Below are positions 1 through 64,000 of a DNA stretch of 64,000 nucleotides, in pieces; within the stretch, counting starts at the first letter, position 1; the number at the start of each line of letters is the position of its first letter. The DNA comes from a virus, in the IMG/VR virus record IMGVR_UViG_3300037245_001320, positions 62,001 to 126,000 of that record; one strand, 5' to 3'. Below the pieces are notes generated by a model that had not been told where the DNA came from, made no database searches, and saw only the letters and a program-made list of their open reading frames with translations. The position numbers were made by a program, and so were the translations under genes.

Positions 1-1
1 T

Positions 2-331
2 TTAAAAGAGGAATTAACAGAGTTAGTAGACGAGCTAAGAACAGATCTAATTCATTATGAATACAATATTAAGTTCTCAGAGAGTCCCATAGTTCCCTTT
101 CGAGTATCCCATCCTAATGAAGACAACAAGATGCCTATAAACACCTACATGGACGATGATGGGTTAGTTGGACAATTGTTATTTGGGAATAGTTTATTTA
201 TAGAATCAGGAGATGTATCTGAAGGTAAAGAGAAATTGTTATTAGATATTAAAGAACATGTTAAAGAGGTTTATGCTTATTTAATAGATGATGCTTATGT
301 TATGATAGAAGAAGAGTGCATAGATGAATAG
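2..331 (+). CDS. Unknown protein, 5' end outside window
   Basis: The reading frame is open from base 2 with no stop, so the gene begins before the window; the internal ATG at 131 is in frame and need not be the start. The visible 109 residues are acidic at the C-terminus (ending EEECIDE) and show no motif I recognise. Its stop overlaps the start of the next gene, so it belongs to the same operon as the downstream modification genes. Function unknown. Confidence 0.6.
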   Translation, partial: LKEELTELVDELRTDLIHYEYNIKFSESPIVPFRVSHPNEDNKMPINTYMDDDGLVGQLLFGNSLFIESGDVSEGKEKLLLDIKEHVKEVYAYLIDDAYVMIEEECIDE

Positions 332-512
332 ATACATATTCATAAAAACTGTAGAGCCTCTATGTGAGAAATGTTGTTTTGTAGAGGATTCTGTAGCTAA
401 ATGTAATGAGAATATATTAAAAGCTATAAAAGATTGTGGAGTTAATTGTTTGAAGATCCACGGGTATTACTCTGTGGTTGATGATAGTTGTTTGAAGAAG
501 GGGAATGCATGA
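324..512 (+). CDS. Small cysteine-rich protein
   Basis: A 62-residue protein with seven cysteines, including a CEKCC cluster near residue 14, that could bind a metal. It starts inside the end of the previous gene and its stop overlaps the ATG of the next gene as ATGA, which indicates translational coupling. No family recognised. Its position directly before the CmoA-like gene makes an accessory role in the modification operon possible, but this is inference. Confidence 0.55.
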   Translation: MNRYIFIKTVEPLCEKCCFVEDSVAKCNENILKAIKDCGVNCLKIHGYYSVVDDSCLKKGNA

Positions 513-1186
513 ATTATAGTTGGAGATTTAACAAAGAAGTTGTAGGGGAATTCGATGAACATGTAAGACAATCCGTTCCATTATATGAGGTATTTCATGC
601 CTCAATTTTGGATCTAGCCAAATATTACATAACCCCCAATTCTGATATTATCGATGTAGGCACATCCACAGGACATTTTATAAATTCCATATATGAAGAT
701 AAGTTAGATAGAAATAATAAGTATGTAGGAGTAGACATAGAACCTGATATGATTACAGAGTGTAGAGAGAGGTATAAGGATAAAGATATCTCATTTATAC
801 TATCAGATGCTATTGAAGTGGACTACAAGAATGCAAGTGTGATAACTTTAATATTACTTCTACAGTTTATGAAGAAGCCAGAGAGAATAAAGTTGTTACA
901 ACATATACACGACTCAGTTAAGATAGGCACAGCTCTGTTTATAGTGGAGAAAATAAAAACACCTAACTTAGATATACATGATATGTATGTGGATGTTTAT
1001 TATGACTTCAAAAGATCACAAGGGTTATCTGATACAGAAATACTAGATAAGAATACCTCATTAAGAGGTGTGATGTTTCCCGAGACTCTACCTGAGATCT
1101 TACGTATTCTAGACTTCATTGGGTTTGACACAGAGGTTAATGTTAAGTATAACAACTTTGCCAGTATAATAGCGGTAAAGAGATAA
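509..1186 (+). CDS. cmoA: CmoA-family carboxy-SAM synthase homologue
   Basis: Rossmann SAM-binding protein of 225 residues. Motif I is DVGTSTG at 49-55 and the acidic ribose-binding region is GVDIEP. Outside the SAM fold it matches remembered E. coli CmoA: RQSVPLY (CmoA RSVPGY), NASVITLILLLQF then PER..LL, YDFKRSQGLSDTEI (CmoA HDFKRANGYSELEI), and a C-terminal NNFASIIAVK. CmoA makes carboxy-S-adenosylmethionine from SAM and prephenate. The ATG at 509 is preferred to an upstream TTG at 488 because AGAAGGGG lies just before it and ATGA couples it to the previous gene. No cmoB is seen nearby; a C5 DNA methyltransferase follows instead, suggesting carboxy-SAM is used on DNA. A generic methyltransferase is the alternative. 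Confidence 0.8.
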   Translation: MNYSWRFNKEVVGEFDEHVRQSVPLYEVFHASILDLAKYYITPNSDIIDVGTSTGHFINSIYEDKLDRNNKYVGVDIEPDMITECRERYKDKDISFILSDAIEVDYKNASVITLILLLQFMKKPERIKLLQHIHDSVKIGTALFIVEKIKTPNLDIHDMYVDVYYDFKRSQGLSDTEILDKNTSLRGVMFPETLPEILRILDFIGFDTEVNVKYNNFASIIAVKR

Positions 1187-1195
1187 AGGAGAAAT

Positions 1196-2032
1196 ATGAT
1201 AAGACAAATATTAAAAAACACCATAAAGGCACAATTAGAAATAGATTCTAATCCAGCTCTGTTACTTAGTGGAGGATTAGATAGCCTTTCTATATTATTG
1301 GCCTGCTTAGACATAGGATTTAAACCCCATTGCTATACATTCTATTTAGATAATTATATTTCAGAAGATCTACTTTCGTGTAGAAAACTGAGAGATATTT
1401 ATGGATTTAAGTTAACAGAAGTAGTTATAAATACAAGTGAAGTAGATGTGTACAGGGATTGTATAGATATATTAAGAGAACATGCTCATTTGGAACACAC
1501 GACTAAGCACACAAAAACTTTTGTTCAATGTTACCAGCCCATGTTGTATTTGCTTCCATATATAACAGAGACAACTGTTTTATCGGGTATATTTGGGGAC
1601 ACTCTTCAGTTTAACTCAAGAAAATTTGCTGTAGCAAGCAAGAACATGCCCTACACAGAACTAAATGACATAAGAATAAATAAATTAAAGAATCCCTACT
1701 CCAATAGCTACAAACCTGTTTATGACTTGTTTGCTAGAGAGTATAAAATTTTTAAAGCTGTCTATTTAGAAAAAAATGTACAGGATTACTTTTTAGAAAA
1801 AAATTACCTAGCTTGTATGAAACCTAAGAGGAAGAACTTAGTATATGAATCTTTTAAAGATGAAATAGATAAGTATAAACTATATCGAACACCTTCAGGA
1901 TATCAGGTAAATAGTCATATTAGAGAATGGCATGATGATGCTTTATTAAATAATACAGAAATTAATATAAATAATAACAAAGCTGTAATAGGAATATACA
2001 ATAGAATACTAAGAGAGATAAAGGAGAAATAA
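1196..2032 (+). CDS. PP-loop ATPase, asparagine-synthetase-like amidoligase
   Basis: A 278-residue protein with an N-terminal PP-loop SGGLDS (25-30) and a second motif GIFGD (131-135), matching the ATP-pyrophosphatase domain of asparagine synthetase and beta-lactam synthetase, which adenylate a carboxylate before amide formation. The glutaminase domain of full asparagine synthetase is absent, so ammonia or another amine must come from elsewhere. Start ATG follows AAAGGAGAA, ten bases after the CmoA-like stop. Flanked by the carboxy-SAM synthase and a C5 methyltransferase, it is well placed to activate and amidate a carboxymethyl group on DNA; that role is inference. QueC is less likely because I see no C-terminal zinc-site cysteines. 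Confidence 0.7.
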   Translation: MIRQILKNTIKAQLEIDSNPALLLSGGLDSLSILLACLDIGFKPHCYTFYLDNYISEDLLSCRKLRDIYGFKLTEVVINTSEVDVYRDCIDILREHAHLEHTTKHTKTFVQCYQPMLYLLPYITETTVLSGIFGDTLQFNSRKFAVASKNMPYTELNDIRINKLKNPYSNSYKPVYDLFAREYKIFKAVYLEKNVQDYFLEKNYLACMKPKRKNLVYESFKDEIDKYKLYRTPSGYQVNSHIREWHDDALLNNTEININNNKAVIGIYNRILREIKEK

Positions 2033-2036
2033 GAAT

Positions 2037-3518
2037 TTGCAAAAAGAAAAAATTAAATTATTCAGTACCTTCACAGGAATAGGTAGCCCAGAGATGGCTA
2101 TGAGAAACATAGGATTGGATTTTGAGGTCGTAGGTATATCAGAAGTAGATAAGTGGGCTTTACAAGCTTACGACGCTATCCATTGTGAGAATGAACCAGA
2201 ACCAGAATACCCAACAAAAGAAGAAATGAAAGAATACTTCCTAGAAAAGAATATAGCTTACAACTTCTCCACAGGTAAATCAGAGATGCCTAGAAATGAA
2301 AGAGATCTACAGAGATTATATAAAGCACATAAGAGAAGTCGAAATTTTGGGGATATCAGATTGATAGATGAACACAATCTACCTGAGTTTAACTTCTTCA
2401 CATATAGCTTTCCATGCAAAAATATATCAGTTGCAGGTACACAATCAGGTTTAGATGAAGGATCAGAGACCCAATCATCCTTACTATGGGAGTGTAAAAG
2501 ACTAATAGAAGTAAACAAACCTAAATACCTCTTAATGGAGAATGTTAAGAATCTTGTAGGTAAGAAGTTCAAACCACTATTAGAGTTATGGATAGAGACT
2601 TTAGATGAACTAGGATATAAATCATCTTATAAAGTATTGAATGGTAAAGATTTTGGAGTACCTCAGAATAGAGAAAGAGTTATGATGATTTCTATTTTAG
2701 ATGATGGAGAAGAAGATTATATTTTTCCAGAAGGACAACCACTAGATATATGTCTACATGATGTGTTAGAGCCTAAAGTAGATGAAAAGTACTATATCAA
2801 CCCTGAGAAGTACAAGCATATAACAGCACCTTTACCCTCACAAGAAATAAGCTATTGTATTGATGCTAATTATCATAAAGGTATTTCTGTAGATCAATAT
2901 ATCTTGAAGAGAAGAAGACAATTAGTTCAGGTAGGTAATCTAGAGAATAAGATTCATTCTAATACCAGAGTTTATGCTGAGGAGGGATTAAGTCCAACTT
3001 TAAATAGTATGAATGGAGGCAACAGACAACCTAAGATCCTAGTAGACGGATGTGCTATAAGAGGTAGGACTCCTAAGGGAGAAGGCAAGGATACCCCTGT
3101 AGAGCAGAGATTAGAGATAAACAAACATGAGGGTGTTTCTAACAGTATAACCACTGTAGGGAAGGATAGTCTTGTTTGTGAGACATCTTATGGGGGAAGA
3201 ATCGTAGGTAGAAATCCAGATAATCCCAAAAGCAGAGTAAAAGGACTACCTACTGTACAGATGTTAGAGTTGAATAAAAACCCTGATATCTCTAATACTC
3301 TGTCTACCGTTCAAAAAGATTCTGTGGTAATGAATACTCATAGGAGAGTTAGAAAATTAACACCTCTAGAATGTTGGAGACTAATGGGCTACACAGATGA
3401 AGATTTTGAGAAGAGCAGGGACAAGGGGTTTTTAGCAAACACAAAGTTATACGAGAGAGCAGGAAGAGGAATTGTAGTTCCTATGCTTGAAGCATTACTT
3501 ACAAATCTATTTTATTAA
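2037..3518 (+). CDS. C5-cytosine DNA methyltransferase, probable carboxymethyltransferase
   Basis: A 493-residue Dcm-family enzyme with motif I FTGIGSP (12-18), catalytic PC (Cys127), ENV (168-170), QNRER (210-214), and late motifs RKLTPLECWRLMGY and AGRGIVVP. Between them lies a long target-recognition region with two related copies of a segment ending SNSITTVGKDSLV / SNTLSTVQKDSVV. Motif X normally reads AGNSIVV; here it is AGRGIVV, placing Arg477 (codon 3465-3467) at the conserved Asn. From memory, changing that Asn to Lys or Arg in M.MpeI (N374) lets it use carboxy-SAM. Start is TTG at 2037 behind AAGGAG that overlaps the previous stop. Linked to CmoA-like and PP-loop genes. Confidence 0.85.
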   Translation: MQKEKIKLFSTFTGIGSPEMAMRNIGLDFEVVGISEVDKWALQAYDAIHCENEPEPEYPTKEEMKEYFLEKNIAYNFSTGKSEMPRNERDLQRLYKAHKRSRNFGDIRLIDEHNLPEFNFFTYSFPCKNISVAGTQSGLDEGSETQSSLLWECKRLIEVNKPKYLLMENVKNLVGKKFKPLLELWIETLDELGYKSSYKVLNGKDFGVPQNRERVMMISILDDGEEDYIFPEGQPLDICLHDVLEPKVDEKYYINPEKYKHITAPLPSQEISYCIDANYHKGISVDQYILKRRRQLVQVGNLENKIHSNTRVYAEEGLSPTLNSMNGGNRQPKILVDGCAIRGRTPKGEGKDTPVEQRLEINKHEGVSNSITTVGKDSLVCETSYGGRIVGRNPDNPKSRVKGLPTVQMLELNKNPDISNTLSTVQKDSVVMNTHRRVRKLTPLECWRLMGYTDEDFEKSRDKGFLANTKLYERAGRGIVVPMLEALLTNLFY

Positions 3519-3530
3519 ATAACTAGAATA

Positions 3531-3555
3531 AGGCATCCTTTTATGGTGTCTTTTC
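3531..3555 (+). terminator. Terminator after modification operon
   Basis: A seven-pair stem with G-U pairs (AGGCATC with GGTGTCT) around loop CTTTTAT is followed by TTTT. It lies just after the methyltransferase stop and before a new promoter, so it closes the modification operon. Confidence 0.6.
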
Positions 3556-3577
3556 TGCATTAATTAAAAAACATCAG

Positions 3578-3601
3578 AAAAAATTCCCACTATGCTATAA
3601 T
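3578..3601 (+). promoter_or_regulatory. Phage-type extended -10 promoter (copy 1)
   Basis: A-tract then TTCCCACTATG, C, TATAAT at 3596-3601. The same element occurs seven times in the window, always oriented towards genes. The TGnTATAAT form is an extended -10; no TTGACA-type -35 is needed. Predicted start of transcription is near 3608, directly before the structured RNA. Confidence 0.8.
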
Positions 3602-3607
3602 AGAGTT

Positions 3608-3780
3608 AAGAGGAAACTGAACCATCCTCAAAAACTACTTGACATTCTGATAAAAGTAAATTAAAATTGGAGAATATATAAGAACTCCATTTAAATGAAA
3701 ACAGGAGAATAATAAAGATTTCAGAATGGTCTTTAAAATATTCGGTTCAGACCTGTGGAAACTTAGATGGAGTTCTTTTT
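3608..3780 (+). ncRNA. Pseudoknotted structured RNA before HNH gene
   Basis: Four complementary segments can be read by eye. Hairpin D pairs GAGGA (3610-3614) with TCCTC (3625-3629); its loop holds CTGAACC (3617-3623), which pairs with GGTTCAG (3744-3750). CATTCTGA (3643-3650) pairs with TCAGAATG (3721-3728). AAGAACTCCAT (3680-3690) pairs with ATGGAGTTCTT (3767-3777), followed by a T-run. The last helix crosses the other two, a pseudoknot, or competes with them as a terminator switch. It starts at the predicted start site of a phage promoter and ends 14 bases before the HNH start codon. A second RNA at 54273-54434 has the same order and spacing of helices with different bases. No known family recognised. 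Confidence 0.6.
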
Positions 3781-3793
3781 ATATAATAGGTAA

Positions 3794-4855
3794 ATGAGTA
3801 AAGAAAAAGAGAAAGATGTTGTTAGTGTTGGGATGAAGAAGTGTAGAACTTGTGGGAAAGAGAAGGAATCTACTTTAGAGAACTTTCACGCAGGAAGAGG
3901 AAGCAAAGGAGGATTTCTACTTGATTGTAAAGAATGCAAGCGAGCCAAGGAAAGAGGAGACAAATATTATTTAGAACACTTTGAAAGAGAGGAAGACACT
4001 ACTCCAGCAGGATATAAGAAATGTAGTGATTGTGGGAAAAATAAAGAACAAACTGCTGAGTTTTTCCACAGAGACAAAGGATTTAAATCAGGCTTTAAGG
4101 CAAGATGTAAAGATTGTGAAAATATTATTAGAAACAAGCCAAAAAGAAAAGCCAACGATAAAAAACAAGCACAGAACCGCAACGCTAGACCAGAAGTAAG
4201 AATTCAGAGAAAGGAACAGAGAAAGGAATATAAAGCTAGACCAGAAGTTACGAAACACACTAAAGAGTATAATAAAGAATATTTATCTAGACCAGAAGTT
4301 AAGAAACATACTAAAGAGTATCATAAAGAATGGTATAAAAAACCAGAAAATAAAGAACGTAAAAAACAACAAGATAGGATAAATTCCCAAAAGCCTGAAA
4401 ATAAAGCTAAAAGAGCTGAAAGACGCAGAGAAAGATACAAAAATGAACCCTTATTTAGAATAAGGGTTAATCTTAGCAGAAATTTTTCCAGTCAGCTAAA
4501 AACACTTGGAACAAAAAAGCCCTCTGGAACTATGACTTATACAGGATGTACAAATGAAGAACTCTTAAAACATTTAAACACAGGCGAGTACACAATGAAG
4601 GACTACATGACAAACACCCCTTTGGAGACCTTCTTCGATTTTGATCACATAATACCTTCTCAGTATTTCTTAGATAGAATTAAAACAGATGAAAACGATA
4701 AAATAACAAAAGAGACACTTCCTTGGTTGCATAATTGGTGGAGCTACAGAAACATGAGGATTTGGCCTCATATACCCAATATTATTAAAGGAAAGAATAT
4801 AGATCAGGAGCTAATAGCTAAACATGGTATAGAAGATCTGTTAACTATAGATTAA
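3794..4855 (+). CDS. HNH homing endonuclease with zinc modules
   Basis: A 353-residue protein. Two N-terminal zinc modules each have two CxxC pairs (C17/C20/C45/C48 and C77/C80/C105/C108). A basic linker (about 185-260) repeats RPEV..HTKEY units. The C-terminal HNH domain has DHIIP at 284-288 and RNMRIWP near 318-324. Such proteins cut DNA and spread their own gene. It is a free-standing insert between the modification operon and portal, with its own promoter and terminator, behind the structured RNA. Its ribosome site is weak (ATAGG), so translation may depend on the RNA fold. Confidence 0.8.
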   Translation: MSKEKEKDVVSVGMKKCRTCGKEKESTLENFHAGRGSKGGFLLDCKECKRAKERGDKYYLEHFEREEDTTPAGYKKCSDCGKNKEQTAEFFHRDKGFKSGFKARCKDCENIIRNKPKRKANDKKQAQNRNARPEVRIQRKEQRKEYKARPEVTKHTKEYNKEYLSRPEVKKHTKEYHKEWYKKPENKERKKQQDRINSQKPENKAKRAERRRERYKNEPLFRIRVNLSRNFSSQLKTLGTKKPSGTMTYTGCTNEELLKHLNTGEYTMKDYMTNTPLETFFDFDHIIPSQYFLDRIKTDENDKITKETLPWLHNWWSYRNMRIWPHIPNIIKGKNIDQELIAKHGIEDLLTID

Positions 4856-4860
4856 CTATT

Positions 4861-4886
4861 AAGACACTCATTAGAAGTGTCTTTTT
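4861..4886 (+). terminator. Terminator after HNH gene
   Basis: Perfect eight-pair stem AAGACACT (4861-4868) with AGTGTCTT (4876-4883), seven-base loop, then a T-run. Five bases after the HNH stop. Confidence 0.75.
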
Positions 4887-4920
4887 CATTTATAAACAAT
4901 ACAAAATACCACCAACCATC

Positions 4921-4945
4921 AAAAAAATTCCCACTATGCTATAAT
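4921..4945 (+). promoter_or_regulatory. Phage-type promoter (copy 2), head operon
   Basis: Seven-A tract, TTCCCACTATG, C, TATAAT (4940-4945). It lies upstream of the portal ribosome site at about 4967 and inside a spurious N-terminal extension of the portal reading frame, which settles the portal start at 4979. Confidence 0.8.
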
Positions 4946-4978
4946 AGAGATAGATTAATAAAAATTAAAGGACATAAG

Positions 4979-6568
4979 ATGGTTTCAAACACACATTCAG
5001 ATTACAATGAAAATAAATCTATTTGGAAAGCAAATAGAGCAGCATTCAAGGGACAGAAGTCTATTAAAGAAGGAACCACGCTATACCTTCCTCCAAAAGG
5101 ATTTCACGTAGAACAAGGTATGAAAAATACAACAGATCAAGGGTATATAGAGTATACAGCATTTTCTAACAGAGCGGTGTGGTTCGATGCGACACACAGA
5201 ACAGTTGAAGCGACCATGGGCCTTATTTTTAGGCGGCCAGCGTTTATCACAGGGGACGATCTAATTGAACCTTATGTTAAAGACTTTACAGTAGACAATA
5301 AAACACTTCAAACAGCTTCTGAGGAATTATGTAAAGAAGTAATATTACAAGGAAGAGCAGGCTTACTAGTGTCCTACCCAGAAGTAGATACAACAGGCAT
5401 GTCAAAACAAGAAGTAGAAGATAGAAATATACATGCCTATTCAGCAATATATAAAACAGAAGACATAATTAATTGGAAGTTACGGAAGGTGGCAGGAAGG
5501 TTAATACCCACCCTAGTAGTTTTAAAGGAAAGAGTAGACGCTCCATCTAACACAACATTTGACACACAAAAAGTAGATCAATATAGAGTCCTACAACTAG
5601 ATGAAGAAGGATATTACAAGCAAACATTATATTATTTAGAGAACTACAATATTAGTGAGCAAGACCCGTTTGCAAAAGCCTTCCCAGCAGGAGAGTACTA
5701 TCCGTTGATGAATGGGAAGAAGATGATAGAAATTCCTTTTATACCTATAGGAGTGTCAGGAGTAACTTGGGATATAGAACGTTCTCCTGTCTCAGGAATA
5801 GTGGATTTAAACATAGCTCATTATCGTAACAGTGCTGAGCTTGAGGCTGCTATAGCAATGACTAGTTCACCGACTTTAGTCATAAGTGGATTTGAAGTTA
5901 AAGATGGATCCAAGATCGTTTTGGGGGGTTCAAATGCCTTAATTTTACATGACACAGCAGGATCAGCATCCTTCTTAGAATATACTGGAGCAGGAATATC
6001 TTCTATTGCAGATGCTATGCAAGAGAAGAAAAAAGAGATGGCTGTGTTAGGATTAAGAATTTTATCTTCCGAACAAGCCTCAAATGAAGGATCAGAAACA
6101 GCAACAATTCATAGTAAAGGGGAAGAGAGTGTTCTTGAAAATATAGCAAACAGTGTTTCGGAAGCGTTAACACGGGCTCTAAAATTGATGGTCGAATGGG
6201 ATAACCCTGATGCAGATACAGAAGAAATAAGAGTAAAGCTAAATACGGACTTTATACCCAACGCTATTTCAGCCAACACCATCAATGCACTTACAGTCCT
6301 ATTAAAATCTTTTGGTATCTCTGACAGGGAAATGTTTGAGGTTCTAAAAAGAGGAGAAATACTTCCTGCTGAGATGACATTTGAAGAACACCAGAAACAA
6401 ATAAAAGAGTCTATGGCTTTCTCTATGTTTTCAGATCTAGGGGAAGACTCAACAACAGATTTTAATGCTCCAGTAGATTTTAGAAGATTAACAAAACCAG
6501 AAGATCCAGGAAATCCTCAAGCAGAAAAAAGACCTGATGTAGACCCAGGTGGATCACAAAATAGATAA
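4979..6568 (+). CDS. Portal protein (DUF4055-like)
   Basis: A 529-residue protein starting VSNTHSDYNENKSIWKANR, resembling DUF4055 portal proteins. Portals form the dodecameric ring through which DNA is packaged and to which the neck attaches. The frame opens at 4877 but the promoter lies in that extension; the ATG at 4979 has AAAGGA twelve bases before it. The Asp/Pro-rich tail ends PDVDPGGSQNR. It heads the head operon and is followed by a minor head protein, scaffold and capsid. The terminase expected upstream is outside this window. Confidence 0.8.
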   Translation: MVSNTHSDYNENKSIWKANRAAFKGQKSIKEGTTLYLPPKGFHVEQGMKNTTDQGYIEYTAFSNRAVWFDATHRTVEATMGLIFRRPAFITGDDLIEPYVKDFTVDNKTLQTASEELCKEVILQGRAGLLVSYPEVDTTGMSKQEVEDRNIHAYSAIYKTEDIINWKLRKVAGRLIPTLVVLKERVDAPSNTTFDTQKVDQYRVLQLDEEGYYKQTLYYLENYNISEQDPFAKAFPAGEYYPLMNGKKMIEIPFIPIGVSGVTWDIERSPVSGIVDLNIAHYRNSAELEAAIAMTSSPTLVISGFEVKDGSKIVLGGSNALILHDTAGSASFLEYTGAGISSIADAMQEKKKEMAVLGLRILSSEQASNEGSETATIHSKGEESVLENIANSVSEALTRALKLMVEWDNPDADTEEIRVKLNTDFIPNAISANTINALTVLLKSFGISDREMFEVLKRGEILPAEMTFEEHQKQIKESMAFSMFSDLGEDSTTDFNAPVDFRRLTKPEDPGNPQAEKRPDVDPGGSQNR

Positions 6569-6589
6569 AAAAAGTAAAAGGAACATCAT

Positions 6590-7657
6590 ATGTCTAAACA
6601 AACCCTACAAGAAGAAACTTCAGACACACTCACAGCACACCAAATAGAAGTAAACAAGTTCGGTCAGTCACAGAGAAAGAAAATAATGGATGATATATCC
6701 CTACTACTAATAGATATAAAGACAACGCTCTTAAACGGCTCTGAGGAGGTTACTTTAGGAGAGTTGCGGGATATGATCAGAACAGCCAATCGGATGTTTA
6801 AGGAAGGCTTCAGAGAGATTAGAAACAGTGTTGAAGAAGGAGCCTTTGAACTCTTACAGGTAGAACTTACTGGGCAGACAAAATTACTCCAAGAATTGAT
6901 AGATGATTATGAAGTGCAGTACACAGTTAGAGAACCTTCACATGTATTAGCAACCAGAGCTTTAAAAGATCTCCCTATAGAAGATTTAACATTTGCAACA
7001 TGGTTTGACATATGGGAGAAAAAAACTAATGGTAGAATGAAATCAGGATTGTTCTCAGAACACTCAGATGATAAATCCAGAACAGATTTAGTACAAGATG
7101 TGTTTGGTAGAGGTAAGGATCCATTTGTATTTCAAACATTTTTAGGATCACATAGAGATATGAACGGATTACTAATTTCTATTGTTGATGGAACTAATTC
7201 AATAAGTACCAGTTCTATCGCAGATTCCAATTCAGGTATTATTGAAGCAGTTATCTGGAATAGCTGCTTATGCAGCACAACTTGCGCTCGCTGCGCTTCA
7301 CTTCACGGAGCAATTCGATGGATAAATGGAGTAGATGAAACAGACGGAAATGAAATTCCATTGCATCCCAATTGTTTGTGCTTTTGGACATATAAGTACA
7401 AAAACGTAAAATCGATGGATGCGAAAGTACCCAAAACAGCACGTTCAGCAATAAACTCCAACGAAGTGCCAAAAAAATTCCCACTATGGTATAATGGAGT
7501 TAGTCAGAAGAGACGAATAGAATTATTTGGGAGGACAAAAGTGAAAATGATAGATTCAGGAGAAATAAAAGTTTCACAATTACTCACAAAAAAGAATCGA
7601 AGAGTGTACACTCTCGATGAACTTAAACAAAAGGGTTATAAAATACCCACAAAATAA
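6590..7657 (+). CDS. Minor head protein (SPP1 gp7 / Mu F-like)
   Basis: A 355-residue protein with the SPP1-gp7/Mu-gpF signature near 215-265: VIWNSCLCSTTCARCASLHG followed by PLHPNCLCFW, a cysteine/histidine pattern seen in these minor capsid proteins. They sit next to the portal and assist head assembly or DNA ejection. Start has AAAAGGAACATC before ATG. A copy of the phage promoter lies inside the coding sequence (7471-7495) and is translated as KKFPLWYNGV, so this protein has a promoter-encoded segment near residue 300. Confidence 0.75.
   Translation: MSKQTLQEETSDTLTAHQIEVNKFGQSQRKKIMDDISLLLIDIKTTLLNGSEEVTLGELRDMIRTANRMFKEGFREIRNSVEEGAFELLQVELTGQTKLLQELIDDYEVQYTVREPSHVLATRALKDLPIEDLTFATWFDIWEKKTNGRMKSGLFSEHSDDKSRTDLVQDVFGRGKDPFVFQTFLGSHRDMNGLLISIVDGTNSISTSSIADSNSGIIEAVIWNSCLCSTTCARCASLHGAIRWINGVDETDGNEIPLHPNCLCFWTYKYKNVKSMDAKVPKTARSAINSNEVPKKFPLWYNGVSQKRRIELFGRTKVKMIDSGEIKVSQLLTKKNRRVYTLDELKQKGYKIPTK
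7471..7495 (+). promoter_or_regulatory. Phage-type promoter inside minor head gene (copy 3)
   Basis: Seven-A tract, TTCCCACTATG, G, TATAAT (7490-7495), identical to the intergenic copies although it is in coding sequence. It would add transcription of scaffold and major capsid genes, which are needed in the greatest amounts. Confidence 0.75.
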
Positions 7658-7701
7658 AAAGAACACAGGGTGTTCGAGAAACAAAAGGGAGAACCATAGG
7701 A

Positions 7702-8490
7702 ATGGGATTCAAAGAAGATTTAGAAAAAGCAGTAGAAAAGATTGAGGACGAAGCAGTAAGAGCAGGAATCATCAATGAAGTAGAGCAAGCACACACAACG
7801 GATGTAGCAGGGTTAAAAGAAAATAGAGACCAGCTTATTAATGAGAAAAAAGAAGTCGTATCAAAGTTTGAGACTTTGGAAACAACTCTAGCATCACTAG
7901 AGGGAGATTCAAAAGTAGAATTAGAAAGACTTGAAAAAATAAATGCAGAACTTTTAGCTAATCCAGGGGATGAAGAGAAGATAAAGCAACTAGAAGTAAG
8001 ATCAGCAGAAAAACTAAGGATCAATGACCTAGAGCATAAAGGGGCTATTGATTTAATACAAAAAGATTTACTTGAAAGGGAAGGAAGAATAAATTCTCTC
8101 GATCAAGAAATAGTTAATGGATTGCGACAAGCAGGGCTTAGTGCTTCCTTAGATAAGGCAAACGTTAAAGTAGAAGATAAACCTTTACTTATGCGAGCTT
8201 TATTGAATGACGTTTATGTAGAAACAATAGGAGTAGAGAGAAAAGTTAAGTTCAAACATGGAGCTTTAAACACACCTTACCCTATTGAGGATGGAATTAA
8301 GACTTGGGCAGGAGATCCTTTAAATAAGAGATATATTGCAGCAATCAACAACAGGGGTGCAGGAGCAGGCGGTTCACAAGGTAATAGCTCAATAGTAAGT
8401 AAGCCTTACAAAGAGATGAGTTATGAAGAAAAAGTGGCACTGAAACAAGCTGACCCAGAACTATTTGCACAAGTAAAAGCTAATGCATAA
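7702..8490 (+). CDS. Capsid scaffold protein
   Basis: A 262-residue, highly charged protein predicted to be mostly coiled coil over residues 1-150 (heptads rich in K, E and L), directly before the major capsid gene: the usual size, composition and place of a phage scaffold. The C-terminal 50 residues include a Gly-rich hinge (RGAGAGGSQG) and a basic-acidic tail ending FAQVKANA, where scaffold commonly contacts coat. The start follows GGGAGAACC. No protease motif is visible in it. Confidence 0.75.
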   Translation: MGFKEDLEKAVEKIEDEAVRAGIINEVEQAHTTDVAGLKENRDQLINEKKEVVSKFETLETTLASLEGDSKVELERLEKINAELLANPGDEEKIKQLEVRSAEKLRINDLEHKGAIDLIQKDLLEREGRINSLDQEIVNGLRQAGLSASLDKANVKVEDKPLLMRALLNDVYVETIGVERKVKFKHGALNTPYPIEDGIKTWAGDPLNKRYIAAINNRGAGAGGSQGNSSIVSKPYKEMSYEEKVALKQADPELFAQVKANA

Positions 8491-8523
8491 GAGATGCAGG
8501 CTTTATAAAACAGGAGATAATAA

Positions 8524-9528
8524 ATGGCAGTAACAAAAATCGCAGACGTAGTAGTACCAGACATATTCGCAGAGTACTTAATGGAACCAATTCTAATTAA
8601 GAATGCACTATTTGATTCAGGTATCGTAATGTTTGATGCTTTACTAGCATCTAAGTTAGACAGAGGTGGAGATGATTTTAAATTTCCATACTGGGGAGCA
8701 ATGGATTCAGATGTATTAACAGTACCTACTGAAGATGGAACAGGAATAGTTAACAAGATTACATCCAAAACTCTAACAGTCGCTAGACAGTTCCGAGAGT
8801 ACAACGCAGCAGCAACAGCTATGGCATCTATCCTAGCTGGTTCTAATGCAATGAGTGCAATCAAAGAGAGAGTTGTACAAGTTTGGAAGACAGGTATTCA
8901 AGCAACTACTGTAGCAACCTTAACAGGTATTTTAAATACAGCAGGTGGAGCATTAGTAGTTAACGATGCAGCTAATGTCTCTGGTGTAGATCCAACAGTT
9001 GCAAATAACATTTCACCTGAAGCTATTATAGATGCAGAAGCATTACTTGGAGATCAAGGTGGAGCTTTTAATGCTATGTTAATTCATAGTAAAGTATTAG
9101 CTGAGTTAAAGAAATTAAACTTAATTGATTTTGAACCTGTAGCAGACCAAGCGCAAGATATTATGTTTTACCAAGGCATGAGAGTAATCGTAGATGATGC
9201 ACTATACAACTTTGATAGACCTCAGGTTGCAGGAAATGCAACTGTGTATACTACTTTCTTACTAAAAGGTGCAGCATTTAAATATGGTGATTCTGAGAAT
9301 GGATTTGATCCAGTTTTTGTTGATAATGATAGAACAGTAGGTCTGGGTGTAGAAACTTTATACACAGCTAAAATGTTCGCATTAGCTCCAATGGGTTTTG
9401 ACTTTATAGGAACACCAGCAGGAGATGCAGGACCAACAGATGTTGAACTAGCAGTAGATACAAACTGGGAACTAAAATTCAATTCCAACACAATGGGATT
9501 TGTAGCATTATACACTAACGCAGTGTAA
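8524..9528 (+). CDS. Major capsid protein
   Basis: A 334-residue protein starting MAVTKIADVVVPDIF with repeated short beta/alpha segments (VARQFREYNAAATAMASILAG near 85-105) typical of HK97-fold coat proteins of the kind placed after a scaffold. Strong ribosome site AGGAGATAATAA. The assignment rests mainly on position between scaffold and neck genes and on size; fold membership needs profile or structural confirmation. A hairpin follows the gene. Confidence 0.8.
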   Translation: MAVTKIADVVVPDIFAEYLMEPILIKNALFDSGIVMFDALLASKLDRGGDDFKFPYWGAMDSDVLTVPTEDGTGIVNKITSKTLTVARQFREYNAAATAMASILAGSNAMSAIKERVVQVWKTGIQATTVATLTGILNTAGGALVVNDAANVSGVDPTVANNISPEAIIDAEALLGDQGGAFNAMLIHSKVLAELKKLNLIDFEPVADQAQDIMFYQGMRVIVDDALYNFDRPQVAGNATVYTTFLLKGAAFKYGDSENGFDPVFVDNDRTVGLGVETLYTAKMFALAPMGFDFIGTPAGDAGPTDVELAVDTNWELKFNSNTMGFVALYTNAV

Positions 9529-9534
9529 TTAAAC

Positions 9535-9562
9535 AGGAGAGAGCTTTAATTAGTTCTCTCCT
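9535..9562 (+). terminator. Hairpin after major capsid gene
   Basis: AGGAGAGA (9535-9542) pairs perfectly with TCTCTCCT (9555-9562). The following TTAATTT is a poor T-run, so it may be a partial terminator or mRNA-stabilising hairpin that keeps capsid message high. Confidence 0.5.
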
Positions 9563-9583
9563 TAATTTATAGGAGATTTAAAA

Positions 9584-9886
9584 ATGGCACGAGGCGACGG
9601 TACAGGCGGTGGAGCATATTCATTAAAGAAAGTAGAAGTAAAACTTTTAATTATGATACAAAAGCAAGATTCAAGAATTAAGCAACTTGAGACACAAATG
9701 GAAACATTACTAAAAGAAACAAAAGGTTCTACAGAGAACGAGATTTTAAAAGTTAAAAAATTAGATGAATTTTCAAAAGCAGATTTAAAAAAATTGTCAG
9801 ATGAATATGGAATCAATGATACAGACTTTAAAAATAAAGCTGATTATGTAAAAGCATTAAAAGCAAAAGATAAAACATTAGTATAA
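9584..9886 (+). CDS. Small head protein with coiled coil and HeH/SAP-like end
   Basis: A 100-residue protein: Gly-rich start (ARGDGTGGGAY), coiled coil at about 15-50, and a C-terminal helix-extended-helix-like segment (FSKADLKKLSDEYGI, about 63-95) resembling SAP/HeH DNA- or protein-binding modules. It lies between the capsid and neck genes. It could be a head decoration or fibre protein. Function not established. Confidence 0.6.
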   Translation: MARGDGTGGGAYSLKKVEVKLLIMIQKQDSRIKQLETQMETLLKETKGSTENEILKVKKLDEFSKADLKKLSDEYGINDTDFKNKADYVKALKAKDKTLV

Positions 9887-9897
9887 GGAAGTAACCA

Positions 9898-10416
9898 ATG
9901 GCATTTATAGTTGAAGATGGAACAGGATTATCCAATGCGAACTCATATGTAGCAGTACAAGAATACAGAGACTACTACACTGACAGGGGAATAGATAAAG
10001 CATCAGAGACTGATGACCAGATACAAGGTTACTTAGTACAAGGAACAGAGTTTATCGATTTAACTTATTGCTTCTGTGGTGAGAAGTTAGTCGGTACTCA
10101 AGCCTTACAATTTCCTAGATTAATAGATGATGTAGATGTAGGTGTTCCAACACAGGTAAAATACGCTACAATCATTATGGGAAATAATGTTTCTAGTTTA
10201 TCTACAGGTGGAAGTCTTTATATAGACTCTAATCAGAATATATCAAGAAACAAAGAGAAAGTAGGGCCTATCGAAACTGATGTAACATATACAACAGGAG
10301 GAGATAGAAAGAATACAACCGTTCAATCATGGTATCCTGAAGTAACAAGATATTTAGACACATACACATGTGATGATGGATTAGGAGCAAATCAACGGAG
10401 GGTTCTTAGCGGATGA
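9898..10416 (+). CDS. Head-tail adaptor (DnaT-like structural protein)
   Basis: A 172-residue protein opening FIVEDGTGLSNANSYVAVQEYRDYY, typical of the phage protein family annotated as DnaT-like and found first after the capsid gene in many siphophages, where it acts as a connector adaptor. Its stop overlaps the next start (ATGA). The assignment comes from the family pattern and gene order. Confidence 0.65.
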   Translation: MAFIVEDGTGLSNANSYVAVQEYRDYYTDRGIDKASETDDQIQGYLVQGTEFIDLTYCFCGEKLVGTQALQFPRLIDDVDVGVPTQVKYATIIMGNNVSSLSTGGSLYIDSNQNISRNKEKVGPIETDVTYTTGGDRKNTTVQSWYPEVTRYLDTYTCDDGLGANQRRVLSG

Positions 10417-10772
10417 CAAAAGAAGCTCAAGAAGCAGTAGCTATAAAAGCTGTAGCATTGATTGAAGAGTCAGGCTTCCCAATAACATTAACACATGAAG
10501 TTGGAGCAAGCTACGATCCAGATACAGGACCTGTAGTAGGAATAACAGAATTATCCCAAGGGTTTGCAATAGAAACTGAATGGGAAGTTGACTCAGTACC
10601 CACATCAATAGCAACAAGCGTTAAGAAAGTAATTTTAGCTGTTCAGATAAATGAACCTATAGTTAACAAAGATACTTTAACATTTAAAAATGAAACCTAT
10701 AAAGTATTAGGTAGTGAACCTTTAGAAACAGGAGAAGTAAGATTCTTCTATACATTATTTTTAGGAGAGTAA
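10413..10772 (+). CDS. Head closure-like neck protein
   Basis: A 119-residue beta-rich protein (VKKVILAVQINEPIVNKDTLTFKNETYKV) in second position of the neck block. Size and order fit a head-closure (stopper) protein. No specific motif. Overlaps the previous stop by four bases. Confidence 0.5.
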   Translation: MTKEAQEAVAIKAVALIEESGFPITLTHEVGASYDPDTGPVVGITELSQGFAIETEWEVDSVPTSIATSVKKVILAVQINEPIVNKDTLTFKNETYKVLGSEPLETGEVRFFYTLFLGE

Positions 10773-10773
10773 T

Positions 10774-11313
10774 ATGGCTAATGTTTCAGAATCAGATACT
10801 CCCGAGAAGTTTTTACAAGATATAGAGAACTTTGAAAATTTCACATATAAAACAGTCAACTTTACCATAAAGGCAATATCTTCTCAGTTATTTGAGAATG
10901 TAATAAGAGATACACCTGTTAGATCGGGAAGAGCAAAGAATAACTGGGTGTTTTCATCAGGAACCACAGCAACATATAAAGATGTAGGACCAAAAAAATT
11001 AACTAAAAAACAAAGAGCATCAGGTAGTAGCCCTTTTGATAAATCAGGTGAAGGTGCAATAAAGGCAATGGAGAATGGCTTAAGAAGAGCTCCATCCATG
11101 ATTAAAAAGAAAGAATTTGTACTAGAGTATTATTTAACAAACCAAGTACCATACATAAATAGACTGGAATATGGGAGACCGCCATACAATGCAGGACCTA
11201 ATGTAACAAATGGGAGAAGTTCACAAGCACCAGGAGGAATGGCTAGAAAGAATGTACAAAAGTTCTCAAAGTACACATTAACACAAATAAGTAAAGTGAG
11301 AGGAAAGATATAA
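10774..11313 (+). CDS. Neck/tail-completion protein (HK97 gp10-like)
   Basis: A 179-residue protein with DTPVRSGRAKNNWVF near 48-62 and a C-terminal YINRLEYGRPP segment, the pattern of HK97 gp10-type tail-completion proteins. It lies just before the tail-terminator gene, as expected. The next gene starts at the base following its stop codon. Confidence 0.65.
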   Translation: MANVSESDTPEKFLQDIENFENFTYKTVNFTIKAISSQLFENVIRDTPVRSGRAKNNWVFSSGTTATYKDVGPKKLTKKQRASGSSPFDKSGEGAIKAMENGLRRAPSMIKKKEFVLEYYLTNQVPYINRLEYGRPPYNAGPNVTNGRSSQAPGGMARKNVQKFSKYTLTQISKVRGKI

Positions 11314-11730
11314 ATGGCACAAAGAGACGTTATACATAGAGCTTTAGCAGTACATATAAACAATAACTTTTCTGATGCTTCTGAAGTGGTATGGGAAAAT
11401 ACATCGTATACACCAGATCTAACTACTCCATGGTTTGAAGAGTTTTTCTTACCAAATGATTCTAGACAAGCTTCGTTAGGACTAACAGGAGAACAAGAAG
11501 ATTTTGGGTTATATCAGATAAATGTAAATATCCCTATTAACCAAGGAACATTTTTATCAGACACATATATAGATGAGTTATCACAATTATTTAAAATAGG
11601 AACTATTCTCGAAAAAGATGGAGAGAAAATATATATAGAAAACAGTACAGCAGCTCAAGGAATCCCAGAGGAAAATTGGTATGTTGTTCCATTCACAATA
11701 TCGTGGTCATGTTATATGACAATAAATTAA
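11314..11730 (+). CDS. Tail terminator (DUF4128-like)
   Basis: A 138-residue protein with the pattern of DUF4128 tail-terminator proteins (LGLTGEQEDFGLYQINVNIP in the middle, PFTISWSCYMTIN at the end). Terminators cap the tail tube and join it to the neck. Position between the gp10-like protein and the tube protein supports this. Confidence 0.65.
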   Translation: MAQRDVIHRALAVHINNNFSDASEVVWENTSYTPDLTTPWFEEFFLPNDSRQASLGLTGEQEDFGLYQINVNIPINQGTFLSDTYIDELSQLFKIGTILEKDGEKIYIENSTAAQGIPEENWYVVPFTISWSCYMTIN

Positions 11731-11741
11731 GGAGAAAATAA

Positions 11742-12668
11742 ATGGCATTAGGAAGAGGATCACAAAGAGGTCTAAGGTTTATTGAAGAAGTGACCGTAGG
11801 TGTAACACCAGCTACAAATATGACAACTTTAAGAAATACAGGAGATTCTATAACATTAACGAAAGATAGCTTTCAATCTAATGAACTAAGATCAGATAGA
11901 GCTGTAACAGATTTAACTATGGGTAATAAACAAACTGGTGGAGGAATTGATTATGAACTATCAGTAGATAACTTTGACCCCTTTCTAGCAGCAGCTTTGT
12001 ATTCTACAGGAACAGATTTACTAGCTGGAATTGAAAATGGTGTAACAGAGAGATCATTTACAATAGAAAAATCATTCCCAAACATCCCTATATATGAGGT
12101 TTACACAGGAATACATGTTAATACATTAACTTTAAATGTAGCAGCTAATAGTCAGATAACAGGTTCAATGGATTTGCTGGGAACAGGATACACAACTCCT
12201 ATACCAATTATCCCTTTAGTTAATGCAACAGATGCAGCAGTAACAGGGGGTTTATTTGATTCTCATAACTTAGTTATTAGAGAGGGAGGAGTTCCCATAG
12301 GAATAGGCTTATCGCTAACATTAAATATAAATAACAACTTAAACGCTGCTTTTGCATTAGGTGATGATGAAGCTATAGAAGTTATAGATGGTAGATGTTC
12401 TGTAGACGGAACACTTCAGATTTATTTTGATAGTAAAGATATCTATGAGAAGTTTGCAAATGACACAGAGAGTTCAATAGAGTTAGATCTAATAAGCACA
12501 AAAGCTGGAGTAGTAACAACATATACATTTGAACTACCTAGAGTTAAGTATACAACAGCAGATGATCCTGTATCAGATGAAGGAGCAGTTAATGTTTCTA
12601 TGGCATTCATGGCTCTACAAGATGATTCAGCAGGGTACACAATTAAAATAAGTAAAACAGTAGTTTAA
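11742..12668 (+). CDS. Major tail tube protein
   Basis: A 308-residue protein beginning ALGRGSQRGLRFIEEVTVGVTP, the start typical of the phage tail-tube family near Phage_tube_2, followed by beta-rich sequence with SDRAVTDLTMGNKQTGGGIDYELS. It follows the terminator and precedes the chaperone pair, the standard siphophage order. Ribosome site AAGGAGAAAATAA. Confidence 0.8.
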   Translation: MALGRGSQRGLRFIEEVTVGVTPATNMTTLRNTGDSITLTKDSFQSNELRSDRAVTDLTMGNKQTGGGIDYELSVDNFDPFLAAALYSTGTDLLAGIENGVTERSFTIEKSFPNIPIYEVYTGIHVNTLTLNVAANSQITGSMDLLGTGYTTPIPIIPLVNATDAAVTGGLFDSHNLVIREGGVPIGIGLSLTLNINNNLNAAFALGDDEAIEVIDGRCSVDGTLQIYFDSKDIYEKFANDTESSIELDLISTKAGVVTTYTFELPRVKYTTADDPVSDEGAVNVSMAFMALQDDSAGYTIKISKTVV

Positions 12669-12688
12669 AATAAATAGGAGATTTAAAA

Positions 12689-13132
12689 ATGGATTTAAGT
12701 AAATTAGCAACTAAAGAGAAGTCAGAGAAAGGATCAAGATTATACCTTATAGCACCTGATGGTAGAGAAACAACAATTTTTATGGATGTACTAGGACAAG
12801 ATTCTAAGAAGTATTTAAATAGAATAAACGAAGCTGTTCTAGACAGTGTTAACAAAAAGAAAGACTCTGATAAAAAAGAAGTCGATATGGATGATCTTCT
12901 TGAAGGACAAGAGAAACAACTAGAGACATTAACTATGATGGTTATCGGTTGGGGAGATCATGAAGAAACAGAAGATAAAGATCCGAAGAAAGGTAAGATA
13001 AAAAAAACTATCACATGGGGCGAAGACGAATTAAAATACACAGAGAAAAATCTTCTTAAAGTATTTGATGCGTGTCCTTGGATGAAAGAACAGATTAATG
13101 CGTTCATGGGGAAAAGAGCAAATTTTTTGTAA
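12689..13132 (+). CDS. Tail assembly chaperone, short form (G)
   Basis: A 147-residue acidic protein with a conserved-type charged middle, placed between tube protein and tape measure. It ends at TAA right after the slippery heptamer A AAT TTT. Lambda G-like chaperones bind the tape measure during tail assembly. A fraction of ribosomes should shift -1 here to make the long form. Start has TAGGAGATTTAAAA. Confidence 0.8.
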   Translation: MDLSKLATKEKSEKGSRLYLIAPDGRETTIFMDVLGQDSKKYLNRINEAVLDSVNKKKDSDKKEVDMDDLLEGQEKQLETLTMMVIGWGDHEETEDKDPKKGKIKKTITWGEDELKYTEKNLLKVFDACPWMKEQINAFMGKRANFL

Positions 13133-13163
13133 GACTGGCTGTTTCAGTAAAAGACTCAGCCAG
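13120..13163 (+). promoter_or_regulatory. Programmed -1 frameshift signal
   Basis: Slippery heptamer AAATTTT (13120-13126) in the correct phase (A AAT TTT), eight-base spacer, then a perfect seven-pair stem CTGGCTG (13135-13141) with CAGCCAG (13157-13163). This is the textbook arrangement of siphophage G/GT chaperones. Confidence 0.85.
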
Positions 13164-13491
13164 AGCTTTTGTACAGCTCCATGATCCTGTGAGACCTAAT
13201 GGTGATTCAGAATATGATGAAGCATTATTTTTACAGAAAAAAGGTGAAGAGTATCCCTTATTGAAGCAAGCAGAGCCTCCTCGAAATGAGGCGGCTCTTT
13301 TTGTATGGGGATTGTATTTTAACAAATTAAGAGGCTCAGGAATATCTATGACCGAGATAAAAAACTATATGGACTTATATGGAGTTGATTTAGTTCCTTG
13401 GCAAATAGATTTAATATTTATTATTCATAATGCTGTTGAGGGTTATTTTAATGATAAACATAAGAAAGCTGGGAATAAAGGGAAGAAGTGA
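13126..13491 (+). CDS. Tail chaperone T extension, made by -1 frameshift (GT)
   Basis: The -1 frame entered at 13126 runs 121 codons to 13491 without a stop. Joined to the first 146 residues of the G protein it gives a 267-residue GT fusion. An independent start (GTG at 13189) is possible in the frame but has no good ribosome site. The segment RPNGDSEYDEALFLQKKGEEYP follows the junction. GT fusions recruit tube subunits to the tape measure. Confidence 0.75.
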   Translation, partial: FVRLAVSVKDSARAFVQLHDPVRPNGDSEYDEALFLQKKGEEYPLLKQAEPPRNEAALFVWGLYFNKLRGSGISMTEIKNYMDLYGVDLVPWQIDLIFIIHNAVEGYFNDKHKKAGNKGKK

Positions 13492-13501
13492 TAAAAAGTC
13501 C

Positions 13502-13530
13502 TTGACAAATGATCAATAGTATGTTACACT
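13502..13530 (+). promoter_or_regulatory. Sigma70-like promoter before GIY-YIG gene
   Basis: TTGACA (13502-13507), 17-base spacer, TACACT (13525-13530). It gives the inserted endonuclease its own host-type expression inside the late tail operon. Confidence 0.75.
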
Positions 13531-13564
13531 TAAAAGGTTAATATATTTAAAAAGGAGATTTAGA

Positions 13565-14836
13565 TTGGGTGGAGTAACAACTTTAACAACAGAGAAGATA
13601 AATGAGAAAATGATTCCAAAGGGATTCAAATTATTAACTACGGAATATAGTAATAATAGTACAGTAATGGAATGGGAATGTCAAGAGTGTCTGGGTACAT
13701 TTCCAGATAAACTAATTAACTTACAGAGAAGTTTAAGATGTAAATGCTGTAATGGTGTAAAGAAGCATAGTGTAGAAAGTATTAGAGAAGAGTTCTTAGT
13801 AAAAGGGTTTGAGCTATTAAGCACAGAATATGTAGATAATACCACAGGGATGGAATGGAAACATTTAGAATGTGGGGAAGTATTTCCTTGCGGGTTAAGA
13901 AATATGCAAAGAGCCTTATATTGCAGAGTTTGCGAAGGACCTAATGAGTACACAGTCGAAAGTATAAGAGGACAAATACAACCTTTCGGAATATTCCTAT
14001 TAAGTGAGGAGTATACAAATCAAGATCAACTATTAAATTGGGTGTGTATTCATTGTGGACATGAGTGGGAGAAGAGTAGAACAGTAATGACTGATCATTG
14101 TTTTTGTCCTGAGTGTCGAGATGATAAGCCTTTAAGCATGATAGAAATAAATGAAAGAATGAAGAAAAGACCTTTTATTTGTATTACAGAAGGTATTCAT
14201 TTAAGATCAGCACAAGTAGAGTGGCAGTGTACTAATGAAGAATGTAAACACACTTGGTTTAGGTCGTTTGTAGAAACAGGAGCTTGGGGTGGAGATTGTG
14301 TTGAATGTAGAGACCATAAACCCTATACAGTACAGTTTATTAAAGAGAAGTTATTAAATGATGAGAGAAATATTGTAGTAGTAACAGATCTCCCAGATGA
14401 AACACTTACACCCGCCGTAACTAATATGAGATGGAAATGTCTTATATGTACACAAGAATGGCCTACAGTTGTAGGTTCTGTTATGAGTGGAGAAACAGGA
14501 TGCCCTAAGTGTAATAAAACTTCTGTAAATAAGATTATTGCTGAAAGAAATAAAAAGCAATGGTTAAAAGAAGATGGAAAGGTATATGTTATAAAATGCT
14601 GGGATGAAGAAACAGGAGAAGTATTTTACAAAATAGGGGTAACAATACGAAAGACAGTAAACAGAACTTATGAAATACCCTACACATGTGAGGTACTTAC
14701 AGAAATAAACACAAATAGACACGATATGTATTATATAGAGCAGGATTTACATCAAATAAACTCTGCTACAAGTTACTTACCAAAGAAACACTTTGGAGGG
14801 AAGCACGAATGCTTTTCTAGTGTAATAGGATTTTAA
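13565..14836 (+). CDS. GIY-YIG-type homing endonuclease with zinc repeats
   Basis: A 423-residue protein. Residues 1-330 hold about five treble-clef-like repeats, each with two CxxC pairs and a W.C motif. The last 85 residues carry VYVIKC and FYKIGVT, the two strands of a GIY-YIG-like nuclease, and a later IEQDLH acid. It is inserted between the tail chaperones and tape measure, which are normally adjacent, so it is a mobile intruder. Start TTG at 13565 behind AAGGAGATTTAGA. The gene at 53058-54251 has the same architecture. Confidence 0.8.
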   Translation: MGGVTTLTTEKINEKMIPKGFKLLTTEYSNNSTVMEWECQECLGTFPDKLINLQRSLRCKCCNGVKKHSVESIREEFLVKGFELLSTEYVDNTTGMEWKHLECGEVFPCGLRNMQRALYCRVCEGPNEYTVESIRGQIQPFGIFLLSEEYTNQDQLLNWVCIHCGHEWEKSRTVMTDHCFCPECRDDKPLSMIEINERMKKRPFICITEGIHLRSAQVEWQCTNEECKHTWFRSFVETGAWGGDCVECRDHKPYTVQFIKEKLLNDERNIVVVTDLPDETLTPAVTNMRWKCLICTQEWPTVVGSVMSGETGCPKCNKTSVNKIIAERNKKQWLKEDGKVYVIKCWDEETGEVFYKIGVTIRKTVNRTYEIPYTCEVLTEINTNRHDMYYIEQDLHQINSATSYLPKKHFGGKHECFSSVIGF

Positions 14837-14850
14837 GAAGGAGAAAGTAT

Positions 14851-17142
14851 ATGCCAGAAAATGTCGCCAAATTGGCCATCGTTGTAGGTACAAAAGGCGT
14901 TAAAGAAAGTACAAAAGAACTAGATGCCCTTACTAAGCGTGTAAAGGAATTAGAAAAGGGTTTAAAAAGCAATAAAAAAACAACCAAGGCAGCAGGAGAG
15001 CAACAAAAGAAATTTACCACAACTATAGGTTCCCTTAGAAGTGCTCTCCCTGCTACAGCCAGTGCAATATATTTAGTCCAACAAGCATATGCTATACTTA
15101 AAGGAGCCTTGGATACTGTTAATGAAGCTTATGAGAAACAGTTTTCCTCTGAGATCCAATTACAGGCAATACTAAAAACAACAAGTAACGCTATTGGTTT
15201 TACAACGGAAGAGATATACAAGATGACAGATGCATGGTCAAGTATGACAGGTATTAATGACTCTATATTAAATGAAGCTGCTGCTATTGGTGCGACGTTT
15301 GTAGACATATCTAAAGAAGTGTTTCCAGACTTAATTGAGCAGGCATTAAACATGTCAACAATATTCAAACAAGACTTGAAACAATCAATTATTCAGTTGG
15401 GTGTTGCTACAAACAATTTACAAGTATCTCGTTTAACAAGAATTGGAATTTCCTTTACAGATCAACAAAAAAAGCAAATAAGAGTTTTAAGAGAGTCTGG
15501 AGATGTCCTTGGTGCACAAATTTTAATCATGGAGGAATTGGAACGAGAAATAGGTGGTGTAGCACAAGCTATGGGAGAATCATCCCTAGGAGCTATACGA
15601 AAATACAATACTGCGTGGGAAAATTTGTTTGAGGAATTAGGAGAAGCCAGTACAACAGCCTATGCTACTATTTTACAGAATATGAATATGTCTGGAGTTG
15701 TCAAACAAGTCTCAGACGCAATAGGAACAATTAATGCTACTAATAAAATAACAACATTATTTGATGCAGGAGTCTTAGCAGAGAATGTAGAGATGGGATT
15801 AGTAAGTTTTGCAGAATTAGGGGCAGCTTATAAAACATATATAAAATTGGTAACAGCCGCAGAGAATAGAGCAGAGTCTGCCTTACTTCCCTCCGCAGTG
15901 GCCTCAGCAGAAGCAGACGCTAAAGTATATACAACACTATCTATTGCTGTACATAACCTCACCCTAAGAAAAAAGGCATTAGAGGAACAACAAAAACTAG
16001 ATATTGCTGAAGCAGAGAGACTAAAGAAATTAAAACAGGAAGCAGATGCAATAGCATTACTAGCAAAGCAATATGAACAATATGGTAAATTAAAAAACAG
16101 GGCAGAACTAGCTGGGATTGACGATAAGTTCGAGAAACAAAGAAGGGCATTAGAGATAGAGTGGTTAGCTATACGAAAAAAGGCATGGGAGGAACATGGT
16201 TTAACTGTAGATCAACTTAATGAGAAAACAGGTAATTACTATGCCACTATGTTACAGCTCATCAATGTGCAAGAAGCCTCAGCAATTGCAGAACAAAAAA
16301 TAAAAGATACAGACTTATATGGTTCAGAAACCAGAAAAAATGCAGAAGCTTATCTTCTGTTGGTAAAAGACTTGGAACGAGCTGTTAAAGGTGGACTGAG
16401 CCAAGATGATGCAGATAATTTCCTAGAGCAGTGGGTGGAAGATCTACATAAAGCTCAACTAATTTTTAATGATATAAATGCGCCACGAGAAAATAAATTT
16501 ATGGAGGGCTTAATAGGAGGCTTTGACACAGCTAAGGAAAGAGCAGATCTCTTTGCCCAATCAATGGAGAACATTGGTAATATCGTAGAGGGTTTAGCCC
16601 TAGATGCAATAGGTGCTTCATTTTATACTATAGGTGATGCAATAATGAGAGGATCGGACGCTACAGATGATTTAGGTCTTTCTTTATTGGGTATGGTAGG
16701 GTCAGCATTTGAAGCAGCCTCTGCACAATTTCTTGTAGCAGCAGCAACAGCATTCGCTTCAAAAGACTATGGAACAGGAGCAACTATGTTAGCATTAGCC
16801 GCCTCCACGGGTATAGCAGGAGGAGTTATTGGAGGAGCGTTAACGCAACAAGATACAGCTACTGCAAAAGCCACAGTAACAGACCCACTAACAGCCACCC
16901 CTCCCACAGATCTTGGAGGAAGTAATAAATTTGGGGCTACAGATAAAACACCAATAAATATAAGCATTTTAGATAGCACAGGCTCGTCTATATCAGCAGA
17001 AGAAAGCCAAAATGCATCGGGTGTTAAAGAAATATCCATTATTGTCGATGCGGCTGTAAACGATGGATTAGGAAAAGGGTCATATAATGATGCATTAGTA
17101 TCAGGATTTGATATACAACCTGTACCACTATTAACCCACTAA
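14851..17142 (+). CDS. Tape measure protein
   Basis: A 763-residue protein: coiled coil at 10-55, helical body, hydrophobic Gly/Ala-rich segments about 590-670 (LVAAATAFASKDYGTGATML and GIAGGVIGGAL), and a Thr-rich tail. Tape measures set tail length and exit first with the DNA. At about 0.15 nm per residue it predicts a tail near 110-120 nm, a rule-of-thumb estimate. Ribosome site AAGGAGAAAGTAT. Confidence 0.85.
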   Translation: MPENVAKLAIVVGTKGVKESTKELDALTKRVKELEKGLKSNKKTTKAAGEQQKKFTTTIGSLRSALPATASAIYLVQQAYAILKGALDTVNEAYEKQFSSEIQLQAILKTTSNAIGFTTEEIYKMTDAWSSMTGINDSILNEAAAIGATFVDISKEVFPDLIEQALNMSTIFKQDLKQSIIQLGVATNNLQVSRLTRIGISFTDQQKKQIRVLRESGDVLGAQILIMEELEREIGGVAQAMGESSLGAIRKYNTAWENLFEELGEASTTAYATILQNMNMSGVVKQVSDAIGTINATNKITTLFDAGVLAENVEMGLVSFAELGAAYKTYIKLVTAAENRAESALLPSAVASAEADAKVYTTLSIAVHNLTLRKKALEEQQKLDIAEAERLKKLKQEADAIALLAKQYEQYGKLKNRAELAGIDDKFEKQRRALEIEWLAIRKKAWEEHGLTVDQLNEKTGNYYATMLQLINVQEASAIAEQKIKDTDLYGSETRKNAEAYLLLVKDLERAVKGGLSQDDADNFLEQWVEDLHKAQLIFNDINAPRENKFMEGLIGGFDTAKERADLFAQSMENIGNIVEGLALDAIGASFYTIGDAIMRGSDATDDLGLSLLGMVGSAFEAASAQFLVAAATAFASKDYGTGATMLALAASTGIAGGVIGGALTQQDTATAKATVTDPLTATPPTDLGGSNKFGATDKTPINISILDSTGSSISAEESQNASGVKEISIIVDAAVNDGLGKGSYNDALVSGFDIQPVPLLTH

Positions 17143-17160
17143 AATAAGGAGAAATAAAAT

Positions 17161-17529
17161 ATGGCAACCCCACTACCACAAACATGGCCTCCCACAGAAG
17201 AACTACCACAGAGGTTTCAACAGAATAGTTATACAGAAGGTAATATAAACAACCTAATTCAAACTAAAATGGACTCAGGTCCTACTAAAAGAAGAAAAAG
17301 GACAACTAAGGCCTACAAGCCTTTTTCTGGAACTATGATTATGTCCACAGAGGAAAAATTAATTTTTGAGGAGTTCTTTACAGACGAGATAGCATATGGA
17401 GCACTACCATTCACCATGCCCTCTCCTATCGAAGGGGTAGCATGGGATGTTTATTTAGATAATCACAGTATGAAGCCTATAAATGGCACAAAATGGTCGG
17501 TAAATATGAGTTTTAGAACGTTGATATAA
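17161..17529 (+). CDS. Minor tail protein (lambda M-like position)
   Basis: A 122-residue protein starting MATPLPQTWPPTEELPQRF with WSVNMSFRTLI at the end. It follows the tape measure and precedes a DUF1833-like and an NlpC/P60 protein, the lambda H-M-L-K order, so it is a likely distal-tail or hub protein. The assignment rests mostly on gene order. Confidence 0.6.
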   Translation: MATPLPQTWPPTEELPQRFQQNSYTEGNINNLIQTKMDSGPTKRRKRTTKAYKPFSGTMIMSTEEKLIFEEFFTDEIAYGALPFTMPSPIEGVAWDVYLDNHSMKPINGTKWSVNMSFRTLI

Positions 17530-17541
17530 AAAGGATATAAA

Positions 17542-18012
17542 ATGACAGAGCAATTTAAAGAACAAATAACAGCAGTATCTACTGACGAGACATTCTTACT
17601 ATTACTAGATATTACTCACCCTGACCCTACATACGGATTTACTTTTCATATAGTGAATGACATCATAGGACATGATGTAGGAGGCACAATCTATGAACCC
17701 TATGCCTTCTCATTTGTTGCCCCTAAAACAACAGCTACAGGAGCAACTGCTTCTTTAGTGCTAGATGACGTAGATAGAAGATTTGCGGTAGCACTAAGCA
17801 GAGTACCTTCTCCTCAACCAACATGTACAATAACGTTGGTGAAAGCATCAGACATGACTGTAGCAGAACTTGATCCATGGGTATTTAATCTAGGAAAAAT
17901 GAATGTATCTAGTGCAACAGTAACAATGGATCTTTTAAAAGAAACAGTCTTAAATAATGCCTTGTCAGGATTTAATATTGATGCCACCAACTTCCCAGGC
18001 TTTTTCTCATGA
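17542..18012 (+). CDS. Minor tail protein (DUF1833, lambda L-like)
   Basis: A 156-residue beta-rich protein resembling DUF1833 (LDITHPD near 26, Y-EPYAF, LDDVDRRFA). It occupies the lambda gpL place between the M-like and NlpC/P60 genes. Its stop overlaps the start of the next gene by four bases. Confidence 0.65.
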   Translation: MTEQFKEQITAVSTDETFLLLLDITHPDPTYGFTFHIVNDIIGHDVGGTIYEPYAFSFVAPKTTATGATASLVLDDVDRRFAVALSRVPSPQPTCTITLVKASDMTVAELDPWVFNLGKMNVSSATVTMDLLKETVLNNALSGFNIDATNFPGFFS

Positions 18013-18431
18013 AGTGGTATAGTAAATATGTGGGAGTACCTTTTAGATCTTTAGGAAGGACAATGCAAGGGTGTGATTGTTATGGTTTAGTTCAACTTGT
18101 TTTAAAAGAGCATTATGATATAGTACTACCAGATGTAGGGGGATATGTTAATGCACTTGACACAGGACAGACTTCCAGTGTAATAGATGTAAACACCCCT
18201 TTATTATCAGGTGAAAAACAAACAGAACCCTCAGAGGGATTGGTAGTTGTATTATCCTCCTTAGAAGGGCTATCATCACACGTAGGACTGCTCGTAACAG
18301 ATAAGTTGATGTTACACACAACTAAGCAGTTTGGGACGATTATAGAGCCTATAACAAGAAATAAAATAAAAAATAGAATAAAAGGATTATACAATGTCAA
18401 TAAGAGTTATAACACAAACAAATCCATTTAG
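18009..18431 (+). CDS. NlpC/P60 tail-tip peptidase (lambda K-like)
   Basis: A 140-residue NlpC/P60 cysteine peptidase: catalytic Cys in GCDCYGLV (about residue 24), His in SHVGLLV (about 95), and LMLHTT as third region. Such tail-tip enzymes are needed for tail assembly or for cleaving peptidoglycan during infection. Its end overlaps the central tail gene by 38 bases. Confidence 0.75.
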   Translation: MKWYSKYVGVPFRSLGRTMQGCDCYGLVQLVLKEHYDIVLPDVGGYVNALDTGQTSSVIDVNTPLLSGEKQTEPSEGLVVVLSSLEGLSSHVGLLVTDKLMLHTTKQFGTIIEPITRNKIKNRIKGLYNVNKSYNTNKSI

Positions 18432-21400
18432 TACAGAAAGAAAGATAAACGAATTAGATGATGTAAAAACAGTTAACGGTATTCTAAGAAAACTTAAAAT
18501 AAATAAAAAGGACATTCCTCTTGCCATATCAGTTAACGGTGTCGTTACAGAAGATTTTTCCTTGAAAGTAAAAGAGAATGATTTGGTATTAGTAAAAATC
18601 ATTCCTTCTGGGGACAGAGGTACAGCTATCTCAAGGGTTTTAGGAGGCTTACAGGTTGTAGCAGGTATAATACTTATTGCTACAGGATTAGGAGCAGGAG
18701 GAGGGGTAGCCTTAATAATTTCAGGAACAACTACATTCTTTGGTCCTGAAATAGCCTCATGGGCTGAGAACGCAACAGACAAAGACAATAAGGTAAAGTT
18801 AACAGGACCATCCACTTCCGATGTAAGCTACCTAAAAGGAGGAAAAAATGCTTATGGTCAGAATCAACCTGTCCCTGTAATATTAGGAAAACACCGATAT
18901 TATCCATACCAAATAGCTTATCAATATACCAATTTAGAACTAGATGCTAAAGTAACTCCTGTAGTATCCAATCCAGAAGTAGTTGAGGACACTTTAAGAA
19001 AAGCAAATGGACAGTTAAATCAACTAAGGAATAGACATGACGATTATGAAACAATGATATCTGATGTAAGAACAAAAATAGCAGACCTATACAGTCCAGG
19101 AGGAACAACATGGGTAGCTATTTTAGATACTCGAACGGACTTGTATGCTTTAAAGAGTATTCCTGAATTAAATAGGGATAGTCATTTGTCAACAGCAATA
19201 GGATTCTTTACAACTGGTGCACCAGTTTCTGAGGCATATGGCTCAACATTTGTTTCTTCAGCATATAATCAAAAACTACACCAAGTACTTTTGTGGGGAC
19301 ATAAAGACATAGAAATATTACCTAATACGCTAAAAAGAGCAGAAACACTTGTGACTAATACAGCCTTAACAGACACATCAGTAGTACATAATAGTTTAAG
19401 TAATTATGGGGAAAAAGCTCAAAAGCATGTTGCAATCTATAAAGTGTTAAAAAAGTTTAGTACAACTACAGGAGCAACCCCTTACAGCATCCTTTTGCCA
19501 GGAAAGATTAAAGATGCAACAATGGTATTTATTTTTGGTTTGTTTTTTGCAAAAAACAAAGACGATGAGTATTTAACTCCTAAAATTAAAGTATCATGGG
19601 CATTATATGAAGTACCCGACTCAGGTCCAGATGTGCTTGTAACAACAAAAACGGAAACATTCTCAGGGGGAGATGTACATAAAGCAGAACAACAGGAACC
19701 TTCGGGAATAAATTTAACTATACCCGTTACATTAACTACGACTAAGCAATACAAAATAACTATACAACGAGAGTTTGATGATATGCAGGATGAGGACAGT
19801 ACGGTGTACAATCCTCATGTGTCTGCATTTGAATCGGTAGTAGCCTTATCACATATACTATGTACATCTGATCTAGATGTTATGACTCCCTATGCAAAGA
19901 CTACTTATAATTACTCATCAGTAGTTACACAAGATGATACAATAGATGGGGATATAGATAGTTTTAATGCTATTGTACAAACTAACGTACCTAACTATAA
20001 TGGTGTAGGAACAGGAAGTTCTGCATGGAACACATTAGAACTTACAAGTAATCCAGCTTCAATGTATTTATATATACTACAAGGTGCACCAAATAAACGC
20101 CAAGTAGATGATAGTGAAATAGATTGGGCAGCTTTAGAAGACTGGTGGCAATTTTGCGAAGATAATAATTTTGAGTGTAATATAGTTTTAATAAACCCTG
20201 GAAGTATAAGTAATATATTAAAAACAATATGTATAACAGGAAGAGCAACATTAAATACTACTAACAACTATTCTGTTTTGGTAGATAAAGAACGTGATTT
20301 TCCAACACAACTAATTACAAATTTAAATGCCTTTAACATGTCATTAAATAGGAGTTTCAATGAACCTGTACATGGGATATACTTTTCCTTTATAGATGCA
20401 GGAGAAGAGTCAGACTACCAAGCAGTAGAAAGAGCTGTTTATCTAGATGGGTATAATGAAAATGGGACAGACGGAAAAATTAAAGCCACTAAACTATTAT
20501 CTCAACAATTACTAGGTGTAACAAGTGCAACTCAAGTAGGGCAACTAGGTAAGTTTATGATTAATGCCTATAATAGACGTGTAGAAACAGTCTCAGTTTC
20601 AATGGATATAGAATATTTATTAGCGTTACCAGGAGATCTAGTTAAATTCTCCTACGATCAATTACTAACAAGTACTGCTAGAGGTAGAATAACAGAGATA
20701 ATAAACAATGGCTCAGGAGAAACTGAAACCATATTATTAGATACCGATGTAACTATGGAAGCAGGTAAATCATATGCAGTTGTTATTAGATTAGCTAATG
20801 GAGATTTTGTAGAAGAAGGTGCAACACAGAGCATACCTGTAAATACAATTGTTGGTACCTTTGACTATGTAATTCTGTCTAGCCCACAGGTAACATCTGT
20901 AGCTGTTGGAGACTTGGTGGCTTTTGGAGAAGCTGCAACAGTAACTGGGGATTATTTAGTACAATCTATCACTCCCTCAGATAATCTATCAGCTACGTTA
21001 CGATTAGTTAATTATGCAGAAGAAATATACTCTCCTGATCCACTAGGACCATGGGAATCTCCTTATGGGAAACAGAGTGACTTTGGAGCCTCTCCTATTT
21101 TAGAGAGTACCTACACATTGGATGCAATAGGTAATTTAACAGATGCTAATGCAAAAAGATTAGACACATTAGCATCTCCTTCAATAAAAAGAGCTATACG
21201 TACCCAAACACCTTCAGCAACATACGTTCGAGAAGATGTGCTTGAAATGGCCTTATCTAATAATTATTTATACTTTATAGATAAAGAGGATCTATCTATA
21301 AAGAGAACAACCATATTACCCAATGCAGCGACAGAAACAATAGTAACAACCCCTTGTAAGGAATTAGCTGTTACGGCTGATGATAGGTTTCTGCTTTACA

Positions 21401-24279
21401 CTGATATGGAAAATAACACACAATTATACAGAAAAGGTTTAACCTCCCAAGAGGTTGTACAACTAACAAGTGTACCCAGCAAATCTCCTAAGTTCCTTGA
21501 TGACTTCTATGCGACATATATAAATTACCTAGATGGAAATAAGCTTTACAAAATAAATCACATGGATGGCACAGAGAATAAGGTAATAATAGATCATGCA
21601 GTTACATCTTACGGTTTATATGGGAATTACTGTATATGGTCAGGTGCAGTTGCACAGAAAACATATATAAAGCAATTCCTCGGAGTAGATAGTACTACAA
21701 AGGGAGATGTGTATGATGATACAATGTTATATAATATTGTTGCCTCATCCCCAGCAAACTGGTTTGTCACAGGATACACAGCAGTAGCAGTACATATTGT
21801 AAGTGCAAAACTACAAAGTTACGTAGGGGTTACCCCCTTATATGGTGATGTAGTAAAACATTCTTTAAGTGATGATGGACAATACACTTTAATGAATTCC
21901 TTAGGGCAGGTGTATTATGTGCCATTAGTAGACAAAGATTTAACAGAGGTGTTAGAGACGGAAACACGTTCAGAAGAAGTAGTAATTATTGGAGATTTCC
22001 GTTACCTTAGTAATACAATAACCAATATAAACCCTACGGATATTACCAATGCTGTAGTAGGGGATAAGGTAAATAGTAGTTATGTCGAAGATGATGTGAC
22101 AATTACGTTTATTGGATCAAATTACTTGGTTATGACAGACTATGCTTTACAAACAGTACCCAATGCTAATATAGGAATAACAGGTACAAGATTATACTTA
22201 AACGCAAATAGAGTTGTGGTACCAGGGACAATTACAGCAGGCTTATTAGAAACAAATGCTATAAATAGTATAGATCGAGTAGCATCAGGAAATCCTAATG
22301 CAGGGCAACAATTATACCAACATGATTTAAGTAATGGAATAGAAAGACAGTACAGAGAGAATGGGGACTTAATAAGACAGTTTACTCCTGCGGATGGTTT
22401 ATGGTTAAGAGAAGGAATAGAAATTGGAGGAACAGCTCCAGGAGGAGGAGTAGTCGTTCCTCCCACACCAGAATTTACAGACACTGTTAACCAAGTATTT
22501 AGACAAGCTAATGCCCCTTATGGAGAAGGTGAAATAGAGAACGACATTTGGTATGATACAGATGACGGGTCAACATATGCATACAAGGCTAGTGTATGGG
22601 AACCCACAGCATACACCTTACCTCAATTAGATGCTTTAGGAATAGATGCTGGAACAGTAAATACTTATAGTATATTAGGTAATGTAGATGTAGCCGTTCC
22701 AGCAGATGCATTATTTACAGACACTCTATCATTCCTTTACACAATAGCAACAGGTGTACCTGATACAGGTGGAAGTAATCCAACACCAGAATCAGGAGGA
22801 TTTAAACAAGGAGATGTTTGTAAGGTTACAGATTCAGGATCTGCTTATGTATATGATGGTTCTGCATGGCAACAGACATCGGATATTGCCGCAGATTATT
22901 TTGCTAATGGGGGATCAGCAGGGTACACGGGAACATCGTCATGGGGTATAGACTCTAATGGAAAGTTAACAGCTTCTGGAGCAGACATACAAGGAAACAT
23001 TGAAGCTGATTCTGGGTACTTTAAAGGGGTCGTAGAAGTTATATCTACAGACTTGAAAACTAGAACTGTTGTGGATAATGGTGATATTTCCTTTTATACA
23101 AGAATCCTCAACACTGATCCTTGGATTCCTATTGGTAGTTTAGGAGGGGGCTATGATGGAACAGTTCCAGTATTAATTGCACCACAAGACTTTAGAATAG
23201 GGGACATGACTATTGGTAGAGGTAAAGGAAATATTGATAGTAATGTTGCTTTAGGTGCTAATGCTTTAGACAGCAACACATCAGGGGAAAACAATGTGGC
23301 TATAGGAAGAGGAGCCTTAAGTGATAATGCATCAGGAACTAACAACGTGGGGGTAGGTATTCATGCATTATTACGTAACACAACAGGCGATTTTAACGCT
23401 GTACTAGGTGCCTTTGCCCTAAGTGATAACACAGAAGGGTATAACAATATTGCAGTAGGTAATAGTGCACTACATCAGAATACAACAGGGCATGGGAATG
23501 TTGCAATAGGAACAGACGCACTTGAAGGAAATATCACAGGACTAGATAACGTAGCCATAGGAACAAATGCACTTAAGGCAAATACCAATGGACTAGATAA
23601 TGTTGCTATAGGCGTTGCTGCCATGATAGATAATACAGAAGGTTATTTTAACATATCCCTCGGAAGTTTATCTTTACGGCACAATACTATAGGATTTGAT
23701 AATATTGCTATAGGGGGACATGCATTAAGAGATAACACAGAAGGTTTTGCCAATGTGGCCGTAGGAGGGGACGCACTATTAAAATCCACAGGGGATTTTA
23801 ATACAGGTATAGGGCACATTGCATTAGCTGAACATGTTTCTGGAGACTATAACATAGCCCTTGGGTTTGGAGCAGAATGTTCTACAACAACTTCCTCGGG
23901 AGAGTGTGTATTAGGCGATGGCAATATAACAGTACTTCGCTGTAATCAACAAACCATATCAGCACTATCTGATGGAAGAGATAAGGTAGATGTAAAAGAT
24001 AGTTTATTTGGTCTAGACTACATAATGTCTGTAAGACCTGTAGATTTTTTATGGAAAACACGAGAGGGTAATGTTAAAGATGGCACAAGGGAAGTAGGGT
24101 TTATTGCCCAAGAGCTAAAAGCGATAGAAGAAAAGTTTAATGCCTCTCATGTAAAGTCTGTTTTATCTGAAAACCCAGAAAGGCTAGAGGCATCATATGC
24201 TTCACTAATACCAATAATGGTAAAAGCAATACAAGAACAACAAAAGGAAATAGAAGAACTTAAGAGGCGAATCGTTTAA
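18394..24279 (+). CDS. Central tail tip protein fused to S74-chaperoned fibre
   Basis: A 1961-residue protein. The N-terminal part has an I/J-like region with hydrophobic Gly-rich segment (about 75-125). The middle has a region resembling beta-propeller blades (about 940-1180). Residues about 1617-1819 are a run of twelve near-17-residue NVAIG..AL.NT.G repeats typical of trimeric fibre heads. The C-terminus (from about 1856, SDGRDKVDVKD..., ending with a helix QEQQKEIEELKRRIV) is a peptidase S74 intramolecular chaperone, which cleaves itself off after trimerisation. It joins a lambda J-like hub and a receptor-binding fibre in one chain. Start ATG follows AAAAGGATTATAC. Confidence 0.8.
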   Translation: MSIRVITQTNPFSTERKINELDDVKTVNGILRKLKINKKDIPLAISVNGVVTEDFSLKVKENDLVLVKIIPSGDRGTAISRVLGGLQVVAGIILIATGLGAGGGVALIISGTTTFFGPEIASWAENATDKDNKVKLTGPSTSDVSYLKGGKNAYGQNQPVPVILGKHRYYPYQIAYQYTNLELDAKVTPVVSNPEVVEDTLRKANGQLNQLRNRHDDYETMISDVRTKIADLYSPGGTTWVAILDTRTDLYALKSIPELNRDSHLSTAIGFFTTGAPVSEAYGSTFVSSAYNQKLHQVLLWGHKDIEILPNTLKRAETLVTNTALTDTSVVHNSLSNYGEKAQKHVAIYKVLKKFSTTTGATPYSILLPGKIKDATMVFIFGLFFAKNKDDEYLTPKIKVSWALYEVPDSGPDVLVTTKTETFSGGDVHKAEQQEPSGINLTIPVTLTTTKQYKITIQREFDDMQDEDSTVYNPHVSAFESVVALSHILCTSDLDVMTPYAKTTYNYSSVVTQDDTIDGDIDSFNAIVQTNVPNYNGVGTGSSAWNTLELTSNPASMYLYILQGAPNKRQVDDSEIDWAALEDWWQFCEDNNFECNIVLINPGSISNILKTICITGRATLNTTNNYSVLVDKERDFPTQLITNLNAFNMSLNRSFNEPVHGIYFSFIDAGEESDYQAVERAVYLDGYNENGTDGKIKATKLLSQQLLGVTSATQVGQLGKFMINAYNRRVETVSVSMDIEYLLALPGDLVKFSYDQLLTSTARGRITEIINNGSGETETILLDTDVTMEAGKSYAVVIRLANGDFVEEGATQSIPVNTIVGTFDYVILSSPQVTSVAVGDLVAFGEAATVTGDYLVQSITPSDNLSATLRLVNYAEEIYSPDPLGPWESPYGKQSDFGASPILESTYTLDAIGNLTDANAKRLDTLASPSIKRAIRTQTPSATYVREDVLEMALSNNYLYFIDKEDLSIKRTTILPNAATETIVTTPCKELAVTADDRFLLYTDMENNTQLYRKGLTSQEVVQLTSVPSKSPKFLDDFYATYINYLDGNKLYKINHMDGTENKVIIDHAVTSYGLYGNYCIWSGAVAQKTYIKQFLGVDSTTKGDVYDDTMLYNIVASSPANWFVTGYTAVAVHIVSAKLQSYVGVTPLYGDVVKHSLSDDGQYTLMNSLGQVYYVPLVDKDLTEVLETETRSEEVVIIGDFRYLSNTITNINPTDITNAVVGDKVNSSYVEDDVTITFIGSNYLVMTDYALQTVPNANIGITGTRLYLNANRVVVPGTITAGLLETNAINSIDRVASGNPNAGQQLYQHDLSNGIERQYRENGDLIRQFTPADGLWLREGIEIGGTAPGGGVVVPPTPEFTDTVNQVFRQANAPYGEGEIENDIWYDTDDGSTYAYKASVWEPTAYTLPQLDALGIDAGTVNTYSILGNVDVAVPADALFTDTLSFLYTIATGVPDTGGSNPTPESGGFKQGDVCKVTDSGSAYVYDGSAWQQTSDIAADYFANGGSAGYTGTSSWGIDSNGKLTASGADIQGNIEADSGYFKGVVEVISTDLKTRTVVDNGDISFYTRILNTDPWIPIGSLGGGYDGTVPVLIAPQDFRIGDMTIGRGKGNIDSNVALGANALDSNTSGENNVAIGRGALSDNASGTNNVGVGIHALLRNTTGDFNAVLGAFALSDNTEGYNNIAVGNSALHQNTTGHGNVAIGTDALEGNITGLDNVAIGTNALKANTNGLDNVAIGVAAMIDNTEGYFNISLGSLSLRHNTIGFDNIAIGGHALRDNTEGFANVAVGGDALLKSTGDFNTGIGHIALAEHVSGDYNIALGFGAECSTTTSSGECVLGDGNITVLRCNQQTISALSDGRDKVDVKDSLFGLDYIMSVRPVDFLWKTREGNVKDGTREVGFIAQELKAIEEKFNASHVKSVLSENPERLEASYASLIPIMVKAIQEQQKEIEELKRRIV
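23242..23850 (+). repeat. Twelve coding repeats of about 51 bp
   Basis: Consecutive units NVALGANALDSNTSGEN, NVAIGRGALSDNASGTN and ten more, 17 residues each except one of 16. The protein pattern (N-[IV]-[AGS]-x-G-x-x-[AS]-[LM]-x-x-x-[ST]-x-G) is kept while DNA varies, so the array is under protein selection and not a fresh expansion. Confidence 0.8.
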
Positions 24280-24749
24280 TAGAAAAATAAGTCAAAACTG
24301 TATGTATATCCCACGTATATGTTTTGACTTATTTGTTCCCCTCGTGATCCAATGTATGTTCCATCATTTCTTAATACAATAACATGATCGATTAGACCTC
24401 CCTTATTCACACTTCTTAGCATATCCACCAGTACAAAATCTAATTTCTCTCCAAAAACAACATAGTAAATATTCATAAACAAAATAGCAAAATCCTCACA
24501 ATCCCCATAACCTTTAGTCAATGTTTCTTTAGCCATATTCCATGTGTCAGTGGTGTCCTTCGCATACTGTAGGGTGTTATAGACATAGTCCTGTATGTCC
24601 TTGACAGTTCGCAGGGATGTAAAATCCTCATGATAATAAACCTCACTCTTTTGAATACGACTCTCATAAACATCATCAGCAAGTTCATTATATAATGAAC
24701 AACCAAAACTAAACCCAACAACTAACAATAAAATAATAATCTTTTTCAT
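24276..24749 (-). CDS. Lipoprotein with transglutaminase-like cysteine peptidase motif (moron)
   Basis: A 157-residue protein with a lipoprotein signal: basic start MKKIIILLLVVGFSFGC, lipobox FSFGC with Cys at about 17. The mature part has GYGDCEDFAILF, the Cys region of transglutaminase-like/BTLCP peptidases, and a later HVIVLRNDG for His and Asp. It is alone on the minus strand between two rightward fibre genes, with its own sigma70-like promoter. Placement and membrane anchoring suggest a host-altering or superinfection-exclusion role, like lipoproteins of other phages; this is inference. ATG at 24749 is preferred to GTG at 24758 because AAGGTG lies eight bases upstream. Confidence 0.7.
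   Translation of the reverse strand: MKKIIILLLVVGFSFGCSLYNELADDVYESRIQKSEVYYHEDFTSLRTVKDIQDYVYNTLQYAKDTTDTWNMAKETLTKGYGDCEDFAILFMNIYYVVFGEKLDFVLVDMLRSVNKGGLIDHVIVLRNDGTYIGSRGEQISQNIYVGYTYSFDLFFY
24285..24334. terminator. Long bidirectional hairpin shared by convergent genes
   Basis: AAATAAGTCAAAAC (24285-24298) is the perfect complement of GTTTTGACTTATTT (24321-24334), with A- and T-rich edges on both sides. It ends the central tail gene and also encodes the last codons (SFDLFF) of the lipoprotein gene on the other strand. Confidence 0.75.
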
Positions 24750-24804
24750 ACATAACACCTTGAAACTCCAATGAGTTTCTCCCTCTTTAATCTAATATAA
24801 CCTA

Positions 24805-24833
24805 ACTATAACACCTATACAAATAAATGTCAA
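24805..24833 (-). promoter_or_regulatory. Sigma70-like promoter of lipoprotein gene
   Basis: On the minus strand TTGACA (24833-24828), 17-base spacer, TATAGT (24810-24805). Near-consensus, so host RNA polymerase could express the lipoprotein without phage factors. Confidence 0.8.
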
Positions 24834-24844
24834 GATCAAACCCC

Positions 24845-24869
24845 AAAAAAATTCCCACTATGGTATAAT
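24845..24869 (+). promoter_or_regulatory. Phage-type promoter (copy 4), fibre operon
   Basis: A-tract, TTCCCACTATG, G, TATAAT (24864-24869). It restarts transcription after the hairpin at 24285-24334 and drives the fibre genes from 24938 on. Confidence 0.8.
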
Positions 24870-24937
24870 GGAAGAAGGATAAATAAAAATCCTTCAAAAA
24901 GATAAGAGTAAATAAAAAATACAAGGATAAATAAAAT

Positions 24938-27025
24938 ATGGCAAACATAATAGTAGCAGACGGACAATATCAAACAGTCGAAGTAAATACAACATTAGTA
25001 GAAGTAGCAGGTAAATTGTATTATATAAAGAATACATCAGCAGGACAAATAACAGTAACATATGGAGTAGATAATACAGTACTCCAAACACAGGATCTAG
25101 GGATCTTTATGTTTGATGGGAGTCTTTGGTCAGACTTAACACCTTCTGTATCGATAACAGAGTTGAATCCTACTTTCGATTCATTGACGGTGAACGGGAA
25201 TATCACGCAGACAGCAGGAGTAACATCTTTAAAAGAGACAACAATAGAACAGAGTACAGTAAATGGTTTAAACTTATATAGGACACTAAATACGTCTGGT
25301 AGTGGTATTCGACTTAATTTCTATGGTAAAGACAGTGCGGGAGATCAGGCTAAATATGCATTCATAAGAAATGAAATAGTATCCAACACTGCATCTTCAG
25401 TCGATGGTGCTTTGGAGTTTGCTGTAGCAAAAAATAGTGTTGTTACACCTTACATGTATTTGACAAATAATGGAGCTTTGATTTTAGATACTAATTTAGC
25501 AGACAACACAGTAGACCTCCTACAAGTAGGCTCAAATACAAACATATCCTGTAGTTTCGGTTATATGAGAGCAAGTAGTATTGGTGGTGTTTCTTATTTA
25601 GGTTATACAACAGATGATATAGAAACAGAATATGTAATAAGACGTTCAGCAAGTGGTTTTGTTTCATTAAATGCAACTTCTGCTCATGATGTTAAAATAC
25701 AAGTAGCAACGGCGAATGTAGCAACATTCTCAGGTTCAGCAATTGATTTATTAAAACCTACTACTATTACAGGAGGCTTAACAATAGACAGCAATGCCCT
25801 ACTAGACTACAACGCTACAACAAGGGATTTAACAATATATAATAGTTACTCTGGTGATGACGCAGATATTGGTTTTGATATGAACTTTGCAGGGCAACAA
25901 CGAATAATGACATTAAAAAGAGTAGGAAGGGTTGGAATAGGTATAGATGATCCTCAAAGTGCTCTACATATAAGTGGAAATATAACATTAAGTGGAGGAG
26001 CTGTTAGAGGTATAACAGGATCAGCAAATAACTCCATGTACATAAATGCATTAGGTAATGCAGATACCGAAGGAGTACTAATACAACAGAATGGTGTAAC
26101 AACCGCAGAGTTCCTAAACACAGGTAGAGTAACAATAGGAATGACTGATAATACAGTGGATCTTCTACAAGTAAACGGATCAGCATGGAACACAACAGGT
26201 GTGTGGGATTCTCCTTCAGATAGAAGAGTTAAAGAAAATATAAGAGAACTTTCCAATCCGTTACAAAGAGTTTTGGACATAGCACAATGTGTTAGGCAAT
26301 ATAACTATATAGAAGAAACAGGAATAAAACAAAACACCAGAACACAGTATATTGCACAAGAGTTAATTGAAAAGGGCTTCGCAGGATATGTAAAAGAAGC
26401 TGCCCCGTTAAATGAAGCTGTAGGAGAAATTCTAGGGTGGGAGTATGCAGATGAAGCATACACAGAAGAACAACCAGCAACAACAACAGAATACACATAT
26501 AATAATGTAATCCAAGACGGTGTAATTGTTTCTATAAAAGAAGAAATAGAAGTGCCTGTAACTACAACTATCACAGAACAAGAAATACAGAACAAAGTAA
26601 TTACTATTACAGAAGAAATTGAAGAAGAAATAACGGAAACCATTACGGAGGAAGTAGAAGAAGAACTAATAGTAACAGAGGATGAAGAAGGAAATCCTTT
26701 AGAGGAATCTTATACAGAGACTATTACTAAAGAAGTAGAGAAAGAAGTTACAAGAACAGTTATTAAAGAAGTAGAGAAAGAAGTAACCACAGATGAGTTA
26801 ATAATAGTTGAAGTAGAAAAACAAGTTCCTTTAATGGAGACAATTACCAAGACTAGAAGAGTTGTTGTAACAGAAGGAGAGAAACTTCTTCAAGTTGAAC
26901 AGAACTTATCTCCATATTTTGCTCCAGCAATATCAGCATTAAATGATAAAGTAGTATTATTAGAAGAAGAGAACAGAGTGATGAAGTTAGAATTAGATGC
27001 AATTAAAAAGCATTTAGGTATATAG
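24938..27025 (+). CDS. Tail fibre/spike with S74 chaperone domain
   Basis: A 695-residue protein. The N-terminal part (VADGQYQTVEVNTTLVEVAGKLYYIKNTSAG) resembles fibre attachment domains; the middle is beta-rich with repeated TVDLLQVGS/TVDLLQVNG. SPSDRRVKENI at about 425 begins an S74-type chaperone domain. That domain is interrupted by about 140 residues of Glu/Thr/Val repeats (EEIEEEITETITEEVEEE, EVEKEVTRTVIKEVEKEV) before the final coiled coil. Likely receptor-binding appendage. Start follows AAGGATAAATAAA. Confidence 0.75.
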   Translation: MANIIVADGQYQTVEVNTTLVEVAGKLYYIKNTSAGQITVTYGVDNTVLQTQDLGIFMFDGSLWSDLTPSVSITELNPTFDSLTVNGNITQTAGVTSLKETTIEQSTVNGLNLYRTLNTSGSGIRLNFYGKDSAGDQAKYAFIRNEIVSNTASSVDGALEFAVAKNSVVTPYMYLTNNGALILDTNLADNTVDLLQVGSNTNISCSFGYMRASSIGGVSYLGYTTDDIETEYVIRRSASGFVSLNATSAHDVKIQVATANVATFSGSAIDLLKPTTITGGLTIDSNALLDYNATTRDLTIYNSYSGDDADIGFDMNFAGQQRIMTLKRVGRVGIGIDDPQSALHISGNITLSGGAVRGITGSANNSMYINALGNADTEGVLIQQNGVTTAEFLNTGRVTIGMTDNTVDLLQVNGSAWNTTGVWDSPSDRRVKENIRELSNPLQRVLDIAQCVRQYNYIEETGIKQNTRTQYIAQELIEKGFAGYVKEAAPLNEAVGEILGWEYADEAYTEEQPATTTEYTYNNVIQDGVIVSIKEEIEVPVTTTITEQEIQNKVITITEEIEEEITETITEEVEEELIVTEDEEGNPLEESYTETITKEVEKEVTRTVIKEVEKEVTTDELIIVEVEKQVPLMETITKTRRVVVTEGEKLLQVEQNLSPYFAPAISALNDKVVLLEEENRVMKLELDAIKKHLGI

Positions 27026-27037
27026 AAGGAGTAAGGA

Positions 27038-27547
27038 ATGACACCAGAAGTGATTAGCACCTATATAGTCATATTATTAGCAGTTCTTGGATATGCTATT
27101 GTTGTAGGAAAGGTTAAACAACAAGTAGACCAGCATGATAAGGACATAGGGGAAAACAAGGAGGAAAATGGAAAGTTACGTGATCATTTTGATGAATCAT
27201 TAAAAGAAACAGCCAAAGAGTTCAATAACATTTTAAGAGAACATGTATCTATGGAAGTCTTACGAGACGGAAAAGTGGAAGCTGTAAAAGAAGAATTACA
27301 GAAACAAATAAGAGAAAGTGTAAGACATGAGGCCGAATTAAGATACACAAAGGATCAAACGGAAGAGTTGAAAAAGGACTTCCTTGGTATGAGAGTTGAG
27401 ATGGATAACATCAAGGAGACAACAACAGATATCAAACAAGATGTTATAAAATTATCAACAGTATTAGAAGAGCTCGTAAGAGTATCAGTAAAAACACAAG
27501 ACACAGTACAGAAAATACTGGAAGCAAGTTTAAAGGATAAGAAATGA
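27038..27547 (+). CDS. Membrane-anchored coiled-coil protein
   Basis: A 169-residue protein with one N-terminal membrane segment (about 7-25, YIVILLAVLGYAIVVG) and a long charged coiled coil to the end. Downstream overlap of four bases with the next gene. It resembles small membrane coiled-coil proteins found near phage fibre and lysis genes. No specific function can be assigned. Confidence 0.6.
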   Translation: MTPEVISTYIVILLAVLGYAIVVGKVKQQVDQHDKDIGENKEENGKLRDHFDESLKETAKEFNNILREHVSMEVLRDGKVEAVKEELQKQIRESVRHEAELRYTKDQTEELKKDFLGMRVEMDNIKETTTDIKQDVIKLSTVLEELVRVSVKTQDTVQKILEASLKDKK

Positions 27548-27948
27548 AATTAAGAGAATTTTTAAAAGAGATGGGTAAGCTTTGTACTGATGATAAGATT
27601 TTAGGTGCAAGAATAGGGTTAAGTGCAATACTAGACTTTGATCATGAACTAAAAGATCCTTGTTCAGCATTTGCGTTTAAGAGCTGTGATAAGAATGATC
27701 CCTTAAAAAGGATGGAGCATTTATTTGCATGGAAATATCTTCCAGAGGTAGACAGAAGAAAGGCAGAAAGATGTGAAGACCTTGTAACACTATTAAGTTT
27801 ATACTCGTATAAAAAGAAATACGAGACAGAAGTATACGATGAGCCAATAGAGGTAATGACAGCAGACATACAAGCTAATCCAATCCCTGAAATAGACTCA
27901 CAACTTCCTTTAGATACTGTGGTGGTTATGGGTACATGGTTAGATTAG
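27544..27948 (+). CDS. Unknown protein
   Basis: A 134-residue soluble protein with Cys at residues 13, 39 and 46 and an acidic C-terminus. Coupled to the previous gene by ATGA and followed one base later by the next. No recognised motif. Confidence 0.55.
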   Translation: MKLREFLKEMGKLCTDDKILGARIGLSAILDFDHELKDPCSAFAFKSCDKNDPLKRMEHLFAWKYLPEVDRRKAERCEDLVTLLSLYSYKKKYETEVYDEPIEVMTADIQANPIPEIDSQLPLDTVVVMGTWLD

Positions 27949-27949
27949 T

Positions 27950-28381
27950 ATGATTAAGAAGTTAGGGTGGGTCTTTGGATTACTATTCATTCTCTTGGCT
28001 ATGATAAATCATGCAAATAATCCTGAAATAGTGCGTTTGAATGTTTTGGGGTTAGGTATAATAGGTGTCTTATATATTTACACATCTTTTAACCTTTACT
28101 TTGCTAAAATAATACAAACACTGTTACTGTTTGTGTATGGCAGTGTAGCATTTTTGTATAACGATGGGAATGTACTAGTCTCTATGTTCTGCTTCTATAT
28201 TAGTGGGGAGCTAATGAGGAAGTACTACCCAAAGAAATACATAAATATGTTTGTACTTGGTTCAATTTACATAACTTTTGCTGTGTTAGCAGGCTGGACT
28301 TTTTTCCATATCATAGGGAGTGTTCTCATGTACTCGGCACTAACTATCATCATTTACATTATACAAAACGACAAAGTATAA
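27950..28381 (+). CDS. Polytopic membrane protein
   Basis: A 143-residue protein with about four hydrophobic segments (near 5-20, 30-48, 53-80, 98-138). Function unknown; it could be a membrane protein of lysis or exclusion. It is in the same block as the preceding membrane-anchored coiled-coil protein. Confidence 0.55.
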   Translation: MIKKLGWVFGLLFILLAMINHANNPEIVRLNVLGLGIIGVLYIYTSFNLYFAKIIQTLLLFVYGSVAFLYNDGNVLVSMFCFYISGELMRKYYPKKYINMFVLGSIYITFAVLAGWTFFHIIGSVLMYSALTIIIYIIQNDKV

Positions 28382-28526
28382 AATTAAATAAGGTTGGGAC
28401 AACTCCCGTAAAAGGCACTAAGTTCTTTCCTTTTCTTAAATCAGAAAACTACATGAATCAGTTCATGAAAATATATAAACAAAACTAACACAAGAAGTAA
28501 AAAATTACTTCAAAAGGAGAAATAAT
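28382..28526 (+). other. Leader region with small hairpins
   Basis: No gene seen. Three inverted repeats: GTTG/CAAC near 28393, CATGAA/TTCATG near 28452-28467, and GAAGTAA (28494-28500) with TTACTTC (28505-28511). The last stands right before the AAAGGAGAA ribosome site of the next gene and could protect the message or tune translation. Confidence 0.4.
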
Positions 28527-28778
28527 ATGACTTTTGGACAAGGTGTAATAACAACACTAAACAATCAAACAGGTAATTGGAGTGCTACTTACAAAGGAAA
28601 GATGCAATCATTTGGTATATATAATTGTACTGAGGAAACAACTATTGTTTTAAATGCAGGAGAACTAACAGAGGTGACTGTGATAACAAGTGATGCATGG
28701 GATGATGACATCTATAATGGATTTAATACAATAGATATCACAACAACTGGAACATATAATTTAGTAATAAGGGGGTAA
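28527..28778 (+). CDS. Small beta-rich virion-associated protein
   Basis: An 83-residue protein made of short Thr/Asn-rich strands (TIDITTTGTYNLVIRG at the end), typical of fibre accessory or connector proteins. It precedes the long tail fibre by two bases. Strong ribosome site AAAAGGAGAAATAAT. Role inferred from position and composition. Confidence 0.55.
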   Translation: MTFGQGVITTLNNQTGNWSATYKGKMQSFGIYNCTEETTIVLNAGELTEVTVITSDAWDDDIYNGFNTIDITTTGTYNLVIRG

Positions 28779-28780
28779 TA

Positions 28781-31700
28781 ATGGCAGGGAATAAAGCATG
28801 GGGTGCAGGTGGATCAGGATCAGGATCGCTATCACCGTTAGAACAAAGACTAATAGAAGAATGGACAAATAATATTGTAACCTATTATGGTGATCCAGAC
28901 ACTCCATTAGAAGGGGATGTTAAAATAATACTAGAAGCAGGCGATTTAAACGGATACAGATACGAATCGGCAGTATGGGTTTTAAAATCAACCCTAGTAG
29001 GAGATTCTATATACACAGATAGATTTGTATGTGTGGGTGATTTATTTAAAGGGTTATATAACGGTGAAGACTCAATGGTTCGTCTAGCCACGACTCTAGC
29101 TAAAACATTAGTTACAGGGGACACAGACTATAACCAAGTCCTAACAGGTGTAGGGGATTTACTATGGGTGGAGAGTGATGGAGTCCTAGAACATTCTATT
29201 CCGCAACCATTATTCGACGAAGAAGTAACAACAGACTTTATGGAGTTCTGTACAGATCCATCTGAATATGAAAAAGTTATACAATCTAAATTTATGGTAA
29301 CACATGCAACAGCTACTGAAGTTAAAATGAGATGGACAGCCCATTTAGATGTTGCAAAAACTAATCTAATTTATGAATCATGTACAGAGTTTGACTATAA
29401 TAATGCTATTGGTCAATGTATGTTAGATATAACCACAGGTTTATTTTTTATAGAGAAACCATTGTATCTTAGTGATCTTGGTGGAGCAAAAGTGTATTAT
29501 ACTATTTACACAGAGTTCCCTATAACGTATAAAGGGCACACTGTTGACCCTGGAGGAGCTAACGAGCAATACTACCCATACAACGAGCAGTGGGACTATA
29601 ATGCTGTAGGTAAAATAGTTGCAATGCAGGATTGGGTTGATGAGTATTCAGTAATGAAAGACGACACAGATACGACAGAAATGCAATTTGTATCAACTAA
29701 CCCAGATTTAGATGTAGATCCAACGCTATTAGGAACTAGAGAAGTTTTAAAACAGTATATTGATAACGCTGTTTCAGCATCTTTAGAGTATAAAGGAGGT
29801 TACGATGCATCACTAAACATTCCTAATCTAACAATAGCACCTACAGGAGTTTTACTAGGCTATTTCTACACAGTTACAGTAGCAGGAACATTTTTTACAG
29901 CCGATGTACTCGTAGGAGATGCACTAATAGCAGAAGTAGACGATCCTTCAGTCGAAGCAGATTGGACTATTCTTAATAGAGGTTTAGATGCACCAACTGT
30001 TAAAACTTTATATGAATCTAATCCAGATACAAATGCTTTCCAAGATGCTGAAAAAACTAAATTAGGTACAGTAGAAACAAACGCAGAACCAAATAATATA
30101 TCAGACATTAGCGCAACTGATTTAACGGATTTAGGGGATACAGCATTACACTATCACTCTACAGATAGAGCAAGAGTAAATCATACAGGCACTCAAACAG
30201 CTTCAACTATATCTGATTTTGATACAGAAGTCTCTAACAACACTTCGGTAGCGGATAATACAACTCATAGATCTTCTGATGGTAAAGACCATTCAGATGT
30301 AGTTACAAACAATGCAAAAGTTTCTTTTCCAGAAGCTCCAATAGATGGTGAAAGAAAAACTAGACTGGATGGTGCATGGGTAGCAGAATCTATAGCTTTA
30401 ACAGATGAGCCAACTGGATTCCTATTAGACGCTACTACAGGTGAAATAGATTTAGAAAGTTCTGAATTACTGTTTGTTGATGGAACAAGAACATTTACTA
30501 TTCAACCTAAGAATCCCGCAACAGAGTTTTCTATTATACAAAGTGGTAAATTATCAACTTTTAACTCTGCACAAGACATCATAATATCAGACACAGAAGG
30601 GGTACATTATATCTATTTTAAAGAAGGTATTCTATATGAAACAACTGCATTTGATATATCTATAATTTATTCTAATGTTTTTGTTTCTGCTTTATACTGG
30701 GATGTACCTAATCAAGAAGCAATATATATCGGAGAGGAACGACATGGATGTAAAATGGATGGTCATACTCATACGAGATTACACCAAAAAGATGGAACTA
30801 TTTATTTAATAGGTCTAGGCATAAACGATTTCGATCTAGGTAATGGTAGTCAAGATGTTCACGCTCAGTTCAGTATAGGTTCAGGACAGATAAAAGATGA
30901 AGACATCCTAATAACTAGAGATACAATATCTTCCACAGTTGGATGTCCTATATTCTATAAATCAGGTGCCACAGGTATCTGGAGAAGAGAGTTCAATGCA
31001 GGATTTAGTGTTCTTAATGCTCTTGCGGGAAATAACAGGTTAGTTTGGAATGAGGATGTTGCAGGAACATGGCAGAAAACAGAAGTAGCAAACAACGATT
31101 ATGTTCTTTGTCACATATTTACCTCTAATGATATTAACTACCCATTCTTTGCGATTATGGGGCAGGCTGACTATGATAAAAAAGGGGATGCAAGAGAAGG
31201 TGCTTTAGTAGAGATAAACAACTTAATCATGGCAGGGCTGCCATTTGCAGAGTTTGTTGCCACAGGAACAGTTATATTTAAAACAGCCGATGGTTACACT
31301 AATGCTGTAAAAGCTAAGATAGAAACTACAGACGAAGGTGAAGATTATGTAGATTGGAGAAATAGTGGAATATCCCCTTCAAGTGGTACAGATGTAATTC
31401 AACATAATCTAACTGCTGGAAAGCAAGGTGGGACGATAAACGAGTATTATCATTTAACTGATCTAGAATTAGTAAAGCTTACAGGTATTGAAGATGGAGC
31501 ACAGGTAAACGTTTATGGTACAGAGTTTGAAAGAGTTGAATCCTTATCTGAATCCAGCACTAATACAACACAGCTAGATAAAATAGATATGACCTCAGCA
31601 ATGAAGCCAGCAGGAACTTACTTAGTAACTGCTAATTTTCAGATTACTAATGATAGATCAGGTAAAGAGGCTGTAGGAATTGTAACAATTAATGGTGTGG

Positions 31701-31900
31701 TCGCTCATCACCATACTGAGGGAATTAACGGAATCGTTCATATGCCTTGGAATGGGAAAGAGTGGATAACTGCTATGGTTATGATGACAGTAGTACTCCC
31801 TGCTCCAGCAACAATTCCTGCTAAGATTTCTTATTACTCAGGAAGTTCTGATTTATGTAGAATATCGGATGCATCCATAACTATAATAAGAGTTACATAA
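28781..31900 (+). CDS. Long tail fibre protein
   Basis: A 1039-residue protein. The middle carries motifs common in tail fibres: LYESNPDTNAFQDAEKTKLG (about 408-427), DLGDTALHYHSTDRARVNHTG (about 450-470) and SDGKDHSDVVTNN. The C-terminal half is beta-rich with Gly/Thr segments and ends in a compact domain. No S74 domain. Likely a lateral fibre that binds the host surface. Confidence 0.7.
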   Translation: MAGNKAWGAGGSGSGSLSPLEQRLIEEWTNNIVTYYGDPDTPLEGDVKIILEAGDLNGYRYESAVWVLKSTLVGDSIYTDRFVCVGDLFKGLYNGEDSMVRLATTLAKTLVTGDTDYNQVLTGVGDLLWVESDGVLEHSIPQPLFDEEVTTDFMEFCTDPSEYEKVIQSKFMVTHATATEVKMRWTAHLDVAKTNLIYESCTEFDYNNAIGQCMLDITTGLFFIEKPLYLSDLGGAKVYYTIYTEFPITYKGHTVDPGGANEQYYPYNEQWDYNAVGKIVAMQDWVDEYSVMKDDTDTTEMQFVSTNPDLDVDPTLLGTREVLKQYIDNAVSASLEYKGGYDASLNIPNLTIAPTGVLLGYFYTVTVAGTFFTADVLVGDALIAEVDDPSVEADWTILNRGLDAPTVKTLYESNPDTNAFQDAEKTKLGTVETNAEPNNISDISATDLTDLGDTALHYHSTDRARVNHTGTQTASTISDFDTEVSNNTSVADNTTHRSSDGKDHSDVVTNNAKVSFPEAPIDGERKTRLDGAWVAESIALTDEPTGFLLDATTGEIDLESSELLFVDGTRTFTIQPKNPATEFSIIQSGKLSTFNSAQDIIISDTEGVHYIYFKEGILYETTAFDISIIYSNVFVSALYWDVPNQEAIYIGEERHGCKMDGHTHTRLHQKDGTIYLIGLGINDFDLGNGSQDVHAQFSIGSGQIKDEDILITRDTISSTVGCPIFYKSGATGIWRREFNAGFSVLNALAGNNRLVWNEDVAGTWQKTEVANNDYVLCHIFTSNDINYPFFAIMGQADYDKKGDAREGALVEINNLIMAGLPFAEFVATGTVIFKTADGYTNAVKAKIETTDEGEDYVDWRNSGISPSSGTDVIQHNLTAGKQGGTINEYYHLTDLELVKLTGIEDGAQVNVYGTEFERVESLSESSTNTTQLDKIDMTSAMKPAGTYLVTANFQITNDRSGKEAVGIVTINGVVAHHHTEGINGIVHMPWNGKEWITAMVMMTVVLPAPATIPAKISYYSGSSDLCRISDASITIIRVT

Positions 31901-31912
31901 ACAAGGAGAAAA

Positions 31913-31938
31913 CCCTCTTGTTAATCTGAGAGGGCTTT
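31913..31938 (+). terminator. Terminator after long fibre gene
   Basis: CCCTCT (31913-31918) pairs with AGAGGG (31929-31934), followed by CTTTTG. The same hairpin, inverted, occurs at 32731-32760. Confidence 0.6.
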
Positions 31939-31962
31939 TGTTTAAACCAGAAGGAGAAATAA

Positions 31963-32724
31963 ATGACAATAACTAAAACATACCCATTTACTACGGATAC
32001 TAATTATACTTATGATCCATTAAAAGTAGTGATAACAAATGGAGAGGCTTCATTACTAGATCTCGGTGGAGGAACATATGCAACAGATAATCCAACTATA
32101 GTCTTTAATGATGAATTACCTTTAGATGAATTACAATCATTTATAGAAACAAGTACTAAGGCAGGATTAGATGAGGTGAAATTTACGCTATCTAAGGAAG
32201 GGGTTGAGTATTATTACTCAGGGTCATGGGTTGTGAGTAATGGGACATATACAGAAGCAAACTTAGCGAGTGAGATAGAAACAAATAAGGCCTCCTTCAC
32301 ATCACTAGGAACTATAACAAGTATAAAGATGTTTTTACACTCAGATGATGGTACAACAACACCCTCCGTAGACCTTATCTCTGTAGATTATAATTTTGTT
32401 CCTGTTGAGGAAACAATTCCAACAACTTTACTATATTGGTATGCAAAACATACAAATGCAGCGGATGATACAGCTATAGCCACTATTGAACTTACAAATT
32501 CCGTAGTTAAATATGGAATACAGACAACTATAACAAAAGAAGCTATAGAGATTCAGCCAAATAGGGGCCTTTATCAGGTAGAAATAGTGGATACCCAAAA
32601 TATGGAAACAGATGCTAGTTCAAATCAGCAAACATACACACTAGTCATGGGCGGACAGACATTTACTTTACATATTCCTGCACTTGATTCTGTTAACCTC
32701 TATGATAGTGGAATAATAGTATAA
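31963..32724 (+). CDS. Virion accessory protein, beta-rich
   Basis: A 253-residue protein with Thr-rich beta strands and two possible halves joined near residue 147 (VPVEETIPTT). It resembles carbohydrate-binding or fibre-tip proteins in composition but has no recognised motif. It is a one-gene unit bracketed by two related terminators in opposite orientation, with its own ribosome site AAGGAGAAATAA. Confidence 0.5.
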   Translation: MTITKTYPFTTDTNYTYDPLKVVITNGEASLLDLGGGTYATDNPTIVFNDELPLDELQSFIETSTKAGLDEVKFTLSKEGVEYYYSGSWVVSNGTYTEANLASEIETNKASFTSLGTITSIKMFLHSDDGTTTPSVDLISVDYNFVPVEETIPTTLLYWYAKHTNAADDTAIATIELTNSVVKYGIQTTITKEAIEIQPNRGLYQVEIVDTQNMETDASSNQQTYTLVMGGQTFTLHIPALDSVNLYDSGIIV

Positions 32725-32730
32725 ACTAAA

Positions 32731-32762
32731 AACCCTCTCAGATTAACGAGAGGGTTTTTTTA
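32731..32762. terminator. Bidirectional terminator
   Basis: AACCCTCTC (32731-32739) pairs with GAGAGGGTT (32748-32756), with AAAA before and a seven-base T-run after, so it can work in both directions. Its reverse complement matches the hairpin at 31913-31934 at 21 of 22 bases. Confidence 0.8.
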
Positions 32763-32801
32763 TTTACTGTACTTCCTGTAAAAATTTAATTAAACATTCC
32801 C

Positions 32802-32925
32802 GACAATAACTCATAGATCTAAGAAGTCGTGCTTCATTGTCTGTTGTGTGTTTACCTTTATGTGTATAAGTTAATACAACATACTAATTAGGATTGTTGT
32901 GACTTAGAGACACCCGCTGTGTCTC
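32802..32925. other. Hairpin-rich intergenic region
   Basis: No gene from 32725 to 33002. Successive stems: GACAAT (32802-32807) with ATTGTC (32836-32841), abutting GAAG (32823-32826) with CTTC (32832-32835); ACAACA (32876-32881) with TGTTGT (32895-32900); GAGACAC (32907-32913) with GTGTCTC (32919-32925). On the minus strand the region would end in the bidirectional terminator, so a leftward small RNA is possible, but I see no convincing promoter. Confidence 0.4.
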
Positions 32926-32972
32926 ATCATGCATTAGGGTGATCGGTCAAGGGTATTATTTGTATATACCCG

Positions 32973-32997
32973 AAAAAAATTCCCACTATGGTATAAT
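32973..32997 (+). promoter_or_regulatory. Phage-type promoter (copy 5), lysis operon
   Basis: Seven-A tract, TTCCCACTATG, G, TATAAT (32992-32997). The ATG of the first lysis gene is at 33003, six bases after the -10 box, so the message would start at or next to the start codon. Confidence 0.8.
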
Positions 32998-33002
32998 GAG
33001 AT

Positions 33003-33641
33003 ATGAAAGAAAATATATTAAAACAAGCAAGAACAGAATGGAATAAAGAAAAAGGTCAAGGGTATAGACATAAGAATACCGATTATAACTTACTAAATAA
33101 AGGTGATGGGAAGTATAGTATCTTTATACATGCTTCGGGAGATATTAAAAAAGACAAGGTGGACTGGGTAAGAAATTTCTCAGCGTGGCCTGTAAAGTAT
33201 AAGATGGGTAATGAAACATTTTATATTCATGCAGGGTTTTTATCTGCTTTTAGGGAACTACTATTTGATCTAATGCCAAGGATAAAAGAAGCTAAAGAAG
33301 TGGAAATTTCAGGAACAAGCTTGGGAGGAGCAATTGCACAAATTCTAAATGTATATCTACAATTAGAAACAGATATAAAAGTCAATTCAGTCACAACATT
33401 TGGATCTCCTAAACCATTCTTAGATTATGGAAGAGGGTATGTAATAGCATTGTGTTTAAGTGCAGGAAATACACATTACAGAATTTCTAAGGATATAGTT
33501 CCAGATCTTCCATGGTTTTATGGGAGTGTAGGAACAAGAGTACAAATTAAAACAGATAACAAGGTTAGAAGTATTATGGAATTCTTATTCAGAGGATTTT
33601 ATGATCACGCTAGTTATTGGAAGGAATTGAAAGATGAGTAG
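33003..33641 (+). CDS. Lipase/esterase-like protein (alpha/beta hydrolase, lipase class 3 type)
   Basis: A 212-residue protein with nucleophile elbow GTSLGG (104-109, Ser106), acid SKDIVPDLP (Asp164) and His202 in YDHASYW, the Ser-Asp-His order of class 3 lipases. It is first in the lysis cassette, so a role in attacking membrane lipids or in host exit is plausible but inferred. No signal peptide. No ribosome site precedes the ATG; the promoter is so close that translation is probably leaderless. It overlaps the peptidase gene by eight bases. Confidence 0.7.
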   Translation: MKENILKQARTEWNKEKGQGYRHKNTDYNLLNKGDGKYSIFIHASGDIKKDKVDWVRNFSAWPVKYKMGNETFYIHAGFLSAFRELLFDLMPRIKEAKEVEISGTSLGGAIAQILNVYLQLETDIKVNSVTTFGSPKPFLDYGRGYVIALCLSAGNTHYRISKDIVPDLPWFYGSVGTRVQIKTDNKVRSIMEFLFRGFYDHASYWKELKDE

Positions 33642-34122
33642 ATTAAGAAATAGAGACGATGTATACAATGTAGAAAGCGGAGAAGTATTACTAATATTAA
33701 CCACAGGAGCATATGGTATACATGTTTATATAAGACATGAAGATGACAGTACAGCTATGTATGCACATTTAGCAAGCACAAACCTAAAAGTGGGAGACAT
33801 TGTTAAAGGATCAGATTTAATTGGTGTTATGGGGGAAACAGGTAATTGTCCATCAGGGATACATTTGCACATATCCTACTTTGGTAAGTATGCTAAAGAG
33901 TTGAGAGGAGAACATGCAAATGATCCAACTTTTTGGATACAATTATCAGGTAATTGGCCAACCAACACCATGGTTTCTGGGGGATTTCATGCTTTATACA
34001 AGGACGCTGATGGGAATGAGTATGAGCATGAAGGGATAGATCTATACTATACTAAGTTAATTGATAATTGGCAAGCAGGAAATATTGATCCAATGATACA
34101 AGATATGAGGATAGTTAAATGA
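33634..34122 (+). CDS. Circularly permuted M23-type peptidase (endolysin)
   Basis: A 162-residue protein with M23 elements in altered order. The usual C-terminal part comes first: AMYAHL (catalytic His45), GDIVKGSDLIGVMGETG (54-70) and HLH (77-79). The usual N-terminal metal motif HxxxD comes last as HEGID (132-136). All zinc ligands are present, so it should be active, but its ends lie elsewhere than in LytM-type enzymes. M23 enzymes cut peptide cross-bridges of peptidoglycan. Located between a lipase-like gene and a holin candidate, it is the likely endolysin. No signal peptide. Confidence 0.7.
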   Translation: MSRLRNRDDVYNVESGEVLLILTTGAYGIHVYIRHEDDSTAMYAHLASTNLKVGDIVKGSDLIGVMGETGNCPSGIHLHISYFGKYAKELRGEHANDPTFWIQLSGNWPTNTMVSGGFHALYKDADGNEYEHEGIDLYYTKLIDNWQAGNIDPMIQDMRIVK

Positions 34123-34358
34123 AAAATATAAAATATTTTCTAAAACAATTATTGAGTAAATCAGGCTCTATATCATCTAAGATCACATTTGGAATAATTC
34201 TAATAATAAATGCTATAGTTCTAGCCTATGTAAAACCTATAGATCAAAACTTAATAACACTAATTAACTCATTTTTGCTCTCGGGATCAGGATTATTGGG
34301 TGTGAGTATAGCATCAGATATAGTTACAAAGATAGGGAAGGGAAAGGATGACAAATGA
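34119..34358 (+). CDS. Holin candidate
   Basis: A 79-residue protein with two hydrophobic segments (about 22-39 and 47-66), short basic ends (KGKDDK at the C-terminus) and a place directly after the endolysin. It fits a class II holin. It overlaps the endolysin stop by four bases and the following spanin-like starts. Confidence 0.6.
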   Translation: MKNIKYFLKQLLSKSGSISSKITFGIILIINAIVLAYVKPIDQNLITLINSFLLSGSGLLGVSIASDIVTKIGKGKDDK

Positions 34359-34806
34359 TAAAATTAAAACAAAGGCTATTATCATTATTAGTATTGTATT
34401 GCTTCTTAGCCTCATCTGTAATGGCTACTTCCTTGGAAATTCCAGTGGAGATCAGTCAGAGCAACTTAAGCTCTATGAAGAACTTAATCGTAAATCTAAC
34501 ATCACAGAGGGATTACTTACAGACAGAATTACAAGAAGTGAGGAAGAACTTAACACAAGCAGAGAGTTATCAGAACAGCTCAGAGAAACTGTCGGGAATC
34601 TCAAGGAGCTTAACTCAAGAAGAGAGTCAGTTGATCGAATCGCTGAGGCTCTCAGTGGTAAGCTTAGAGGAGTCCTTGTCAAAAGTATCCTTAGAATTGA
34701 CACAGGCGAAGCTAGACTTAACCGATTACAAGAAGCTGAACAAAGAGAAAGACAAACTTTATCAGGACTCCTTGGATCAGATAGTGGTGGTGAAGAAAAA
34801 AACTAA
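34348..34806 (+). CDS. Inner-membrane spanin-like protein (Rz-like)
   Basis: A 152-residue frame: N-terminal membrane anchor (about 10-29, IIIISIVLLLSLICNGYFLG) then a charged coiled coil to the end, as in i-spanins. Almost wholly overlaps the +1-shifted frame at 34355-34888. GGGAAGGGAAAGG lies immediately upstream of the ATG. Either this frame, the other, or both are real; two-component spanins of other phages are often nested in this way. Confidence 0.5.
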   Translation: MTNDKIKTKAIIIISIVLLLSLICNGYFLGNSSGDQSEQLKLYEELNRKSNITEGLLTDRITRSEEELNTSRELSEQLRETVGNLKELNSRRESVDRIAEALSGKLRGVLVKSILRIDTGEARLNRLQEAEQRERQTLSGLLGSDSGGEEKN

Positions 34807-34888
34807 ATTCTGGCAAGTCCTCTCAGGAATATTTTCAATAGCATCTTTTATATTTGGAGGCTACCTTGGAATGCAACTTGCTCCATAA
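34355..34888 (+). CDS. Second spanin-like protein, overlapping frame
   Basis: A 177-residue frame with an N-terminal signal or anchor (LLSLLVLYCFLASSVMA), a long Leu/Ser/Glu coiled coil with heptads, and a C-terminal membrane segment (152-177, FWQVLSGIFSIASFIFGGYL). Anchors at both ends resemble a unimolecular spanin, but the Cys at 16 (VLYC) is not a good lipobox. The ATG overlaps the holin stop as ATGA. The gene ends the rightward lysis operon. Confidence 0.55.
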   Translation: MIKLKQRLLSLLVLYCFLASSVMATSLEIPVEISQSNLSSMKNLIVNLTSQRDYLQTELQEVRKNLTQAESYQNSSEKLSGISRSLTQEESQLIESLRLSVVSLEESLSKVSLELTQAKLDLTDYKKLNKEKDKLYQDSLDQIVVVKKKTKFWQVLSGIFSIASFIFGGYLGMQLAP

Positions 34889-34941
34889 ACGAGCATACAA
34901 CGATCAAATACACATAGTCAACAAATCATACCACTAACAAC

Positions 34942-34988
34942 AAAAGACCGCTCAGAGATCGATTAAGCATCCTTCTCAGCGGTCTTTT
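34942..34988 (+). terminator. Terminator of rightward lysis operon
   Basis: AAAAGACCGCT (34942-34952) pairs perfectly with AGCGGTCTTTT (34978-34988); T-rich after. It ends the late rightward transcription. Confidence 0.8.
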
Positions 34989-35057
34989 CTTTATATCAGC
35001 ACTTAATAAAACACTACCCCTATAATAACATTACCTACAAACACATTTAACGAAAAA

Positions 35058-35129
35058 GAGCCTGTGAGCTCCCCAAACAATAAAAAGGTAAAATCATACC
35101 ACTTCTTATCAAAGATCGCTTACAGGCTC
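35058..35129 (-). terminator. Terminator of leftward early region
   Basis: GAGCCTGTGAGC (35058-35069) pairs with GCTTACAGGCTC (35118-35129) with one G-U pair. On the minus strand it is followed by TTTTTC. The 48-base loop is long. With the stem at 34942 it separates the two converging halves. Confidence 0.65.
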
Positions 35130-35145
35130 AGTCAGACGCATAGAA

Positions 35146-35454
35146 TCAAGTATTATTATGTAACGCTAGGATAATTTCTTCCTTAGCACTTCTTATTTCC
35201 TTAGTCAACTTCCGTAACATATCTGGTTGGGAAGAGCTCATCTTATCAATCAGCATCCTATCGTAAAGATTCTCTAATGCAGACTCATAATTTTTATGAT
35301 AAGACATAGAACTATTCAATATCTTCTCTTTCCCTTTATCCTCTCCTGACTGTACAACTGTTAACTTACCTACAATTATATTCAAAGGAATCTGAGAGAT
35401 AGCATACTCTCCAAATCTTAATAAAGCTTGTGTTTCTCTTGATGGATTACTCAT
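35146..35454 (-). CDS. Unknown protein
   Basis: A 102-residue, mostly helical charged protein (MSNPSRETQALLRFGEY). Last gene of the leftward region; overlaps the stop of the gene upstream (ATGA). No motif recognised. Confidence 0.55.
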   Translation of the reverse strand: MSNPSRETQALLRFGEYAISQIPLNIIVGKLTVVQSGEDKGKEKILNSSMSYHKNYESALENLYDRMLIDKMSSSQPDMLRKLTKEIRSAKEEIILALHNNT

Positions 35455-35843
35455 AAGCCTCCCATCCTTTTGTTATTTCCATTAGCATATTCTAATAACC
35501 TTCCGAGCTCTTCACTAATGGGTAAGAACCAATCTAAGGGAAAACTATTGTGTCTCCTCTGTTGTAAATCTTCTCCTTCATAATTATAAATACCCTCCAG
35601 TACACCAAACCTATCTTTAGATATATGCTTTACCTTTGCATAGAAGGGTTCTCCAGCAGAGGGAATATGTACCTGACACCATTCCCCAACAGATACTTCT
35701 TTCTTACTCAATGCTATATTACTATTTACTTTTATTCTTTCCTGAATAGCTTCGATGTTCTCAAAAGGATATCTAATCCCATTCTCAACAATGTTCTTAA
35801 TCTTCTCTAGATCTTCATTGATCTGCTTCTTTACTTTTTGCAT
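35451..35843 (-). CDS. Unknown protein
   Basis: A 130-residue protein, helical N-terminus then a short beta-rich middle (VGEWCQVHIPSAGEPFYAKVKHISKDRFGVLEG) that looks like a small SH3-like barrel. Not recognised. Overlaps the end of the HNH gene by 13 bases. Confidence 0.5.
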   Translation of the reverse strand: MQKVKKQINEDLEKIKNIVENGIRYPFENIEAIQERIKVNSNIALSKKEVSVGEWCQVHIPSAGEPFYAKVKHISKDRFGVLEGIYNYEGEDLQQRRHNSFPLDWFLPISEELGRLLEYANGNNKRMGGL

Positions 35844-36826
35844 ATTATCTCTCCTACGTTCCCTATTATTTTAAGTGTCTCCACTTCTTTTAAAATCTCT
35901 TCTAAATTATGTTCAACAACGAGAGAATAATCTATAAAACAATATTTTTCATGATTTTCTTTTTTTGGCCAAATCCTCATATTTGTAGGACAGTTACATA
36001 ATTGCATCAATCTCTTAATCTCATTTTTATGTTTTTTCTCAGATAAAGTTAAAATAATGTCTCTAAAATAACTTAAAGGTATGATGTGATCTATGTGGTA
36101 TTTATTGGAATCTTTATTATAGTCCTTCCAAGTATACAATCCTTTATTGAATTGTTTTATATAATCCTCCCAAGAATATCCATTATCATAAATAATATCT
36201 TTAGTATGAAAGTCTTCCTGATTCTGTAAGTGTCTCCGTATACGCTTACAGAATTTCCTTAATTTCCTATTCATCTTGCCTTTTGGTGAATTGTTATAGG
36301 CTTTTGTGGTCCTCCTTCCTTGCTCAGACTCCCGATAACCTTTTGCTTTTTTCTTCCCTTCCTCTGTTTGTGCTCTTTTCCTGTTTCTTTCTTTGACTTC
36401 AGGCCGAGAATGATACTCTTTAGCATACTCTGGACAATATTTGGCAGGTGTTGTTAATTTGTATAGGTTTTCCCATGTTTGGTGTAATTCTTTATTGTTT
36501 TTATGGTCATAGAATAACAGTAGTGCATTTGTGCTTTTTCGTTCTTCTGTTGAAAGTAACTTAAATCGTCCTCCTTTTTTGAGCAATATTGCATGCATAT
36601 CTAGTAAAGAAAGCTTCTGCATACCTTTACGAGCACACATAATACAATTAGATCTGTTGTTTAGTACTTCAGAAACGGTGTTATTCCAACTATGTCCGCA
36701 CCCATCAACCAAACACTCCCACTCCAGTACTTCTCCCGCTATCTTATATTCCTCAGAGACTAATTTTATATTTCGTCCCTCCAACCTAGTCTCAATTTCT
36801 TTTTTTGTTGTTAATTTTCTTCCCAA
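35831..36826 (-). CDS. HNH homing endonuclease with zinc module
   Basis: A 331-residue protein: N-terminal treble-clef-like module (WECLVDGCGHSW, CIMC), basic linker with RPEVKERNRKR repeats, and HNH domain YHIDHIIPLSYF followed by CPTNMRIWPKKENHEKY. Closely parallels the HNH protein at 3794-4855. Start is TTG at 36826 with AAAGGAAG upstream. It has its own phage-type promoter directly upstream, set against a terminator. Confidence 0.8.
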   Translation of the reverse strand: MGRKLTTKKEIETRLEGRNIKLVSEEYKIAGEVLEWECLVDGCGHSWNNTVSEVLNNRSNCIMCARKGMQKLSLLDMHAILLKKGGRFKLLSTEERKSTNALLLFYDHKNNKELHQTWENLYKLTTPAKYCPEYAKEYHSRPEVKERNRKRAQTEEGKKKAKGYRESEQGRRTTKAYNNSPKGKMNRKLRKFCKRIRRHLQNQEDFHTKDIIYDNGYSWEDYIKQFNKGLYTWKDYNKDSNKYHIDHIIPLSYFRDIILTLSEKKHKNEIKRLMQLCNCPTNMRIWPKKENHEKYCFIDYSLVVEHNLEEILKEVETLKIIGNVGEIICKK

Positions 36827-36862
36827 TTATTTTACTTCCTTTTGTTCTGTTATATTAAATTT

Positions 36863-36893
36863 AAAAAGGCAGAAGATAAAACTACCTCTGCCT
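36863..36893 (-). terminator. Terminator overlapping a promoter start site
   Basis: On the minus strand AGGCAGA (36893-36867 outer bases: 36893-36887 and 36873-36867) forms a seven-pair stem with a 13-base loop, then TTTTT. It ends readthrough from the gene at 36928. The promoter -10 box at 36897-36902 puts its start site inside the 5' arm, so messages from that promoter would lack part of the stem. Confidence 0.65.
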
Positions 36894-36896
36894 CTT

Positions 36897-36920
36897 ATTA
36901 TACCATAGTGGGAATTTATT
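36897..36920 (-). promoter_or_regulatory. Phage-type promoter (copy 6)
   Basis: Minus strand: AAATAAATTCCCACTATG, G, TATAAT (36902-36897). The A-tract is broken by one T, unlike other copies. Drives the HNH gene at 35831-36826. Confidence 0.75.
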
Positions 36921-36927
36921 TTAGTAT

Positions 36928-37263
36928 TTATGAAATTCTCACTTCTGAAATAAATTTTAAATCATCTTTGGAGAGCTCTAATCCAAACAAATCATACATT
37001 TCTAAGATATAGTCAGATATTCCATGTATAGGATCAGAAGCAAATAAATAGTATCGCTCTTCTTCTGAATATGAATCTCCTCCTCTCTCAGCTTCAATGA
37101 AGTTTGGTTCTGGATGTTCTTGTGCCTCAGCATAAAGATATAAACCATATACAAGCCCTTCTCGTTTTATGTAATCCCAAAACCCATCTAAATTACTAGC
37201 TGTACAAAAGCCCTCAGAAATCTCAATACCTATACCAGCACATGAATTGTAATCTACACTCAT
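36928..37263 (-). CDS. Unknown acidic protein
   Basis: A 111-residue acidic protein (SVDYNSCAGIGIEISEGF start; ERGGDSYSEEERYYLF in the middle). Its start overlaps the stop of the gene upstream. No family recognised. Confidence 0.55.
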   Translation of the reverse strand: MSVDYNSCAGIGIEISEGFCTASNLDGFWDYIKREGLVYGLYLYAEAQEHPEPNFIEAERGGDSYSEEERYYLFASDPIHGISDYILEMYDLFGLELSKDDLKFISEVRIS

Positions 37264-37475
37264 ACCTTGTTTCCTTCTTTATCATATTTCTGCATATTAC
37301 TCACATCCTTAGCAGTTTGTGCACAAGCTTCTTCGATCTCATTCCATTCCACTTCTCCATAACCAGACCAATTATCTACACCCATACCCTCTAACCCAGA
37401 TAGCTCTTCTGACTCATTTAGTAGATTAATGTATTCTGTAGCTGTTATTAGTACATATTCTTCTTTCTTGCTCAT
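37260..37475 (-). CDS. Unknown small acidic protein
   Basis: 71 residues, strongly acidic and Trp-containing (GMGVDNWSGYGEVEWNEIEE). Ribosome site AAGGAGTAAGAT. Early-region accessory gene of unknown role. Confidence 0.5.
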   Translation of the reverse strand: MSKKEEYVLITATEYINLLNESEELSGLEGMGVDNWSGYGEVEWNEIEEACAQTAKDVSNMQKYDKEGNKV

Positions 37476-37478
37476 ATC

Positions 37479-38084
37479 TTACTCCTTTATTAGCTTTTGT
37501 ATAGCATTACTTATTTTCTTTTCTTGCTCTTTGTCTTTATGTTGTTGCCATGCATTATTTAAATTCTCTAACAGTGATAACTCAGTATTGAATTTGTGCA
37601 CTTCCGAAAAACTGTAACCATAATATAAAGTAATCGTGTTTCCTTTTACTTTTAGATCATAGTCATATAACTTATGTCTCTCACAGAATCTGGTAATAAT
37701 CTCAGAGTTCTTTAATGCTTTAACATAAGCCTCTAGTATACCAACTCTTACATCAATCACCTCATCTTTTGAACAAGGCACAACGGTTCCAACAACACCA
37801 TCTTTTAACACAACTGTTGTAGTTCCTTTCTTCTCTGAAAATGTAATAAACTTAATATCATCAAATCTCCTAAGGTAATCCTCTACTAGACTTTCTCTGG
37901 TAACTTTCTTTACTAACTCTGCTGTTTCAAGGCAGTCTTTATACACCGGATCTCTTTCCTCAAACAGGGACACTATTAACTCCATTCCATTATACATACC
38001 TGTCATGTAATTGTCGTGATCCCAATTCCCAGTAGATCCTTGAACTTTTAATAGTTCATTTGCTTTTTCTAACTTCTCTAACAT
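37479..38084 (-). CDS. Unknown protein
   Basis: A 201-residue protein with helical N-terminus (LEKANELLKVQGSTGNWDHDNYMTGMYNGMELI, a pattern seen in small phage early proteins) and a Lys/Glu-rich helical end. No enzymatic motif seen. Ribosome site AAGGAGAAATAAT. Confidence 0.55.
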   Translation of the reverse strand: MLEKLEKANELLKVQGSTGNWDHDNYMTGMYNGMELIVSLFEERDPVYKDCLETAELVKKVTRESLVEDYLRRFDDIKFITFSEKKGTTTVVLKDGVVGTVVPCSKDEVIDVRVGILEAYVKALKNSEIITRFCERHKLYDYDLKVKGNTITLYYGYSFSEVHKFNTELSLLENLNNAWQQHKDKEQEKKISNAIQKLIKE

Positions 38085-38096
38085 TATTATTTCTCC

Positions 38097-38312
38097 TTAT
38101 TTAATTATACTTGCTAAATCATCAGGCATCCATCCATCTGAAGCAGACCCCCATACAATATAGGAACCATCATACCAATATCCAGCATTTATATCTTTTC
38201 CTACCACAGCTAAACAGGATCCACCAAAACAACCACACCCTGCAATACTTATGCCTGTTTTTCTAGTTAACTTAGCTAATCCTACTAGAAAAACCTTTTC
38301 TCTTTCTTCCAT
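38097..38312 (-). CDS. Small Gly/Cys-rich protein
   Basis: A 71-residue protein with GISIAGCGCFGGSCLAVV near 20-37 and Trp/Asp-rich C-terminus. The frame opens at 38348, but the ATG at 38312 is chosen because AAGGAGAAATA lies directly before it and the longer form would overlap the neighbour. Function unknown. Confidence 0.5.
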   Translation of the reverse strand: MEEREKVFLVGLAKLTRKTGISIAGCGCFGGSCLAVVGKDINAGYWYDGSYIVWGSASDGWMPDDLASIIK

Positions 38313-38326
38313 ATTATTTCTCCTTG

Positions 38327-38647
38327 TCATTTGCTTACCTTCTTCCAAAACTCCCTCAAGAGTTCTTTCTCTGTTTTCTCTTTCTTATCATAGGGCTTAT
38401 GTAAAACATTCTCATAGAAGAACTTCATATATTCCTCTGAGTTCTTTACATCTTCCCACACTTCTTGCCATGTATAGCTCCCTGTAAAATAATCTGATAT
38501 ATCCCATGAACAGAAGCAATGTTTGTACTTTCCTCCATCAGGAACATCTTCTTGGTGCCTCACTGCCTTTGATGCATTTCTTTTATCAATATATGTGTAC
38601 TTTCCATGGTCTTGGTGGATTGGGATTTTTCTGTAGCTTCTGGCCAT
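38327..38647 (-). CDS. Unknown protein
   Basis: A 106-residue basic protein (ARSYRKIPIHQDHGKYTYIDKRN start) with His/Cys/Trp (KHCFCSWDISDYF). No family recognised. Confidence 0.5.
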   Translation of the reverse strand: MARSYRKIPIHQDHGKYTYIDKRNASKAVRHQEDVPDGGKYKHCFCSWDISDYFTGSYTWQEVWEDVKNSEEYMKFFYENVLHKPYDKKEKTEKELLREFWKKVSK

Positions 38648-38657
38648 TGGGTTCTCC

Positions 38658-39572
38658 TTATACTGTGTAATCTCTTGTTAAATCCATGTATTCAATTATA
38701 GGTAATGTTCCACTGTCTTTTATTATACCCACATTGATATGACTCTTCGCAAAATGCTTCCCATATGCAAAAGCAAAACTTTTATCATCTATACCACATC
38801 CAATTTGACAAGCAAATAATCTCTTGTGTGTTCCAACAAAATGTCTTATGTATGACTTACTATGAAAATGCCCCTGACAGCAACTCAACATGTCCTCTTT
38901 AACTCTTGAATCAGCTTGTCTCCCAATACCATGGCAGTATTTAACATCGTCAAAAGTAAACTCATCTGAATACACCCAATTAGGTGTTTCCAATATTTCA
39001 CTAACTGATTTGATCCATTGAGAGCTAATACCAGAAGCAAATGCCTTTCTGTTGGCATGACTATCATGATTACCTAAAGTAACAAATGCTTTTGGGAACG
39101 CCTCATACCAAGCTTTGACAGCTCTTTTAGATGCTTCTAACTCCCCAACGCCTGAATAAGGGCTATCAGGATCAGTTCCATGGAAAGATGTGTAATGACC
39201 ATCAACTATATCCCCAATAAAAACAACCGTTTCACAATTATGCTTCTCTTTCATTTCTAAACAAAACTCTCTGTATCCTTTTCTTGTAAAGGGTTGATGG
39301 AGATCTCCAATAACCAATACATTCCCTACGTTCTTAGTGGGAGGTATAATACTCATTGAAACTTCTTCCTTGGTAGATAATCCCAATTTCTCCCTAGTAA
39401 ACTCTCTTCCTTCTCTTAAATAACGGTTAAACGTCTCTAATTCTAAATCAGTTTCAAACTCTCTGTTGAATTCTTTTAACCACTGTTCTCTTTTTGTCTT
39501 GTCTAAATTCTTCGTGTTAATAACTTCATTCTCTAAGCATAAGTTGCTTACCCATTCCTGTCTCTTACTCAA
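38658..39572 (-). CDS. Calcineurin-like metallophosphoesterase
   Basis: A 304-residue protein with the metallophosphoesterase motif series: GDLHQPF, GDIVDGH, GNHDSHA, and GHFHS near the end of the fold. A helical N-terminal segment of about 75 residues precedes the catalytic domain. Such phage enzymes may act on nucleic acids or nucleotides; the substrate cannot be read here. It is next to an inserted HNH gene. One base separates it from that gene's stop. Confidence 0.75.
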   Translation of the reverse strand: MSKRQEWVSNLCLENEVINTKNLDKTKREQWLKEFNREFETDLELETFNRYLREGREFTREKLGLSTKEEVSMSIIPPTKNVGNVLVIGDLHQPFTRKGYREFCLEMKEKHNCETVVFIGDIVDGHYTSFHGTDPDSPYSGVGELEASKRAVKAWYEAFPKAFVTLGNHDSHANRKAFASGISSQWIKSVSEILETPNWVYSDEFTFDDVKYCHGIGRQADSRVKEDMLSCCQGHFHSKSYIRHFVGTHKRLFACQIGCGIDDKSFAFAYGKHFAKSHINVGIIKDSGTLPIIEYMDLTRDYTV

Positions 39573-40604
39573 TTATTTCTCCTCTTTATTTTCTTCTTCT
39601 TTTATTTTGAACGTCCATCCCTTATGGGATTTCGCTCCTCCATGTAGGCATTTGTTTATGCTTTTATAACTTAAATTGTACTTTTTCGCAAAAGGCCTTT
39701 GCACTGTAAACTCTTCTGAAAAACCATCACTTAATCTCGTAGCAATGTAAGTTGTTTCATAAATGTTTTCTAAAGACACAATAGTCTTATCAGACAAAGT
39801 TAATACTTTAGGTAGATGTGAGAATACTTCTACAGCCCACCCAAAGGTACTTTCCTGTGCTCCTTTAACAATGTGATTCACTCCAGCTCGACTAATACCT
39901 GTTTTATCTGCGAAATCTGCTTGATCATTTGTCACATAAGTATAACCGTCATGCAATCGAATAAATTTATATATTTGTCCTGTTAAGTTCCCTCTTTTCG
40001 CGGACTCTGACAGATTATCAAAAGCAGGAATAAAATGACAAGTGTTTCGAGAGTACAGTTTCTTCCTTCCTGAGAGAATATCCTTATCTATGTGGTATGC
40101 TCCTCTGTGAGTTTTCCATTCATTGTAACCTTTTAATACTTTTATGTCCTCCCAAAAAGTATTAAAATTTGCCCATCTTAAGGAAACTCCAACACCAATG
40201 TAAGAAGGAGTACGCTCTTCTCTCTGTGGTCCATAACATCTTTCGAACATTCCTCTCCAAGTAAGATACTCCTGTGTGTCCTTTCTCTTGCCATCCACAT
40301 ATTCAGAACCTTTAGCATCTCCCAACCCTAAATATGTATTGTAAGGTGGTTTAGGGAAGTAAGGATTTTCCACTTTACCATCACTGATATTACTCATATT
40401 AGCTATAGTAAGAAAACCATTATCAAAAACACACAGAAATCTTAATCCTCCTGTGTTAGCTAATCTGCCCAAAATAGTTATATTGTCACAATGATTCGTG
40501 GGGAATCTTTTTCCTGTTGGGTACTGTTTGGAAGTATTAATCTGGTCTAACAGTACATCCTCTCTATTAATACTTTGTTTCATTGGTTCAATCACATCTG
40601 TCAT
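39573..40604 (-). CDS. HNH-type homing endonuclease with DNA-binding end
   Basis: A 343-residue protein. The middle has WRGMFERCYGPQREERTPSYIGVGVSLRW and YHIDKDILSGRKKLYSRNTCHFIPAFDNL, the His-Asn-His pattern of T5-like HNH/AP2 endonucleases. The C-terminal half has two short helix-turn-helix-like segments (FADKTGISRAGVNHIVKG and AKKYNLSYKSINKCLHG). Own sigma70-like promoter upstream. It separates the metallophosphoesterase from the helicase and looks inserted. Confidence 0.75.
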   Translation of the reverse strand: MTDVIEPMKQSINREDVLLDQINTSKQYPTGKRFPTNHCDNITILGRLANTGGLRFLCVFDNGFLTIANMSNISDGKVENPYFPKPPYNTYLGLGDAKGSEYVDGKRKDTQEYLTWRGMFERCYGPQREERTPSYIGVGVSLRWANFNTFWEDIKVLKGYNEWKTHRGAYHIDKDILSGRKKLYSRNTCHFIPAFDNLSESAKRGNLTGQIYKFIRLHDGYTYVTNDQADFADKTGISRAGVNHIVKGAQESTFGWAVEVFSHLPKVLTLSDKTIVSLENIYETTYIATRLSDGFSEEFTVQRPFAKKYNLSYKSINKCLHGGAKSHKGWTFKIKEEENKEEK

Positions 40605-40665
40605 TTCTTTAAATTCCTTCTTAACTAATATAAACCCTGAGACATATTATCCCCAAGTCTACATT

Positions 40666-40694
40666 AGTATAACACAGTTTGCAATCCTTGTCAA
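40666..40694 (-). promoter_or_regulatory. Sigma70-like promoter of HNH gene
   Basis: Minus strand TTGACA (40694-40689), 17-base spacer, TATACT (40671-40666). The -35 overlaps the helicase stop codon. Confidence 0.8.
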
Positions 40695-42475
40695 GCCCTT
40701 TTAGAATATTCATTCCATAAATAACTTAACATGTCCTCTTCTTCTGTATCAATTCCATCAATAGCTTTATCAGACATAGCTTTTTTATTATCTAATTTAG
40801 CTATTATGTACTTCTCAATTGTCTCTTCAGCAGGAAGGAATATAGATTGTACAATGTCAGACTCTTGTCCTATACGTCTTACACGGTCCTGTCCCTGTTG
40901 TACAATATGCGAGCTGAAGCCAGTCTCAAAGAAAATAACAGTATCTGATCTATGTAGAGTTATTCCTACAGAAGCAGCGACTAAATTTCCACAGAATATT
41001 CTAATACCTTTGTCATTTTGGAAGGATTGTACCGAAGCTTCTTTATCTTCATCTTTCATTCCTCCCACAAGGCAAACTGCCTTTTTACCATAGTGATTCA
41101 TCACTTGTTCTACCACTTTACGATGATGACAGAAGATAACATATCGTTTGTCAGGGTAGGTTTTTAGTAACCCATCAACATATTTAAAACAGTTTTTTAA
41201 CTTGCCATCTCTCGCTAAATCTAATAGTATTTTAAACTGAGCTCTTTTAGCTTGTTGCATCCTTGGAGAATCTTCATCTGTTTCATTCTGAGCAATCCAC
41301 TCTTGAAAATTATCTGTGGCTTGATCGTACGCTAATCTAAAGTCAGGTTCTAATTCTAGGGGTATTACCATTCTAGTTGTTTTAGGTAGTTCTTTTAAAA
41401 CTTCATCTTTTGTAACCCTGACCATGTAATCTTTTACTAACATGTAATTTAACTTATCTAAGTTCTTCCCTCCTGTTATCTTGATTGTATTGGCTTTATA
41501 TCCTGGCTCTGTTTTACAAAAGTAATCTATAAATGCATATCGATCATTAAACCTTTCTGGGTGTAACCAATGTAACCAGTTATAGATGTTTGACGGATTA
41601 TGAGGGATAGGTGTGCCTGACATTGGTATAATCGCTTGAACACCTTTCCACTTAATTCCTGTTTGCTTTTCCATCTCAGGAGATAATCCCATAAGAATCA
41701 TATCCATAGCTTGAACTCTCTTAGGGGGTTTTTTACATATTGTCTTTTTCCCTCTAACTATGTGAACCTCTTCCTCAGCTTTTAATTTATACTCAGGATA
41801 ATATTTAGATATGATAGTTGGTCCTGTATTATAACAGTGACATTCATCTACAGCTACATAAGAAGGTTTAAACTCTGTTAAAATATACTCTAAATGTTTC
41901 CATAACATTGCATTATTTATAATACATATATCATGATCTTTGTAGGTTAAATCTAATCCCTTAGGAAGAGATCGTACTACATGTATTGAATAGTTATCTT
42001 TGGGATCTAACCAAAGTTCACATTCTCTTTTAAGGTTTAGCTTCAATGTCGATGGACAGACAATAAGAACCTTCTTAAATTTGCCCTCTCTGATAGTAGA
42101 GGTCATTGTCAAACTTTTCCCACATCCCATATCGGAAGCCTCATACAACCTGTAATTATGGTGCTTTATTTTCCTAATATTATCTAGTTGATAATCTCGT
42201 GCAAGGTCTGTTACATTATCCAAAACAGTCTTCTTATATTCCATGGATAATGGAGGAGCAGGTTTAGTTGATTTCTTCTTCTCAACCTTCTTCTCTTCCT
42301 TAAAAACAAAACCCAACTGACCCAACAACTCTTCCGACCGAGGATTAACAGGGCAAGTCCACGCCCCAGAGAACTTCTTATCTTTATTATAATCAGGCAC
42401 CCAATCTCTTCCTGGAATCATCTTAATCTTAGAAACAATAGTATTCCAGAGGGGTTTGTTGTTAGGAATGTACAT
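40691..42475 (-). CDS. SNF2-family (SF2) helicase
   Basis: A 594-residue protein: short N-terminal HARP-like strip (IPNNKPLWNTIVSKIKMIPGR), Walker A GCGKS (117-121), DECH box (210-213), and motif VI QGQDRVRRIGQ. These ATPases remodel or anneal branched DNA. The ATG at 42475 has no ribosome site. The frame is open upstream to a stop just before 42535, and AAGGAGG stands six bases before an in-frame ATC (42535) with no ATG, GTG or TTG between, so the true protein may start MAKQLKVLKALRHGDEYELS. Confidence 0.8.
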   Translation of the reverse strand: MYIPNNKPLWNTIVSKIKMIPGRDWVPDYNKDKKFSGAWTCPVNPRSEELLGQLGFVFKEEKKVEKKKSTKPAPPLSMEYKKTVLDNVTDLARDYQLDNIRKIKHHNYRLYEASDMGCGKSLTMTSTIREGKFKKVLIVCPSTLKLNLKRECELWLDPKDNYSIHVVRSLPKGLDLTYKDHDICIINNAMLWKHLEYILTEFKPSYVAVDECHCYNTGPTIISKYYPEYKLKAEEEVHIVRGKKTICKKPPKRVQAMDMILMGLSPEMEKQTGIKWKGVQAIIPMSGTPIPHNPSNIYNWLHWLHPERFNDRYAFIDYFCKTEPGYKANTIKITGGKNLDKLNYMLVKDYMVRVTKDEVLKELPKTTRMVIPLELEPDFRLAYDQATDNFQEWIAQNETDEDSPRMQQAKRAQFKILLDLARDGKLKNCFKYVDGLLKTYPDKRYVIFCHHRKVVEQVMNHYGKKAVCLVGGMKDEDKEASVQSFQNDKGIRIFCGNLVAASVGITLHRSDTVIFFETGFSSHIVQQGQDRVRRIGQESDIVQSIFLPAEETIEKYIIAKLDNKKAMSDKAIDGIDTEEEDMLSYLWNEYSKRA

Positions 42476-42550
42476 AGATAGTTCATATTCATCTCCATGC
42501 CTTAAAGCTTTTAATACTTTTAACTGTTTAGCGATATACTACCTCCTTAT

Positions 42551-42739
42551 TCACACCCAATCTCCTCTTAAATAATCATAGAGCTTATCAACCCCTTTAC
42601 TAATTAACCAAACAGAAGGCAGGATAAAAGCCCACCAACCATTACTAAAAGGAACAATCCCTATATACCTAAGATAAACACCTAAGCCTATACCCCAATA
42701 GACAATGCTACCAAAATTATCATATCTCCTTTTTAACAT
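42551..42739 (-). CDS. Small membrane protein
   Basis: 62 residues with about two hydrophobic segments (IVYWGIGLGVYLRYIGIVPF and WAFILPSVWLISKGV). Its start directly adjoins the stop of the gene upstream. Role unknown. Confidence 0.5.
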   Translation of the reverse strand: MLKRRYDNFGSIVYWGIGLGVYLRYIGIVPFSNGWWAFILPSVWLISKGVDKLYDYLRGDWV

Positions 42740-43009
42740 CTAAACCTCCTCACACCATTCAACACCAACTAATAAACAAACTTCTTCTTTAGTTGGATGT
42801 CCCATCTGTACATGCATTCCATTCAAGTTAATAACCTGTCCTGGAGTAGTAACTGTGCCGTGTATCATCCCAGTAACCAAATCTTTACTCACTTTAATAT
42901 TAGCTCCATCATACTGTTTCATAATCATACCAACAGGCAGACGCTTCTTAGCATAATCCTCTTGTAATTTTTTAAAACTAAATTTATACTTCTTATCTTT
43001 CTGAAACAC
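42740..43009 (-). CDS. Unknown small protein
   Basis: 89 residues, GTG start behind AAGGAGAGATATA. Basic N-terminus, beta-rich C-terminal half (VTGMIHGTVTTPGQVINLNG). Not recognised. Its ribosome site overlaps what would be the C-terminus of the undamaged ClpP-like gene upstream. Confidence 0.5.
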   Translation of the reverse strand: MFQKDKKYKFSFKKLQEDYAKKRLPVGMIMKQYDGANIKVSKDLVTGMIHGTVTTPGQVINLNGMHVQMGHPTKEEVCLLVGVEWCEEV

Positions 43010-43070
43010 TATATCTCTCCTTTAATAATTCTTTCATCTGTGTATTTGTTAAATAAATATCATCATTCAT

Positions 43071-43134
43071 ATATTTTCTTAAAAATAATAATCTACCTGC
43101 ATATATTTTCTTAAAAATAATAATCTACCTGCAT
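43071..43134. repeat. Perfect 32-bp tandem duplication
   Basis: Two identical 32-bp units, 43071-43102 and 43103-43134. Because 32 is not a multiple of three, the duplication shifts the frame of the ClpP-like gene. Reading with one copy removed lets that frame continue for about 22 codons to a stop overlapping the next gene. Confidence 0.9.
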
Positions 43135-43585
43135 ATCTAACAAACCTCTTTCTCTTATTTATTTGTTTTTTAGTTAAGACATGTTTAATAACATCAAAGC
43201 TTTGTGTATCCATATCCTTCATATCTTTTATTTCCTGTTTGGTCCAATCCTTTGCTTCAAATTGACAACTGTGCCAAAGGTGACTAACAGGAATATGGTA
43301 TTGACTTCCTATCTCTTCAATTTTACAAGTAGTGTACATACATAACAAGAAAGCAGAGGAGCAATTTAAACCTGATACATTTATTGTATATTCCTCAGGT
43401 TTTTTATTTATGATATCAGCCATAGCCACCATAGCAGAACCACTCCCACCCAATGAGGTAAGATACAAATACTTATGTCCTAACCCTTTTGAAAACTCAA
43501 AAAAGTCTGTTACTGCTTGTTTATCAAAATCTGTTACCATAAATAACTCGTCTTGTATTTTTAAATCTTCTTTTTTCTTTCCCAT
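43079..43585 (-). CDS. ClpP-like serine protease homologue, C-terminus altered
   Basis: A 168-residue ClpP/crotonase-fold protein: GG-S-G loop LTSLGGSGSAMVAMADII (42-59), nucleophile region VSGLNCSSAFLL (Ser76 in the ClpP position) and YHIPVSHLWHS (His102 or His105). Phage ClpP-like proteins often process capsids, but this one is in the early region, so its target is unclear. A 32-bp tandem duplication changes the last residues to KYMQVDYYF; without it the protein would end MNDDIYLTNTQMKELLKERY and a few more. Ribosome site AGGAGAGATAAT. Confidence 0.65.
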   Translation of the reverse strand: MGKKKEDLKIQDELFMVTDFDKQAVTDFFEFSKGLGHKYLYLTSLGGSGSAMVAMADIINKKPEEYTINVSGLNCSSAFLLCMYTTCKIEEIGSQYHIPVSHLWHSCQFEAKDWTKQEIKDMKDMDTQSFDVIKHVLTKKQINKRKRFVRYAGRLLFLRKYMQVDYYF

Positions 43586-43600
43586 ATATTATCTCTCCTC

Positions 43601-43930
43601 TTAATCTACATCTTTTAAAGCTTGTACTAAGCATTCATTAAAACTAGCTCCACCATTATAGAACTTTGTCTCAAATTGAATTACATCTCGACTATCCCTA
43701 GAGGCTTCAATAATATCTTCATCAGGATTACACTCCTCTTTGTCTATTGAATAAAACTCGCCATAGTAATAAACTAATGTTTCATCAGAGTTGCACCAGA
43801 TATCTCGATCTATACTGAATCCTTCCATGTCGTAGTCTTCTTTTAGTTTAAGAACCATATCTGCAAATGCTAGATCTTCATCAAACCCAATTCTATATAG
43901 TTCTCCTCTCCAATGTTCTGTGTTGCTCAT
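43601..43930 (-). CDS. Unknown acidic protein
   Basis: 109 residues, acidic, with SNTEHWRGELYRIGFDEDL start. No motif recognised. Between the ClpP-like and deoxyribosyltransferase-like genes. Confidence 0.5.
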   Translation of the reverse strand: MSNTEHWRGELYRIGFDEDLAFADMVLKLKEDYDMEGFSIDRDIWCNSDETLVYYYGEFYSIDKEECNPDEDIIEASRDSRDVIQFETKFYNGGASFNECLVQALKDVD

Positions 43931-43945
43931 AAATCCTCCTGTGCC

Positions 43946-44368
43946 TTACTTAAATCCATTTGAATCCTCCTTAAAATTTCCATTTATTACTCTTGCTGTT
44001 CTCATCAAGTCATTTTCTATATAAGCTATTCCACCATTCTCCCTTACCATTTTAACAACTGCTTTTAAACTTCTTAGTTGTCCATCAGAAAAACCTTCAG
44101 GAATTACATGTAAGATAGTTATTTTATTCATAGTTTTCACAGAGTCAATTACTTCTGCAACAGAGTAAACACCTTGCATCTCTTTAGTTAATATATACAA
44201 ATGAACATTACATAAATTCCTTTTCTCATTATCCTCAACAGCTATACAATCCTCTGTCCAATCTTCTACTACTGGATCAAAGTAATTTACTTGTATGAAT
44301 CCTGTCAACTTTTCTCTCCATGTTGTATCAGCACATGTACCACCTAAAAATACTTTATTTGTCATCAT
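43946..44368 (-). CDS. Nucleoside 2-deoxyribosyltransferase-like protein
   Basis: A 140-residue protein starting MMTNKVFLGGTCADTTWREKL, matching the nucleoside 2-deoxyribosyltransferase-like fold, which moves deoxyribose between bases in nucleotide salvage. VYSVAEVIDSV may supply the acidic residue of that family. Start chosen at 44368: AGAAGGAG is immediately upstream, whereas the open frame begins at a TTG at 44392. Catalytic assignment is tentative. Confidence 0.6.
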   Translation of the reverse strand: MMTNKVFLGGTCADTTWREKLTGFIQVNYFDPVVEDWTEDCIAVEDNEKRNLCNVHLYILTKEMQGVYSVAEVIDSVKTMNKITILHVIPEGFSDGQLRSLKAVVKMVRENGGIAYIENDLMRTARVINGNFKEDSNGFK

Positions 44369-44573
44369 TTTCTCCTTCTTCTGGTATACCAAACTTAATT
44401 ACTTCCATATCATCTATAAAGGCATCAATATCAGAGTACACCCCAACAAGCCAATTATAATCCCGACCTTCTCTTATACTCATTAAATGCTTTTCAGCTT
44501 TTAACAACCTTTTATACTCTTCTGTTTTTAATAATGTGTATTCATCTAACATCATTTCTTCTTTAGTTACCAT
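44355..44573 (-). CDS. Unknown small protein
   Basis: 72 residues, helical and acidic, ending IPEEGENDDK; overlaps the next gene by 14 bases. Not recognised. Confidence 0.5.
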   Translation of the reverse strand: MVTKEEMMLDEYTLLKTEEYKRLLKAEKHLMSIREGRDYNWLVGVYSDIDAFIDDMEVIKFGIPEEGENDDK

Positions 44574-44836
44574 TGTAGTGCCTCCTTATAACTTATTATG
44601 TACCTTGGATGAGTAGTAGAGTAAACCATTGTGTCACTCACTTCTCCAAATGCTAAAGCATAACAGGTGAACTCTTTATGTGTATCCCATGCTGTATTAT
44701 TCAAATAAGATATACCATTACACCAAGTCCTCCCTTTAGAATGTACCCACGACAATAATGTGTTTGCTTCTTGCTGAGTACGACAATGAACTACAATCCT
44801 ATTATCCTCTAGTATAATGTCTTTAAACTTAATCAT
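44567..44836 (-). CDS. Unknown small phage protein
   Basis: 89 residues with a pattern frequent in short phage early proteins (IVVHCRTQQEANTLLSWVHSKGRTWCNG then YLNNTAWD). Function unknown. Overlaps both neighbours by a few bases. Confidence 0.5.
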   Translation of the reverse strand: MIKFKDIILEDNRIVVHCRTQQEANTLLSWVHSKGRTWCNGISYLNNTAWDTHKEFTCYALAFGEVSDTMVYSTTHPRYIISYKEALQW

Positions 44837-45468
44837 TGCTCCTCCATAACAAACGTTTCTTTATCCATAACTGATACTTTTGAGTTACCTGTAACACCCC
44901 TCGAAACAGAAAAGATTCTATTAGCTGTATTTTTAATCTCTTTAGAATGAGTTACAACAATAAACTGGATACCTAAGTTTTCCGATATTGTTTGGACCAA
45001 CTGACAAGCTTTTTCTATCTGCTCGTCCCCGATCGCTTTGAAGACCTCATCTAATATGAAAATTGGGGTTGGGTTTTTAGTCAAGGTTAATAAAGCAACT
45101 CGTAAAGCTAAAGAAGCTATAGCCATTGCACCTCCACCAGAACTAGCCCTAAATGATTCTTCAATTCCGCTCTTATACAGTACAGGTGTTGCAGTAATAT
45201 TATTGTTCTTAGATTCAATCTTCATCTTAAACTCATACTCATCTCCGAAGACCGTCTGGATGGCAACCGATACAATATCATTAAACTTACTAGCTAACTT
45301 GTCTGTTGCTTCATTAGCTAATAACTGTGCAATCATAGTAGCTTCCTTTAAGTCTAACATTGTTTCATCTAATACCAGAACAGAGTTTTTCTTCTTTTCT
45401 AATGATTCAAGTAATGTGTGTTGCTTCCCTTTTCTTTGATTTAACTTATCCCTAAAATGATTTATCAT
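44833..45468 (-). CDS. Rad50/SbcC homologue, C-terminal half
   Basis: A 211-residue protein with the C-terminal ABC-ATPase half of SMC/Rad50 proteins: short coiled coil (1-60), signature SSGGGA (109-114), Walker B PIFILDE (135-141), and H-loop VVTHS (171-175). It lacks Walker A and zinc hook; these are in the separate gene at 47403-48809. Together they would form one Rad50-like ATPase head, acting with the Mre11-like nuclease in DNA end processing. Confidence 0.75.
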   Translation of the reverse strand: MINHFRDKLNQRKGKQHTLLESLEKKKNSVLVLDETMLDLKEATMIAQLLANEATDKLASKFNDIVSVAIQTVFGDEYEFKMKIESKNNNITATPVLYKSGIEESFRASSGGGAMAIASLALRVALLTLTKNPTPIFILDEVFKAIGDEQIEKACQLVQTISENLGIQFIVVTHSKEIKNTANRIFSVSRGVTGNSKVSVMDKETFVMEEQ

Positions 45469-46204
45469 TTCCTAATTTCCTCCTTGCTATTTCATAAGCT
45501 TTCAATCCAATATCACAACCTATGAAATCTCTATTTAATTCTTTACACACTTCACCTGTTGTGCATGATCCCATATAGAAATCTCCGACTAAGTCTCCTT
45601 CATTAGAAGATGCTTTTACAATTCTCCTTAATAAAGATAAAGGCTTCTGTGTGTTATACTCTCTTTTATTATGTAATGAGAAGTTACAATCGTCCCATAC
45701 ATTAGTTGGTATCTTTCCTCTCTTATATTTCTCAGGAGAGATTAACTGCCTCTTAGTCGTATTTAAATTAACCACAGATTTGTAAGGAACTCTTATGTCT
45801 TCTGTATTAAACACGAAGTCTTTAGATTTAGAATAAACTAATATCTGATCGTGCTTTTTAGAGAAATGTTTCTTATCTATTCCACCAACATTGTAACTCC
45901 AAATGATATAGTTAAGGAAGTTGTTGTACCCAAACACATCATCCATAATACATCTTATCCAATGAGAAATTCTATAATCCATCTGAAGATAGATAGTGCC
46001 TGTTTCAGATAGTACTCGATGCATCTCTTTAATCCTTGGAACATAATGCTGGTATATGACTTCCTTATCAGGTTTTAAATCCTGAAAGTCTCTGAACTTC
46101 TTGCCAGTACCATATAAGCAATCGCAATATATTAGTTGAATATGATTAGCAGGGAGATCATTTAACAATTCAAGATTATCTTTATTGTATAATTCTAACA
46201 TCAT
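45452..46204 (-). CDS. Beta-class N6-adenine/N4-cytosine DNA methyltransferase
   Basis: A 250-residue protein with motif IV region IYCDCLYGTG (about 24-33) before motif I-like GDFYMGSCTTGEVC near the C-terminus, the order of beta-class enzymes. The target-base motif is DCLY, where DPPY is normal; TG after it is kept. The C-terminal NRDFIGCDI matches the SAM-binding strand. It may protect DNA, or, if the changed motif abolishes activity, only bind it. It lies between the two halves of the Rad50 system. Confidence 0.75.
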   Translation of the reverse strand: MMLELYNKDNLELLNDLPANHIQLIYCDCLYGTGKKFRDFQDLKPDKEVIYQHYVPRIKEMHRVLSETGTIYLQMDYRISHWIRCIMDDVFGYNNFLNYIIWSYNVGGIDKKHFSKKHDQILVYSKSKDFVFNTEDIRVPYKSVVNLNTTKRQLISPEKYKRGKIPTNVWDDCNFSLHNKREYNTQKPLSLLRRIVKASSNEGDLVGDFYMGSCTTGEVCKELNRDFIGCDIGLKAYEIARRKLGNDKSF

Positions 46205-46443
46205 ACATCAAACTCTTCTCTGTAAGCCTCACATTTACCTTCGTATTCTTTTTTCTGTTTCTCTTCCGAAGCTTCCTCACTAGTTATTTTAGCTTGTAAT
46301 GCTTTTCCATCTGGTATTGAATAAGTAGTCTTCATCTCTTTAATAAGATTCTCCATATTTGTTTCGGCTTTTATTCTCGCTTCCTTCTGTGAATCTACCT
46401 TGTTTTTCTCTTGAACTAATTCCTCTTTTGTAAACACTTCCAT
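46201..46443 (-). CDS. Small coiled-coil protein
   Basis: 80 residues, almost entirely Lys/Glu-rich helix (MEVFTKEELVQEKNKVDSQ). It sits between the Mre11-like and methyltransferase genes and could act with the split Rad50 proteins, perhaps as a coiled-coil partner; this is inference from position. Confidence 0.5.
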   Translation of the reverse strand: MEVFTKEELVQEKNKVDSQKEARIKAETNMENLIKEMKTTYSIPDGKALQAKITSEEASEEKQKKEYEGKCEAYREEFDV

Positions 46444-46454
46444 ATACTATCTCC

Positions 46455-47393
46455 TTACCCTTTCTCATTATGCATTTCTGCTTCACATATAGCTATATAT
46501 TTATCTAGAATAGCTTGTGTGTTCTCTCTTGCTTCATTACTAATAAAATAATTATCAGTATCCTCTTTAAAATTACCTGAGTACTCTTGATCTGTAGGTA
46601 TGTTATCTGCCCACTCTTGCATTCTTTTCACATCTGCGTATGCTTTTTCTGTATGCTCTGTTGTTATACACTCAGATGATTCCTTTATCTTTAAATAAAT
46701 TGGAGTAAACTTCTCACCATCAAATCTGTGTATACACGGCATATGCTTGATTTGCTTTGTTGTTCTTCGAGTTATTGATCCAGGCGATAAATATTTATCA
46801 TTAACAGTAAACGTACTGTGATTATCACCAACAATGATAGCATCAAACTCAGGGAACTCTTTCACAATATCCTCAGCAACCGAAGCATCTCCTTTCACAT
46901 AGAACGGAACCTTCTTTGCATAACTAAGAAAATGCCCAATTGCAATGTTTTTCTTTGTTTTATCTACATCTCTGTGTTCAAGAGTTTTACCTGCTCCAAA
47001 GTTAAATCCATAAATAACATAATCTCCCCATTCAAATGGTTCAGCATCTGTTAAATAAGTTAATCCTTTAGTTCTAATCATAGTACCTAAAGATCCTTTA
47101 GCTATAGCAACATCCAACTGCTGTGAAAAATCTCGAAGCTCGTGGTTTCCAGCTATAAAGATTGTGTTCTTAGGTAAACAATCTGCATACATATTTGTTA
47201 TTATCTGAGCTCCTAATGGCTTACCTACGTCAATCTGATCTCCAGCTAAGATGAATAAATCATCTCCAACTATCTCTTTTATCTGTAGTAACTTTCCTCG
47301 TTGAACTAAATACCATTCCTCTGGCGTTTCTGTTCTACACTCGGGAACGGTAATGGTTATGTGAAAATCACTACCTGTATAAATATTCTTCAT
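46455..47393 (-). CDS. sbcD: Mre11/SbcD-like nuclease
   Basis: A 312-residue metallophosphoesterase of the Mre11/SbcD type: SDFHI (8-12), GDQID, GNHELRD, IGHF and GDNHS motifs in order, then a capping region and a helical end. Partner of Rad50/SbcC ATPases in processing DNA ends. It lies directly after the Rad50 N-terminal half gene and before the C-terminal half gene, which supports the assignment. Confidence 0.8.
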   Translation of the reverse strand: MKNIYTGSDFHITITVPECRTETPEEWYLVQRGKLLQIKEIVGDDLFILAGDQIDVGKPLGAQIITNMYADCLPKNTIFIAGNHELRDFSQQLDVAIAKGSLGTMIRTKGLTYLTDAEPFEWGDYVIYGFNFGAGKTLEHRDVDKTKKNIAIGHFLSYAKKVPFYVKGDASVAEDIVKEFPEFDAIIVGDNHSTFTVNDKYLSPGSITRRTTKQIKHMPCIHRFDGEKFTPIYLKIKESSECITTEHTEKAYADVKRMQEWADNIPTDQEYSGNFKEDTDNYFISNEARENTQAILDKYIAICEAEMHNEKG

Positions 47394-47402
47394 CTATCCT
47401 CC

Positions 47403-48809
47403 TCATAATGGTTTATTACAGAAAGGGCATTCTTGTCCAATCAGCTTTTTTTCAGATTCTGTTATGTTAAGATCTAACTTCTTAATTGTTGTTGAGAGCT
47501 CTCTGACAGCTTGTAAATCTTTTTTCATACCTTTTATCAACAATCTTGTTTCAGCCAGTCTGTGCTCATCCTCGATCAACTCAGCTAGTAATCGAGCTTG
47601 TTTATCTGATGCAAAACTCTTTATCTCTCTGTTAACTTCAACTAAGTTATTTAAATCTTTTTTCATAGTTGTTACCAAATTGGTCGTGTTGCTTAATTTC
47701 TCTTCTAGGTTCATCAACTCTGAAATTCTTTTTTCTTTAGCTTCGAGTACTTCATGTTTATCTAGAGTATCTTGTACATACCCTATTTCCCTTTTCAGAT
47801 CCTTTAAAGAAAGAATATATTTAGCTCTACTATCAATTACTTCTTGTAGTGTTTTCAATTCTTGTAAGTTAGTTGATCTTTCATCAAGGTTAGTATATTT
47901 ACTTAGTTCCTCTGTAACATAAATGTAATCATCGTATATACTTTCAAGTAACCGTAATTGCTTAGTAGTCTCCTCAAGAGTATCACATAGTATATTTAAT
48001 TCCTTTAATGCTTTCTCTTGTTTTGGTGTAGAGTCAGATTTACTTAATTCTAGTTCTAATTGTAAGAGAAGTGTTTGCTTTTCCTTTAAATCTTTTAAAG
48101 ATTCTTGAGTAGTATTTAGTTTGTCATGAAGATTACTTAACCTATCTAGTTGCTCTTCCATCTCTTTTAAATTATTATACTCTTCCAAATCATCTTCTAA
48201 TTCAACTATATCCTCTTTAACTACCTTTAGTCTAGCTGTAACCGATTTACTCTCTGCTTTTATTTTAGTTAATACATTACTGGCTAGTGTCATATCAGCA
48301 TATTTGTTTAGTTCCTTAGCTATCTTCCCTGGGGTCTGTAGAATCATAAAGTGTCCATCTAATTGGTTACTATAATTTAATGATTTAAAATCAAATAAAT
48401 CCAAGACTTCCTCAGGCACACTATTTCCTGGGGCTGTTAAAGGTTGTTCTCTCCCATCTGGATGTGTTATTAAATACTTAGTTGTAATCTTAGATTCAAA
48501 CTTTCCTTTAGTCTTCCTTAGGAGGGTTGTATCGTTAAATTCAATCTCAACATAAGTCTGGTCCAATAATGTCTTGACACCCTTCTTTGTTTTTCCAACT
48601 ATATTATGAGAGTGCACGCCAAACCCATATTTATTATCTCCACCTAGACTATCAGAATACACCCACTCAATACTTTTACATAGGAGAGTGGACTTGCCTG
48701 AATCCGATGGTCCAATAGCAGCATTAACCCCTTCATGTAAATCAATTACTGTATGAGGATGTTGTTGGAAGTTATGGAGAGTTAGTTTAGTTAATTTTCT
48801 GTTTTTCAT
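47403..48809 (-). CDS. Rad50/SbcC homologue, N-terminal half ending in zinc hook
   Basis: A 468-residue protein: Walker A GPSDSGKST (33-41), Q-loop region, then a long coiled coil to the end, finishing QECPFCNKPL. The zinc-hook CxxC (Cys461, Cys464) is therefore the C-terminus. In ordinary Rad50 the chain would turn here and return to the head; here the return strand is missing and a separate gene (44833-45468) encodes signature, Walker B and H-loop. Ribosome site AAGGAGAATAA. Confidence 0.75.
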   Translation of the reverse strand: MKNRKLTKLTLHNFQQHPHTVIDLHEGVNAAIGPSDSGKSTLLCKSIEWVYSDSLGGDNKYGFGVHSHNIVGKTKKGVKTLLDQTYVEIEFNDTTLLRKTKGKFESKITTKYLITHPDGREQPLTAPGNSVPEEVLDLFDFKSLNYSNQLDGHFMILQTPGKIAKELNKYADMTLASNVLTKIKAESKSVTARLKVVKEDIVELEDDLEEYNNLKEMEEQLDRLSNLHDKLNTTQESLKDLKEKQTLLLQLELELSKSDSTPKQEKALKELNILCDTLEETTKQLRLLESIYDDYIYVTEELSKYTNLDERSTNLQELKTLQEVIDSRAKYILSLKDLKREIGYVQDTLDKHEVLEAKEKRISELMNLEEKLSNTTNLVTTMKKDLNNLVEVNREIKSFASDKQARLLAELIEDEHRLAETRLLIKGMKKDLQAVRELSTTIKKLDLNITESEKKLIGQECPFCNKPL

Positions 48810-49051
48810 TTATTCTCCTTCAGTACCTCTGATGCTTCTTTTATAATTCTTATAGCTTCTAAATGATCCTCAGAAGTAGGGATATTTCTATACATAACTT
48901 TAACACATTCATCACAAATAAAGATAGTTCCCTGTTTACTTCTATGACCACTAAAACAATTAGAGTATTCTTCATTTTTCACTATTGATTCATTACAACA
49001 AGAACAACAAGCGCCTCTTTTAGTTTGTCTGTATTCAAAGTTGAATCTCAT
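48806..49051 (-). CDS. Small zinc-finger protein
   Basis: 81 residues with CCSCC near 15-19 and CDEC near 46-49, a likely single treble-clef zinc site. Overlaps both neighbours. Function unknown; perhaps nucleic-acid binding. Confidence 0.55.
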   Translation of the reverse strand: MRFNFEYRQTKRGACCSCCNESIVKNEEYSNCFSGHRSKQGTIFICDECVKVMYRNIPTSEDHLEAIRIIKEASEVLKENK

Positions 49052-49296
49052 GATACTACTCCCAACACAATCTGTAGTTCCTTACTCAGAGATAGTAGTT
49101 TATTTTTTACCTGTTCTCGTAAATCATCTTGAATAGATTCCTCTGCACTCCTTACTAAGGGAATAGATCCAAATAATAAGTTAAACTCATAACCATCAGT
49201 CTCCATAATATAAGCTTCATCTTCGTAACCTCTGTCAATCAACTCATCATTTAAATCCTGTATAAGGGTAATAGCTCTTGTTAAATCTTGCTTCAT
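49048..49296 (-). CDS. Unknown small protein
   Basis: 82 residues, helical. Start taken at the ATG at 49296, which overlaps the stop of the gene upstream as ATGA and has GGAGGG before it; an open-frame start at 49338 would overlap that gene by 46 bases. No motif recognised. Confidence 0.5.
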   Translation of the reverse strand: MKQDLTRAITLIQDLNDELIDRGYEDEAYIMETDGYEFNLLFGSIPLVRSAEESIQDDLREQVKNKLLSLSKELQIVLGVVS

Positions 49297-49517
49297 CCTC
49301 TCAATCCCTCCATATATTCTAATAAGTTTTCCAACCATTCTTTTGCTTGCTTAGAATCTTCTCCATATAAATCTCTCATCATTTTGTAGCTGTTTAAAAG
49401 AACCACACCTGCATCTAACATTTTGTCCACTTCGATTTGTTCATATACTGTGAGGACATCTAACCATAAATGCATGTCCTCGTCTACATCCCATACTGTT
49501 AATTTACTTCTTGTCAT
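49293..49517 (-). CDS. Unknown small protein
   Basis: 74 residues, helical and acidic (MTRSKLTVWDVDEDMHLWLDVL). Overlaps the helicase stop by four bases. Not recognised. Confidence 0.5.
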   Translation of the reverse strand: MTRSKLTVWDVDEDMHLWLDVLTVYEQIEVDKMLDAGVVLLNSYKMMRDLYGEDSKQAKEWLENLLEYMEGLRG

Positions 49518-50926
49518 TTGTTCTCCTTTATAGTTCTATCTTCTGATTTTTCCACTATGTTATTATTCCATGCTAATGCAAATTTATCTACCTTCACATC
49601 CCTTAATGTAATAGGCTTTAGCAATCTTAAACCATCTGGGTTAGAACTTCGGCTCAGTGAAGTGTATAATTGACCACAAGAAAAGAAACCTCTTCCTGGA
49701 TTTATTAACATATACTCGAACTGAAGCCCTTGTGATTTATGCACAGTAATAGCATAACAAACGTTCAGAGGGAATTGTATTACCGATCCTATAACATCTT
49801 CATCAGGACCTAATATATCCCATTGATAAGGAGCGATTTCAAATGTTCTGCTTCCCACCTTCACGCGAATATAATGATCACAATTACCACGTAAGAATCT
49901 TCCTCTTGGTAAAGAAACGATTGTTCCAATGGTACCGTTCACATAACTTCCATTCTGAGCATTAGCTCTGAGCATAACCTTACAGCCTTTCTTTAAAACT
50001 AATTCATCTGGAACTATCTTCTCACTAGCCTTCACATCCCCATAAATAACAGTTGAGATGATCGTTTCAGGCTCATCAATCTTAGCCATCTCTCGATTAT
50101 TTATTACCTCAACATCTTTATTCGTTGTACACAATGTAGTATACTCTGTTTCAGGTGTTGGGAGAACTGTATTTATGTACTCTTCCTCTGAACTAATTAA
50201 AAAATGATTGGACAGTTCTTCAATACTTTCCCAAGTGACAGCTCCTGTTCGCACCTTTCTTAAAGCATTTAAGTAACCAACATGTTTAGTTCTATAACTC
50301 TTCAATAAAGATAACTCTTTGAAATTCATTAACTGATATAATCGAGATCCAAAGAAGTAATGTGTGAAGGTATCAAAATCATTTAATAACTCATTCTTTT
50401 CATCTTTCTTTAATATCGACTCAAGCTGCAAAGGGTCACCTAACAGTATTATTTGAATATGTTTAATCCTATCTAAAGCTTCTTCTACATTATTTAAATC
50501 ATGTGCCCCAAAATACCCTAGCAAACTCCATAGGAACTTGTGTATTAGGTCAATACGCACCATACTGATTTCATCTATCACAATTCTAGTGACGTTCTCC
50601 CTAAAGAACTTGTAATTTTTAGAACTGGTCACTTGATCCTCTGGATGTATTTTACTGATGTCGAATTCCATGGCTCTGTGAAGTGTAGATGCTTTTACAC
50701 CAACCTTCTCTGTAATATTTATAGCAGAAATTCCTGTGGATCCTGCGTAGATGGTAGATCCATCTGTTTTGTATTCTGGATCATGGGCTAATATGTTTAC
50801 GATTTCTGTCTTACCTGAACCACCTGGTCCTAGTATGCAAATATTATCTCCTTTCTTAACATGTCCCAGAATTACTTTTAGTTCTGGATTAATCTCAATA
50901 TAGCTGAGGTCTTTTTGTTTTGTCAT
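49514..50926 (-). CDS. SF1B DNA helicase (Dda/Pif1/RecD-like)
   Basis: A 470-residue helicase: Walker A GPGGSGKT (33-40), motif II IVIDEISM, motif III LLGDPLQLES, and C-terminal AITVHKSQGLQFE and YTSLSRS motifs of the UvrD_C_2/Pif1 type. Likely a 5'-3' helicase in replication or recombination, like T4 Dda. Belongs to the leftward early operon. Confidence 0.8.
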   Translation of the reverse strand: MTKQKDLSYIEINPELKVILGHVKKGDNICILGPGGSGKTEIVNILAHDPEYKTDGSTIYAGSTGISAINITEKVGVKASTLHRAMEFDISKIHPEDQVTSSKNYKFFRENVTRIVIDEISMVRIDLIHKFLWSLLGYFGAHDLNNVEEALDRIKHIQIILLGDPLQLESILKKDEKNELLNDFDTFTHYFFGSRLYQLMNFKELSLLKSYRTKHVGYLNALRKVRTGAVTWESIEELSNHFLISSEEEYINTVLPTPETEYTTLCTTNKDVEVINNREMAKIDEPETIISTVIYGDVKASEKIVPDELVLKKGCKVMLRANAQNGSYVNGTIGTIVSLPRGRFLRGNCDHYIRVKVGSRTFEIAPYQWDILGPDEDVIGSVIQFPLNVCYAITVHKSQGLQFEYMLINPGRGFFSCGQLYTSLSRSSNPDGLRLLKPITLRDVKVDKFALAWNNNIVEKSEDRTIKENK

Positions 50927-50930
50927 TTTA

Positions 50931-51113
50931 TTATTTGTTCTCCTTTATTATCTTCTTTCCTTCTTCATATATTACATAAACCACATACCATAACACTATG
51001 CACATCAATAAAGGGATAGGCATAGGTACTTCTAACTTCGCTGTACACCATCCAATCAGTGCACTGAGAATGAAAAATAAGAAAGTCCATGTATGTTTTA
51101 AATATTTATTCAT
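50931..51113 (-). CDS. Small membrane protein
   Basis: 60 residues with two hydrophobic segments (WTFLFFILSALIGW and LLMCIVLWYVVYVIY). ATG at 51113 chosen: TTGGGGAG precedes and it overlaps the upstream stop; the longer frame (to 51158) starts without a ribosome site. Role unknown. Confidence 0.5.
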   Translation of the reverse strand: MNKYLKHTWTFLFFILSALIGWCTAKLEVPMPIPLLMCIVLWYVVYVIYEEGKKIIKENK

Positions 51114-51315
51114 CAAGAACTCCCCAACAAGATCCCATAGGAACTGTATCGAATCCACATCCTTTTAATTGCTTAGTTACCCAATCTGCTTTCTTTTCCT
51201 GAGACATCTTTACAATTTCTTTATTGTATTCTTTATCTAAACAAGTTAGAACCAATTGGTAACATATGGCTATAAGTTTGTTTTCTCTGCTAATACTCAA
51301 TTTTTCTCCTTTCAA
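51106..51315 (-). CDS. Unknown small protein
   Basis: 69 residues, ending CGFDTVPMGSCWGVLDE. Ribosome site overlaps the zinc-ribbon gene upstream. Not recognised. Confidence 0.45.
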   Translation of the reverse strand: MKGEKLSISRENKLIAICYQLVLTCLDKEYNKEIVKMSQEKKADWVTKQLKGCGFDTVPMGSCWGVLDE

Positions 51316-51586
51316 ATGTTTCTGAATCTAGTAACCTACCTGAGAGGAATTCTCGGGTACTACTGTGAAAACAACTCCAACAATAAGTATCTTTCTCCTC
51401 ATTGAATATAGTGAAAGCATCCGTTTTATTGAAAAAAGATTTCCTCCCGTTATTAGAGTAGTCTATTATGTACTCTGTGTATACTTCTGGATTGACTATC
51501 TTTGCTCCACAATTTGAACAAAAATTACTCCTGTTTACTGAGTTTCCACACTCACATTCAAAAGGGTTTCCATTTTTAGTATTCAT
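51290..51586 (-). CDS. Zinc-ribbon protein
   Basis: 98 residues; N-terminal zinc ribbon with CECG (about 10-13) and CSNCG (22-26), and a later CWSC. Downstream of two small hairpins (51590-51660, ACCC/GGGT and ATACC/GGTAT stems) next to its AGGAGG ribosome site, which may regulate it. Function unknown. Confidence 0.55.
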   Translation of the reverse strand: MNTKNGNPFECECGNSVNRSNFCSNCGAKIVNPEVYTEYIIDYSNNGRKSFFNKTDAFTIFNEEKDTYCWSCFHSSTREFLSGRLLDSETFERRKIEY

Positions 51587-51660
51587 TTACTCCTCCTATA
51601 CCCTTCAGGGTACGATTACAGCCATTATTACTAAACTTATACCCGTTAAGGTATACTTTT

Positions 51661-51933
51661 TTAGTTCTTATCTACCTCTTTCCATAACATTTCAACACCC
51701 GCTACAAATCTCTTCCCATTAAGAAAATGCTTTTTATAACTATCCATAACAAATACGGGACGATTATCTTTAGTTACATGGAGTAGAATCCTTTCCCTAT
51801 AACCAGATGATTCATTATGAGCAACTAAAACAGTTCGGCAGTCCTCAATGATCTGTTTACTTATTGCATCTATACTTGCCCCAATACTGTTATTTTCAAA
51901 ATCAAACGTTATATTATTTTTACTTATCTCCAT
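51661..51933 (-). CDS. Unknown protein
   Basis: 90 residues (MEISKNNITFDFENNSIGASIDAI). No motif recognised. Its start adjoins the stop of the membrane-anchored protein upstream. Confidence 0.5.
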   Translation of the reverse strand: MEISKNNITFDFENNSIGASIDAISKQIIEDCRTVLVAHNESSGYRERILLHVTKDNRPVFVMDSYKKHFLNGKRFVAGVEMLWKEVDKN

Positions 51934-52626
51934 CTACTCATTCTCCCATAAAGGATTAGCATGAGTATTTAAAAACTCCATAGCTTCCTTAAATAATTTA
52001 TCAGGAGAACTTTCTCTCACTGTATGCTTTACCTCTTGCCTAAATCCATTCATAGATCTGTCATACCATACAATAAGTGTAAAATCCGCTTTCCAATCAT
52101 ATTCATTCTCCACATATAATGCAAATCCTATAGAGCTATTTTGCAATACCCACAATAATTGTCTTAATGTCTCGGGTTTTCCCTCTATATAAGAATAAGG
52201 TGTTGGATCTAGTACAGTGTTAAAATGTATTTCTCCTGCTTGGCATATATTTATAGCTTCAGGTAGAATATCGTTTTTAGATATACCTTCCAATGTTCCT
52301 GTATCTATTTCTAAATCATACCATACCTCACTGCCATCATCAGAATTATATAAATCAAATGTTAGGAATGATTTATTATCGAGCAACGTTTTAAGTAATA
52401 TATCAAAATCATCTCCTTTATACTTTTTGGTTGGGTACACTTTCTTGGTTTCTTTATGTGTATTGACTGTTGTCTCATAAATGACTTCTGTATTTTTCAT
52501 ACCTGTTCTAACTATAATCAAAGCTGTTAGTGCTAATAACAATGCTCCAATACTACAACACTGTGAAAATGTTAACCTCCTGACTTTAGTAAGGGTTTTG
52601 TTTGTGAATTGTTTTAGTTTCTCCAT
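51934..52626 (-). CDS. Single-pass membrane protein
   Basis: 230 residues: basic cytoplasmic start, one membrane segment (about 25-43, CSIGALLLALTALIIV), then a soluble acidic domain with FDLYNSDDGSEVWYDLEIDTG. N-in topology is predicted, putting the domain outside the cytoplasm. A sigma70-like promoter lies just upstream, so it is an early, separately controlled gene. Possibly host take-over or exclusion; not demonstrated. Confidence 0.55.
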   Translation of the reverse strand: MEKLKQFTNKTLTKVRRLTFSQCCSIGALLLALTALIIVRTGMKNTEVIYETTVNTHKETKKVYPTKKYKGDDFDILLKTLLDNKSFLTFDLYNSDDGSEVWYDLEIDTGTLEGISKNDILPEAINICQAGEIHFNTVLDPTPYSYIEGKPETLRQLLWVLQNSSIGFALYVENEYDWKADFTLIVWYDRSMNGFRQEVKHTVRESSPDKLFKEAMEFLNTHANPLWENE

Positions 52627-52659
52627 ATATTTTATATCTCCTTTTATCCATTTACGAGT

Positions 52660-52688
52660 AGTTTACCATAGATAATGTTTGGTGTCAA
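52660..52688 (-). promoter_or_regulatory. Sigma70-like promoter
   Basis: Minus strand TTGACA (52688-52683), 17-base spacer, TAAACT (52665-52660) with TG upstream of the -10. Drives the membrane protein gene at 51934. Confidence 0.7.
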
Positions 52689-52713
52689 GTGTTTTAAATA
52701 AAAAATAACCCAA

Positions 52714-53013
52714 TTAAGGGCTCTCTGTGTTATTTGTGTCCTTTAATTCCATTTCCTCTACTTGTTTCAAGTAATCAGATGGAGTTTGTGTCCTGTCAAA
52801 AAAAGTTTCTTTTAGAAATTGTTCTGCTTTCCCAATGTTACAGTCATGTAGATGGGAAACCTCTTCTGCTAAAGATATAGTATCTTTTGTTGATTGCCCA
52901 CATTCTCTACATAACCAACTACATCCACGGACGTGTGGTCCCCAACGCCTTTTGTAGTCATAACCAGACGTAACAATATCCCAACTCTCTTTAACTGCTT
53001 TATATAAATTCAT
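52714..53013 (-). CDS. Small zinc-binding protein
   Basis: 99 residues with CSWLCRECG (about 31-39) and a later HLHDC, a probable C2H2/C2HC-like site. Start at ATG 53013, directly behind AAGGAGAGATAC; the frame's earlier ATG overlaps that ribosome site. Own promoter upstream. Function unknown. Confidence 0.5.
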   Translation of the reverse strand: MNLYKAVKESWDIVTSGYDYKRRWGPHVRGCSWLCRECGQSTKDTISLAEEVSHLHDCNIGKAEQFLKETFFDRTQTPSDYLKQVEEMELKDTNNTESP

Positions 53014-53037
53014 GTATCTCTCCTTATGCATGTAAGG

Positions 53038-53066
53038 ATACTACCATGTTAGGGTATTTACGTCAA
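53038..53066 (-). promoter_or_regulatory. Sigma70-like promoter
   Basis: Minus strand TTGACG (53066-53061), 17-base spacer, TAGTAT (53043-53038). Its -35 lies in the last codons of the GIY-YIG gene. Confidence 0.6.
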
Positions 53067-54251
53067 TCCTTCTTTCTTAATTTTCTGCTTTTCTTTATAC
53101 TCATCTTTAAGTTCTTGTACTTTCTTATCTAGCTCTTTTTGTGTGTACGGGACTAGTTGTGTGAAGCATTCCGTATAGCCTGCAAAATACTTCTTAGGCT
53201 CGTACTTGTATTCTTTATGTAATTCGTGTAGTGCGTTTTCGATGTATGTAGCATTATATTTATTTGTTTCTATTTTCTTTACAACTGTGTAACTATAAGG
53301 TAAGTTTTGTCCTGAAAAACGGTATGTTACTTTCCCCGAAGTAATCCCAATTTTCTTAAAACGTTCTTGGGAGTTGAACAGAGTAATGAAGTATACAGTT
53401 GCTTTACTTAGTAACCATTCTTTCTTTTTATGCTCTGCTGTGGGAATAGTGTAGGGTGCATTATTTGGTGGATGGCAACAGGAACAGATAGGATAACAGG
53501 AAAGAACGTTCCAACTTATATCTCTATTAAATCCACATTTCTTACATGTGAACCTTACAGTAGATATAGCTGTCACATCATAAGGAATAGTCGTACACTG
53601 CCAATTACTATAAGCTTGTTCTGTTAATCTATACATTAACAATTCCTTACTCATATTTAATGTATTACTGCATCTAGGGCATAACTGTTTTCGATGAAAC
53701 ATGTTTGTCCACAAAGGTTTCCACACATAGTTACAAGTAGCACATTTACAATGAATGGGTATATAGCAATCCACATATTCTTTAGATAATAATTGTATAG
53801 AAGCATAAAAAGGATGAGCTAATTTTTCAAGTATTCTTTTCTGTGACCAATGCTCCTGTTGAGAACAACGACTACAATTTGAGGATCCTGTTTTTATATA
53901 AGTCCAAGCTATATCCCATATATAACCATCAATAGTACATTGCCATTTCATTTCCTCAGGAGAGTACACCTCTGATAGTCTTTTTATAGGTAATTTATAT
54001 TCGTCTATATACTTATCTATTAAGGGAATTGTCCACCGAGTAACTTTACTGGTAATAGTATTCCATGTTTCTTCTGTTATTCTATAGTATGTTGCTTTTT
54101 GGGGTTTTTGCCTCTTTGTCCAGTACGTATCTTTTACGATCTTATGCTTAGCCTTATCTAGCTTTTCCAATCTTCTTATAGCAGCTAATAAATTACTATG
54201 GTCTCTTCCTGTTTCCTTTGCTAAATCTAATGATGATTTTAGTTCTTCCAT
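53058..54251 (-). CDS. GIY-YIG-type homing endonuclease with zinc repeats
   Basis: A 397-residue protein. N-terminal helix-turn-helix-like strip (LDLAKETGRDHSNLLAAIRRL), four or so treble-clef modules (CSRCS, CATC, CPRCS, CKKCG, CSCCH), and a C-terminal nuclease with VYFITLF and FKKIGIT, then IENALHELH. Same build as the protein at 13565-14836. It is downstream of a phage-type promoter and the second structured RNA. Ribosome site AAAAGGAAATAAG. Confidence 0.8.
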   Translation of the reverse strand: MEELKSSLDLAKETGRDHSNLLAAIRRLEKLDKAKHKIVKDTYWTKRQKPQKATYYRITEETWNTITSKVTRWTIPLIDKYIDEYKLPIKRLSEVYSPEEMKWQCTIDGYIWDIAWTYIKTGSSNCSRCSQQEHWSQKRILEKLAHPFYASIQLLSKEYVDCYIPIHCKCATCNYVWKPLWTNMFHRKQLCPRCSNTLNMSKELLMYRLTEQAYSNWQCTTIPYDVTAISTVRFTCKKCGFNRDISWNVLSCYPICSCCHPPNNAPYTIPTAEHKKKEWLLSKATVYFITLFNSQERFKKIGITSGKVTYRFSGQNLPYSYTVVKKIETNKYNATYIENALHELHKEYKYEPKKYFAGYTECFTQLVPYTQKELDKKVQELKDEYKEKQKIKKEGLT

Positions 54252-54272
54252 TCTTATTTCCTTTTCCCAATT

Positions 54273-54434
54273 AAAAAAGCTTACTAATAAATTCCCTCTA
54301 AGTTGACCCGAAATACAATACCAGTGTTTCTTGCATTTCTCTTAAAGGGATTTTTACTAATAAGCTCTGTTTGAGTTCACTATGATTTTTCACTGGATTT
54401 CTTAAAGAAGGGTCAAGTTCTTTTTATATCTTCT
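54273..54434 (-). ncRNA. Pseudoknotted structured RNA before GIY-YIG gene
   Basis: Minus strand, same plan as the RNA at 3608-3780. Hairpin D: AAAGAA (54423-54418) with TTCTTT (54409-54404); its loop holds TTGACCC (54416-54410), which pairs with GGGTCAA (54309-54303). CCAGTG (54396-54391) pairs with CACTGG (54326-54321). GCTTATTAGTAAA (54365-54353) pairs with TTTATTAGTAAGC (54291-54279) over 13 pairs with two G-U, followed by six T. Shared bases with the first RNA are few: TATT(T)CGG before the loop partner, GGT after the second helix, and ACTTAG near the last arm. Begins near the start site of a phage promoter. Confidence 0.6.
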
Positions 54435-54440
54435 TCCTCT

Positions 54441-54465
54441 ATTATACCATAGTGGGAATTTTTTT
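54441..54465 (-). promoter_or_regulatory. Phage-type promoter (copy 7)
   Basis: Minus strand: seven-A tract, TTCCCACTATG, G, TATAAT (54446-54441). Transcribes the structured RNA and GIY-YIG gene; start predicted near 54434. Confidence 0.8.
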
Positions 54466-54474
54466 GAGGTGTTG

Positions 54475-54508
54475 TAAGAAAAACCCTCTCAGATGTGTGC
54501 AGAGAGGG
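54475..54508 (-). terminator. Terminator of early replication operon
   Basis: Minus strand ACCCTCTC (54508-54501) pairs with GAGAGGGT (54489-54482), then TTTTTC. Its stem matches those at 31913 and 32731. It ends the operon finishing with the HNH gene and insulates the next promoter. Confidence 0.8.
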
Positions 54509-54515
54509 TTTAGAA

Positions 54516-54977
54516 TTATTTACTTTTTGTTTTCTTTGATTTTTTAACTCTTGGCTTCGGTTCTACAAAATCTATAGGTACCAGATATTCTTTTTTTACA
54601 TTCTCTTCATATTCCCAAGCTGTAATCTTACATAAAAGTTTGTATAGGGTATCCCATGCAGGAGTTGTTTTTGCTTTCTTTTGCATAATATGAGCAGTCT
54701 CATGGCATTGAACACATAGAATAATAATATCCTCAGGCTCTTTATCTGTTCCCATCCGGTCATATTTAACATGGTGGCACTGCATCATTAATAATCGCTT
54801 CTTATCTCCTGCTTTTTTCTTCTTTTTAACAGAACCATTTTTCCAAATACTCCAGCGTTTTCTTTTACAAATAGCACAAACAACATCAGGGTTATCTAAC
54901 AAGGACTTCGATCTACGCTTCCACCAGCTTGAGGACATGTAATTTTTATGTGTAATTTGTTTCTTATCCTCAGACAT
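54516..54977 (-). CDS. HNH nuclease, McrA-like
   Basis: A 153-residue basic protein with CAICKRK, CHHVKYDRMG and ILCVQCHETAH, a zinc-bound HNH fold. Unlike the other HNH genes it has no zinc-repeat array or own promoter and sits within the replication operon, so it may be a recombination or host-DNA nuclease or a small homing enzyme. ATG at 54977 chosen, with GAAGAGAAG upstream, over the open-frame start at 55004. Confidence 0.7.
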   Translation of the reverse strand: MSEDKKQITHKNYMSSSWWKRRSKSLLDNPDVVCAICKRKRWSIWKNGSVKKKKKAGDKKRLLMMQCHHVKYDRMGTDKEPEDIIILCVQCHETAHIMQKKAKTTPAWDTLYKLLCKITAWEYEENVKKEYLVPIDFVEPKPRVKKSKKTKSK

Positions 54978-55158
54978 ATATCTTCTCTTCAAAAATAGGA
55001 ACAATTACTTCTATAATTTTCCTTGATTCTGGATCTCTTTCTTCACTTACCCCTGCTGTTCTAAAATCAAATTCTTCTTCAAAATCATTAAGCAAGGTTT
55101 TAATGTTATCTGCGAGGGCTCGTAAGCCCTCCTTTAATTCTTCGGTTGTTTTATCCAT
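54970..55158 (-). CDS. Small acidic protein
   Basis: 62 residues, acidic (ADNIKTLLNDFEEEFDF). Its start overlaps the recombinase stop. Possibly a recombination partner by position; no motif. Confidence 0.45.
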   Translation of the reverse strand: MDKTTEELKEGLRALADNIKTLLNDFEEEFDFRTAGVSEERDPESRKIIEVIVPIFEEKIYV

Positions 55159-56462
55159 TAGAACTTCCTCTTTCTGCCTACAATAGCAAGTTCATTTTCT
55201 ATAGATAACCATTTGTCTAAGACTTGTTGTTTCAGCTCACCTTCTAAATCGTTGTCATAAACATACTGAGCTAAAGTCTCTACATCCATTCCTGATCCAA
55301 AAATAGCTTCATAAGCAGGTTCTAACATAACATCATCCATGATAATTTCTAGCATGTCCTTCTTACTCGTACTTTTTTTAAGTCCTGGAAAATCTCGTTC
55401 TTGCTCTAATAAGAACTCATAGATATTAGCTTTGTTAGCTTCTTTTAATTCATCTGAACTTGTACCTGCCCATGATAAATTCTTACTAGCAGCATCATCT
55501 TTTAGTTGTCCTGTGTCTGTAACAAGATCATGTAAATATACAAGATTAGTATATACATTATCTAAACCTATTTGAGGAAAGAAACAACCATAACAATCTC
55601 TCCCAGGTTTAGCATTTCTTACTTTTAACATCTTAATCTTAAGCAATTGCCCAATAGGGTATTTTTTACCTTTAACAGTTCTTCTGATAATACAAGACTC
55701 TGCTACTAATGTTCTAAGATTTATATAGAACTGTAAGGCTTTCCCTCCTGTTGGTTGTATCTTATTACCAAAAGAAACATTCATTTTTTCTCTAATCTGT
55801 GAAATTATTATTACAAAGACACCAGAGTTCTTTAATCTAGGTACTAGGTCGGGCAGCATTTCAGTCGAAATGTACTTTTGCTTGTCTAATAAATAACTCC
55901 CCTCATCAAATACCTTTCCTTTATCATCTGCTTTAACTCTATCCTGTCCACGTTTTACAATGGTACCAGATGCAAATGAGTCCAGGGAATCTACCATTAT
56001 AATATGAAGATGCTTACCGACTAATTTACCTTTATTTTTCTTTTTATTCTTCTCAATAGCTCGGGATATATTACAGTACACACCCTCAATTGTTTCCACT
56101 GTTGGATCTTTTTGTAACTCTACTCCATACATAGCTTGTGTATTAAAGGAGTTCCCATCCTCCCCATCCAGAACTTCGTTGGAGACAGTTGAGTACTCCT
56201 CAGATCTGTTTGCCATAATATAATTTGATATATCACAAACACCCTGAGTACCTATAGCAGTCTTACCTCCGCCTGAGTCCCCTATTATATTCCACAACCC
56301 TGTTAGAGGAAAGCCCATATTAGTATGACTTCCTCCGTGTAGTAAATCAATTAAATCCTGCCCCATAGGCACGTTTGTTACTTCTTGATTATCTACCTTA
56401 TTCTTCGCCATTCTTCCACCTCTTTCTTCATTTAACTTTTCTTTTTCTTTCTTTGTTGCCAA
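55158..56462 (-). CDS. RecA/UvsX-like recombinase
   Basis: A 434-residue protein: Walker A GDSGGGKT (61-68), Walker B IIMVDSLDS, and a loop-2 region ISQIREKMNVSFGNKIQPTGGKALQFY, typical of RecA/UvsX strand-exchange proteins. The neighbouring SSB-like and nuclease genes fit. TTG at 56462 has AAAGGA nine bases upstream; the ATG at 56411 with AGAGGTGG is an alternative that would shorten the protein by 17 residues. Confidence 0.75.
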   Translation of the reverse strand: MATKKEKEKLNEERGGRMAKNKVDNQEVTNVPMGQDLIDLLHGGSHTNMGFPLTGLWNIIGDSGGGKTAIGTQGVCDISNYIMANRSEEYSTVSNEVLDGEDGNSFNTQAMYGVELQKDPTVETIEGVYCNISRAIEKNKKKNKGKLVGKHLHIIMVDSLDSFASGTIVKRGQDRVKADDKGKVFDEGSYLLDKQKYISTEMLPDLVPRLKNSGVFVIIISQIREKMNVSFGNKIQPTGGKALQFYINLRTLVAESCIIRRTVKGKKYPIGQLLKIKMLKVRNAKPGRDCYGCFFPQIGLDNVYTNLVYLHDLVTDTGQLKDDAASKNLSWAGTSSDELKEANKANIYEFLLEQERDFPGLKKSTSKKDMLEIIMDDVMLEPAYEAIFGSGMDVETLAQYVYDNDLEGELKQQVLDKWLSIENELAIVGRKRKF

Positions 56463-56486
56463 ATTCTATTCCTTTCTTATTGTGTT

Positions 56487-56915
56487 TTATCTGTTACCAT
56501 TCCAGATTCCTAAAAACTTATTACAATCAGTCCGAGAGATAGTGTGATTCTTTATCACATCTCCCTCTTTCTTTTTAGCTACATAACCTAATTTCTCTGC
56601 ATCTTTCCTGAACTGTCTTAATTTATAATTAGGATCAATTCCACATTTATGTAAATATCTTAAAGCTACTGCTAATTTCATAACAGGTTTTGTTATAGCT
56701 AAATCTGGAAAACCATTTTCTAAATAATATGACCAAATATTTTCATACAGTCTCCACTTCGCTTCAGCGTTCTTATATGACAAAACCCCCTCATAGAGTT
56801 CTGCATAGTTATATACATATCTAATGTTGGGGGTTGTTTTATCATGATCTTTATTATACTGCACCATAACTGCGTAAGCTTGGTTAGGTGTTATAGTTTT
56901 TTTGATCGGTAACAT
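56487..56915 (-). CDS. Unknown protein of replication operon
   Basis: 142 residues, basic and helical (ITPNQAYAVMVQYNKDHDKTTPN; many Tyr). Placed between SSB-like and RecA-like genes, where loaders or mediator proteins may be found; that role is inference only. Confidence 0.5.
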   Translation of the reverse strand: MLPIKKTITPNQAYAVMVQYNKDHDKTTPNIRYVYNYAELYEGVLSYKNAEAKWRLYENIWSYYLENGFPDLAITKPVMKLAVALRYLHKCGIDPNYKLRQFRKDAEKLGYVAKKKEGDVIKNHTISRTDCNKFLGIWNGNR

Positions 56916-56918
56916 CTA

Positions 56919-57983
56919 TTAGAAAGGGATATCATCTTCAAAGTTGCCATCACCTTCTCCGCCTGACTCTGGCTCAACTATTTCTACATTAGTTTCAGAA
57001 GCCATAGCTTCTGTAAATGATAACCCTTCATCTACCGCCTCTTCCTTTGTTTCCTCAGGAGCTACAGGAGCAGATGTACCAAATAAAGCTTTGTACACTT
57101 CTTCCTCGGTAGGTATAATGATGTGCTCGTCTAAACTAGGAACTTTGTCTATGATAGTATCTGGGTAAGCCTCTAGTCTAGGCATGATAGCTATTGATTT
57201 GTAATCTACCATCTTTCTTGATGTTCCTGTAGAATCCTTCCATTCCCCATCTTTACCATCAATGAATATAGTAGGTCCTAATGTAGGGTGTCCCCAGTTG
57301 ATATCATTCCCAATTTTCATCTCATCAGATTTCTTCTCTTCTAAGAGTCTACCAAAAGTGTGGTAAGCTGGAGCAAATAAGTGAAACTCTCTCTTATTTT
57401 TATTTAACTGTTTCTTCTCTTTATTATCAGGATTGTTGTTATACTTTTGTGCTTCTCTATTATACACAACAATCTCAGCATCATAAACAGCTACGATATA
57501 TAGAGATCTAGTGCTAGGGAATAGTTTCTTAGCTCTTTGAAATACAGCACAATTATCTTTGTCAGATTGAGGACTCTTTCCTGTGATATCATGATCTTCT
57601 TTAGCTTTTTTGAATAATCTCCATTTCTCATCAGCTATAGCATCACCCTCTAATCCAAAAAATGATCTTGATGGGTAATCCCATGATGTATTACCTTGTG
57701 ACAATCTCATATTAACATCTACAACAATATCGTAAACAATCTTACCTTTATTTCTGTTTATTTTCTTAGCATCATTGATATCTACTCTGTCATACTTATC
57801 TGTCGCCATTCTAAAAGGAATTAAATCCACATAGTTTGGTCCTAAGGCTGGTTTCCACAAAGGTAACTCTGTACCATCTTTCTTTAATACAGGTGTGTAA
57901 AACCTATTGTTTACAAAATCCTTGCTTGGTGCGTTAGGGTTCTCTGTTCTCTCTTCGTTCATGTTATCAAATATGCTTCCCAT
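56919..57983 (-). CDS. Single-stranded DNA-binding protein (SSB-like)
   Basis: A 354-residue protein with a mixed beta core (YVDLIPFRMATDKYDRVD, KGKIVYDIVVDVNMRLS) and a long acidic C-terminus ending GNFEDDIPF. The DDIPF tail is the hallmark of bacterial SSB proteins, where it binds partner enzymes. Length exceeds bacterial SSB and resembles phage gp32-type proteins. Ribosome site AGAAGGAAACAG. Confidence 0.7.
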   Translation of the reverse strand: MGSIFDNMNEERTENPNAPSKDFVNNRFYTPVLKKDGTELPLWKPALGPNYVDLIPFRMATDKYDRVDINDAKKINRNKGKIVYDIVVDVNMRLSQGNTSWDYPSRSFFGLEGDAIADEKWRLFKKAKEDHDITGKSPQSDKDNCAVFQRAKKLFPSTRSLYIVAVYDAEIVVYNREAQKYNNNPDNKEKKQLNKNKREFHLFAPAYHTFGRLLEEKKSDEMKIGNDINWGHPTLGPTIFIDGKDGEWKDSTGTSRKMVDYKSIAIMPRLEAYPDTIIDKVPSLDEHIIIPTEEEVYKALFGTSAPVAPEETKEEAVDEGLSFTEAMASETNVEIVEPESGGEGDGNFEDDIPF

Positions 57984-58060
57984 ACTGTTTCTGTTTCCTT
58001 CTTATCTTTCTTTAAGATTTTTCTTTTTCTTCTTAGTTATTTATTGTAGTTTTCTTCTAC

Positions 58061-58240
58061 TTACTTCTTTTCTTCTACAGGCTCAACTATTGCATTTTCC
58101 TTCATTTCTTTTTGAACTTCTAATATTAGATTGTTCACTTCTATGAAGGGTAAATGGGATTGAGCACAAACACTAAACATCTTATTAAATACTTCTAGTG
58201 ATATTGTAATTTTCTGCTTTGGTACTTGGTCTGGTTCCAT
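58061..58240 (-). CDS. Small unknown protein (59 aa)
   Basis: 59 codons from ATG at 58240 to TAA at 58061, with AAGGATATAAAAG upstream: MEPDQVPKQKITISLEVFNK and on to an acidic-basic end VEPVEEKK. Probably a ribbon-helix-helix-like small regulator, judging by the KITISLEVFNKM strand-helix start, but this is tentative. Confidence 0.55.
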   Translation of the reverse strand: MEPDQVPKQKITISLEVFNKMFSVCAQSHLPFIEVNNLILEVQKEMKENAIVEPVEEKK

Positions 58241-58266
58241 ACTTTTATATCCTTTTTTAAATTATT

Positions 58267-58353
58267 GCTATATGGTCTTTGAGATTTATTTCATTTTATA
58301 TCTCCCTCTTGGGTAGTAGTATAAATAATTCTTTGTAAAGACTATCATATAGC
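58267..58353 (+). repeat. Long inverted repeat in leader, terminator-like on + strand
   Basis: GCTATATGGTCTTT (58267-58280) matches the complement of AAAGACTATCATATAGC (58337-58353) over 14 pairs with a three-base bulge. TTTTTT follows on the + strand, opposite to the genes around it. A terminator for an antisense transcript, or a leader structure of the leftward message, are possible. An isolated GAGGGAGATATAAA-ATG-AAA-TAA lies in its loop on the minus strand. Confidence 0.5.
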
Positions 58354-58361
58354 TTTTTTAT

Positions 58362-58817
58362 TTATTTTAATCCTGGTACTGCATCTTTGGCTTTAACTGT
58401 AGCATCAGCATAAAATTCGTTATACCTATCAGACATCATCATCTTTAACAACTCTTTATTACCTAGATAAGTTGTTACTAATGCTTTAACAGTATCGTAT
58501 GTGTATTCTGCCTCAGCTCTATCGCCTCTAGCTTGTATAACCTTAGAATGACTATTACAGTAGGCTGTCATTGCCGCACCCGTAATCTTGATAGTAGGTT
58601 CACCATTTACGGGAATCTTCCCTAAGATATGGGTCTCCATCTCTATTCTACCTAAAACAGCTTTAACATTATCTTTCGCTATCTCTAATGATTTTAATGC
58701 GTCTGCTCTTCTTGGAAATATGGATCCTGCCATGGCACTATGTTTAATTGCTTCATCTGTTACATTGTGTAACTTGGAAATTTTTAAATCTTCGAATGAT
58801 ACTAAATCTTTACTCAT
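58362..58817 (-). CDS. Unknown protein
   Basis: 151 residues, mostly helical (AGSIFPRRADALKSLEIAKDNV). Overlaps the upstream gene by one base. Located in the replication operon. No motif recognised. Confidence 0.55.
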   Translation of the reverse strand: MSKDLVSFEDLKISKLHNVTDEAIKHSAMAGSIFPRRADALKSLEIAKDNVKAVLGRIEMETHILGKIPVNGEPTIKITGAAMTAYCNSHSKVIQARGDRAEAEYTYDTVKALVTTYLGNKELLKMMMSDRYNEFYADATVKAKDAVPGLK

Positions 58818-59134
58818 TAATTACTTTCCCTCTCCGCTCTTGCTTCTTCCTTTAAAGTAATAAGTCTATCAATAGCATTCTCTTCTGTTCTATCCTCTTT
58901 TAATAAAGCCTTCACTTCTAGATCAATCTGCTTCTTAATCTCTTTACCAAATACTTTCTTATCTTCATCTCTAGGACAAAACTCTTCACAGTACTGATTT
59001 TTAGCATCTGTTATTCCTGATGTTAATGCTGAAATATCCTCTTTAGTATCTGCAATTACTCTAACCAACTTCTTTAATACATCTAGCTGATCTTGTGCCG
59101 TGTATTCCTTATTACTCTTCCCTTTAAAAATCAT
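58817..59134 (-). CDS. Unknown coiled-coil protein
   Basis: 105 residues, charged helices (LDVLKKLVRVIADTKEDISALTSGI). Coupled to its neighbours with one- to two-base gaps. No motif. Confidence 0.5.
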   Translation of the reverse strand: MIFKGKSNKEYTAQDQLDVLKKLVRVIADTKEDISALTSGITDAKNQYCEEFCPRDEDKKVFGKEIKKQIDLEVKALLKEDRTEENAIDRLITLKEEARAERESN

Positions 59135-59136
59135 CC

Positions 59137-59442
59137 TTACTCTCCTCTTGTTCTCTTTCTCTTCTTATCTTTATAGTGGTATAAGCTATCTACTCCACTA
59201 CAATCTTCATCTGCTATTTCACTACTTGTTATTAACCTGTCATTCTCTGATAGAACCCTTAAATAAGTTATAGCTTGATCCAATGGCATATCCCTATCAA
59301 ACTTCTTCACAATATCCCAAGCTGTAACTCCCCTTGGAGGAATCATGTAGGCTTTATTTGTAATAGGATCTATAACAGTTTCTCCTGTTTCAGGATCTTC
59401 TAGAGGACCACCTCTCATGTACTTCTTCAATCGACTTTTCAA
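59137..59442 (-). CDS. Unknown protein
   Basis: 101 residues with a Pro/Gly-rich first third (GGPLEDPETGETVIDPITNKAYMIPPRG) and basic end. Not recognised. Confidence 0.5.
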   Translation of the reverse strand: MKSRLKKYMRGGPLEDPETGETVIDPITNKAYMIPPRGVTAWDIVKKFDRDMPLDQAITYLRVLSENDRLITSSEIADEDCSGVDSLYHYKDKKRKRTRGE

Positions 59443-59446
59443 TTTC

Positions 59447-59668
59447 TTATTCTTTGTCAGAGTTTACTCCTTTATAGATTACTACATCAGTTACTTTGTT
59501 AATAGAGATAATCAACTTAGTCTTATGTTGAATAGGTAAGAGTTCTTTTATTCTATCTATATTTTCCTCTTCCATCTCAGCATTTACATAATCTGTATGA
59601 TCTATTAAGATAATAATTTCTGTGAAGTATTTGTCATTCTTACATACTTGTAGTTCTAGTGTTGTCAT
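59447..59668 (-). CDS. Unknown small protein
   Basis: 73 residues (MTTLELQVCKNDKYFTEIIIL). Shares one base with the dUTPase stop. Not recognised. Confidence 0.5.
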   Translation of the reverse strand: MTTLELQVCKNDKYFTEIIILIDHTDYVNAEMEEENIDRIKELLPIQHKTKLIISINKVTDVVIYKGVNSDKE

Positions 59669-60114
59669 TAGTGACTCCCTGTACTGCCATAAGCTCCTGA
59701 TCCTCTTTCTGTTTCCTTATTTAAAGAATCTACTTTTTTAAATACTGCCTCTGTTGTGGGAGCATAAACACCTTGACAAACTCTCATTCCGTGAGTTACA
59801 TAAAATGGTTTATCCCCTTCATTTCTAAGGATAATTCCAACTTCTCCCACGTAATCTTCATCAATTGTAGCAGTTCCCTGGGCAATAATCAAACCATGCT
59901 TTTTAGTTAAGCCTGATCTTGATCTTAATTGGACTTCATATCCTTCATAAATACCCATTTTAATACCAGAAGGTACAGTTACTGCTTCCCCTATACCTAT
60001 TCTAATGTCTTCATTAGGTGTGAATGCTTTTAAATCGAAGCCTGATGATTGTTTTGTGCCATATTCAGGCATGAACTCTTTTGTTTCTATTAGTAATTCT
60101 TTTTGATCTCTCAA
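59668..60114 (-). CDS. dut: dUTPase
   Basis: A 148-residue trimeric-type dUTPase with motifs in order: SSGFDLKA, RSRSGL, GTATIDEDYVGEVG, RVCQGVY and C-terminal RGSGAYGSTG. It hydrolyses dUTP to dUMP, keeping uracil out of DNA and feeding dTMP synthesis. TTG start at 60114 with GAGGAGAGAAT upstream. First protein gene after the tRNA-like element in the leftward direction. Confidence 0.9.
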   Translation of the reverse strand: MRDQKELLIETKEFMPEYGTKQSSGFDLKAFTPNEDIRIGIGEAVTVPSGIKMGIYEGYEVQLRSRSGLTKKHGLIIAQGTATIDEDYVGEVGIILRNEGDKPFYVTHGMRVCQGVYAPTTEAVFKKVDSLNKETERGSGAYGSTGSH

Positions 60115-60146
60115 TAATTCTCTCCTCTTTATTATTAAAATATGTA

Positions 60147-60227
60147 TGGATCTTATCCGACTCGAACGGATGACTTCATGAGAGCATTACCTTTGATCAT
60201 GATTTCTACCAACTGAATTAAAGACCC
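60147..60227 (-). tRNA. tRNA-like element, isotype unresolved
   Basis: Minus strand. Acceptor arms GGGTCTT (60227-60221) and AAGATCC (60154-60148) pair over seven bases with one G-U. The T arm is perfect: ATCCG, loop TTCGAGT, CGGAT. The D region TTCAGTTGGTAGAA is typical. The anticodon arm is poor: CATGA/TAATG has one mismatch and a TCAAAGG loop with C at position 33. A 13-base variable region gives 81 nt. CCA is not encoded. It may be a class II tRNA, a decayed tRNA, or a tRNA mimic. Confidence 0.5.
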
Positions 60228-60705
60228 GTATGTTAGATTTTCACAGCGAATCCTCCCCAAACTGGCTAAAGTATTTACAACCCTTGAGCAATGAGTTGGT
60301 CCTTTTCCTTATTTTATTTACGAGAGTTTTAAAAGGTCTTCTAAACGTACTCTCTTTATTAAATCAATTTTTGTGCTCTTGGTTTTTATTCCAACTCATA
60401 GTCTTTCCTCTGATCGTCATAAGGGTTTCTCTGTTACTCCCTTAACTCTCAACCTCTTTTAAAGCAATAGGCGTGCATCAACGCCTCGGTTTACTTAATG
60501 GAAGGGTTATTAATCTCCCACCTTACTCCTGACCTGCGAAGTAAGCTCTCGCTTTAATTCTCATGCTTCCTCCTTTATATTGTCTTATCTTAATAATTGT
60601 AGTATATCCCTTATGTCCCATATACCAGAGGCTGACACAACGCTTATTGTCACGACACCAATTATTAAAAAGTTTATTTATTATTTGTTACTCTTGACTT
60701 AAAAC
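60228..60705 (-). other. Transcribed region without clear genes; structured leader and micro-ORFs
   Basis: About 480 bases follow a strong leftward promoter. First comes a likely three-way structure: AATAATTG (60666-60659) with CAATTATT (60599-60592), enclosing TGACA/TGTCA (60652-60633) and GGTATAT (60626-60620) with ATATACT (60607-60601). Then AAAGGAGG precedes a 13-codon frame (60564-60523, MRIKARAYFAGQE), and an 18-codon frame follows (60420-60364). AGGCGT/ACGCCT forms another hairpin near 60490-60475. I see no longer coding frame. Confidence 0.4.
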
Positions 60706-60734
60706 AGTATACCACACTTTCAAGTAAAAGTCAA
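60706..60734 (-). promoter_or_regulatory. Strong sigma70-like promoter
   Basis: Minus strand TTGACT (60734-60729), 17-base spacer, TGG then TATACT (60711-60706), an extended -10. The -35 is in the last codons of the small gene at 60720-60890. Drives the tRNA-like region and the dUTPase operon. Confidence 0.8.
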
Positions 60735-60890
60735 CCCCTTTTCGGAATATTTCTCAATTATTTTTTCAATTGTTATATCTTCTGGTAAATCCTTTAAAAT
60801 AATGCCTTCTAAACGACAGCTCTCCCGATAATTATCCTTTCTAACCTTCCTAATGAATTCTGCTTTCTCTTCAAAAGTCTTGTTAATCAT
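60720..60890 (-). CDS. Small unknown protein (56 aa)
   Basis: ATG at 60890 overlaps the stop of the gene upstream (ATGATTAA) and the frame runs 56 codons to TGA at 60720: MINKTFEEKAEFIRKVRKDN start, EKIIEKYSEKGLTFT end. Charged, helical. The overlap indicates translational coupling. Function unknown. Confidence 0.6.
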   Translation of the reverse strand: MINKTFEEKAEFIRKVRKDNYRESCRLEGIILKDLPEDITIEKIIEKYSEKGLTFT

Positions 60891-61077
60891 TCTCTAAAAT
60901 ATCCAACACTTCTTTTAATGTCTTAACTCTTTCTGTAGCTAGATGTAAGTTATCTAAGGCTACCTGTTTTAAACCGCCCATTTCATGAGTAGCATTATTG
61001 TAAACATCTTTACACATGTTCTCTCTTTCTATACCTTTCTCATAGAGTGTTCTTATTTTATTTAGTTTTTGTTTCAT
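60883..61077 (-). CDS. Unknown small helical protein
   Basis: 64 residues, charged helices (MKQKLNKIRTLYEKGIEREN). Between the CoaE-like gene and the 56-residue gene. Not recognised. Confidence 0.5.
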   Translation of the reverse strand: MKQKLNKIRTLYEKGIERENMCKDVYNNATHEMGGLKQVALDNLHLATERVKTLKEVLDILEND

Positions 61078-61085
61078 CTGTTCTC

Positions 61086-61592
61086 CTAATTATTTATTAT
61101 TAAGAAATTTTTATATAGTCTTGGAGTAATATCTCTCTGACTATAGATCCTTCTTAATATTTGTATAAGTGATTTATTATCTCTTTTATACAATCTATAA
61201 ATTCTTACTGATAAAGGAGCTTGTACATAAAGTATTAAATCACACTTTTCAAGTAAGGTTGATTTATGTAAAACAGCTCCGTTTAATATGCTGCTTCCTT
61301 GAATATCTTCTAAAACTTGTTTTGTTATTAAAGGATGAACAAAGTCGTTTAAAACTTTCATAGCTCTTTTTGATTTAAATACTATCTTAGATAATTCCTT
61401 GGGATTCCTATACTGATTAAAAGGTACACCACACGTAGTGAGTAATTCACAACTTATAGCAAACATGTTTTCATCCACTATCTTATGTCCGTACAAATCT
61501 AAATCAAAATGAGTATGTCCTGTTTTCTCACTTAGTTTCTCAGAGATATAATTCTTACCTGATCCTGATTTTCCCACAATACCTATATTCAT
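61086..61592 (-). CDS. Dephospho-CoA kinase-like P-loop kinase
   Basis: 168 residues; P-loop GKSGSGKN (7-14), FDLDLYGHKIVD after it, and VHPLITK with DLILYVQAPLSVRIYRL, which follow the dephospho-CoA kinase (CoaE) pattern (DAD..., HP.I...., ...D.PLL/APL.....R). Shorter than the usual ~200. Directly downstream of an HD-CoaD fusion gene with four-base overlap, so the pair covers the last two steps of CoA synthesis. A deoxynucleotide kinase is the alternative. Confidence 0.65.
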   Translation of the reverse strand: MNIGIVGKSGSGKNYISEKLSEKTGHTHFDLDLYGHKIVDENMFAISCELLTTCGVPFNQYRNPKELSKIVFKSKRAMKVLNDFVHPLITKQVLEDIQGSSILNGAVLHKSTLLEKCDLILYVQAPLSVRIYRLYKRDNKSLIQILRRIYSQRDITPRLYKNFLIINN

Positions 61593-62545
61593 GACAGATA
61601 TTTCTCATATGCTTTTACACCAAATTCCTGTAATGATCTAATCATGGATGAAGAAATATGTTGTAGCTCAGGTTTACATGTAAAATAAACAACAGGGTTA
61701 TTAAAACCTGCATCAATTAAAGTCTGCTTCAAAGCTATCTCACTAGTTAAATCCTCTGTATTCCTTAATCCTCTTATCAGTGAATAGTTATTATCTTTAA
61801 ATACATCCACTAATAAACCATCATAGGAAATAAACTCCTGAATAGGATTTGCTATGTAGTAGGATTGTACTTTATCTCTGTTATGTCCTTGAGCAATAAT
61901 AACCTTATCAAAAACTCCCTCAGCTTGTGTAACAATATCTTCATGACCTATATGAAAAGGATTAAAACTTCCTGCATACACTCCTATCTTGTACTGCTTA
62001 TTAGTTACATAATTTATTAAAAAATCACAACTAATATACTCATCCTCACTAGATGTAAAATTATCTTGGTACTTTTTAAGGAATTCTAATCTTCCTTCTT
62101 TGTATTCCTCTAATGAGAACTTCTGATACTCATAAAAAATAGCATCTTCATATTGTATAAGCTTACAACCTTCTTCTTTGAATATAGCTGTATCTGCTTG
62201 AACAATCCAATTCTTATTATTATCTTCAAAATCTGCATAGTGCTTCTTTGTAGCTCTAATTAACTCTGCTACATACTGTCTATCAAAATCATTATCATCA
62301 GTATAGCAACTGTTACGATTAGGATCGCTATGTCTCAACCATGCCATTGCGGATCTTTCTTCATTATCATCTCTGGAAGGATCATATATAAAGTCATGCC
62401 ATACGATAGCATTAAATAAATGTTCATTCTGCGTTGGTCTGTTCAAACCACAGTATTCCAACATATTATAGATGTGCTGTATTGTATGAAATCTTCTGTG
62501 TGGTTCTGCATATGCTTTTAATACTTCTTCTGGTATATAACTCAT
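61589..62545 (-). CDS. HD-domain hydrolase fused to phosphopantetheine adenylyltransferase (CoaD-like)
   Basis: 318 residues in two parts. N-terminal part (1-180) resembles COG4339 metal-dependent HD hydrolases: RRFHTIQHI (His20, His24), WHDFIYD (His50-Asp51), NEERSA. C-terminal part (186-318) is a nucleotidyltransferase with GSFNPFHIGH (192-201), RGLRNTEDL (258-266) and ISSSMIR (297-303), the CoaD set. CoaD makes dephospho-CoA from phosphopantetheine and ATP. With the CoaE-like gene it forms a possible CoA module; whether the substrate is phosphopantetheine or another nucleotide is untested. Confidence 0.7.
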   Translation of the reverse strand: MSYIPEEVLKAYAEPHRRFHTIQHIYNMLEYCGLNRPTQNEHLFNAIVWHDFIYDPSRDDNEERSAMAWLRHSDPNRNSCYTDDNDFDRQYVAELIRATKKHYADFEDNNKNWIVQADTAIFKEEGCKLIQYEDAIFYEYQKFSLEEYKEGRLEFLKKYQDNFTSSEDEYISCDFLINYVTNKQYKIGVYAGSFNPFHIGHEDIVTQAEGVFDKVIIAQGHNRDKVQSYYIANPIQEFISYDGLLVDVFKDNNYSLIRGLRNTEDLTSEIALKQTLIDAGFNNPVVYFTCKPELQHISSSMIRSLQEFGVKAYEKYLS

Positions 62546-62560
62546 TATATTATCTCCTTT

Positions 62561-62782
62561 TTAATTAACAGGGTGAAGTACTAAACTTCTTTTCTGTTTC
62601 TTTAATTCTTCCCAATCTTCTTCTGTGTAACAAGCTTCATCTGCTGTCCATTGCATTGATAATACATCTCCTGACCAAGTAGAATCAGGAAGATACACAC
62701 AATCTTTGTCTCCACCAGATAAAGGACTGTATCCATTACCCTCTGAATCTTTTAATAGACTTCTTAGTTCTTTTACATCCAT
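62561..62782 (-). CDS. Unknown small protein
   Basis: 73 residues, acidic, Trp-rich (MQWTADEACYTEEDWEELKK). Overlaps the exonuclease stop by ten bases. Not recognised. Confidence 0.5.
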   Translation of the reverse strand: MDVKELRSLLKDSEGNGYSPLSGGDKDCVYLPDSTWSGDVLSMQWTADEACYTEEDWEELKKQKRSLVLHPVN

Positions 62783-63351
62783 CTAAGTAGTTCCTTCATC
62801 TTATAGGCAACAGCTCTAGTTAATACAATATCATCCATGGCATTATGTAAATTCTCCGTATTTAAGTCAAAATGTTTCCCTAAAGTTTCTAGTTTAGAAT
62901 TCTCTAGTTGAGGAATCTTGCCTGCCCATTGTAAAAAAGCTAAAGACTGATAAGTATCTATAAACTTTCCTGCCTGCACCCATGAAAACCAATAAGGATC
63001 GCCACAATGTTCAAAATAACTTTTCATCATGTTACTGTCGAAGATAACGTTTTGGCCTGCCAGCAAGAACTTATCTTCTTTCTTGTAAGGAGATACAAAC
63101 TCTTTCATAAAAGCTAGGATATCTTGACGCACTTGTTCCCTTGGCCTAAAGCTTTGTATCTGTTCGAGGGTGAATCCATTAACTTCCAGTGCCCCTTGCT
63201 CTATTTCTGTTCCAACTGGATTCATTTCAAAGTACTCTTTACCTTCAATTTTGCCATCAATCTCGGCTATTAAAGCAAGAGATATAATCCCATTCTTATT
63301 AAAATCCAAGCCTCCTGTTTCTGTATCACACCATAACAATTTTTCACTCAT
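62773..63351 (-). CDS. DnaQ-like 3'-5' exonuclease
   Basis: 192 residues of the DEDDh fold: WCDTETGGLDF (Asp9, Glu11), NVIFDSNMMKSYF (second Asp), and HNAMDDIVLTRAV (His and last Asp). Proofreading or single-strand exonuclease of the replication set. Overlaps the upstream gene by four bases. Confidence 0.75.
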   Translation of the reverse strand: MSEKLLWCDTETGGLDFNKNGIISLALIAEIDGKIEGKEYFEMNPVGTEIEQGALEVNGFTLEQIQSFRPREQVRQDILAFMKEFVSPYKKEDKFLLAGQNVIFDSNMMKSYFEHCGDPYWFSWVQAGKFIDTYQSLAFLQWAGKIPQLENSKLETLGKHFDLNTENLHNAMDDIVLTRAVAYKMKELLRWM

Positions 63352-63725
63352 TTTCCAAATCCTCCATAATCCCCATCTAAAACATCTGATACAAGAACAT
63401 AATCAAGATTACTTTTAACAACTATAGGGTTAATGTTTATTTCAATCCACTCACTCATACCTGTCATTTCCTCAAACTCTTCTAACATATGTTTTATGGT
63501 ATAGTCACAATAACTAACATCCATACTTCTAAGGAAAACAAATCTTGTTACCCAGTATGAAAAAGCAGAATAAGTATCTAGTTTATTTGTAATTTGTTCA
63601 GACAAACCCTCTAATACATGGTAGTGCTCCATTAAGTATTCTAATGTTACCTTCATTTCTTTCGATTCTTCTAATCTTATATCTATAACTAAACCTGCTA
63701 TAGTTTGTATACTAAAATGTCTCAT
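63348..63725 (-). CDS. Unknown protein
   Basis: 125 residues, helical (MRHFSIQTIAGLVIDIRLEESK). Overlaps both neighbours by four bases; no motif recognised. Confidence 0.5.
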   Translation of the reverse strand: MRHFSIQTIAGLVIDIRLEESKEMKVTLEYLMEHYHVLEGLSEQITNKLDTYSAFSYWVTRFVFLRSMDVSYCDYTIKHMLEEFEEMTGMSEWIEININPIVVKSNLDYVLVSDVLDGDYGGFGK

Positions 63726-64000
63726 CCTTCAAACTCCTCTTTTCCCTTTAGGAATACCTCATATCTTCTTTTCTTATCAAACAATTCTCTTTCCTCTAAC
63801 TGCTTAATCCTCTGCTCTAATGCTTCAGGTGTTTTTGATGGACAAGATAATCCGATAACTATATCAGTGCCTTCTTCCCATTCAATAGGTTCTTCCCAAG
63901 CGTCTACTTCAATAGCTTCATATGTTAATCCAAGATGGTTTTTAATCATTTCATCAGCTACATCTAGTATATCAGACAAAGTACCACCATTCCAAACTCT
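63722..64000 (-). CDS. Unknown protein, 5' end may lie outside window
   Basis: The frame is open to the window edge (RVWNGGT before a TTG at 63979), so the start cannot be fixed; 92 residues visible. Acidic, with EPIEWEEGTDIVIG in the middle and charged helices at the end. Not recognised. Confidence 0.5.
   Translation of the reverse strand, partial: RVWNGGTLSDILDVADEMIKNHLGLTYEAIEVDAWEEPIEWEEGTDIVIGLSCPSKTPEALEQRIKQLEERELFDKKRRYEVFLKGKEEFEG

Follow-up and report, generated by a model that had tools for sequence, protein, structure and literature searches.

A cmoA-like, cmoY-like, and methyltransferase gene cassette

The window, the whole 64,000-nucleotide stretch of DNA analyzed here, comes from a virus record of 154 kb (G000:C1:62001-126000). 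Near its start lie three genes in the same direction, in the order cmoA, cmoY-like ligase, and methyltransferase, separated by gaps of 9 and 4 nucleotides. Just downstream of this cassette are genes for portal, head morphogenesis, and major head proteins.

The first gene, P0002 (positions 509 to 1186, plus strand), encodes a CmoA-like protein of 225 amino acids, a putative carboxy-SAM (Cx-SAM) synthase. The CmoA model TIGR00740 spans residues 4 to 224 (E value, 3.6e-40), with a score of 138 bits that falls under the NCBI equivalog cutoff of 193. Its best PDB matches are the bacterial CmoA structures 1im8 and 4gek (E values, 1.7e-25 and 6.7e-25, full length). P0002 also matches PHROG 4752, and its nearest homolog by identity among phage records is found in Staphylococcus phage F1 (36.7%). 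As a lone query against virus contigs P0002 returned no matches, and a scan with a CmoA alignment was used instead.

Arg199 of Escherichia coli CmoA holds the carboxylate by a salt bridge (PMC3663124). The equivalent site in P0002 is Asn182, and Arg186 (1064 to 1066, plus strand) lies one helical turn past it. In an alignment of 93 CmoA sequences, made up of 92 phage and virus loci and E. coli CmoA, the charge is located either at position 199 (Arg or Lys) or on an Arg exactly four residues later, and almost never at both or neither. P0002 (Asn182 and Arg186; window positions 1052 to 1066) shares the later-Arg form with the experimentally active SpCmoA. Because an active enzyme has this form, the loss of the canonical Arg199 in P0002 is probably weak evidence against activity.

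The second gene, P0003 (1196 to 2032, plus strand), encodes a 278-amino-acid protein of the Asn-synthase/PP-loop type (PF00733; 28.2 bits, cutoff of 21), a putative ATP-dependent amide ligase that lacks a glutaminase domain. Translation and alignment place its PP-loop, SGGLD, at 1268 to 1282 on the plus strand. The protein resembles SpCmoY of Synechococcus phage S-B43 (27.5% identity; E value, 5e-21) and also the ligases of PaBG and Staphylococcus phage F1, and the CmoY alignment was too divergent to serve as a scan profile. ParB-domain genes are often found with published CmoX enzymes, and none was found in this phage record.

Other features of the surrounding DNA were recorded. CpG is strongly depleted across the window (positions 1 to 64000), at 0.36 of expectation with a G+C content of 0.35, and GpC is near normal (0.89). 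An AT-rich repeat, AAAAAATTCCCACTATGCTATAATAGAG, occurs at 3575 to 3605 and at 4926 to 4949, flanking a gene at 3794 to 4855 that has weak matches to Lar-like and endonuclease VII PHROGs. A gene for an RtcB-type RNA ligase precedes the window by approximately 4 kb (G000:C1:57213-58385; L286:11213-12385).

Arg replaces Asn in motif X of the methyltransferase

The third gene, P0001 (2037 to 3518, plus strand), is cmoX-like and encodes a predicted carboxymethyltransferase of 493 amino acids with a C5-cytosine methyltransferase fold (PF00145, 3.2e-60; TIGR00675, 2.9e-57). It starts with a TTG codon 4 nucleotides past the cmoY stop, with AAGGAG upstream. The hallmarks of C5-methyltransferases are all present: the catalytic Cys127 of motif IV (F125-P126-C127-K128; 2409 to 2420, plus strand), E168-N169-V170 of motif VI (2538 to 2546, plus strand), which is invariant in the C5-methyltransferase alignments made here, and the QxRxR of motif VIII (Q210-N-R-E-R214; 2664 to 2678, plus strand; translation and alignment). 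In motif IV, Lys128 replaces the Gln of plain enzymes.

Motif X reads AGRGIV (residues 475 to 480; 3459 to 3476, plus strand), with Arg477 (codon AGA, 3465 to 3467) where Asn is usual. The original prediction had pointed to this substitution and matched it to residue 374 of M.MpeI, a site of cofactor engineering; translation and an ungapped alignment confirmed both claims. M.MpeI is the closest solved protein to P0001 (8c56/4dkj; phmmer E value, 6.5e-41), and Arg477 falls exactly on its Asn374 in a block without gaps (P0001, LYERAGRGIVVPMLEAL; M.MpeI, MIYIAGNSIPVKILEAI). By its Arg477, P0001 stands apart from plain M.MpeI-like C5-methyltransferases, which have Asn in motif X. The predicted fold of P0001 (AF2 model) also best matches M.MpeI (4dkj, 7e-23), along with other C5-methyltransferases. 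The core of this model is well predicted and residues 263 to 434 are disordered (pLDDT below 50); the model confirms the fold only.

M.MpeI (4dkj and 8c56 to 8c59) and P0001 have the motif IV sequence TYSFPC in common. Wild-type M.MpeI, however, has Asn at position 374, uses SAM, and has no known link to cmoA, whereas P0001 has a natural Arg at exactly this residue. The positive charge that is natural in P0001 was engineered in M.MpeI N374K, a variant cited in PMC12783734.

Comparison with the published CmoA-CmoX-CmoY system

That 5-carboxymethylcytosine occurs naturally as a base was not shown until December 2025 (Yang et al.; PMC12783734). In that work (Nat Commun), CmoA of S-B43 was found to make Cx-SAM, and SpCmoX was found to move the carboxymethyl group to cytosine C5, with Arg350, at the position of HhaI Asn304, touching the Cx-SAM carboxylate. 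Wild-type SpCmoX accepts Cx-SAM only and rejects SAM, and CmoY of S-B43 amidates 5-carboxymethylcytosine with glycine (PMC12783734).

The S-B43 CmoA-CmoX-CmoY system (PDB 8YF3) matches the window in its three gene types and in their order. It also shares with the window the motif X Arg, a CmoA Arg one turn past the Arg199 site, and an Asn-synthase-like ligase without a glutaminase domain. Its methyltransferase, in contrast, belongs to a different C5-methyltransferase branch, with SPPC in motif IV rather than the SFPCK of P0001. The structure of SpCmoX (8YF3) is only a weak match to P0001 (E value, 2.9e-4), and the variable target-recognition region is longer in P0001. The published census of CmoX kept only sequences with both SPPC and Arg (PMC12783734). 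Because motif IV of P0001 is SFPC, which does not pass the SPPC filter, P0001 lies outside this census as described. A second point of comparison is Staphylococcus phage vB-SscS-F1 (L019), which has the same cmoA-cmoY-methyltransferase order as the window and a methyltransferase that differs from P0001 in having GSPC and a Gly at the motif X site (VVGGV). These comparisons go beyond the original prediction in three ways: such systems have already been published, the middle gene encodes a CmoY-type ligase, and P0001 is on a different branch from SpCmoX.

Among M.MpeI-like enzymes with a readable motif X, Arg is found only with cmoA

We scanned virus contigs and bacterial genomes with a profile from an M.MpeI-like alignment that was cut before motif X and was thus blind to residue 477. 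Among the readable loci from this and an earlier scan, motif X has Asn in about 150 and Asp in 2, and no cmoA was found in the flanking DNA examined around these loci; about 20 others were unreadable at motif X, mostly because the genes were split or cut. In the motif-X-blind scan, Arg appeared elsewhere in the M.MpeI-like family only in two IMG/VR loci, L116 and L117. These are the two best matches to P0001 (66% and 64% identity), with an identical AGRGIVVPMLE, and in both cmoA lies directly upstream of the methyltransferase gene. When 50 of these virus records were searched whole, cmoA was found in L116 and L117 only. A closer methyltransferase scan added only L278, with Asn (QAGNGIIT) and no cmoA in the whole record.

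The original prediction would have been refuted if Arg were as frequent in homologs without a linked cmoA. We found Arg in 0 of about 150 unlinked homologs and in 3 of 3 with cmoA. The Fisher P value for this association, 1.6e-6, overstates independence, because the Arg residues of P0001, L116, and L117 represent a single evolutionary event. Neither chance nor a sequencing error accounts for Arg477: Asn to Arg takes two base changes, the nearest homologs share AGRGIVVPMLE, and about 150 other family members keep Asn.

L116 and L117 differ from the window in several respects. Their CmoA proteins are of the Arg199/Lys199 type, unlike the Asn182/Arg186 form of P0002; motif IV is SYPC rather than SFPC; and the flanks examined contained no cmoY, so that the amide step may not be general. 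The variable target-recognition region of P0001 (3036 to 3344, plus strand), as aligned with these relatives, consists of two related modules ending in SNSITTVGKDSLV and SNTLSTVQKDSVV. Residues 339 to 436, the bulk of this region, are missing from the L117 enzyme. DNA targets within the clade probably differ, because the target region (about residues 334 to 436) is modular and mostly missing in L117. For comparison, the target of M.MpeI is CG and that of SpCmoX is GC.

Three candidate exceptions were rejected. L162 and L164 had appeared to carry Arg without cmoA through misalignment; they encode circularly permuted C5-methyltransferases (L162:5863-6873 and L164:5941-6909) in which motifs IX-X precede motif I, and the true motif X, near the N terminus, is AGNSIVV. 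An apparent Lys at motif X in L272 was a pattern artifact, the true motif being AGNSIVL.

Motif X in cmoA-linked methyltransferases at large

We also took the reverse approach, scanning from the CmoA alignment and then reading motif X in the linked C5-methyltransferase open reading frames (ORFs). Arg occupies the motif X site in 75 of 77 such ORFs, a set that includes SPPC enzymes, GFPC enzymes (L044, L099, and L104), PSRSV-type enzymes (L028 and L029), and the window clade. L028 and L029 had been considered as lacking Arg; this was ruled out, as their motif reads PSRSVSIPI, with PSRSV in place of AGNSV. In jumbo phages of Erwinia and Yersinia, the gene after cmoA is ligase-like and no C5-methyltransferase gene follows; a C5-methyltransferase encoded elsewhere in these genomes also has Arg (LGRICV and LGRVCV).

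The other two of the 77 ORFs, from Staphylococcus phages, have Gly. These are the enzymes of F1 (L019:10491-11498) and an SPbeta-like phage (L020:9702-10700), with VVGGVINQL at motif X and GSPCQSF at motif IV. Arg is therefore not strictly required beside cmoA. Should these two enzymes use Cx-SAM, they must bind its carboxylate through a different residue.

The residue that follows the catalytic Cys also varies with cmoA linkage: it is Q, T, or P in unlinked enzymes and mostly S, A, or K, and also C or T, in cmoA-linked ones, 5 of which have Q. Lys128 of P0001 corresponds to Gln82 of M.HhaI. Gln82 and Asn304 of M.HhaI are the two conserved-motif residues engineered to admit bulky cofactors (PMC10666283). 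The pattern at the post-Cys residue is a correlation with cmoA linkage, in which many SPPC enzymes share descent.

The Arg arose separately in the M.MpeI-like branch

A maximum-likelihood tree of 81 enzymes was built with the motif X columns removed. P0001 and the L116 and L117 enzymes form one clade (100/100) that falls among the Asn-bearing M.MpeI-like enzymes (100/98) and well away from those with SPPC. A topology test rejected a single clade of all Arg enzymes (P = 7.6e-61). An AU test rejected placing the window clade together with the SPPC Arg enzymes, the SpCmoX type (P = 1.1e-6), and placing it with the FPC Arg enzymes was likewise rejected (P = 2.1e-8). At least three substitutions to Arg are needed to explain the tree, every one of them in cmoA-containing genomes; we read these as gains because Asn is taken as ancestral, as in C5-methyltransferases at large. 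Thus, Arg477 arose inside the M.MpeI-like family, separately from SpCmoX, and its presence therefore reflects functional convergence rather than membership in the SpCmoX branch. A common origin of the CmoA proteins of the window, L116, and L117 was weakly rejected (P = 0.04), with the window CmoA on a long branch, and cmoA may have been exchanged within the window methyltransferase clade.

Proposed function of the cassette and alternative explanations

Gene order, the motif X alignment, the intact catalytic motifs, the co-occurrence of Arg with cmoA, and the separate origin of the Arg are shown by the sequence analysis. On the basis of these sequences, the three genes probably modify cytosines of the phage DNA, first with a carboxymethyl group and then with an amide. 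By homology, P0002 would make Cx-SAM from SAM and host prephenate. P0001 would flip out a cytosine, Cys127 would attack C6, and the carboxymethyl group would go to C5. The position of Arg477, its linkage to cmoA, and the SpCmoX structure make it highly likely that P0001 uses Cx-SAM, with Arg477 predicted to pair with the carboxylate through a salt bridge. P0003 would then adenylate the new carboxylate with ATP and join it to an amine, either glycine or another. DNA modified in this way may evade host restriction. Features counted against carboxymethylation include the CmoA score under the equivalog cutoff, Asn at the Arg199 site, and SFPC instead of SPPC.

P0001 could instead be an ordinary SAM-dependent M.MpeI/Dcm-like C5-methyltransferase with a harmless motif X change, next to a CmoA-like protein that acts on tRNA. 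Its nearest relative in sequence and fold is indeed a plain methyltransferase, M.MpeI, and CmoA was first known from the cmo5U modification of tRNA. This explanation is nonetheless very unlikely: about 150 Asn/Asp relatives are without cmoA, yet all three Arg members have it immediately upstream or one gene away; Arg has appeared repeatedly, in three or more separate lineages linked to cmoA; no CmoB gene was observed next to the CmoA-like gene; and SpCmoX carries the same Arg and does not accept SAM (PMC12783734). The suggestion in the original prediction that Arg beside cmoA points to use of carboxy-SAM gains support from both the linkage pattern and the natural precedent of SpCmoX Arg350 (PMC12783734). 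It is also very unlikely that Arg477 was inherited from an ancestor shared with SpCmoX, which would make P0001 a divergent offshoot of the published CmoX family. The residue, the neighboring genes, and the "ER.GR" surroundings are the same in both, but the tree without motif X columns nests P0001 in Asn-bearing M.MpeI-like enzymes (100/98), the AU tests reject joining it with SPPC enzymes, and its motif IV is SFPCK, not SPPC.

The nature of the end product is less certain. Cx-SAM could be used and the product could still be free 5-carboxymethylcytosine (5cxmC) or a nonglycine amide, if the ligase is inactive or takes another amine substrate; we consider this a serious possibility, at somewhat less than even odds. 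P0003 is only 23 to 28% identical to other ligases, L116 and L117 are without cmoY in the flanks examined, and ligase clusters with differing active-site residues have been reported (PMC12783734). On the other hand, its PP-loop is intact, the conserved positions are kept, and it occupies the gene position of the proven SpCmoY.

A broader reading, to which we assign a probability of approximately 0.75, is that DNA carboxymethylation by a motif X Asn-to-Arg change has at least three separate phage origins, in different C5-methyltransferase branches and with cmoA each time, and that a fourth branch, in Staphylococcus phages with Gly, holds the carboxylate by a different residue. The SPPC census would then miss whole lineages, and the M.MpeI-like lineage would represent a natural equivalent of the engineered M.MpeI N374 variants that acts on a DNA target of its own. 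This kind of chemistry is already known; the new finding is that an M.MpeI-like branch made the same switch independently. The cofactor switch would be a repeatable evolutionary step: a change of one residue, at the site that protein engineers had found, that can occur in unrelated methyltransferases wherever a Cx-SAM synthase is available. This points to a new lineage to look for and to a simple rule for finding it: a motif X Arg in a genome that also carries cmoA. Enzymes of this clade may also carboxymethylate different DNA targets and could be of use in labeling chemistry.

Other gene arrangements around viral cmoA

Six records (L096, L098, L101, L102, L074, and L084) contain cmoA with no PF00145 gene in the record, several of them being short fragments. 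Upstream of these cmoA genes are ParB-domain genes, one of which encodes a protein of about 500 amino acids with no other Pfam domain; the ParB-domain proteins are possible alternative Cx-SAM acceptors. In a 328-kb virus record (L056:5968-7538), cmoA overlaps the next gene, whose product is a Methyltransf_25 protein that weakly matches DUF1698 (Methyltransf_9); no C5-methyltransferase was found in that record. The two genes may form a viral CmoA-CmoB pair for tRNA, not a DNA modification system. Finally, two tandem cmoX paralogs lie beside cmoA in L054, L066, L067, L094, L106, and L107, where they perhaps serve two DNA targets.

Follow-up and report, generated by a model that had tools for sequence, protein, structure and literature searches.

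The phage record IMGVR_UViG_3300037245_001320 comprises 154,018 bases, of which bases 62,001-126,000 were analysed here as a window of 64,000 nucleotides, and positions refer to this window unless the record is named. A gene for HE1, a zinc-ribbon HNH/endonuclease VII-like protein of 353 amino acids (3794-4855, plus strand), lies behind a structured element, E1, whose helices span 3610-3778, and no gene around the element is split by it. On the same strand, E1 is preceded by an extended -10 promoter (3578-3605, TATGcTATAAT) that matches a 28-bp motif, AAAAAATTCCCACTATGCTATAATAGAG, with 0 mismatches. The position of the promoter predicts a transcription start near 3608, about two bases before the first helix; a preliminary description had the predicted transcript begin at that helix. 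The four helices drawn in that description are all present in E1. The first is hairpin P1 (3610-3629), which pairs GAGGA with UCCUC (3610-3614/3625-3629) and shows an H-type geometry common to the four copies of the element described below. The P1 loop, CTGAACC (3617-3623), forms the 5' strand of pseudoknot K1 and pairs over seven bases with GGUUCAG about 120 bases downstream (3744-3750). The eight-pair helix B joins CAUUCUGA (3643-3650) to 3721-3728. The long helix C crosses both K1 and B and pairs about 3680-3692 with about 3765-3777; its 11 pairs grow to 13-15 with wobble pairs and are followed by TTTTTATAT, so that the 3' strand and T-run (3765-3784) are terminator-like. The drawing overlooked two further helices, hairpin D (3713-3735; strands 3713-3719/3729-3735), whose loop supplies B with its 3' strand, and the inner stem C', in which ACAGG (3701-3705) pairs with 3752-3756 in the minimum-energy fold. 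The pseudoknot-free minimum-energy fold of E1 already contains P1, C, C', and D (z -3.1).

The architecture, which consists of the P1 hairpin, the loop-to-3' pseudoknot K1, strand B paired with the D loop, and the long helix C with a T-run at its end, has exactly four occurrences in the 154-kb phage, two inside the window (E1 and E2) and two outside it (E3 and E4). E2 lies on the minus strand (54,423-54,272), where the preliminary description had pointed to a related element at 54273-54434, and it proved to be a second copy of the architecture. All of its features are on that strand. The E2 promoter (54437-54464) matches the motif with 0 mismatches, hairpin P1 (54404-54423) pairs AAAGAA with UUCUUU, and its loop, UUGACCC (54416-54410), is the 5' strand of K1, the 3' strand of which is GGGUCAA (54303-54309). 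The 5' strand of B, CCAGUG (54391-54396), is complementary to CACUGG in the loop (54326-54321) of hairpin D (54311-54338). The 5' strands of C and C' occupy 54341-54366, and their 3' strands and the T-run occupy 54272-54302. The pseudoknot-free minimum-energy fold of E2 contains P1, C, C', and D (z -3.5). The gene behind E2 encodes HE2, a T5orf172 (GIY-YIG-like) zinc-ribbon endonuclease of 397 amino acids (53058-54251, minus strand; PF10544, 22.5 bits against a cut-off of 20; phrog_681, endonuclease). E3 lies at about position 150,347 of the phage record (G000, minus strand) and E4 at about position 53,552 (plus strand); E3 precedes a gene for a small HTH-HNH protein, and E4, as E1 does, precedes one for a zinc-ribbon HNH/endonuclease VII-like protein. 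In each case the 28-bp promoter lies 10-30 bases ahead of the copy and an endonuclease gene comes immediately after the copy, so RNA structure separates promoter and endonuclease start in all four. By family and position, these enzymes are probably homing endonucleases.

The dimensions of the element are similar among the four copies. P1 has 5-6 pairs and is separated by 1-2 bases (L1) from a K1 of 6-7 pairs, which is followed by 0-1 base. B has 6-8 pairs and fills the D loop, and it is spaced from P1 by 12-13 bases in E1, E3, and E4 and by 7 in E2. The distance from B to C is 24-30 bases and that from the end of K1 to C is 1-12 bases. By a strict count helix C comprises 13-18 pairs, and by one that includes wobble and outer pairs 15-21; the duplexes in E3 and E4 are long and perfect. 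The helix sequences are almost wholly different between copies while pairing is kept, and no reliable sequence similarity or conserved aptamer core was found among the four, their overall similarity being marginal. In most columns of every helix, indeed nearly all, two to four pair types occur among the four copies, all of which come from one genome. The MAFFT alignment of the copies was wrong in its 3' half, so a helix descriptor took the place of a covariance model based on it.

A strict five-helix descriptor run over both strands of the phage genome scored E4 at 121.5, E3 at 102, and E1 at 96, compared with up to 81 for the unconstrained background. In 9.4 Mb of dinucleotide-shuffled phage sequence searched with the spacing rules, the top score was 86.5, which is below all three. 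E2 misses the strict descriptor solely through its strict contiguity rule. A relaxed rule, in which four helices are required and C is then judged by duplex energy, returned exactly E1-E4 from 538 kb searched on both strands; the energy of C in these is -29 to -39 kcal/mol, against -9.9 for the next place. The four-helix part alone is present in all four copies and in 0 of 8 other promoter leaders; when each leader was shuffled 2000 times, it arose 2-9 times. Together with the pair changes in every helix despite marginal sequence similarity, these results make a conserved structured RNA secure, and the four copies support the claim that a pseudoknotted RNA whose last helix resembles a terminator stands between a phage promoter and the gene of a homing-type endonuclease. 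No Rfam family matched within the window at gathering score, and over the elements themselves nothing beyond chance appeared at E values up to 10 (E1) or 1 (E2-E4). Searches of phage records other than those very close to this genome, made by sequence and not by shape, returned no relatives of E1-E4, and the architecture was not found beside the endonuclease homologues fetched from IMG/VR and phage records.

The promoter motif occurs five times in the window, where 0 are expected, and 12 times in the genome when mismatches are allowed. In viral and genome collections it was found in only two related contigs, and the remaining matches were taken as chance. Comparison of the leaders behind all 12 promoters identified the architecture in four, and further leaders of the motif promoter also open with short hairpins. 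Under one rule, a helix followed by a T-run is present in 5/5 endonuclease leaders with a motif promoter and in 0/7 leaders of other genes (Fisher p 0.0013), a contrast that partly reflects length, as the other-gene leaders are mostly short. Some hairpin with a T-run arises in about 11-13% of shuffled long leaders. The fifth of these endonuclease leaders, that of an HNH enzyme (36780-37010, minus strand, L014), has the motif promoter followed immediately by a simple hairpin and T-run. One occurrence of the motif (7472-7499) lies in frame, as KKFPLWYNG, inside a MuF/SPP1 gp7-like gene and is nearly base-identical in contigs L002 and L036. Additionally, a zinc-ribbon GIY-YIG-like endonuclease gene (13565-14836) features a TTGACA-type promoter and a short leader without the RNA.

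Relatives of two of the endonucleases occur without the RNA. A relative of HE1, 41% identical in alignment, occupies the equivalent position of a related phage contig and has neither promoter nor RNA, a relative of HE3 that is 75% identical has a short leader without it, and relatives in Vibrio phage VnaP and Pseudoalteromonas phage H101 leave no space for it. The RNA is thus tied to the way this phage runs its endonuclease genes and not to the endonuclease families. Comparison of 2037-4855 with contig L002 (5784-8190) shows the order DNA methylase, terminator, endonuclease, and portal in both, and the promoter and RNA only in this phage.

The helices drawn in the preliminary description are there; their simultaneous formation is doubtful. 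C is longer than one helical turn, and its formation along with K1 and B would produce a true knot, a topology that is exceptional among solved RNAs (PMC11218946). Additionally, in all four copies the bases linking B to C can form a hairpin, AT, with the 5' strand of C, and AT is the best fold of the linker plus that strand. AT pairs UGGAG (3668-3672) with CUCCA (3685-3689) in E1 (3668-3689) and lies at 54358-54382 in E2. The joint energy of AT in the four copies was matched in 57 of 10,000 linker shuffles (p 0.006) and the joint count of linking pairs in 878 of 10,000 (0.09), so that AT as a hairpin mutually exclusive with C is suggestive only. The summed energies of K1, B, and AT, with no loop costs, are about -22, -22, -20, and -19 kcal/mol for E1-E4, and those of C and C' are about -21, -26, -27, and -26 kcal/mol, values of the same order of magnitude. 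Because of the order in which the strands are made, the pseudoknotted domain is favoured to form first, and K1 would close just ahead of the 3' strand of C. Since C crossing K1 and B would be a knot and the linker can pair with the 5' strand of C in all four copies, alternation of two folds is more likely than one static fold. The earlier interpretation of the element is partly supported.

The best reading of the element, held tentatively and at somewhat below an even chance, is that it is the 5' leader of the endonuclease message and brakes transcription in cis, as an attenuator. Competing folds are preferred on the grounds of the knot problem, AT, the similar energies, and the order of synthesis. 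C and its U-run would be the terminator. P1, B, AT, and D would be made in sequence, after which the D loop would capture B and, finally, the P1 loop would capture the 3' strand of K1; the pseudoknotted domain would keep the 5' strand of C inside AT. The 3' strand of C would be made one to 12 bases after K1. If C wins, the long C-C'-D hairpin and U-run would release an RNA of about 170 nucleotides and the endonuclease would not be expressed; if the pseudoknotted domain holds, the polymerase would read into the gene, whose ribosome site would be outside the structure. Most transcripts would probably be stopped early and the cutter kept scarce. The sequence shows the helices with their conservation and covariation, their position, the T-runs, and the lack of the RNA in relatives; the transcription start, termination, alternation of the folds, and low endonuclease expression as the purpose are inferred. 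T-runs follow C in 4/4 copies, and the Shine-Dalgarno sequences of E2-E4 lie downstream of C and the T-run, as does the weak one of E1. With the 5/5 and 0/7 leaders, these features point to predicted termination and not to masking of the ribosome site; masking by C is rejected for E2-E4, the sites of which lie outside C. A small coding leader was also rejected, as no reading frame is common to the copies. The element has the stable hairpin and U-run of an intrinsic terminator, with C stems that are A+T-rich and carry a large insert, unlike textbook terminators. A plain terminator would be enough for braking, which by itself therefore does not account for so elaborate a fold.

A free-standing phage small RNA of about 170 nucleotides is unlikely, but it is the strongest of the alternatives to the attenuator. 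C and the U-run would then be its 3' end, the knotted fold would act in trans on a protein or RNA, and the endonuclease would be a passenger. The element's own promoter, its compact conserved fold, its U-run 3' end, and its strongly diverged sequence with shape kept would all suit such an RNA; however, all four copies stand directly before endonuclease genes and nowhere else in the phage, and inspection showed no conserved stretch of unpaired bases that could serve a trans target. A static 5' leader that causes no termination and instead protects or processes the message, by blocking a 5' exonuclease, by an RNase III site in C, or by both, is improbable, because T-runs follow every copy of C and because folding all at once would give the knot, although it would account for the long perfect duplexes of E3 and E4 and for the short hairpins that start other leaders of the motif promoter.

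A regulated switch, in which the pseudoknotted domain is stabilised by a small molecule or by a protein of phage or host and the endonuclease is thereby turned on at a set time, is a decidedly improbable reading. It is consistent with the predicted mutual exclusion of AT and C in 4/4 copies and with the completion of the 3' strand of K1 1-12 nucleotides before that of C, the decision point of transcriptional riboswitches, but support for AT is modest and the four copies have no sequence-conserved core, unlike small-molecule aptamers. Transcriptional riboswitches and attenuators with pseudoknotted antiterminators resemble E1-E4 in the possible choice between a terminator and a pseudoknotted alternative, made just before the 3' strand of the terminator; E1-E4 differ in the lack of a conserved ligand-binding core and of an Rfam match. 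There is a small chance that the element represents a class of regulated phage RNA switch that is new, a doubly pseudoknotted antiterminator domain, defined by its shape rather than its sequence, that stands before several unrelated homing endonucleases and times their expression. An RNA inhibitor of the endonuclease protein is very improbable: E1-E4 share with type III toxin-antitoxin loci (ToxIN, CptIN) the gene order of promoter, pseudoknotted RNA, terminator, and nuclease gene (PMC5086642), but no repeat array or tandem repeats were seen in the leaders, the four partners are DNA endonucleases of several families and not ToxN-like while the RNA architecture is one, and relatives of HE1 and HE3 occur without the RNA.

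Free-standing homing endonucleases burden the phage that carries them and, to our knowledge, their restraint in phages outside the T4 group is poorly known. The endonuclease messages of phage T4 carry terminators and inhibitory structures, and RNA controls of T4-type endonucleases have been reported for I-TevI, segB, and Aeh1 mobE, with terminators inside mobE and segF (PMC2988022). The likeness to E1-E4 is that RNA structure or intrinsic terminators keep expression low, as predicted here; however, the T4-type controls are short hairpins over the ribosome site or terminators in the gene, whereas E1-E4 feature a multi-helix pseudoknotted leader of about 170 nucleotides with its own promoter, four times. 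In seg43 of Aeromonas phage 25 a stable hairpin lies unexplained upstream of a free ribosome site (PMC2988022), and only 44 nucleotides separate the genes, too little for the architecture described here. RNA control of phage homing endonucleases is known, and the architecture itself is previously undescribed. The four copies, with shape kept and sequence diverged, offer a natural set in which co-transcriptional folding of pseudoknots can be tested against termination, and a sequence-blind descriptor that picks them out cleanly would permit a wider search.

HEARO/omega RNA is likewise a structured RNA upstream of an HNH nuclease (IscB), and this identity was rejected: E1-E4 have no Rfam match, the endonucleases have no IscB-family match in the scans run, and a GIY-YIG-like enzyme is among the partners. 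Group I introns with homing endonucleases also place a structured RNA beside such an enzyme, and were rejected because E1-E4 have no RF00028 match, the endonuclease is outside the RNA, and no interrupted gene surrounds E1. The only such introns found, four in number (RF00028, 53-87 bits), are clustered just upstream of E4, outside the window (G000 50,795-53,371; L031:11795-14371). Each is too short for an endonuclease gene, and the free-standing HE4 could be the nuclease that moves these adjacent introns. Relatives of HE3 sit within the gene of a DNA methylase, around the DPPY codons (L039), and Vibrio phage VnaP also has a split methylase. In the phage analysed here, HE3 lies just upstream of a methylase with its frame split at the DPPY motif (L009:560-735; also L039 and L041).
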